A stretch of 64,000 bases of DNA from the NCBI RefSeq assembly GCF_052324685.1, contig NC_135221.1, positions 18,078,664-18,142,663 on the forward strand, given 5' to 3'. The notes below the pieces were generated by a model. The model worked only from the letters and a program-made list of their open reading frames with translations. It ran no database searches and was not told the DNA's origin. Made by a program: the position numbers and the translations under genes. Source of the stretch: Brachyhypopomus gauderio. Lineage: Eukaryota; Chordata; Actinopteri; Gymnotiformes; Hypopomidae. Below are positions 1 to 64,000 of this stretch, piece after piece; the stretch's first letter is position 1, and each line of letters begins with the position of its first letter.

Positions 1-860
1 AACTTTTTATTCAACTTTGTCAATTGCTTGTCATTTGCTTGTCGTCAGTTCGTGTAACCGATAAATGTCAATTGGCGTAACCAATTTTTCTCATAAAAAT
101 CTAACATTGAACAAAAAAGTTACTATGAATATGATTTCAGCACTGTACTACACTGTAAAAATGAAATTTAAAATTATTTTAAACCAACTGACCCAAGATT
201 ATAACATTAATGTCTATGGCATATTGAATTGCTCAGTACACCAAAAACCCATATTATCTTAGTTTAGAAATAAAATATTTTAAATATAATTTGAAATTAT
301 ATTTCATAATAAATCACTTATTTCATCAGTACACTAAAATAACTTTTAGAAGGCTGAATTATTTAATACTTGTCATGCTTTTGTGGTTACACCGTTTGAC
401 AATTTAATGTGACTGTGATTCTTTAATTGGTAAAAAAATGGTAGAAATGTCATTTAAAATGTTATGGCACCAACAGAAATGCAAACTATACATCTAAACA
501 AACATCTAGCATGTTGTTTAATATGTTTAAATCATATTTGTGATTTGGATGTCATACCATCCCTTATTTGTCACTGACCCAGTTAAATTCAATTACCATG
601 TGCACATGTTAAATCCTGTGTACAATTTTTTTTTACATATCTCTGTGCTTATGTCAGTCTCTGATCCACATTGATGTCTCTACTAGTCAAAAGCCCCAGT
701 CACATGACCATTCGCTTCTTTTCAAACCAAATTCACATGAAATTCACCTCAAAGACAAGTGCAATGCAAAGAAATGGCAAAAATAACTACATATCAGAAT
801 CTACAGGCCTCGGTTAGCAGAATTTTCAATATCATGACTGGACCATCAGATGAAAAAAAT
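1..860. other. AT-rich intergenic sequence
   Basis: No coding signal or recognisable repeat was found in this stretch. It is strongly AT-rich and its open frames are short and unremarkable. Confidence 0.5.
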
Positions 861-875
861 TATGTTTTGTTTTGC

Positions 876-935
876 AGCAGGACAATGATCCCAAGCACAC
901 CAGCAAATCTACAACAGAATGGCCTCAAACCAATT
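876..935 (+). mobile_element. Tc1-type transposase fragment
   Basis: One plus-strand frame reads QDNDPKHTSKSTTEW. This is the stretch around the second catalytic aspartate in Tc1/mariner transposases of fish. The motif is not embedded in a full transposase and the flanks are degenerate, so this is a dead relic. I set the limits by the recognisable motif; the real fragment may reach about 1015. Confidence 0.5.
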
Positions 936-1439
936 AAAATGCAGTGGTGGGACCTCAAGAGAGGCCCTCAAACTTCAATGAACAGAAGCAACACTAACGA
1001 GTGGTTCAAAATCTGGTAGCTACAAAGAAAGTTATTGCTTGGGGGAATCTATTGTTCACCTGATGTTGTATTTACCTCATTCTAAGATCTATTAAGGATC
1101 AGATGATTTGTCCCGGTACTTAGAACAGAATTCAAACATTGTACTTCTGTTTACATAAACTTGTCAAACCTGTACATTAGGCTGCCATCCTTACAAGCCC
1201 TTGGTCAATTATTTCCAGTTATACAAGTCCTTGCTTCTACCTATTTGAAAACAGCCTGTAGCCTACATCTAAATCTAATATCCAAAACAATTATAGAATT
1301 TTTGATATCACTGATAAAATCTACCAGAAATGGCATTAAGAGTGCTTTCCAATAGCCTACACACTCTGTCTGAACCCGAGTCTATAGCCAATTTAAATTG
1401 CTTTATTTTAGTTTAAATAATGAATGACAACCTTATGTA

Positions 1440-1910
1440 AGCAGCAAGCTCAGTCGGACAAGGGTGGAATGCCCCCTCCGGGTCTGTGGCGAGTCCTTGC
1501 CTCAAGTGTAAGAGTTCAAGTAACTCAGGTTCTTGTTCACGAGCGAGGGAAGGATGGAATATCTGCAGTGTTGCGGATATTGTACAGGCCCATTGAGGTG
1601 AAGAGAGAGCTGAGCCAAAGGCAAAGGTCAATCTACATTCTGACTCTCACCTATGGTCACAAGATCCGGGTAGTGTTGGAAAGAATGTGATTGTGGATAC
1701 AAGTGGCTGAAATTAGCTTCCTCCTCAGGGTGTCTGGGCTATCCCTTAGAGATAGGGTGAGGAGTTCGGTCTTCCGTGAGACTCGGAATAGAGCTGCTCC
1801 TCCTCCAGGTTGAGAGAAGCCAGTTGAGGTGGGTCAAACATCTGCTCCAGATTCCCCCTGGTTGTCTTTCTGGTGAGGTGTTCCTGGCATGGACGCAATG
1901 GATGGATGAA
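1440..1910 (+). mobile_element. RTE-type LINE fragment (degenerate)
   Basis: The sequence follows a pattern common near the 3' end of RTE-type non-LTR retrotransposons in fish. The order is a segment like GAGTTCAAGTAACTC, then TTGTTCACGAGCGAGGGAAG, then CTCACCTATGGTCA, then CCTTAGAGATAGGGTGAG, and GAGAAGCCAGTTGAGGTGG towards the end. Stops and frameshifts break the frame. The family call rests on recognising these blocks by eye; Rex3 versus another RTE member is not resolved. Confidence 0.55.
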
Positions 1911-1968
1911 CCTTATGTAAACATAATTGTTGTATCTCTACTTTTGTGCTTTTATAGAAGTATATAAT

Positions 1969-3030
1969 CACTGAGCACTTTATTAGACACACCTGTTTAA
2001 CTGCTTGTTAATGCAAATATTTAATCAGCCAATAACTTGGCAACAATTCAATGCATGTAGCATGTATACATTGATAACACAAAGTGACTTGGCATGGCAT
2101 GGTTTTTGGTGCTAGAAGGGCTGGTTTGAGAATTTTAGAATGATCTACTGGGAATTTTACACAAAACCATTTTTAGCATTTACGCTGAATGATCTCAACA
2201 AGACAAAACATCCAGTTAGTGGGTATTCTCTGGGGTACAATGTCTTGTTGATGCCAGGGGTCATAAAAGAATGGCCAAACTGGTTTGAGCTGGTTTAGTA
2301 GAAATCAACATGGCTTTTCCAAGAACTCACCACTCTTTACAACTCACATACGTTGAACTGTAAAGCATACTGGCTACACACTGCATGCAGGATACTGAGG
2401 CTACAGTTTGCACGAGCTCTCCAAAATTGGACAACGCAAGATTGGAAAAAAGTGGACTGATCCAATCAGTCTCAATTTCTGATGTGATATTCAGATGGAA
2501 AGGGTCAGAATTTGACATGTCCATGAAAGCATGGACACACCTTATATCTTATATCAATGGCTCAGGCAGCTGGTAGTGGTGGGCTTATTTTCTTGGCACA
2601 CTTTGGGCTCCTTTACCAACTGAGCATTGTTTAATGCCATAGCCTACCTGACTGTTGTTGCTGACTGTGCCCATGCCTTTATAACCACAGTATACTTATC
2701 TTCTGATGGCTACATCCAAAAGGATAATGTGCCAGGTCAAAGGTCAGATAATCTCAAACTGGTTTCTTGAACATGACGGGCACCTTGTTAATTGTGTTCA
2801 GTCTCCACAGTCACAAAATCTCAATCCAATAGAGCACCTTTGGGATGAGGTGGAATAGGAGACTGGCATCGTGGTTGTGCAGTTGACAAATGTTGTATGA
2901 ACGAGAATCTATGAGGAATGTTTCCATCACCTTGTTGAATCTGTGCCATGAAAAACGAAGGCTGTGTTGATGCAAAATGAGGTCCAACCTGGCAATGAGT
3001 ATTTAATTAAATGACCACTGAGTGCACGAG
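1969..3030 (+). mobile_element. Tc1-like DNA transposon, decayed
   Basis: The left end has CACTGAGCACTTTATTAG, the terminus of a widespread fish Tc1-like element. The right end carries a weak inverted counterpart (TTTAATTAAATGACCACTGAG). Between them are degenerate transposase blocks. Examples are GGTGCTAGAAGGGCTGG near 2110, CATCCAGTTAGTGGG near 2208, TTTTCTTGGCACACTTTGGG near 2588 and CAATCCAATAGAGCACC near 2822. The last block codes the NPIEHL stretch of the DDE domain. About 1.06 kb is left of an element that is usually about 1.2 kb or longer. It is full of stops. Confidence 0.6.
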
Positions 3031-5340
3031 AGTTCACTATAAGCCAAGAGTCAGTACTGATGGTTAGGATTTAGAAATAGTTGTTACATTAAAACTCTTT
3101 TGTGTTTAGGCATAGGTGAAATTTACAGTGTGACTCTACCACTTTTGAAAGTGTTCCCTAAAATATTTTGTTTCCTCTACAAACTCTTTGCTTCATTTGA
3201 TATGATAATTTGATAATGATAATTTGAGCTCTAATATGCTCGTTTTAGTCAGTAAAACTAAATGTTTGCCTTACTGCCCATATAATTCGTCTTCTAATAG
3301 CGTCTAAATGTAATAAATTTACATTTAGACTTTGCAATGTGTTATTTACCAAATTAGAGGGATAACTGCTTTCAAACCTAAACAGAGCAGGAGCATTATG
3401 CAAGATCAAAATACCCATACATACGGCCCTCATCTGCAGCATCACAGAAAGTAACATGTGTAGTGACAGTTAGCTAGCTACCCAACTACAAAACACTATT
3501 GTTACAGTATACACAGGCTTAACATGTAGCAGAACTCCTAAAGCTGCCAGCTTGCTTACACCTGCATAATCAGTTCTAGCTAGTCATCTACCTAGTCAAA
3601 CTCACTATAATCCGGTTTGGTTACTGGCTAGCTTGCTACCTAGATTAGAAATTAAGATGTTCGTTGTTAAGCTTTTTATGTAATCTAAACTTGCCATTGA
3701 GAGCTCAGTTATATCATTATTTCTCGTTTTGAGTGCTTCATAAGACACATTTTCCACAAGCAAAACCTCCTAGTTAAACACATTTAATTTTCATAAATTT
3801 TCAAAAACAGATTTCGTCATTGGCAAGCTGTAATTCTATGTGATGTTATAACACATTAAGAATAAATGCTTATGTATTAATTTTATACTATATTTGGATT
3901 GTATTACTTTATTTTGAATTATTTTATGAAAAATTAAAACATTCTACTTTTCTGTGTTACACTCTGGTTGCAAGGCAGGTAAATGTAACCCTATAAGGCA
4001 GGAGTTTGTAGCATATGCAACATGGTACAAATCCTGACACAAGCTGGCAGTGGAAATCTTACTGCTGTTAAACTTTACCAGGACTAAAGACTAAAACAAA
4101 GTGGACTGGCCTTGCAACCGTGAACATTCAATTCACATGTGCCTAACTATTTATTGAATGGTCTGTTCAAACATATTTACAAATGTTAAAAAAATAAATG
4201 TGAAAATGAAACTGAGGTAAAATTATTACAGCTGGCAAAGTAACTCAAAGGCATGACTCCAGCTCACCTTTAACACACTTTACACAAGTAGGACATCATG
4301 TTACTGAAATTTGAGTAAAATTTCAGTTCAAACAGTAAGACAATCCACCTTCCTAAATGCGTTGTGGATAGTGCATTGTTCTTGTCCCAGATTGTGAACA
4401 CCCTGACTTGAACTCATCTGCAAGGTAAGCTATGTGCTAGGTATATGCATGGAACAAACTCCGAAGTGGATAGGCCACTCTTTCGGGCTTTCTGGGTCAT
4501 TCGTCCTGCAAGATCTCGTTCGGGAAGACCACAGTGCTCAGAATATTTTTGTACATTCTTGTTCTTTTATGCCAATTTGTACCACACCACTGTACAGGTT
4601 ATGACAAATTTCAAAGTCTAAGATATGACCAACTTTAAAGAAACTCTGTATTATCGCAATTTCTAGTTGGAAAAACATTTAATGTGCATCCTGATCACCT
4701 CACTTGGTGTTGACAGAAGTACTGACCTCTCACCTTCTTTATATATAGCTCAAACATTTTTTCAGAGGACTGCTCTTGGTCATTTTAAATACAAATTAAG
4801 TGTACAGTACTTGTTTACTTTAAGTAGCTCATTTGGGTCTTTTGTATCAGCAGGAATAGTGAATCCCATCCAGATAAATGAGAAAACAAAAACATGCAAT
4901 GCTACATTAGATTAATACATCTGATTAAATTTGGAAAGGAATGCAACATGAGTAATATTTTCACATGAAATGTTTGCTGGCTCGTCAACTCTGAGTCACC
5001 GGTTTCAAACACTCAAAACAGTGTTGGAAGATAAAGTTTCAGATGCAACGGCTTTTTTTTCCCTGTCCAAACGAAGGGCGTTAATTGCAGACACAAGGAA
5101 AAAGCAGTAAGATATTTTCAGTGAACGTTTGGTAACCGCACTCTCACACTCTCGCCAGTCACACTCGTTCAAGACCTTGAAAAAGCTAGAACACAATGTA
5201 CATTTCTTTACCTCCATCTTAAGAACACATTTCTTGTGAATTCTCTCAAATCCCACAACTAAAAATGTCGAAGTACTCAATCTCCCTTGTCTGAAGTGTA
5301 AATAATTTGTTTATGAATAGCGTGTTTTTTCCATTCAGAT
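3031..5340. other. Intergenic DNA downstream of hspa9
   Basis: No gene was recognised. A 91-codon minus-strand frame at 5005-5280 has no recognisable domain. Runs rich in CTAGCTAG-type words occur near 3470-3650, as elsewhere in this window. The right part may include the far 3' UTR of hspa9. Confidence 0.4.
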
Positions 5341-5767
5341 GTTTTAATTAACAAGGACCCAGGACACCTTTGAGAAGTCTCAAATTCAGTATGATCAGCA
5401 CATATTACAAATATTCAAAGAAAAAGGAAAAAAAAATGGCCAGCAAGTACCTCTCAAAGGAGCATCCAGTAGATGAAGCCACTCGTAGTTTAGAAGTGTG
5501 AATGGACTCATTTACAAATTTAATACAAAGCTAAATGTAAATAGTGAAGGCGTATTGAGACGTACTAAATCACAGACAACACAATTAGTCATTGACAGAA
5601 AATGACTTACAATGGATGATTATGAAAACATTGGGGGGATTGCAATAAAATGACAATAGTATACCATACTGCGAAAACACAGTACGTGATAATCACTTGA
5701 ATGCAACTCTTGCTCAAGTCTACATTCCTAAGCATTTCAGTCCCGTGAGAACCACAACAGTCATTCT
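5340..5767 (-). other. hspa9: Probable hspa9 3' UTR
   Basis: AT-rich sequence directly after the TAG stop at 5768-5770. ATTAAA-type poly(A) signals on the minus strand occur at 5517-5522 and near 5343-5348. The choice of end is inferred; no transcript evidence is available here. Confidence 0.4.
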
Positions 5768-16760
<10,993 letters not shown>

Positions 16761-16820
16761 CTTGGCGCAGTCTGTAGACGGTGTGATGTATAGACTAACG
16801 AGATTAACAAACAGAGTTAA

Positions 16821-16930
16821 TCTGGACCCGCTGTGATCTTTTATCTAACCCTGGACCCGCTGTGATCTTTTCTTCAATCCTGGACCCGCTGTGATCTTTT
16901 CTTCAATCCTGGACCAGCTGTGATCTCTCC
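16821..16930. repeat. 29-bp tandem repeat, four copies, upstream of hspa9
   Basis: Four units built on CTGGACCCGCTGTGATCTTT, of which the second and third are nearly identical. The array lies 61-170 bp upstream of the hspa9 start codon, where the 5' UTR or core promoter is expected. Confidence 0.9.
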
Positions 16931-17385
16931 ACCGGTCGACTTGGTGCTCCAGAATCTTCTAGAACCGTCCACCACACCACATGGCCTGATGACACCGCGG
17001 GGCAACGTTTCTCAGGCCCCGTAGAAGCGAAGAGGAACCGCCTGAGTAAAATCCAAGCTTAAACAAAAAAATAAAAAAATTATAGAAAAAACATTATTAC
17101 ACTAGATATGTAGTTATGTTTAGCGATAAATTGAGACTTATATGCGATGGTAAGTGAGGTACTCAATTTTTGTTTTAGGATTTAATGCCATCAGGCATAT
17201 CATTAGACTTCAAACATCATGATCGTGTAAGGATGACTTGATGTTGCAAGGCAGGCTGTCTGATAAAGGTCAGATGATAAAGGACAATAGTAGACATTGG
17301 AACATTGGGAGATTGGACAGATTTTAAAATGTGTCTTTATCTCCAAGAGACACTTTGCATTGGACACGAACTTAAATCCACACAT

Positions 17386-17935
17386 GTACTGATTGTAGAT
17401 TGACATATTTTGTCTCCTCTAGGTTGGACCATTGCAATGCCCTCCTCACTGGGATCTCTAGTAAGAATCTACAGAAGTTGAAGCAGATCCAAAACTGTGC
17501 TGTAAGGATCCTGATGAAGAGACACAAATATGACCACATCACACCAACCCTGCAAACATTACATTGGCTACCCATCAACTACAAGATTCAATACAAACTC
17601 GGTCTGCTCACTCATCACTGTCTTCACCATAACGCCCCACTCTATCATAAAGAGATCCTCATCCCACACAATACACCAAGACTACTCCGTTCAACAAACA
17701 CACACTGTGTTCAGCAAACTCCACACCATGGGAGACCGGACTCAGGACTTGCATATTTGCTGATAGTGTTTCATTTCTGTTTTATTACTTGACTTTTATT
17801 GTTCTAATTTTATTATTTAATTATTGTATTATGTATGTCCTAAATTTTATTTGTAAACTGTAGCACTTTGAGATTTCAATGAAATATAAAGTGCATTGTA
17901 AATAAAATTTAATATTATTATTATTATTAATAAAA
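17386..17935 (+). mobile_element. LINE 3' fragment (CR1/L2/Rex1 group)
   Basis: A plus-strand frame codes the thumb end of a reverse transcriptase. It contains SRLDHCNALLTGISSKNLQK, then CAVRILMKRHKYDHITP, then LHWLPINYKIQYK. It is followed by a 3' UTR ending ATAAAGTGCATTGTAAATAAA and an ATT-repeat tail to about 17930. The 5' part is missing, as expected of a 5'-truncated insertion. Rex1 versus another CR1-group member is not resolved. Confidence 0.7.
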
Positions 17936-18034
17936 ATGTAACCTAATCTCATATGTATCTTTAACCACACTACTGAAATATGACATAATTAAAAAAATTA
18001 TATTAATAACTATTATATAATAATCACATATTTG

Positions 18035-19945
18035 AAAAGTTCCAATCAGGTTTTAGGCCTAATCACAGTACTGAAACAGCATTAGTCAAAGTAACAAATG
18101 ATCTCCTCCTTGCTTCAGATCAAGGCTATGTATCACTGTTAGTGCTTCTTGATCTTAGTGCAGCTTTTGACACAATTGATCATAGGATCTTGCTAAAGCG
18201 GTTAGAATGCTGGGTTGGAATCTCAGGCACAGACCTTTCATGGTTTTACTCTTATTTAACAAATCGCTATCAGTTTGTAGAGCTCAATAATATTCCATCC
18301 AAATGTACAAAAGTTAAATATGGGGTCCCGCAAGGCTCCATTTTAGGACCACTATTATTTACATTATATATGCTACCATTGGACACAAACATAGTGTCAA
18401 TTTTCACTGCTATGCAGATGACACTCAAATTTACATATCAGCCAAACCTGATGACAAACTCAGTTTAGGAAAAATTGAGGCCTGTGTAAGAGATATTAAA
18501 TGCTGGATGTCTCTAAACTTCCTCCAACTTAATGAGGACAAAACAGAAGTTCTCCTCCTGGGCCCTAAGGCCTCAAGACAGAAAATTCCAGATCTAATGC
18601 TTAATCTTGCAGACTACCCCATTACACCTGGCACAGTAGCCAAAAACCTAGGCGTCATACTCGACTCCGACCTATCATTTGATAAATACATAGATAATAC
18701 TACTAGGATAGCTTTTCTACATCTCCACAACGTTGCCAAGTTAAGAAATGCATTATCACAGCATGATGCAGAAAAATTGGTGCACACCATTCTTAGCTCC
18801 AGATTAGACTACTGTAACTCATTACTGTCAGGATGCTCAAATAAGAATCTAAATAAACTTCAAATAGTTCAAAATGCTGCAGCCAGAGTTCTGACCAGAA
18901 CTAGAAAATTTCAGCATATCAGACCAGTCCTATCAGCCCTGCATTGGCTCCCAGTTAAATTCCGTATTGATTTAAAAATTCTTCTATTAACTTATAAAGC
19001 ACTGCATGGGCTTGCTCCTGATTACCTCCAGGAACTTATTTCCTATTATGAACCCCCACGTCCACTAAGATCACAGGGTGCTGGCCTCTTATTAGTTCCA
19101 AAAATTAATAGGGTAACAGCAGGGGGAAGAGCCTTTTCTTGTAAGGCCCCCCAGCTTTGGAACAACCTTCCAAAATACATCCGGGACTCTGACACAGTCT
19201 CAATCTTTAAGTCTAGGTTGAAAACCCACCTATTTGGTTTAGCATTTGATAATTAATATTCCCCCTTAGATAATGGTACAGATCCAGGGGTTCATAGACG
19301 AAGGGTTTTATGGTAGACTGGGGCACTGGTGCTGTCATCCTGTCACTGCTCGTGGTCACTCAAGTTTGTTGACAGTGCAGTGGATGAATGCCATTGTCTC
19401 AGAATGCCCCCAAGTCTATGTTACCTTCTGGTTCTGGCTTTTTTAGCTAGGCTGTAATAATTTAACTTAATGCCGGAGTTGCTGCCACACTCCAGAAATG
19501 TTTATAATTTCACCTGTCCTATATATGTCCTCATACAGGGTTAATTTTCCCTGTTTCATTTCTCCACATGGCTGCCCGCCTGCTTCAGGAATAATGAGAT
19601 GAGGAGAGACAAGCGATCCATCCTGGGCCGGCCACCTCCTAACCGGATGCCTACACCAAGATGGACATTATTACATCTTTTTCCTTTTCTATATTTCCTT
19701 CTGTCTAAATTGTTGTTGTAGTCATGGTGACCGGTGTCGGCCAGAGGAGGATGGGTTCCCCCCCTGAGTCTTGGTTCCTCTCAAGGTTTCTTCCTCATGC
19801 AAAAAAACTAGGGAGTTTTTCCTTGCCACTGTCGCCCTTGGCTTGCTCACTGGGGGCTAGGACTCGGCACTTGTAAAGCTGCTTTGTGACAACTGTTGTA
19901 AAAAGCACTGTATAAATAAATGTTGATTGATTGATTGATATTTTT
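18035..19945 (+). mobile_element. L2-type LINE, 5'-truncated, reverse transcriptase frameshifted
   Basis: The segment begins inside the reverse transcriptase ([18 protein letters not shown]). It continues with [20 protein letters not shown] and [13 protein letters not shown]. The frame breaks just before the catalytic YADD box, which sits in another frame near 18412. A second open stretch at 18507-19256 has SLNFLQLNEDKTEVLL to FKSRLKTHLFGLAF. About 690 bp of 3' UTR follows, ending in TGTATAAATAAATGTTGATT and TGATTGATTGA, the short tandem tail of this family. The endonuclease is absent. The element is dead and lies between the hspa9 and fbxo38 starts. Confidence 0.85.
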
Positions 19946-20528
19946 TTAGCTGTTTTAGCTGTCATTTTAAAATATTTTAATATTCTTTTCAGTGTCTGTT
20001 TACCTTCAAGCCTTTCTGTTTGGGGGTTAAAAAGGATTTTTAACAATAATTGCATCCACTGATCTCTAATAAGGAACACAAGTATGCATTCTGTTATAAA
20101 AAGCTAGAAATTGACTAAAGGACATTTAAATTGTTGTCTTCTTTCATAAACTGACGTGTGTAAAAATATTTTGTATTTTGACGAAACCATCCGCCGATCC
20201 GCATAAAAAGCGACATCTACTGGCAGTTGCGTGATTATTAAATGACAGCGATTTGGTTGTTTAACCACAGATTGAAATAATTTAATTTAAACAACAATGT
20301 GACGACTTCTGATATAAAAACTTCTCATTAATTTTTAATCGCATCTAATGACATATTAGCAATAGTGAGTTAAATTGTGTGTTGTGGCGCAGAAAAAAAT
20401 TTCAAGGCTGCAGAACTCAGTGAGCAAGGATTCCTAAACACAGCTGATTGTTTGTTTTAAATTTACAATTAAAAACAATGACCCATTACATTGATTACAC
20501 TATGTAAATATTCAGTTTCATTCAACCT

Positions 20529-20529
20529 A

Positions 20530-20581
<52 letters not shown>
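20529..20581. repeat. (ATT)n microsatellite
   Basis: Uninterrupted ATT trinucleotide run of about 17 units, just upstream of the likely first exon of fbxo38. Confidence 0.97.
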
Positions 20582-20599
20582 GCATTGGAGTGGTTTACA

Positions 20600-20712
20600 C
20601 GTTTGGAGTCTTTTATTTTGAAATCAGCCTCCCTGTCTGTGGTGCGATGCTCGCCAGTGCTGCTGTCTTTATACAGCTGACTGAACGGAGGTCTGAGTCT
20701 GTCCGAAAACAA
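20600..20712 (+). promoter_or_regulatory. fbxo38: Candidate fbxo38 promoter and 5' UTR exon
   Basis: This segment is more GC-rich than its flanks. It ends at AA|GTAAGC (donor at 20713), a good splice donor about 0.9 kb before the exon that holds the start codon. That makes it a plausible non-coding first exon. The transcription start is not resolved. Confidence 0.35.
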
Positions 20713-21742
20713 GTAAGCTTTTACTGTTCCACACTTGTCCTTAAGGTCCGCATTTCACTGTTTTTGGATAAGGGTTTAGTTTGAATTAAAAGTAAATGTC
20801 AACGACTGAAGCGAACTGGCTTGCTTGCTGGCTTAGCTGCCCAAATACTGAAAATCTAGCCAGCTAGCATCCAGAGTGGAACAGCTAGCTGGCTAAGCGT
20901 TGTGTCCTAGCTAGCGTTGACTAGCAAACACAACTCAGTGAAGTCTGAACGTTGTGCTATTGTCGTCCATGTTATCAGCAACTAAACGAAGTGACTCAGA
21001 TAAATTAGTTTAGAACTCTTGGTATACACAACCTGACTATGTGATTAAATGTCTGTTGTTTGTTACTTTTTGCTAGCTAGCAAGCCAGCTAACAAAATAA
21101 GTAGCTGCCTGTGTGTATAAAACGTAGGCAGCTTTCTGGCTGGTTGGGTCAGGTTAGTCACCAAGCTGAGGTTAATGATAGCTGATGACAAATATAAGGA
21201 TTTTGCCATTTGATAATCTACAAGTAATATTTAGCTTTTCCCAGTTGACGTTATCTTTTCAGACACAAAAACGAAACCAGGTTGGTCTTTTGCATAGGTT
21301 CTTATGTTGATATTATATGTTTATATAATATTTTATCATTTTGAAGACTTTCCTCATACAGTTTCATTACCGGGCTTTTGGGATATCGGGCTGAGCACAT
21401 CAAATACTTCTGGATGTTGTGCAGGTTTTGTGATCAGTCATGCTGGCACTACCACTAGGCTGTCTAATTAGGCTGTCTTTGACATTGTGTATGTGTGTGG
21501 TTTTTGTGGTAATGACGCTGCTGCAGACCTTTACAGCGTCCAGTCAGCATTGTGTAGATGAATCTGCATCTCTTTGCCTTGTTTAGTTGTTTTGTAGTAA
21601 TGTGTTTCATTGTCTCATAGAAACTATTTCTTCAGACAGACGTGACACAAGATTGTATGTAGGTCTGGATGTCCGAAAGGGGCCCAGGAGGGAGGGAGTG
21701 AGTAACTGGCCTTCCTTGGGTGAATATCCCACTTCCCTGGAC

Positions 21743-32726
<10,984 letters not shown>

Positions 32727-34165
32727 TGGCGGAGTGCAGGACAATCCAAGATGCACAAATTTAATGTAGAAGACTTCTTTCCTTCATCGTTTTGGATGAC
32801 CATCATTCTTACATTCTGGGCCCAATGATGCCTGTTGGGAAGAGATGAAATGGCTTTTTCAGTTGCTTTTATTTCAGAACCGTTGAGGTGATCTTATGGA
32901 AAGTGACTGCTTTGGGCATGCTGTTGTGCGGTATTCATCCTCCAATAAGAAATCGGCTGACAGTTCCCTCAGGCTGTTTCCGCTTGTGTGATCCACATGG
33001 CTAGAGGATGTTGGTCTGTCGGTGACATCGCTTACCTGGAAAGGTGCATGCAAGGATTGGCAGAGTTAACTGCACTTGTGAGGGTTTTGGGAAAAGAGAA
33101 ACAAACCCGCACTTGTGAGGGTTTTGTGGGTTTAGAGAAACAAATGAAAAAGCTTTGCCAACTTTCCCCATTGTGCTATTTCAAACGTCATTCCTCAGCA
33201 AGTCACTGCGTCCGGTTTGTCAGAGTTGAAGCAGCGGTGTGTCAAAGCTCTCGGCTACACCGCCCACATCTGGTGTTGAGAAAGATGCGAGATTTGCTAG
33301 GCATCCATCTGCACACTAGAGGTGCATTCCTAAAAAAATATCACGTTTCTCATTTTGCTTAAGGCGTTTCTTTTTAATTTATTATTATTTTTTAGTACTC
33401 CCTGTGTTTTAATGTCTTTCCTCTCATCTATCCTCATCTTGGTTATTAGCATTGAGAATGTATATGCCCTTTTGCACATATTTAAAGAAATCACATTATA
33501 AGACGTTTTTGAGTGTCGTCTTTCCCCCCCTAGATATGAAGCACTGTAATGGTTAAAAAAAAAAAAAATCATAAAGTTTTTTCTCAATCATACCAACTTT
33601 TTTTAATAGTTGGTGTTACAAAAACTGTTCCTGTTTATTTGTAGGTGAAAATATGTACTGTAAGAAAAAGGTGAAACCATCCAGAACAGGTTGATGGTCA
33701 TACATACAGAGGATGAGATACAGTAATTGTTAGTAAACTCCCAGTATTGTGTGTCTTTATGGGGGGAATTCCCCTTGTGTCATTTTTTTTCCCCACATCT
33801 AGTTTTGGCTCTTGCGTAGAAGATGGAACGATACTACAGCCGCTGCTATGTGGAGCAAAGGAAAACACGTCATAATCTATGATGTGATGCTGAGCAGATA
33901 AACATATGAACAAACCATTTTTGTGTCTAGTCTTAAGAAGGTACCTTATAGAGCCGAAAAGCCATTTCAGGTCTGGTTCTATGACTTTGTTCGGTGGCAC
34001 CCTTTACTAATGTTTCTGGGTTGAATCTAAACCCACGCTAAACACTGCAGGAACCTGTGTATGAAGTTTATGTACAGAAAAACACCTTTATTAAAAATCC
34101 GAGATTTGTTTTATATGTTTATATAAAATAATTTCACATAATAAAAAGGGATAACTTCTGGTTTG
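32727..34165 (+). other. fbxo38: Probable fbxo38 3' UTR
   Basis: Sequence after the TAA stop (32724-32726), with no repeat family seen. A canonical AATAAA is at 34140-34145, followed by a T-rich run; this is the preferred poly(A) site. A short local duplication of GCACTTGTGAGGGTTTTG lies at about 33074-33126. Confidence 0.5.
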
Positions 34166-35090
34166 TGCTTTTTTTTTTTTTTGAGGTAATATTTTAGCTT
34201 TACAGAAAGCTAAGTCAGTGCTAGACTGATGTCTTTAAGTGCTGAACCTTATACTAAAGTACCCTTAGGCACACTTGGCATTGCAGAGAGCATCTTCTAA
34301 ATTACAGTTCACGTGTTATGGCACATCCATAGCTACGTCTCGAAACTCCATTCTACACTCTGAAACATACTGAATAATCCCAGAAGGAAAAAGAACTTGA
34401 GCTTGAGTAAATCTTGTCACATCGTTTACAATGCTTCACAGACACTAATTTGTGTTTAAAGTTTCAGGTCACTTGTAGCTTAACACTGTGTAAGCAGGAA
34501 GAGAAGAGATTTGTGACTGAAGCAGAATTCTCAGTGTTTGGTTCCTCTCACTGTCCAAACCTGCAACATGTCAGGATGACGGCTAAACCTGCCAATTTCA
34601 CTAACACGGTAAGAGCAATTAGTCTGACATGCAATGGTTTCTTCTTAGGACAATGTGTTGAGGTACTATTCCTCAGTCAGACCTACTACTGTTGAGTAAA
34701 TGAATATGGTACGTATACACTGTACAAAGATCTGTGCATGGCTCAAAAGGAGGAAGCCATTATCAGTTTGCATAGTTTTTTTTTTATTTACATTATTTGT
34801 AAGAACATTGACACGTTTCTCATATTGTACAGTGTCAAATGAAAACAAAATGTTCACAGCATTCTAAATGTGTATGTGAACTCATTTTGTGATTAGAGGG
34901 ATCTTTATTCACCGTAACCATAACCAAGCACTTCCTGTAGCTGTACCGTTATCCTTTCCTTTGTACAAAATTTTGAATCCATGTTTATTTTCGGGAATGT
35001 CTTGCCCATCCGTAGGCTTGCCTTGAGTTACTCCTGTTTTGGATTGTTGTTGCATGTCCCAACCTCTTCCTGAATTTTAGATCACAGACA
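34166..35090. other. Intergenic DNA, nothing recognised
   Basis: AT-rich sequence after the fbxo38 poly(A) signal. No gene or repeat could be supported. Confidence 0.5.
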
Positions 35091-35099
35091 CCCTGATAT

Positions 35100-35600
35100 T
35101 TTGCTGTACAAATTCCTACAGCAACTGTGGAGTTCATTGGTCCCTGAATAAGATCTAGCTGCCTGAGCCATGATAGCCTGATGCCATAATAGTGCCTCCA
35201 ACATGCTACACAACTGGGATGAAGTTTAGGTGCATCATACAGTGTCCACTTTCATTGCTGTGACGCAGGCTGTAATGTGACTTTTTTTTCTCATGAGTGG
35301 ATGTTTTCTTTGGTGATCTCCCATGAATACCATTCTTGTTCAGTTTTCTTATGGGTGACTCAGGAACACAAACCTGAAATGCGAACGATGCCTGCCCCTG
35401 TCACCATGGCTCTCGTGCTTGTTTAAGGATACTACACGATGATCTCGCACTGAACTTTCTCGGACGCTCACACCTAGGGAGAGTAGCCATGGTGCTGAAA
35501 TTCTTCCGTTTGTTAACTAAACTTCCTGACTGTAGACTGATGGAGGCCGAGATGTTTAGAAATTCTTTTGTCCCATGCTTCACCAGAGGAACAAGGAACA
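35100..35600 (-). mobile_element. Tc1-type transposon fragment (N-terminal transposase)
   Basis: On the minus strand, from 35601 downward, broken frames read STMATLPRCERPRKFSARSS and later LNKNGIHGRSPKKTS. These match the order of the DNA-binding half of Tc1 transposases (GRP motif, then NGLHGR motif). The catalytic half is missing and stops interrupt it. It is a different Tc1 family from the element at 1969-3030. Confidence 0.6.
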
Positions 35601-35639
35601 TTTTTAACGGTTGGGCAGGTCTGTTTAAACCACGTTATT

Positions 35640-36800
35640 CAGTGAAGGTATGGTAATATAAACTGTTGTGACTTAAACGAAGATCAGATCACATTTTAGA
35701 AGACATTCGTGCAGAAATGAAAATAATTCAAAAGGGTTTACAATTGTTTTCATGCAACTGCACACTCGTGCGCTGGAACTCACAGACTTCACGCTCATTG
35801 TCTTTTATATGTTTTGTAACAAATTGCTTTCCACAGTTTGTCTTCATTAAAGCCAGATAGCATCCATGCAATACGCTTCCTGAATATATGGTCACAGGGC
35901 AGAACTAAGCACAGCTGCTGAGATAGAAGGGGAGGCTCACCTTACCCCAGTCTCCCTACTCTTTACATTATTATACAAAAGAGGTATTTGCTCAATATAA
36001 ACACACCTGTGTTTACATAAATGATGTCACTGGATAAATACAATGCTTAAACTAATACAATAAACTACTGCAAGATGTACTCGGGTTAGTTTTTTCAGTT
36101 AAGTTCTAGCGCTTAATATGTACTAGGTGTACTAAGGCAAAATAAATTCTTGTGAGATATTGTTTGTGTCAGATGGTCTAAATTAGGCAAAGATTATCGT
36201 GAAGTAACCTTGTTCACTGACAAATCCTGCAATATTTTAAATTATTAACAGTCATCAAGCACAAGATATTGGACTTTGCACTGATTAAGAACATTTACTC
36301 TCAATAATGTCTTCCAGAAAAACAGGTACTGAGAATGACTGATATGTTTGCAGTGGAAAAGCCCATGGGCAGATAAATGGACTGCGTTCACAATGACCAG
36401 GGAAAGGGCAGTCCTGAACATTCAGAACAGAAATCAGTATGTCTGGGCATCTGGGGGTTGAAAGGAGGAGGTAGTGTGAGAGATGTTCTGGAATATTCTC
36501 CACTGTGGTCTCACATGGGAAGGATGATTCTTTCTGACGGGTGTGGAGTCGGGTGGGGTTGTGATGCTCCACCCTCCCTCCATGTTTTCTGTCACACTAG
36601 TGCTGACACTGACCTGCTGTTGGCCTCTCTTCAGGTGTGTCCCCCCCACCACCATCTATCGAAAGCAACAATCTCACTGCAACAATGAGACCATTATACA
36701 TAAAATTGGGAGAGACTGCAGTGTTGTGCTGTGTGGTGAGAACTTAAGCGATGCCTGATCTCCAATGGGAAACCATGGAAGCACCAGTAAGTTATTTCTT
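35640..36800. other. Intergenic DNA, nothing recognised
   Basis: No protein family or repeat identified. A stretch at 36420-36690 is somewhat GC-rich and has an acceptor-like CCTCTCTTCAG at about 36625-36635, but nothing downstream supports an exon. Confidence 0.4.
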
Positions 36801-36802
36801 GG

Positions 36803-37090
36803 TTATCCAAAGGGGCATCTGGTTAGGTAAGTACTGGACGTTCTGCACCAGCCACTATATTGCTCAGACCTCCAGGTGAAAGTGTGGCTCATAGTAAGAA
36901 CACGATGTTCTTTGCCTACTCCGTTATGGAAGGCTTCACCTCCCAGCACCAGATTGGATCTGGCCTCACAGAGGAGCAGTAGTGCTCCGTCACGGGGCTT
37001 CCAGAGAGCACTAATGCCTCCAGCCTGGCTGGGTTGGGTGAGTCTAGGCAGACGCTGTCTCCTCTCCTCCTCCTGCTCCTGTTCAAACAC
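36803..37090 (-). other. Unidentified minus-strand open frame, 95 codons
   Basis: An uninterrupted frame starts MFEQEQEEERRQRLPRLTQ and is richer in G+C than its flanks. I do not recognise a protein family. No convincing exon partner was found, so it may be a chance frame in a conserved or repeated segment. It does not match the HTR4 receptor that follows FBXO38 in human. Confidence 0.2.
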
Positions 37091-37398
37091 TGTTACTGCT
37101 AGCAGCTGACTTCACTTGCTATAACGCTGTCAAAGGTAGTAAAAATGTCAGTGTTTCAGTGTACTACACAAGGTTTCCAGCATAACATAACAGGACATAC
37201 TTTTTATTACACAATGTTATCTGTGATATATATTAGTAAAGGTTTCAGTGTACTACAGAAAGACACAGGATGTTTCAGGCACACATCTTTCATCCACAGT
37301 AAAGTGCTATTTGTAACGCTGATAACTTAGAAAAACAAACATAAGATTTTCAAAAATATCATGAACCATGATTTACACAATTTTATATGTGAATATTC

Positions 37399-37401
<3 letters not shown>

Positions 37402-37466
<65 letters not shown>
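37402..37466. repeat. (TA)n microsatellite
   Basis: About 65 bp of uninterrupted TA dinucleotides. Confidence 0.97.
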
Positions 37467-37469
<3 letters not shown>

Positions 37470-38851
37470 GCTGTAAGTGATTACATTTTCTAAAAGACTT
37501 CTAGTGATCACCAAAGCAACGTAACTATTCTTTTACTTTATTTTAGGAATAAAGTTGTTAATTAAAATATATTTATTGTAAAATAAATGAGCATGTTCTT
37601 ATTGCAGTATATGATACATTACAGCAAGTTTCATAGACATGACAAAAATATATATAAAACATTTTGAAAGGAAAAGATGGGATTCTTTAAACATTGCCAT
37701 ATTAGACAAAACCCACATAAGTCTAAGGGAAATGTATCACCTAAGTTAGAGCACTGAGCTACCAAGTTGTGGAGAACTGGTTGTCTGCCATCTTTACCAT
37801 CTTTAACAGCCTCACTATCCATAGATGTAAACACAGAGTCTTCCCCAAACATTGCCTTTTTAAGGCTTCTGAGGGAAGGCTGGAGGACAACTCATTTTAC
37901 AGCCTGCCACAAAGTGCCCACCTAACAATGACATACACCAACATTCCCTCATTTGTTTTACTATTAAGCTTTCATTTTGTTCCACTTCACTTTGCCCTTC
38001 CTTCACCTCGGGTCTAAATTTAGTCTTTCTAAGCTATATGTCTAGCAGCCCATCTCAGAAGGACGTGGTTGCATATCAAGCTGTGTGAGCCCAGTAAGGG
38101 GGGAGGGATAAAGAGCTAACCCTGATGTTTCACAGAGTGACCATGACACCCCCCCCAACTCTTTAACTGTATCCAGTCTGTGTCTCTTACTCCCACAGTT
38201 CAACATGTCCAGCAACTATATTTGTCTGACAGAAAGCACAGCATGAGGTCAAGGTTTTGTTTCACTTTCCACTGTAATTAAGCTTATCTGATTGCTTCAT
38301 AAATGGTAACAGTTTTTGCTAAATGTAAGGCTAAAACACACGATGGATTATGATGTATGTTAACTCTGTGATATCTGTTGAAGGAGTTAACGTCCGAAAG
38401 AAATAAAAACTTTGTCCTTATCAAATAAATAAACCCATTTTTCTAAGATGTATACATGCATGGCCCTTTGGACTCTGGTGCTGACTATAACCAATGAATA
38501 TGTGATGTCCACTGAGTATTCAAATTATTAGGAACCTTCTCAGTAACCTTTCAGCGAAGACAGACACAGTTCTTCAGGTGACCAAAATATCATGAGAACT
38601 ATTCATGCCACTGGGCTCCACCATCACTGACTCCAGAGAAGCTCCTGTATGTGAGATCCACAGTAAGACAGCAGGTGTGATGCTCGTTTGGGGCACACAC
38701 ATCCTTCTTCACATGTACATGTCCAATGGCTGTAGCCACAGTGGTCCATGTCAGTATGTCCTGAGTACAGTAGGCCTGGCTGCTACCAGTCACTTAAATT
38801 TGCTTAACCCAAATATTATGAACTTTATCCCCTTGGGAAGCTTTTCAAAGT

Positions 38852-38990
38852 CAAAGTCAAATTTATTTATATAGCGCTTTTTACAACACATGTTGTCACA
38901 AAACAGCTTTACAATCGTATGGGTCCAGACCCCTAATGAGCAACCAAAGGCGACAGTGGCAAGAAAAAACTCCCCATGTCCATCCCTTTA
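38852..38990 (-). mobile_element. L2-type LINE 3' tail, minus strand
   Basis: The reverse complement matches the 3' end of the L2 copies at 19800-19945 and 24600-24740, from the AGTTTTTCCTTGCCACTGTC block to TATAAATAAA. It is more diverged. It lies immediately before Tc1-like transposase sequence and may have inserted into that element. Confidence 0.7.
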
Positions 38991-39412
38991 TGACCACAGT
39001 GTACCAATCTTCTGATGGTTACTTCCAGCAGGATATCACGCCATGTCATAAAGCGTGAATCATCTCAGACAGCTCTCGAATGGCCTCCACAGCCACCAGA
39101 TCTCAATCCAATAAAGCACCTTTGGGATGTGGTGGAACGGGAGATTCACATCATGGATGTGCAGCCAACAAATCTGCAGCAACTGCCTGATGCTATCATG
39201 TCAATATGGACCAGACTGAGGAATGTTTCCAGTACCTTGTTGAATCAATGTACTGGGGCAGTCATGGCCTGGTGGTAGGCAACTGGTCTTGTGACCGGAG
39301 GCCATAACTGAGGTGTCCTTGAGCAAGGCACCTAACCCCAACTGCTCCCTGGGTGCCGGGCTAGGGCTGCCCACCGCTCTGGGCACGTGTGCACCACATT
39401 CCTCTAGTAATC

Positions 39413-39455
<43 letters not shown>

Positions 39456-39655
39456 CTAACTGCACAGATGGGTAAAGAGCAGAGGACAAATTTCAATTGT
39501 GGTGAAAAATCACAATTGACAAAATATGGCTAATTTACATTTTTTTTTACATTTATGAATCTATGCCAAGAAGGATTAAGGCAGTTCTAAAGGCAAAAGT
39601 GGGTCCAACCCGGTACTAGCAAGGTGTACCTAATAAAGTGGCCGGTGAGAGTAGG
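38990..39655 (+). mobile_element. Tc1-like DNA transposon 3' part, interrupted by a SINE
   Basis: The frame starting near 39015 codes the end of the DDE domain: PPDLNPIKHLWDVVEREIHI, then NLQQLPDAIMSIWTRLRNV. It stops near 39250. The match resumes at 39546 with GAATCTATGCCAAGAAGGAT. It ends with the terminus GGTGTACCTAATAAAGTGGC at about 39626-39645. The gap is filled by the SINE at 39255-39545. The element is less decayed than its relative at 1969-3030, but its catalytic core is incomplete. Confidence 0.75.
39255..39545 (+). mobile_element. tRNA-derived SINE nested in a Tc1-like element
   Basis: The head GGGGCAGTCATGGCCTGGTG followed by GTCTTGTGACCGGAGG is the tRNA-like part of a common fish SINE. 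The body GAGCAAGGCACCTAACCCCA and CTGCCCACCGCTCTGGGCAC follows. A GT microsatellite lies at about 39417-39453, then the tail GGACAAATTTCAATTGTGG. The box B region looks deleted. Flanks TGAATCAATG and TGAATCTATG look like a target-site duplication with one change. The SINE interrupts the transposon, so it is the younger insertion. Confidence 0.75.
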
Positions 39656-39659
39656 TGGA

Positions 39660-41810
39660 CTGGTCCAACTGGAGGTGTGACAATCATCTGGCTCAGTATA
39701 TATTTTTTCTTCCACAGCCACAAATCCAAAATGGTATTTTCCCACTAAGTCTTAAAAGTCCTGTTCCACTTCATATAACCCAGTCTTTTAGATTTACATT
39801 TTAATATCACTTCTCCTCAACACTAATGAAACTGACTGAATTTGCAATTTAATAGGCTGTTGAATCATTACATCCAGATCATCATAGACAGAATCAATAG
39901 ATCTGACATGCAAAAATGTTAATTTAAATGAAAATCTGTGTTAAAACCATCACAGAGACTAAGAAATAGCCAATAGCTGGTGCTCTCTCACCCACATGCA
40001 GGATGACCCAGAAGGGCATTTGCAGACAAAAATGCATTTATCTTAAAGGGAATTAAAGGAGTTGATTGAATTTGGATTTTGCAGCAACACATCTAAAAGC
40101 ACCAAATGATGTATTATTTTAACCCAGACCTCTTTCTTTCCTTCTTTCTGTCTTTGCTGCTATTTGCCGTGTTCGCCCCGGTACTGATGGCACTGAAAAT
40201 GACCAGCTTGATCAGCACTAGCCACATGCCACCACTGCAATCACAACTCTGTAATCGTGCACCTTACTTTTGTGTTTACAAAAACAATGGTCACATTCAT
40301 CTTTTATCACCAGTATCGTATTCATCTTCCTTATCTCCATGATAGCATTTATGTCCCTAAATGTGAATACTGAATATTTAAGGTATTTTTCTCAAGAATA
40401 ATGATCAACAGTTGTTAATATTCTTTCTGTTATGTTTTTAACTTTCCCCAAACTGAGGAAGAGGGAATGTATTTTGTAACATATCATGTTATGCACATAA
40501 CATGTTAAACACATAATACAATGACTAAAATCAACATAAATATAACTTTTTCACGTTTGTTTTACTGTAAGTGATCAATAATTCTATAATAGTTTCTACA
40601 ATTCTATAATAGTTTAATTGTGGATTTATTGTACATTACAAAGTTTTGTTAAAATTTTCATTTAGTAATATCTTTGGTATATTCTGAACTAGTTGATTAT
40701 ATATATAAATATTTATAATTTAGATACCTGAAACATACCAATGTTGATGAAGGTTCACATGACAACAAGTATATAAATTGTGAGACAAAGATCACAAGGT
40801 AGTTCTCAAGCTTATAACATATTTAACTCATGACTTTTTGTTTAAACAGCGATCTTGGCAACATAAAAGGATATACATTTTTAGAGTAATCCTTTACCTT
40901 TCAGTATGTGATGAACATTCAGTTTTACTATAAAATGTGATGTGTTTATTAGCAGCCACAGTGGTCGCTGACCCTAGTTTTTCTTTTTGTTTATTTCATC
41001 TTACACACCATAGACAACTCATAAAGTACCTGAAACTTACGTGATGATTTGAAGAGACATTGGAACTGTTAAAACACCAGCCTCAGAAATGTACAGCATC
41101 CACAAGATTAGGATTGAATCATGTGAACTTTTATAAGTAAAGTATATGGGATAAGTGGTCAGTAACTTGTCTTTGTATTTAATTATTTATGATACTTTTA
41201 CAGTGATTTTAAAATAAAATCAAATGTGTTGCCCTTTGTTCTGCCATTTAAAATTTCAGCACAACAAAATTCTAAATCAAAATTTTAGTTCTAGGTCTCT
41301 CATCTCCTCATTTTGATGCAACACAGCTCATCCAAAAAGTAGCAGAATCACTATTTTATATTCTAAATTCACACCGTGCACGTTTAATTATAGTTTGAGA
41401 TAAGCATTCATGGCATTTCCAAGATCCATTTGGTCCCTGAAAAAATACCACCTCCTCTATATACATCTTAGCCTGATTTACGTTATTGCTTTCCCATATG
41501 TGGAGGAATCGTTTTTTGAGAAGAAGTTAATTACTCTAAATATCTGTGCCTCTGCGCAGCCCCCCTATTCCCAGGCTCCATCTGTTGTTAATGGTTTCCA
41601 CATGGGCTCACGGTCCCGGCCGCCAGACTCCCGCATGGGCAGAAATGTCCAAATTTAGAAGAAATATGAAAATTGTCAAATGTGCCTTCCTTAGTTGGGA
41701 GGACAGGTCCACACCCCTAGCTTGAGCCCTCCCCCTGTTCAAGCCTTCCTCCCCAGATCCTCTCCTCCTCACTCACTGCGGGTCACAGCCTGGGGTCATG
41801 GGGGCTCACA
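39660..41810. other. AT-rich intergenic DNA
   Basis: No gene recognised. The part at 41550-41660 is GC-richer than its flanks, but it has no recognisable protein family. Confidence 0.45.
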
Positions 41811-41816
41811 GAACAG

Positions 41817-41911
41817 CCAATCACACGAGGTCTGGAGGATTTCCCTTACATGCTTTTCTTACAGGCCAGCCTCTCGCCTCATATAAGGTAAAAGAAAAGT
41901 CTTCTGTCTCC
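41817..41911 (+). promoter_or_regulatory. Candidate promoter (CCAAT, TATA/CArG-like)
   Basis: A CCAAT box in good context (AGCCAATCA, core 41817-41821) lies 60 bp upstream of TCATATAAGG (41879-41888). The latter reads both as a TATA-like element and as a CArG box with one mismatch. A start near 41911 would be expected. About 210 bp further a clean donor follows. The position is 6.5 kb upstream of mir-143 on the same strand, so it could serve the microRNA host transcript. This is inference. Confidence 0.35.
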
Positions 41912-42124
41912 AAGCTATGCGTGCTTCAAAAGAGTGGCTTTCGCTGAGAACCTCCTCCAGACTGTAAGATTCACAGGGTCCAGACCGTGCACGTGCACCT
42001 CAATCTACCCTCCTGACCATCTGCATCCTAGACACAATAACTCCAGGCAGCAGCAAGATCTATCCCAGAGTGTGGCGAGGACAGACCGCCAGACATTTCC
42101 ATTTGCGCTGTGGACAAACCTGAA
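41911..42124 (+). ncRNA. Candidate first exon of mir-143/145 host transcript
   Basis: Bounded upstream by the CCAAT/TATA-like pair and downstream by GAA|GTAAGTG (donor at 42125). It has no conserved coding content. In mammals mir-143/145 is processed from the spliced non-coding RNA CARMN (MIR143HG). By position and strand this could be the fish counterpart, but only promoter and splice motifs support it. Confidence 0.25.
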
Positions 42125-42129
42125 GTAAG

Positions 42130-44190
42130 TGTGTCTCCTCTATCAGTCAATGACTAGTTGACATAGTTTGATATATTTGTTTTAGACTTCTATTTTCAAT
42201 TACCAAAACTGAACGAAAAGTTACAACACATGACGCAGACAGTCTAACACAGTTATGGCTGTGAGGTAGCACATGGACCATATGCCAGTACCAATCCTTT
42301 CTGATTTATCATTTTTGATGTCATGACTGCAGATTGACCTTGCTTATATTTTATAGACTGCATATGAACTGCATATGAAAATGTGAAATGATGTAGTGAA
42401 GTCAAGTACAGACTCGACTTCCTTGGGCAGCACCTCAGAGTGGGAGTCTGACACTTTCCATAACCTTTGACATTTGACTTTTAGCTCTTTTTATCACAGT
42501 ATATAAACTAGGCCATCCACAGTCTTCTTGGACATAAAAGTCCTCTTTCTCATTGTTTTAAGGAGGACAAAGTAACATTTTCTACTGGTTTAGCTCATTC
42601 AGACGCAGGGGAGTTGTTATTAGGCACAGGGGAGTAGACTGGTATAATAGATAATGGTTTTTAAGACAAATTACCTGATGAAATATGTAATACCGTCATA
42701 TGCACGTCTCAGCATTATTGTCCCTTTAAAATGTGGTGGAGATTTAAATAAAAGTATAGAGATGATGAACAGGGAGTTCTCTAATCTATCACGTCCAGTT
42801 CTTTGTTTCTAGAAGGGGATTGAAGGAGAGAGGTCAGCTGGTCTTGTTTGCTATTTATGTGATTGCAAATAGCTTTCAACAGTGCTAGCCCCCAAGTCCC
42901 GCTCCAACCTATTCTATCGCATGTTGCAACCTCTTTAATCTGATCTTTCCATAATCACTTCATAATGTGGAATGGAAGCACACCCTCTAATAATTTCTGG
43001 ATACAATGTCCTTTTGCAGTTAACACAACACAGATGGGGCCAGACATAAAAATGAATATATGAATGAATATTATGAGTTTGCCCTTGTCAGACAGAAATT
43101 TGGAAGGAGCCTTCAATAAATACGTAGTTCCTCACTGTTACGCATTTTTTTTTTTCTTTTTTGTTGTTCCGTGCTTATGAGGGAATGAACATATGTGTGC
43201 CGATTTGACAGATGGACAGATTAGATAGAGGGATGGAGGGAGTCCATGAACTCGGCTCTGTGAGGGAGGGAGAGGAAACGCATTATTTATTTTCCTAGGA
43301 GTCAAAAGTCTGGGATCCATCAGGGCCAAGTGCTTTCACATGACCCAAATGGCCCTGGTTCTCTGGCCTGTCCCCCGTGTCACTCGGTCCCCTTCTCAAG
43401 CCCCCGGGGGACCCCTGGTCTCAGGGTCACTTTCACATGAACAGTAAGGGGGTGGAGCGTTCACAAGGAAATGACCCAAGCCCTTCAACACCAACCCCTG
43501 AAAGACACGCCCAGTGGTTTCACACACACAGGAGCTAGATTTAAACATGGACCCTTGTTGCCTTGGTTTCCAGTTATATGTTGCCAGTTACAGGCTTTTG
43601 GGCTTGGACTTTTTCAAATTCTGAAATGCTTCTGTTGTGAAATTCACTAGTATGAACAGACAACTATGGAGGGCCTTATATGTTTGATATTCACCAGATT
43701 CCTAACAATTTCTTCTGCATCTGCTCTGTGCATGTGTCTGCATCTGTGAATGTGGCTTCTCTTCTAACAAAATGCTGTCACAATGTCACCAGGTGGCTCC
43801 AGTTTCCCTCGTCTGGACATCCGTCTCAAATCCTTCAAACACTTTGTGACTTGGTGTTCGAGATGTTTTACAGGCCACTGGTCTCTCTGCTTAAACCAAT
43901 GAAAGCTAAAGATCTCTTAAATGCGGATCTCAAGGCAGAGATATTTGTGACTAGATTTCATAAAGATACCTTTGTCTGGCTTACGTCTGAAGTACACAGT
44001 AGCTGACTAAGTGAACTGTCTGAGATCAACACGAGAACATGTGGCTACAGTATGCTTTAAAGCATATATTAGACTCTGACAGAGCCGAGGGGGGGGGGGG
44101 GGGGGGGATGTTACTAGCAAGAGCCAACCCCCCCAACCCCCAACCCCCAACCCTCTTCCTGTCGAGATTATTTAAGGAGATGAGGAGAAA
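42130..44190. other. Intergenic DNA with GC-rich block at 43310-43550
   Basis: No protein gene recognised. The block at 43310-43550 is distinctly GC-richer than its surroundings and non-repetitive, so it could be a conserved enhancer. A one-mismatch CArG (CCTTATATGT) is at 43674-43683. A poly-G run of about 19 is at 44089-44107. Confidence 0.35.
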
Positions 44191-44200
44191 TGAAAGGGGA

Positions 44201-44210
44201 CCTTAAAAGG
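44201..44210. promoter_or_regulatory. CArG box (SRF site), perfect consensus
   Basis: CCTTAAAAGG fits CC(A/T)6GG exactly. It lies about 4.2 kb upstream of mir-143. SRF/myocardin drive the mammalian mir-143/145 locus through upstream CArG boxes. Function here is inferred. Confidence 0.4.
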
Positions 44211-45410
44211 CAATGTTTGGGAGTGCAGAAACGCTTGCTCTCCATTATCAGAACAGTGTCTGGGTCTGTGTAAACACTGTTTCTGCCTTGTCTTTGGAGG
44301 TGATCACTTTGGCTCGAGTCTTGACTGTCAGGCTTAAACAGTAATATGACTCTTTCTCCATCACTCTCTGTCCCTCTGACTCACACACAACCCTACGCAA
44401 TAATATACACATTTAAAGATATCTTAAGTGTGTGGCTTTTTTTTTTTTCATTGACCATAAGACTCTGATGTGATAATTTCCTGACCATGTCAAGAGTGCT
44501 TACCTCATACAAGAAGTTCTGTGAAGACCCTTATGTCTTTGGTGGTTATGACACAATCTTTAAGGTGGAGAGGGCCCGAGTGAACACAGCTGGTGTTGAG
44601 AGAGGTGTGCAAAGCTGGTAACACTTAAGATTGTCTACCCATCCGTTTACTTTTTGCCAGTGTATGTGTGGACTGGCCCAGAAGTTTGAATGGAGGTGTG
44701 GCAAACATTAGAACTACTTTAGGCAACCCATCTTACACTACAAAGTTCCCTCTTTGTAATGCATGAAGATCCAGACATTTTTTCCGTTTGAATAATTTTG
44801 AATAGGCTTAAATAATAGATTTAAAAGAATCAAACATTTTTGTTCAGCAATTTGTAATTCCACAAGTATTCTGATCTAAATTCTTCATAGACTGTCTATA
44901 ATGTAGGAAGCAGGATGCTGTGTTTATAATAGAACTGGTTTGGTATCTTCAAATACATAAAGTTTGGAGATTGTTGGGTGTGCATTAGACAAACATTTGT
45001 CTTCAGATTTACAATTAAGACACTAAGGGCTTTCTCAGAGTTCCACATACCAGAGAAGTGATCTTTACAACAAACTGTATGCCGCGCTAGAAGTCCATTG
45101 TGTGGAAGATGAAACGAGGGTCTGACGTTGCTCGGTAATCCGGGTTACCATGGCTGCTACTGCCTTTTCCTCTCCTCTTCCTCACCTTCTCAACGTTTTT
45201 TCGCCTTTTATGTCGGGCTGCAGTAGGCTGTGTCTAGAAAAGGGAATGTATGCAGACGGAGCCATGCGGGCGAGCGGGGGAGGGGGAGGCCACACAGAGC
45301 AGTGACAAACTATCTGCTTCCACAATCACCAGGCCTAAGAGGCCGAATGAGTGTTTATCAAAACCACAGCTTCATTTTCCATTATCCCAAAATAAAATCC
45401 CTTCAGAATT

Positions 45411-45420
45411 CCTTATATGG
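45411..45420. promoter_or_regulatory. CArG box (SRF site), perfect consensus
   Basis: CCTTATATGG is one of the strongest SRF-binding forms of CC(A/T)6GG. It lies about 3 kb upstream of mir-143 and follows a GC-rich block (45115-45340). That makes it the best candidate for the smooth-muscle enhancer of the cluster. Confidence 0.5.
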
Positions 45421-45697
45421 AGTCAGGGAGATTCCAGATGAGGTATTTGAGAAAATCTAAAGCTCTCACTTCTTGGAAAAGGCTCAAAAGGGTTTAGGAA
45501 TTTTTTTGCTGTTTCTTTTTTCCCCCCCTCTCCTCAACGGGTTTCCTTTCTGGGGTAAAGCAAATACTCCACAAATTAAATCGATAGCCGTGTTGCTTTT
45601 TATAGGGCCTATCAATGATGGTTTTTTATGTTAGAATATTACAATATTGACGGGTTCTTCTTAAATGTCGGTATGTTTTTTTTTCTTCCACTCTTAG

Positions 45698-45764
45698 AAT
45701 AAGGTGTGGAATGACAAGGAAATACGGCGGACCAATCAGATGGAGGCTCTACATGCCAGGCAAG
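45698..45764 (+). ncRNA. Candidate internal exon of mir-143/145 host transcript
   Basis: A strong acceptor (long T/C tract ending CTTAG at 45697) and a strong donor (CAAG|GTGAGA at 45765) delimit 67 bp. It lies between the candidate first exon and mir-143 on the same strand. The overlapping 144-codon open frame (45704-46138) runs through the donor and has no recognisable domain, so a non-coding exon is the likelier reading. Confidence 0.3.
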
Positions 45765-46499
45765 GTGAGACCCAGCTGTCAGTCTTATTCAGTGACAAGT
45801 CTTTCAACCCCACTGAGACACATAGAGACACACACTTGCTCCCAGGGAGTAGAAGAGTTTATGACGGAGACAGGCTTTCTCTAACCAGACAGCAGGATGG
45901 TGTGAACATGCTACCGTATGGATCTTCTGTCTGTTCTACTTATGATCTTCATCCCCATTCTTGCTGCATGGAAGAGTTGAAAGATAACTCCCATATTTAC
46001 AGCAAGCAAAAAGAGTTTTTGGTGTTTTTCTTCTTGGAAGTCATGCATGGAAAACAATATACCAGAAAAATACACCCCATAAGGGTGAGAACATTCAAAA
46101 CTAGTTCAATGTCAATATTTGACAGTAGTTGCATGTAGCAATTTTAAACTACTGCTAATGCAGTGAATGTTTTGCATTGTGATGCCTCACCACTCTTCAC
46201 ATGGTTCTCTCATAACCTGGAGGTGTAGGTTTGTAGATGGCTGGTTTGAACCTCTTACACAGCACCCCCACCCCCTGGTTCAGAAACACAGCTGAACTTT
46301 TACTGAACCTAGCAGGGCCAGATATTTAGCTCTCAAGATCATAAGTAAACCATATTAAAAACATAAAATACTAATTCAGAATTCACACAATAACCTGAGT
46401 ATATGATGTTGAGTTGCTTTTTTCATTTTCATGTTTAAATGTGTAACACTGAAGATTTCATTAACAAACACATTATGAAAAAAAAGTCCATTGTATACC

Positions 46500-46530
46500 T
46501 ATTTTCACTGGCCACTTTATAAGATATCTT
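46500..46530. mobile_element. Tc1-like terminus scrap
   Basis: CACTGGCCACTTTATAAG resembles the terminus of the Tc1-like family at 1969 and 39645. Nothing further of the element could be followed. Confidence 0.35.
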
Positions 46531-47419
46531 TAATTTTATAGCAGAATAATTAACAGACTGTAATGTAATAATTGGCATGCACAACTCATCAGGCACACCC
46601 TTGTCAGAAGATAAGGAAATGGTCCTATAATCAAGAGTTCATCAGCATCCACCAGACAGTCTACTTTATTCTACTCTGTTCTAGCTCCAAACATGCCTGA
46701 GCTAAGCAATTAAAGACAATAAATTTTTATAGATGGATAGAGCAAAAAAATGTGGACAAATCAGGTGGCTATGACTAGGACTGGGAGCCCTGCTTTTACA
46801 TATCAGCAACAGTGTAGGGAAGCTTCCTGTATTGCAGATACTATCTATATAACTGTCTATATAACTATCCACTATTATTATCTATCTCTATATACAGCTG
46901 ATTGACTATTCCTGAATTGGTATTTGCATTTGTGGGAAGAGTAGGGTTTAAATACATCATTTGTTCTTCTCATTGAATAAGCAATGACTGTACAGCAATG
47001 TGCTGTACAGAACTGCTGATTCCATTCAGGTCTAGTGTAGGTACCACAATCACTGCTGATAAGGTGTGGAATGAGGACTAAACGTGGTGTGTATCTACTC
47101 AGAGCCAAGCACTGCTTTTAATATAAAGCATACCAGACCATACGAGACACTAAATACAGATGTAGTGCAGTATGCAAATGTTTGGCTGTTGGGTGGTTTG
47201 GTGAGATGCAGCTTGGACGTTTTTGATTGGCTATGGTGCTGCAGGTGAGACTCAGTATCTCACTGTTGAACCTGCGCTCAGATTTTGATAACCTTTCGCA
47301 TACACTTCCCTTCATAATGAAGAGCCTCATCAGTTCATAACGGAACGCAGAGGGAACGTGAGGCAACAAGTGTTTGGACAGGGGAAGGGGCAGTGTGCGG
47401 AAGACAGGGGGAGGCAGTT

Positions 47420-47575
47420 TGAGAAATCAAAGGAAAGGAATGTTTGTAGGGAGCTCGTGGCACAGGGACAGGAAAAACAGTTAAAACACATACAAGCAAG
47501 GGTCAAAACTATTTCCTGTTCACTCACAAGATGTTTACAGGCCCCTCCCCCACCCGCTTTCAAGTCATTCCTTTA
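47420..47575 (+). promoter_or_regulatory. Candidate proximal regulatory block of mir-143/145
   Basis: About 0.8-1.0 kb upstream of mir-143. It contains GGAATGT (47437) and CATTCCT (47566), both TEAD/MCAT-type words. It also has TGTTTACA (FOX type, 47532) and CCCCTCCCCCACCC (KLF/SP type, about 47542-47555). The block is GC-richer than its flanks. Motif matching is by eye only. Confidence 0.3.
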
Positions 47576-48369
47576 GTGCTCTGGGCTTTTGCACAGGAAT
47601 GGCTTTTAGCAAAGAAATACGAGAGTATATTTCATATACAGAAAGCAGAACCCACTTTATAATTCAGCTTAATGTTTTTTTTTTTTCTCAAAAACAACAA
47701 AAATATTGCAAACATATCAAGCAACCTCAGAAATTTGCCTTTTCAAGCTGAATTTGCAAGGTACAAAAGGTTAAGACACTGATTCATACTTTCAGTTTGT
47801 CATAACTATACTGTAATACGTTTTTTAAAAGACTGCCAACAGACTGCAATAGAATACTGCACCCTGAGTCTTAACACGTACGAGAGAGCGAGCACATCAC
47901 ACCTGTTTAAGCATCACCGACATGCCTACCAGTTCCTATTAGAAGAATAGTTTAGAAATTTTTCTACGTTTCTATAGCCCTTAATGGCATAGTGCCATCA
48001 GAGATTTTAGAATGCTTGACAATGTTGCAAATTAATTTAAGCTGTCCAATTGCTGGATTGTTATGTAAATCTAGAATGAGGTACATTGCTTTTATGCATA
48101 TTTAGCTTGAGTGTAGCACTTTACTAGTCCATATGTACGAAAGATGCACAAAAACTTGCACGAAAGTACACAATAACTAAAAATATTAGCTTTTTTCCAG
48201 CAGATAAAGAAGCAAAGGTGCATCTGGATGAATCAGACGAATCTCAGGATCTTGAAGTCCAATCTAATTCAACACATCTGCTCATAGGTCTGCTTCACTA
48301 CACTTCAGGAAACAGCACCTGAGGCAGCGGTAAGGGGAGCAGGTGTGCATGGCCGGTCCAGAAAGGTCT

Positions 48370-48468
48370 TGGGCCCGGTCCTCGGGCCCACGGTGCAGTG
48401 CTGCATCTCTGGTCATTTGGGAGTCTGAGATGAAGCACTGTAGCTCGGGAACGGGGGTGCTGCCACTG
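48370..48468 (+). ncRNA. mir143: microRNA mir-143 precursor
   Basis: The 3' arm at 48426-48446 matches mature miR-143-3p over its 21 nt (seed GAGATGA, then AGCACTGTAGCTC). The 5' arm at 48392-48412 matches the star strand (GGTGCAGTGCTGCATCTC). A loop of 13 nt separates them. The arms pair almost fully, and CCC 48387-48389 pairs with GGG 48447-48449 below the miRNA. In mammals miR-143 works with miR-145 to set the contractile state of vascular smooth muscle. It lies on the plus strand, about 600 bp before mir-145 and convergent with csnk1a1. Confidence 0.97.
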
Positions 48469-48740
48469 CAAACAACAATCGGCAACATTTACATCTAAAC
48501 AGCCATCTTTCATCGTTTATAACGCATTCGGGATTTACGGTTCTGGAACTGTTTCTGCAGCCAAATGTTACAGAGCTAAATATAAATAAAAATTGTTCAG
48601 TTGTTTATTTATTAATGAAAGTAGTTTTGATTTAAGGTGGGATTTTAGCATAGGATCTCCTAAGGTTGCCTGGTTGGCCGTGGTCTCTGGTTTACTTTTA
48701 TGGAGGTCTTGTTGGTTTACTTTTAAGTGGTCTCTTCTGT

Positions 48741-49050
48741 GTAAGACAGCCTCTCTTCCCTGTCCCCGTCTCCTGCGTAAGACAGCCCCTCTTCCCTGTC
48801 CCCGTCTCCTGCGTAAGACAGCCTCTCTTCCCTGTCCCCATCTCCTGTGTAAGACAGCTCTCTTCCCTGTCCCCATCTCCTGTGTAATACAGCATCTTCC
48901 CTGTCCCCGTCTCCTGCGTAAGACAGCCTCTCTTCCCTGTCCCCATCTCCTGTGTAAGACAGCTCTCTTCCCTGTCCCCATCTCCTGTGTAATACAGCAT
49001 CTTCCCTGTCCCCGTCTCCTGCGTAAGACAGCCTCTCTTCCCTGTCCCCG
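48741..49050. repeat. 34-36-bp minisatellite between mir-143 and mir-145, nine units
   Basis: Nine units of the form GTAAGACAGCCTCTCTTCCC then TGTCCCCGTCTCCTGC start at 48741, 48777, 48813, 48849, 48884, 48918, 48954, 48989 and 49023. Units 3-5 (48813-48917) and 6-8 (48918-49022) are the same 105-bp trimer repeated, so there is a higher-order structure. The ninth unit runs without a gap into the pre-mir-145 stem. Long open frames on both strands across the array are artefacts. Confidence 0.97.
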
Positions 49051-49125
49051 GGGTCCAGTTTTCCCAGGAATCCCTTGGACACTCACAAGGGGGATTCCTG
49101 GAAATACTGTTCTTGGGGGTGGGGT
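49041..49125 (+). ncRNA. mir145: microRNA mir-145 precursor
   Basis: The 5' arm at 49053-49075 matches mature miR-145-5p over 23 nt (begins GTCCAGTTTTCCCAGG). The 3' arm at 49092-49113 matches miR-145-3p (begins GGATTCCTGGAAATACTG). A 16-nt loop joins them. The basal stem pairs CCCC at 49046-49049 with GGGG at about 49115-49118. miR-145 promotes smooth-muscle differentiation and represses KLF4/5 in mammals. The left basal strand is part of the ninth unit of the flanking minisatellite, which may bear on Drosha processing. Confidence 0.97.
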
Positions 49126-49129
49126 TAGA

Positions 49130-52100
49130 CGACAAGACAACAACTGACAGACTCAAGTTTAATATGAAGTATTGCATAATTAAAGGTATTGTTGAACCAT
49201 AATTAAATTTGTTGTAGCACAACATGTTCTTGCTTCTGTAAATCCTCATCTCAACCATCCTGCAACACCACTAAAATGTCAACTTTTAATAAATGTGTGA
49301 TTCATACAAATCATGTGTGGAAAAAAATGCATCTTCACCTTGTCTTGAACTTGATGAAAATGGAGTGCGAAGAACGAAATATTGCAGAAAAAAAAAAAAA
49401 GATTTGTTTCATATAACTTTCACTAGAAGGTGCCATTGAGCTGGAGACGTGAACATTTGAGGAAAAACTCCTCACATGCTCCCTTCTGTTTAGCAATTTA
49501 AACACCATATTAATATATTTTACATTAAAAAATATGGTTATTCCAGAATTCCTACACATGAACAGCTCCACAGTAAATTACAGCGGTATGTGTAAGCACA
49601 CTACAGGTTTGACCACTAGAAATATGGTAGAAATGACATACCATCTACATGTACACCACTGTGTAAAAGGGAACAGGAGACTCATTATAGAATGTTACGC
49701 AAAACCTTAGAAGTAACAGAAGTGCATGAAAAACACAGCCAGTACATTAAATATGAAAACAGTGCAGAAATTTAGAAGTGCTGTGCAGTATATCAGTGCA
49801 CACAGTAACACATTGTAAACCACACGTAGTCCAACAGAAGGAACAAAAAAGACTCAGTAGGTATAATTGGAGTATTCTTATGAGATGATATTTGATCACC
49901 ATACTGCTTTAGCAAACAAAGACAGCAGAGAAAGACATTTTGGCAAGTCCCTGATTGGTTGTTACTGCTTGGGAAGTAATATTGTATCCACTTCAGTTTT
50001 GCAGCTGTGCTGCCACTACCATGTGATTAGCAATGCTGTTTTAACACCCAGATATTATCTGTCCTTGTGGTCATGTGACCAGTGATGACGAGTGTAGACG
50101 TAGGACTAGGTGTAATTGTATATAGATAAAATACACCGTTAAATAGGTGTATCTCAGGAAGAGGGCAGTAAAAAGCAGTCACATAGTAGTTGTTTTGAAT
50201 GGATTTGGTAAATCATTGCAAATCTAATGAACTGTAAAATCATTGCTAGTTCTCATGTACATTTCTTATGCTAACTTAAAATAAAGCACTTTTAACTATA
50301 AATGTTGAAGCATGTATATTTTCTTATTCAATCAACTGAGCTAAATTTGAAAAATCTATATTATGGCAACATTTAAAATTCAGAAATGTATTTCAAACTC
50401 ACTTTTCTAAGGAACCATAGCTTATTCCAAAGTTCTCAGTCTGCTTGACCAGGGTCCACCAGATATGGAGCATCAGAAAAACGTGACTTCACTTGGACCT
50501 TTTAGAGTGCCACACAGCATACTGGTCCTTCTCAGCTTACAAAATAGAGACAACGGTTGAATACAGATCTATATTTCTAGTAGCATGTAAATAAAAGTAC
50601 TTGCATCAACTGCTTTCTAATTGACTGGTTTGAATTTATCGTGTCACTAGGAATTTTACAATATTTTAACTATTTGTACACAATCAAACCTTTTTGTAAA
50701 ATTCACATCTCAAGATTCAGACCAAGAAGCTAGTGAGTGTGAGATTGTATTTTCTTTAAAGTGTTTAGATTAGAGATCATGTTACAGCACACTGTGCAAA
50801 GCACCAACGAGAAAACAAACAGGATGGTTTTCTTACAGCCTCTAACGAGAAGTGATTCTGCACATATGAGACTACCTGTCTGACTCAACAGCACCCAACA
50901 TGTCAGGGGAATTCAGGTTCATGTTAATTTACTTGTCATAGCAAACAAACACATTAAATGAAATGAGGATCAGCAGCAGTTGGTATTAGTGTAAAAAATG
51001 GCAGCAAATAATCCTTGATAGACCAGTAATTCTCTTCACTCCAGGATCAGTTTTACAATTTACGCAAATTAGCAGTACACATTCAGTACTCTTTATATTA
51101 AACATAACTGCATATAAATCAGAGCATAATCGTATGAGAGCTTGTACCAACATCTAGACGGGAAAATCTCTTTTCAACACGCTGAAAAACAGCATGGGCT
51201 AAACCCTCAGTGGATCCCTCCCCACCAGTCCAGATTGGCAAAACTGTTCCTGCCTAAGACATGTCAGAACCTATCATAATACAAGGAGAGGCCTATCCAT
51301 ATTAACGTCATGTAAAACGTGAGCAACAAAAACCAGTGACTTTAGACTCAAGGGTGTGCCAAATTACATGGGAGAAGTATAACCCTGGTATGCAATAAAA
51401 TAAGTTATAAAAAATTGTCAAATTTTCTTTAAAACGGTCACTGATCACTTTCATCAATTCTGAAACAAGCTGAAGTCAGGCTGAAACAAAGGAAGCTTGC
51501 GAAACAAAGGGTGTGTGTCAGGATGTTTGAGTAGACTCAGAACTTTCGGTGTTCAACTGGGTGTGCCTAGGTATTTGAAGGTACCTTGAGCTTGTTTGTC
51601 ATAGGAGTTTCCCACTACGGATCAAGGAAAATAGTGGTGTAGAAAACAGCTTCTTGAGAAACAGGTGGTTTCAGTCGCCTAGTCAGGGCAACCTACAGGT
51701 CTGTACAGAATACTCCAGCTCCGCTTACTACCCCCGCCCCCACACAGGTTATGCTGAGCTCAGAAAACCTGATGCAACAACTTAGAAGTCAGTGCAGCAC
51801 CTTAAGTACAAAGATTTCCACAATGGTGGGGGTGCATTTTGTGTGCATATGAAATGAAAGAAAGTCAACATTCCTCATGTATGGTGTTGATGAACATTGA
51901 ACAATTTCCACAACTGACATTTCAAGTCATTTTAATATTTACAAATATATATTTGGGAGAAGTTCAACACCATCACAAGCATTTGTAACTACTCACCAGC
52001 CCCCATATCATCAGTTTGTAGGAACTGTTCGCCTAGATTACAGCAATACCTTTAAGACCACTTCCAAAAATGCCAACACGTCTGTATTATTCAAAACAAA

Positions 52101-52310
52101 TTAACTTGAATCCTGCAATTTTTCTCTGAAACATTAGTTCTTAGTCAAATTTCTTACTCATTCTGAAGGACAAGAGTTGTAGAACAATTAAATGACTGCA
52201 GACACCAAGAAAGGGGCAGGACAAGGGAAGCAACTAGCTGTCTGGGCCCAAGCCAGTGTTTTAAGGGGCTTTTAAAATTACAGACTGGGTCAGTGGTTCT
52301 AAGAAGTCAT
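49130..52310. other. Repeat-poor DNA between mir-145 and csnk1a1
   Basis: No gene or transposon was seen. It may hold the end of the mir-143/145 primary transcript from the left and extended csnk1a1 3' UTR from the right. Read on the minus strand, TCATCTCA at 49881-49888 is an 8-mer seed match for miR-143-3p. Confidence 0.4.
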
Positions 52311-52316
52311 TTTTAA

Positions 52317-53694
52317 TTTATTCTGACATGCTAAAAGGGAATAAGTTACACTTTTCAGAACATCCAGCAGTAAAATACTTTAAGCTGGGTTAGAGAACAG
52401 AGGAAAGGGCTTGGTGGGTTGTTGGGGGAAAAATAAGTGACCCCCCCACCACTTAGGACAGGCAGGGGTGGAGTTGGGGGAAAATAAAAATAAATAAAAT
52501 GCACTAGTGCCTTCTGGCCAAAAACTGGAAACTTGAAAAAATTAAAACTGTTCATTCCCAAATCCCCAAAACATACAAAAGAACCCCTAAATAAGCAACA
52601 AAGAAGCAAAAGAAATATGGCAAAAGAGAAGGGTGGCAAAAAGAAGCTGCAGAGAACATCCCAGAGATGTAACAAAAAGACCCTTGCCCTAGTTTACTCA
52701 AAACAGGAAAACTATTAAAAACAATCCTAATAAAAAAAAAAGTATACAAAAATTGTAAAGGGAAGGGTGGAGACAATTTTCCCCTCTTACAAACAAAAGA
52801 CCATGGCTATTTATGAATAGATTTGCCCAACAATGTCTCTTAATAGAAAAGAAACCCAGATCATTCACGCATACAATTTCAACTAAGCAAATAATATACA
52901 AGTTTACTGAAGTGATGCCTAATTTGTAATGAATATGCTCTTGTGAAGTTCAATCTTTTATTCATTTTTTTAGACTTCAGAATATCAAGTACAATAACAG
53001 TTAATGCAGCGTTCTAAAGAGAAATCTAGTAGTCACTAGAATTTTTCATCTTCACATTAGAAGCTCTTCTAGCACATATCAGCAGGCAGAACCTTAATTA
53101 CCTTTTCAGAGGAAAAAGAAAACAATAAATGTCTGCTTAGTAATAGCCAGGATTCTCTTAACAATTAAAACAGATTTAGTCTTACATCTTTTTAGCCTTG
53201 CTTAATGAGGAAAAAAAAATTTAGGAGGAAATCGTTTCCAATCTGATGTGTTTCAGACTTCATGACACAACCAGTGACAAGACAAGAATGAGGGAACCCA
53301 AGCCATTTTCCTGAAGGAGAACTCTAGGAAAATATTGGCATGCGCACAATTATATCCTCAGAGTCAACCATTTTCTAGAGTCTTTGAAGAAAAAAGAAGA
53401 GGGAGTGTCTTCAGGGACAGGATAGAAAAGGCTACAGCTTCAAATTCCATAACAAGCCTGCTCTCTTTGTGGATATAGTATATACATACCAATATATAGA
53501 TAAATGCAGAGCATATCATCTATATATACCGATTACATACGTAGTTTATGAAACACAAGTTCTTTAACAGGAAAAGGGTTGCCCACAGTGCGCCTGGCAA
53601 GTTCTGGTGAATTTGATCCTAAACGCCGAGGTGTGATTGGAAGGCAAGTCCTGCTACCACCACTCTGTTCTGCTTCATTAAACTGCCTTAATGC
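52317..53694 (-). other. csnk1a1: Probable csnk1a1 3' UTR
   Basis: Follows the TAA stop at 53695-53697. Minus-strand AATAAA signals occur at 52957-52962 and 52317-52322, giving UTRs of about 0.75 and 1.4 kb. Longer forms cannot be excluded. Confidence 0.45.
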
Positions 53695-56600
53695 TTAGAA
53701 ACCTGCAAAAGAAAAACGGAGAGATGGAGGTTACACCTCAGTTCAACAGAGTTCTACTGTGCTGCCCTAACTGTGCTGTAAACCCCCAGCACTGATACTG
53801 CAAAAAAGAAAGAGTTACTTTGAACACCATGTCAAATATCTATAGACGTTCCTCACTTAAAAGCCATGTTCTTTAAAGCAGTCTGAAAGAAACTACGTTA
53901 ATACAAAGCTTTTAAGATGTGTTAGGGGCATACTTATTTAACCAGACATTTAGCGCAATCTCTACACTAGACATACGCATAAATGGCAAGTGCTTCAAAG
54001 GCACACTGTAGAGCTCAATATTTGGTGCAGACAGAGTGCGCACTCAAAACAGGTTATGCAAGTTATACACCAAAAGTAAGTCTGAGCTGCTTTCTTGGAA
54101 TGTCCATGACATGCAAAGAAACTTTTTAGTGATTGTCTTGCTGTTCCAGTCACCGTATTGCTCACTGCAACAAACCTGTGTAAAACAAAATGCATAGACT
54201 CAAATGACGCCATCTTGCATCTCTACTACGAATCAAACTGCTGATGTGTAATGAGTGTAATGCTTATTTTATCTGTTGTACAAATACAGAAAAACCAATA
54301 ACCTTAAAAACAAAAAGCAGTAGCAAGAGTTTAGATCACAAAAAGTTCATGATTTAACGGTGCGCAACTCTAAGGTAATACGGAAAACATGAACCCAAAG
54401 GAACACTGACTTGGGGAAACATTCACAGAACTGAAATTCAGAATTAATGGCATTTAAAAACTGTATATCATAAACCAAGGCTTAATATTTTAAAACTTTT
54501 TTTTAACGCTTTTGAGCATGGACTGCTGATTTTTACTATTAAAAAATACTGATTTCAATAGGCTTTTACTCTGACTAGGCCACTTTTAAACACCACTGTG
54601 AGAGACTGTGAGAGACTCAGCTTCAACTCAGCAACATGATCCGAGATTCATAGTTCTCACGTAGCAAGGCTTCTGGGTCCTGATGCAGGAAAACATTTCT
54701 AGTATGAGGTTCTTACTTTGACAAGCAATGTTAGGAGTTTGACAGATATGAAGGAGCTCATGTTTGCCAAAAGTTTGCCATGTTATAATTATCTATCCAT
54801 AATGCATTGTTCCAGAACTCTGGATGGTGTTGCTTCGCAAACATGAGACAAGCATTTACATTTTTCTTGGTTAGCAATGGTTTCAGCCACAGATACTATT
54901 CTTGTACAGCTTTCTGGATTTTTCCCCCCTTAATGGCCATGAAGGTTGAGGCCTGCAGTTCTTTAGGTTCTTGTCACTTTCTGGGCACTTTCTCGGAGTA
55001 ATTTTGGGACGGCACCCACTTCTGAAAACACATACTACTGACAGATTGCATAGCTGATACCTTGCACAGCAAAGACATTACAGTCCAAACTGGCCCATTT
55101 TCCTGCCAGACTATGTAGCACCACATTCCACTATAAAATCTGACTAAATATAATGTGAAAAACAAGCATTGGTTCAGGAATTCAGACAGAGGTTATTTTT
55201 TCAGACACCGAATGCAGCTAAATGCATGAATTTTTAAGACCATCAAATGTTGAGTACAAGTCTGAATTTCTTCCGGCTGTTCCATGCTGGATATTTTGAT
55301 GCAAATGTAGCCTGTCGTGTGTCGCTTTATATTTGACCATTACATCGATGAGATTCTCATAGCCTGTTAAATATACCGCAGAAACAGCACTCTCAACAAA
55401 GGCAAATTCCTCTGTCCATTCGTGCTGAAATGTATGATACTTCTCATTTTTTTTCTTTTCGTTGTGTTTAGTCAAAAGGCTTTGTTCTGAAAAAAATTAG
55501 CTAGCTGATTACGACTCTATTCGTGTGGGCTACTGCATTATCCAATAAAATTTGTGTTATGTCAAACTATCCCGTACCCCGAAGGACAGCTGGGATTGGC
55601 TCCAGCCACCCGCAACCATGAACAGGCGTGGTAGAAAATACATGCATGGATTAAAATGCATGAGAGTGTTTTATATTTTGAACTTTATTTTTTAACATTG
55701 TGATTTCTGTAATGTTTTTCCTTTAAAATGTCAGCGGAATTACTAATTACTTATTGCGTTAGGAAACATCGTATCAGCCAAGATGTATCTGTGAGCTAGA
55801 TGCAGTCATTAAAGAAGCACATCTGGCTCATGAGCTATAGGTTCCTGACCACTGGTTTAAAGGCAAAAGTGTTAATCAGTTGGTCAATAGCTGTAGTGTC
55901 TCCATTATTTTGACTAGTTTAAGACATTTTTCCCCAGATGAGAGATTGTTTTATTTGTTATCACAAATAAGATCTACTGTTTAGCAAACACTGAGCTCCT
56001 CAAACTCAACTCGGACACTTAAAATCCATTTTTAATTAAACTTTTCCATTTGTTAACAACTCTACGTTTGTACAAAAATTTACAAAAGTTGGAAACATCT
56101 TGGTCATTCATCATGCTCATCCCAGGACTAGTTTTGAAAACAATCAATTTTAATATTTAAAACATGCATCATAGCTATTGCCGACCTGTAATTAACGAAG
56201 TACATAACAGTTATTGGGCCGAAGTTTGGATTTAGAAATCCCATATTGGTCAATGCTAATGCAGCAGAACTTACCAACATCTGTTGCTGATCTGGAGCAC
56301 ATTCATTCTTTGTGAGCAATGTTTATTAGCATATTAATTTCCATCTACATAGAAATTAAGCAACCGAAGCAAATTACCACAAATGGTGGTTATAGGCAAT
56401 GGGTTTAAAGCATTTTAATCCAACTTGCACCTCAACATAGCCAAAAAGCTCAAACTAAAAAAAAAAAAAAAAAAAAAAAAACACTAAAAAATAAAAATAA
56501 AAAAAACCCCTCTAATTCCAATAGACAATTCTGGTAATTTTTGGTGGTTGTGTTTTAATATGTAAACCTTTCATTATATCTATACACACACATTCCATCT

Positions 56601-59600
56601 TTTTAACCTGCATTTTAAACCTGTTCCAAAGACAAGACTATTGTGTTATATTTATCAAATGCTATATGTGCACTTACCTTCAAAACAAAAGCTTTTGCAA
56701 TTTTACTACATGCAACATTTACTGAAATAACCTGGAATTCAATAATATTCACATTTTGAAGATGACTACAAAATTGTTTGTACATGTAGGATTAGAAAAA
56801 TATCACAATGTGGCTTAATCAATTGAGTCATGAACCAGGAAGCCAGAGCACGTTGGGATTAATACAATATGCTCTTTAAAATATTAGAACTTTGACAAGA
56901 TTTGATTACAACCCCTGGCCCTGTTTAAATAAAATAAATAGTCAAATTACTAACTACATCAAATTATTCAGCATTAATTCCTGTTTTTGGACTTTTTATT
57001 TAGAACAGATACTGGTGATTTTTTTGTATTTTTTAGGCACTACTAAATATCCCCAAACAAAGACAAAATGGTATAGTTATGTTTGTAGCACTAGACCGAT
57101 AGTTTCTTGGGCCCACAGACAGGTGACTACTAAATACCACCATGTGGTGCTGACCAAGCAGGTTACACAAAAGGATTAAAGGCAGTGACGCCATGTCAAC
57201 TGCAAACAGTATTTATAGCTCAGCCACATTTCCAGCACTTGCGTTCTCCTATCACTCAAGAGGAACTGCAAAAGAGGAAAGAGGAAATCTTTGAGGGATC
57301 CTGCTCTACAGGACATTTTGAAACCGTCAAAAGAAGGACCTATCCTTGCATGACCAGATGATGTTAAACTGATCACAGATAAAACAAAGAAAATATCTTA
57401 AGGGTACAAAAATCTATAGTATATAGATAATGTGTATTATATACACACGTTCAATCATACTTTGACAGAATTTGGAAAAAAGACTGATTAAGCACTATAA
57501 CCTAATTAGCAGAACCAATCCAATTGATAATGGATGTCCAGACAAATGACGATGTGTGTCTAAAAACCATCCTACAGCACTACAATTAAAAAGCAGTGTA
57601 GTTTATAGCACAAGATGTATTTAACATAGAAACCAGTTATGACCAGTTATGACGTACCAGTTACCTAGTAGTGGAACACATCTTTAAAACATTCTAGATA
57701 TCATATTAAACATGTATGGTTATCCAAGCAGAAATCTCATTATACGTTGATGGAATGAGTCACTCTGTAAAACTTGCTTAGACTGTGTCCATAGCTTGCA
57801 TTTACAGTTTTTCCAAACAGGAATGAACAATTAACTATGACTCATGCCAAGTTAATCATCAACGGCAAGACAATATAACAGATTTATAGAGCCCCCCCCA
57901 ATCACGCACACAAAAATCACATCATTCTAAAATCCAAATACAATCTTAAATATAACAAGTAGCACTGTTAGTTACAAAACCACTCCCACTTAATCATCAT
58001 AGGGATGGTACTGAAGACCACTGGAAAAAAGTGTCAGATCTAAGGAACAGTGATTGGGGAAAAATAATGTCAAAATCATATGTCCTATTTGGAAAGGGGT
58101 TAAATCAGAGAGAGAGAGAAAGAAAGGATGGTTATGATCTAACATTCAGAAAAAGGTTATGAAGCCACCCTTTAATCCCAGAGAGGAATAGACACTTTGA
58201 CAAAGTTAGTAGTCAAATTTCCCAAGGACGTCTTTGCATCTGCAAGACAGACCAATTGAAATTTCTCTACTTTTTTTTTGGGTGTCTTCTTGAACTATTA
58301 ATTATTTGGCCATATTATAAAATTTTTGGGTGGGCTAAGATTCTTCCAAATTAATTATTGAAGTTCATCTCTGTTTTCACCTCTTTTTACAAAAAATGAA
58401 AGTAATTGGTGTCTTATTTTGCACTGAAAACGTCACTTGGCTGTTTGCTACTAACCTTTCATGTTACTCTTGGGTTTGTCAGTTTGCTTGCCTGTGGGGG
58501 TTTGTGCCTGTTGCCCCTGTCCCCCTGAGGATGCCGCCTGTTGTGCTGCTTTCTGCTTCAGCATGGTCCAATCAAAAGTGTAGTCATACTGATGGTTCAG
58601 AGTTCTAGGGGAGATTCAGCGTTCGTGAGCAGTGGGGGGAAGGGACACACCACATGATCATATACTAAAAGGTACGAACAAACATGATCGAATAACGAGC
58701 ACCTTAACACAAAGATTAAGAAGAAATTCCTTTGGGAAAAACACTACATGAAATTACATGTTGAAATAACACTGTAATAAAGTTACCAATTTATCTTGAC
58801 AATTTTTGATTGAAGTGAAGACTGACAAGTACCTGAAAAGAATCCGAAACAACTGACGCAGATACATGTAGTCAGGGGCTTCTTCAAAACGCAACCCACG
58901 ACAGTAATTCAGGTACATGGCAAACTCAGCTGGGAAACCCTACAAAAAGAAGAGACTTCTAATGCTCTGATGCCTCGATGTCTCAACCAATAAACAAGTG
59001 ACCACATTTACCAAAGACTTGAAGTATCTCTACAGGAAAAAGAACAAAATAGTTTTTCCTTTTGTGAGGAAAAAAAAAGAACTAAAAATATATAATCAAA
59101 TTACTATACAGGTGAAACTGTAGCATTTTCCAAATGCACTCGTCTCAAATCTCAAATGCATACCTTACACAACACTTCAACAGGAGTTGACATCTTTTTC
59201 TCACTGATCTTCTCATATTTCTGTTTCTTTGTGGCTGCCTATGGAGCAAACGTGGACAGTTAAGTTGCTTTACAGTGCGTTACTGACAGGCCGATAACTG
59301 CAGAGAGCAGCTTTATAAATGCCAGATCTTACACATAACTTTCTTTAAAGTTTGCAAAGTTTGTCACCCACCATCTTTTCTGTAACATTTAGTATAAAGA
59401 AAAGACTATTACTAGCGACCTAGGCATTTGGCTACAATTTAAACACTGGACACTGACGACTTAAGACACCCAACACGATTTTTTTATCATAAAACCTCAA
59501 GGAAGATCAAAGCATGGCATTTGTAAAAGTCACTGCAACTTGTGTACACAAGCAGATGTGACATGTGCATGTTATCATATGCAGATTGCAGCAGGCTGTA

Positions 59601-60502
59601 GTGGGAGACACTGGGTGGCTCAGCTCCTAATGACAAATGCCCACTCCACAGTGCAACAGTGGTCTTCATAACTGCTGGGTTCAATGAGCAATTGTGGCAC
59701 GCGTGACATACTTGTCTATATAACAGAAGATGCTGATGAGCTGATGACTTTGCGCATCCATGGTATACAGCGAAAGGTATTTATACTAGGCCAAGACAGC
59801 ATTGGGCTGCTGATGAATGTTAAGACACCCGTGCATACACCATCACAGGAGACCAAATAGACAGATGTGAAGCCCTGGTGTCCTTTATGAACACTGCCAT
59901 GACATGTGGCAGCTGTCATCAGAGGCAAAGGTTGAACAACAATTCTCAATCCAAATGTTTTTTTTTTTCTTTCATATCCTAAATTCAGTTTGAATCCTAG
60001 GTGGACTGAAAGCTCTCAAGAACCTTGCCAGCTTACCTTTAACCCTTGCCAGGGGAGGCTGGTTCTGTTGAAATACATCAGCACATAGCCTAGTGATTCC
60101 ATGTCATCTCGACGACTGTTGAAAAAGTTTTTAAAAGTTTAAGTATACTTAAAGTTTAAGAATTCTAAAAAATGTTATAGTATTTCTTTATGAAGTATCC
60201 TTCTATATCAGGAAGCTTTTAGGGACTGCTAAGGAGGCATGGCACACAATTAAAGAATATCATTGGAAGATGCAACACAAAACATCACAAAAACTGCACC
60301 TAAATGTAACTGCAGTGCCGGAAACTGAGTAGAAGTAAAAGGACACTAAAAGGTGCTCGTACCTCTGCTCTATGCCCAGATGTGCATTGATGCTGGCATA
60401 GCGAGCTGTGCCCGTGAGGTTCTTGTCTTCTCTGTAAGGGATGTGCTGCCGCGTTCTGTTGTCTCTGTATTTCTTGGCCAAACCAAAGTCAATGAGGAAC
60501 AA
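53695..60502 (-). CDS. csnk1a1: Casein kinase 1 alpha, 3' half of gene (six exons)
   Basis: Ser/Thr kinase of the CK1 family. It primes beta-catenin in the APC/Axin destruction complex and acts in Hedgehog, p53 and circadian pathways. Exons from 5' to 3': 60363-60502, 60037-60115, 59164-59238, 58833-58939, 58456-58604, 53695-53702. They join in frame to 185 residues plus stop, the C-terminal part of a protein of about 337. The first exon opens at [15 protein letters not shown] (DFG metal-binding motif) and includes [13 protein letters not shown], the CK1-specific stretch replacing APE. The tail [12 protein letters not shown] is as in vertebrate CK1 alpha. The last exon codes only the end of G, then F and stop, after a 4.75-kb intron. 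The exons with the ATP loop and HRD motif lie beyond 64000. Confidence 0.97.
53703..58455 (-). other. csnk1a1 last intron
   Basis: A 4.75-kb AT-rich intron. A 25-A run lies at 56457-56481. A scrap of fish RTE-type LINE tail is at 55560-55650. I saw no further exon that could be supported. Confidence 0.6.
55560..55650 (+). mobile_element. RTE-type LINE tail scrap
   Basis: CGAAGGACAGCTGGGATTGG followed by CTCCAGCCACCCGC and GAACAGGCGTGGTAGAAAAT matches the 3' end of a common fish RTE-type element. It ends near ATGCATGGA. Confidence 0.6.
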
Positions 60503-63450
60503 CTGCAAAGATAAGAAACAACACACTGGGTGTGTCACACAATGACCTCTAGTTACATTTGAAGTTCATTATTGTCTATGAAATGAGTGCAGGTTTGCAT
60601 GATATGAAGAAAACATGCAATGTGTAATAAAGGTCAGCACAAGGAGGAGTTTTGATAAATGAACAAATATTTAAGCGTGCATATTACTTATACACTTCCT
60701 GTCTTTCTGCTTTGACAGGCATACTGCTGACATGCCCACAGAATAAACTGAATAAAGAAAAAACAGTAAGTTGTTCTTGTCCCCTTTAAAATATTTTCTT
60801 ATAAAAAATGTCATACACTGGTAAATTTTGAGATTTGGAGCCCATTTTGCTTCTATAAAATTAAGCACAACATTGGCTGGTGTCAATTTCTGACAACTTG
60901 GCACGTGACACTTCCTGGTTTAGCTTCGTTGGGAACATTGGGGCACTCCCCAGGGATGAAGCATGTAGCATATAATTAAACTATAAAACTAATATAAATA
61001 TAATAAAGTGCCAATTCATTCTGTATTTTATGATTTGTCAAATTTTACTTTCCTTTTTCTTTTAGTGACATGAGTAGAAAATATTAAAATAATGCATCTC
61101 AGCAAAAACAAAAATGAAGGTAGCCAAAATTTTTTTATGTTGGTTACGTTTAACTATTTTATGGGATTGCATGGCACACACCACAGGGACAAAGTACATA
61201 TGTGCAAACACTTCTTTTCAGTTGAGGGCCATAAATTAGGTAATTTTTATAATTTTTTAATTGGAGATGTTCTCTTATAGTTAATTCTAATAGAAAACAT
61301 GAAATATTTAGAACACATCTTTCGAGGTCGCTTGATCAAAATAAGTTTCAAGTTTTGAGCAATAAATAACCACTTCGGTAGTATTTTCATGTGCATTTTA
61401 TGCATATGTATATTCAGAAATGTTTTACAGAAGGGCCTGTTCATATTAAATCGTAGCATAAATTATACAACATTTTATGACTAAAAATGTATTCTATGAT
61501 TTTAATGTTAAATGAATCAAGACTATACACAAATTGGTGTAGATTTAACCAGATAATGGCTCATTTGCACATTCAAACATACAATTTCAGAAAACTTAAT
61601 ACAAAAACTGTCTAAACAACCAGGAAACTAAAAGGTGAAATCTATTACATAAAATTTTTCCTTACTCACGTGTCATCTTAATTAAACAAAAGTGCACAAA
61701 TGAGAAGAGAACGCCAACGCAACATTCAGTGACCAACAAAACTAAAAAGACTTAGAATAGAACAATCTGAGGACAGCTAACGGCTAGATGGAGCTTAGTA
61801 TGATTGACCAAGAATGGTGTGACATCTGCATAGTTAAAAAAAACAAATACATAGTAAATAAAAAATAAATACAAAAATAGGTACGTGATGCATTTTCATG
61901 CAGTATGAACATGTGTAATACATACAACTCATCATGATTGTCTTTGAGAAAGACATGTGTAACAAGCCAAATGGGTTATAAATATGCTAACATAAGCTAA
62001 GCCCTCCTGGACACATGCGATTGACTAAGTTTGGCGAAAACAAAGCAGTCACGGATTTTGTTAGTTGATATTTTGATTGCAATGAATAACCTAGATCAGT
62101 TAGTGTACATTCATGCTCAAACATTTTAGTAGCATCACAGAACACCGTTGAAGAATGCCAGTCCTAGGACGATCAATTAAGACACCTGTACACTATAGAA
62201 AATAGCTGAATCTCCAAATCTCTTACAAGAGTCCTATGTCATAGAAAACAAAATAAAGCTACTAATATTTTACTATGCTATTTAAAAATGCTATATAAAA
62301 GTTATGGATTACACCCACTGCTAGCAGGTGTATAAACTCAAGCACACTCCGTTATACAACACAATACAAGAGCTAGTACTGAAGAACACATCTAGCACAA
62401 CTAGGGTTATAAAATGCCAGTGGGTTTGTGAAGTTTTGACCTTTTAGATCTGCTCTGGTCAACTGCAAGCACCATTACTGTAAAACAGAAGAAGTGTGTG
62501 GGAGCAACCACAGGTCATGGATCAAATGGTAGACCAAGAGTGGGGTTGCTCGATCCTGAAGTGATCCTCTGATACAGGATGCCTGACTAAAATGCTCTTT
62601 TCACTGAACAGGCACAAATTCCCACAGATGTAATCCAAATACTTTTGGAAAGCCTTCTTAGAAGAGTGGAAGTGTGGAGCACAAGTGTTTGCATCAAAAC
62701 ATTTCATCTCTTAGAAATGCCGTTCATGTACTTCCCACTTCCTACTTTGTAACAAAATGGTGACCAACAAATATTTTCAATTGCTCAGCAGTGTGCACAC
62801 ATGAGGATACAAAATGTTTTAGACATCAGGCCATTTTCCCTTTTTAAACAGCACCTGCTTGAAAAAAAAGAAAAAGAAAAAAAGAAGATGTAGTTCTTGC
62901 TCAAGAGGCATTGCTTAGACAAAATGAAAGCTTTTGATAATGTACTGTAGCAGACACTCACGAGCTGTATTAAGGTTACCTTACAATTACAGACCAATGG
63001 CATTTTGCTTTAAACACTCAATTTGCGTCACAAAAATACGGACAAGTAAAATAACTGACTCATTTTGCCTTTTTTGACTTGCACAAATCACCTGGGTAAC
63101 CCAATCAGAATAGAATTACCATTTTAAGTAAAAAAGCCAGGGTATCTGCACATTTTATAATCTCAAATTCAATGACTTAAGACCTTTTTAATACCGCTCA
63201 CAAGAAAAAAATAATACTATTAATGTGGTAAAAAATGACAAACTAGGTAAGTGTACAAAACGTTTTACTGTACGGAAATAAATAATACCGTCCACCTTAG
63301 GGAACAAAAAAATAATTTAAAATAATTATCAAATAAATATAAAAGTGCACTGTTAAGATAACTCAGCAAAACAGCCTTTAAGCCTAAAAACAACTAAAAT
63401 ATCCAAGTTTCAATTTCAACTTGTTCTGCACCGTTCAGCACCATACTGGA
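60503..63450 (-). other. csnk1a1 intron upstream of the DFG exon
   Basis: AT-rich sequence. The alternative long-insert (L) exon known from vertebrate CK1 alpha was looked for and not found. No other feature recognised. Confidence 0.5.
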
Positions 63451-63452
63451 CT

Positions 63453-63476
63453 GGGGGGAGGGGGGGGGGGGGGGGG
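63453..63476. repeat. Poly-G run
   Basis: Nearly pure G over 24 bp, with a single A near the start. Confidence 0.95.
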
Positions 63477-63589
63477 CGTGTTGCATGTTGCGTACTGACA
63501 GTCACGCTGTCTACATCATCATTCAGAACAGGGCTGCCCTCACTGAAGGCTGAATTATTACAGTTACAAAAAACTCAAAGTAAAAAAAT

Positions 63590-63745
63590 CGGAGGGGTGC
63601 ACGACCTCGCGCAGGGGCGGAGCCACCGCGATTAAGTCATTGTCAGCACGCGGAACCTCGCGCCGGTCGTGACGCGTCAATTATGAACCAAGCTTGACGC
63701 GGCTCAGGGATTACGGCACATGCAACGCCGTGCGCAGTGCCCTAG
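63590..63745. other. CpG-rich patch in csnk1a1 intron
   Basis: An abrupt GC- and CpG-rich block (CCTCGCGCAGGGGCGGAGCC, CGCCGGTCGTGACGCGTC) within AT-rich intron. It could be a young transposable-element copy or an internal regulatory site. Neither is proven. A 22-A run and a repeat-like CAGGAC/GTCCTG stretch follow at 63790-63880. Confidence 0.35.
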
Positions 63746-64000
63746 TGCCTGTAAATTTACATTGTAATGGTCCAATTAAAGTAATTTAAAAACCAGGACA
63801 TTTCCTCATAAAAAAAAAAAAAAAAAAAAAAACCCAGGACAGGACGTGAAATACGTCCTGGGAAATAGACATTTGGTCGCCCTACACAGTAGACAAATCA
63901 TTTTTGGCACGTACAGTTAAACTGCAGTTACAGCGAATGACTCGATATGCATATTACTATTACGAGTGCCATCATATCGCTTGTGTTTTTCAGATTTCAT

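Follow-up and report, generated by a model that had tools for sequence, protein, structure and literature searches.

Does the DNA beside csnk1a1 in Brachyhypopomus gauderio hold a genuine mir-143/mir-145 cluster, and what lies between its two hairpins? We studied this in the window, the whole 64,000-base stretch of DNA analysed here. The cluster is intact, sits at a single locus and is ordinary, of a kind already known. It is unusual only in a young repeat array, which fills much of the spacer and reaches the foot of the mir-145 hairpin.

Identity and fold of the two hairpins

The first-pass annotation had proposed an intact cluster at 48370–49125, with readable mature and star strands and both hairpins on the same strand about 600 bp apart. 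The Rfam search bore this out: both precursors scored well above their cut-offs (Table 1) over the full length of the models (1–84 of 84 for mir-143, 1–86 of 86 for mir-145). The limits agreed with those proposed to within 7 bases, and the actual gap between the matches was 578 bases. No other family reached the gathering level in the window. The mir-143 hairpin folded at −42.6 kcal/mol (z = −4.14) and the mir-145 hairpin at −48.7 kcal/mol (z = −3.70), and each was more stable than all 200 of its dinucleotide shuffles. The E-values of the Rfam matches and the shuffling results exclude a chance origin. The hairpins and their geometry are observed directly. In a scan for weaker matches between 40000 and 56000, four families matched 44077–44158 far below cut-off (25.0–27.1 bits, both strands), which we attributed to chance in a hairpin of G-runs and C-runs. 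In the same region, mir-143 and mir-145 also matched the minus strand below cut-off; these matches are the reverse complements of the hairpins.

Table 1. Positions of the features in the window
Feature	Position	Strand	Evidence or remark
mir-143 precursor hairpin	48377–48460	+	Rfam RF00683, 93.2 bits, cut-off 60, E = 5.9e-22
miR-143-5p	48392–48413	+	exact match to vertebrate sequence
miR-143-3p	48426–48446	+	exact match to vertebrate sequence
CNNC motif, mir-143	48463–48466	+	begins 17 nt past the miR-143-3p end; others begin at 14 and 20
mir-145 precursor hairpin	49039–49125	+	Rfam RF00675, 89.8 bits, cut-off 50, E = 2.6e-19
miR-145-5p	49053–49075	+	exact match to vertebrate sequence
miR-145-3p	49092–49113	+	exact match to vertebrate sequence
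CNNC motif, mir-145	49130–49133	+	begins 17 nt past the miR-145-3p end
Minisatellite in the spacer	48733–49050	+	nine units, 34–36 bp; last unit extends into the mir-145 basal stem
Candidate SRF (CArG) site CCTTATATGG	45411–45420		perfect CCW6GG, 3.0 kb upstream of mir-143
Candidate SRF (CArG) site CCTTAAAAGG	44201–44210		perfect CCW6GG, 4.2 kb upstream of mir-143
csnk1a1 coding exons (partial)	58490–60421	−	PDB match and csnk1a1 peptide fragments

The mature arms were located with the vertebrate miR-143 and miR-145 sequences as queries. Each of the four queries occurred exactly once on the plus strand of the window and nowhere on the minus strand. In both duplexes, the 5'-terminal base of 5p is paired to the base third from the end of 3p, which leaves a 2-nt 3' overhang on the Drosha side, as cleavage by Drosha should. 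Each precursor (RF00683 and RF00675) combines the gathering score of its family with its mature arms and this overhang. The pair also has the arrangement of the cluster: mir-143 comes first, the two share one strand at short spacing, and csnk1a1 lies nearby.

A CNNC motif 16–18 nt downstream is an aid to Drosha, and both precursors carry one in this range. Another reported processing aid is a UG placed at the basal junction on the 5' side (PMC8269442). The 20 bases preceding miR-143-5p contain no TG, and the 20 bases examined before miR-145-5p contain a single one, at −10. Judged from the bases present, the basal UG motif would be neutral for working precursors or would count against them. Folded in the context 48300–49300, the three mir-143 pairs tested had predicted pairing probabilities of 0.85–1.00 and the six mir-145 basal pairs 0.77–0.90.

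Neighbouring genes and candidate regulatory sites

The first-pass annotation had placed the cluster between fbxo38 and csnk1a1, and the csnk1a1 side of this placement stood. The best PDB match of 60341–60511 was casein kinase I isoform alpha (E = 9.1e-27), and 10 of 22 csnk1a1 peptide fragments used as queries were located within the interval given in Table 1. The nearest of these coding fragments lies about 9.4 kb downstream of mir-145. The cluster is on the plus strand and csnk1a1 on the minus strand; therefore, the two converge, as human mir-143/145 and CSNK1A1 presumably do. The fbxo38 side is putative: plus-strand exons at about 21.6–32.4 kb, upstream of the cluster, are candidate fbxo38 exons. 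Pfam found no family among six candidate fbxo38 frames, and nothing informative came from PDB searches with two of these frames. One candidate exon resembled a pentatricopeptide repeat protein in the PDB (E = 2e-06), a match set aside as uninformative.

Two further features were seen on the upstream side. A mitochondrial Hsp70 (hspa9) exon occupies 9071–9433 on the minus strand (PDB Stress-70 protein, mitochondrial, E = 3.7e-42). A plus-strand, reverse-transcriptase-like frame at 18318–19253, upstream of fbxo38, is probably part of a LINE (Pfam RVT_1 at 26.9 bits, short of the 29.6 cut-off). Nine frames from the inter-gene DNA (36285–57176), two of them crossing the spacer array, and one csnk1a1 exon frame gave no Pfam match at cut-off; the exon frame had one sub-threshold match, to DUF3885.

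PCYOX1L, IL17B and CSNK1A1 are listed as neighbours of the human cluster (PMC2903500), so that CSNK1A1 is a neighbour in both species. The claimed agreement with human 5q32 accordingly held for the proximity of csnk1a1 and failed for the upstream neighbour: human has IL17B at this place and the fish has the putative fbxo38, with none of the eight IL17-family matches in the genome falling on the contig of the window. We did not count IL17B as defining, because the zebrafish locus is likewise partly rearranged: its upstream genes are described as retained, with some shuffling, in blocks of two to four, and its downstream order as less well preserved (PMC8306979).

The two CArG sites upstream of mir-143 are the only perfect CCW6GG sites in 38001–49500. 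The whole window holds five, and therefore the pair is not significant by count. SRF and myocardin are reported to act via a CArG box on the promoter of the cluster, 4.2 kb of which is highly conserved (PMC6395947). We regard the two sites as regulatory candidates, that is, as a lead.

The minisatellite between the hairpins

More than half of the spacer consists of a minisatellite, which was absent from the first-pass annotation. Its units start at 48741, 48777, 48813, 48849, 48884, 48918, 48954, 48989 and 49023; the first eight measure 36, 36, 36, 35, 34, 36, 35 and 34 bp, and the ninth ends at the hairpin. Units 3–5 and 6–8 form two higher-order blocks of 105 bp, which match with 0 mismatches in 105. 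Over its 27 bases, the last unit repeats the opening of units 3 and 6 exactly. Its final ten bases (49040–49049) form the 5' side of the mir-145 basal stem and pair with 49115–49124 in the predicted fold; these are also their most probable partners when flanking sequence is included. Genome-wide, the 27-base core matched five times at up to three mismatches, always inside the array, in an ungapped search that misses four of the nine units in the array itself and would likewise miss gapped relatives elsewhere; the reversed control pattern gave no match. Because the core was found only here and the 105-bp blocks are identical, the array looks local and its last expansion looks young. It is likely to be polymorphic in length. 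No title or abstract opening in the literature searched, which lacks most subscription papers, mentions a repeat in the mir-143/mir-145 spacer.

On each strand, the array is spanned by long open frames, because the 36-bp unit and the 105-bp block are multiples of three. A protein reading of the spacer was rejected, as the two such frames scanned had no Pfam match. The window contains other minisatellites, one among the fbxo38 exons (30869–31041, 43-bp unit, 4.0 copies) and one upstream of fbxo38 (15406–15599, 33-bp unit, 5.9 copies).

The position of the array raises the question of whether its length could tune miR-145 output, either through competition for the 3' basal flank or through splicing of the primary transcript. 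The identical 105-bp blocks, which point to recent expansion, and the last unit, which serves as an arm of the basal stem, are consistent with such an element. A precedent exists in the human MIR137 VNTR (PMC6299112, PMC8269442, PMC6692358). This 15-nt repeat lies near the 5' end of pre-miR-137, and more repeats are reported to go with less miR-137 in cell lines (PMC6299112). Its length is also linked to splice forms without the miRNA (PMC6692358). The two cases are alike in having a tandem array directly 5' of the pre-miRNA and inside the presumed primary transcript. They differ in the unit, 15 nt in MIR137 and 34–36 bp here, and the present array is known from one genome's sequence alone, so no length variation has been seen.

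The folding predictions were mixed. Tested mir-145 basal pairs had predicted probabilities of 0.81–0.96 in the hairpin alone and dropped to 0.57–0.64 with the array in the shorter context 48700–49200. Across four contexts, the predicted basal-stem probability was 0.62–0.85 with nine units vs 0.89–0.90 with one, a change that was not strictly stepwise. The effect on the stem is nevertheless small. In the predicted folds, pairing tends to be between units (CUGUC with GACAG). Moreover, in five contexts, 23, 23, 16, 20 and 23 of 25 dinucleotide-shuffled arrays gave a stem probability no higher than that of the real array. The real array therefore disturbs the stem, on the whole, less than a random sequence of like composition would. 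For the same reason, a special decoy role is not supported, in which the CCCTGTCCCC arm, through its eight copies further upstream, would compete strongly with the native arm for the G-rich 3' flank: in most trials, the stem became less probable with a shuffled array than with the real one.

As for the splicing route, GTAAGA or GTAATA occurs in every unit, but these GTAA donors scored low with a rounded donor matrix, the best reaching 4.09 vs 8.29 for the highest-scoring GT site of 48000–50000. A functional splice donor in each unit was rejected on these weak scores. Taken together, the models allow that repeat length may possibly tune miR-145, and we consider a length-variable tuning element improbable. 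The fuller version, a length-polymorphic VNTR of nine units derived from the mir-145 basal arm, whose copy number would set miR-145 relative to miR-143, appears very improbable.

Copy number and comparison with known clusters

A whole-genome Rfam search of the fish's own assembly (796,539,105 bases in 840 contigs) gave one above-cut-off locus per family, at the cluster in the window; it scored the best 54 of 59,736 and the best 55 of 153,918 first-look candidates, so that weak copies could be missed. There is hardly any chance that the working cluster lies elsewhere and that these hairpins represent a relic without function or a surplus copy, given the one above-cut-off locus per family among the 54 and 55 best candidates, the exact match of all four mature arms and the two intact folds.

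The locus is almost certainly the orthologous vertebrate mir-143/mir-145 cluster, with both hairpins presumably derived from one plus-strand non-coding primary transcript and a young local minisatellite between them. By analogy with mammals and zebrafish, whose study underlies our view of co-transcription, processing, expression and targets, a single such transcript would carry the mir-143 and mir-145 hairpins. Drosha/DGCR8 would cleave each of them at the basal junction, and Dicer would then take off the loop. Smooth-muscle and cardiac targets, among others, would then be repressed by miR-143-3p and miR-145-5p. The minisatellite would have grown locally and recently between the hairpins; its last unit supplies the basal stem of mir-145 with its 5' arm.

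The clusters of zebrafish (chr14, lncRNA BX088707.3) and human (chromosome 5, CARMN/MIR143HG) share with this one the same hairpins, the mature sequences, the clustering and the single copy. In zebrafish, miR-145 is described as a single-copy gene on the plus strand of chr14, clustered with miR-143 in a lncRNA, and its mature sequences as remarkably conserved among vertebrates (PMC8306979). The spacer is about 0.58 kb here and about 1.3 kb in human (PMC2903500). A minisatellite that makes up more than half of it sets this cluster apart from both the human and the zebrafish one.

The annotation gives two microRNAs of smooth muscle and heart their place in this genome. The array that ends in the mir-145 basal stem would offer a test of whether repeat length beside a Drosha substrate may uncouple two microRNAs of the same transcript.
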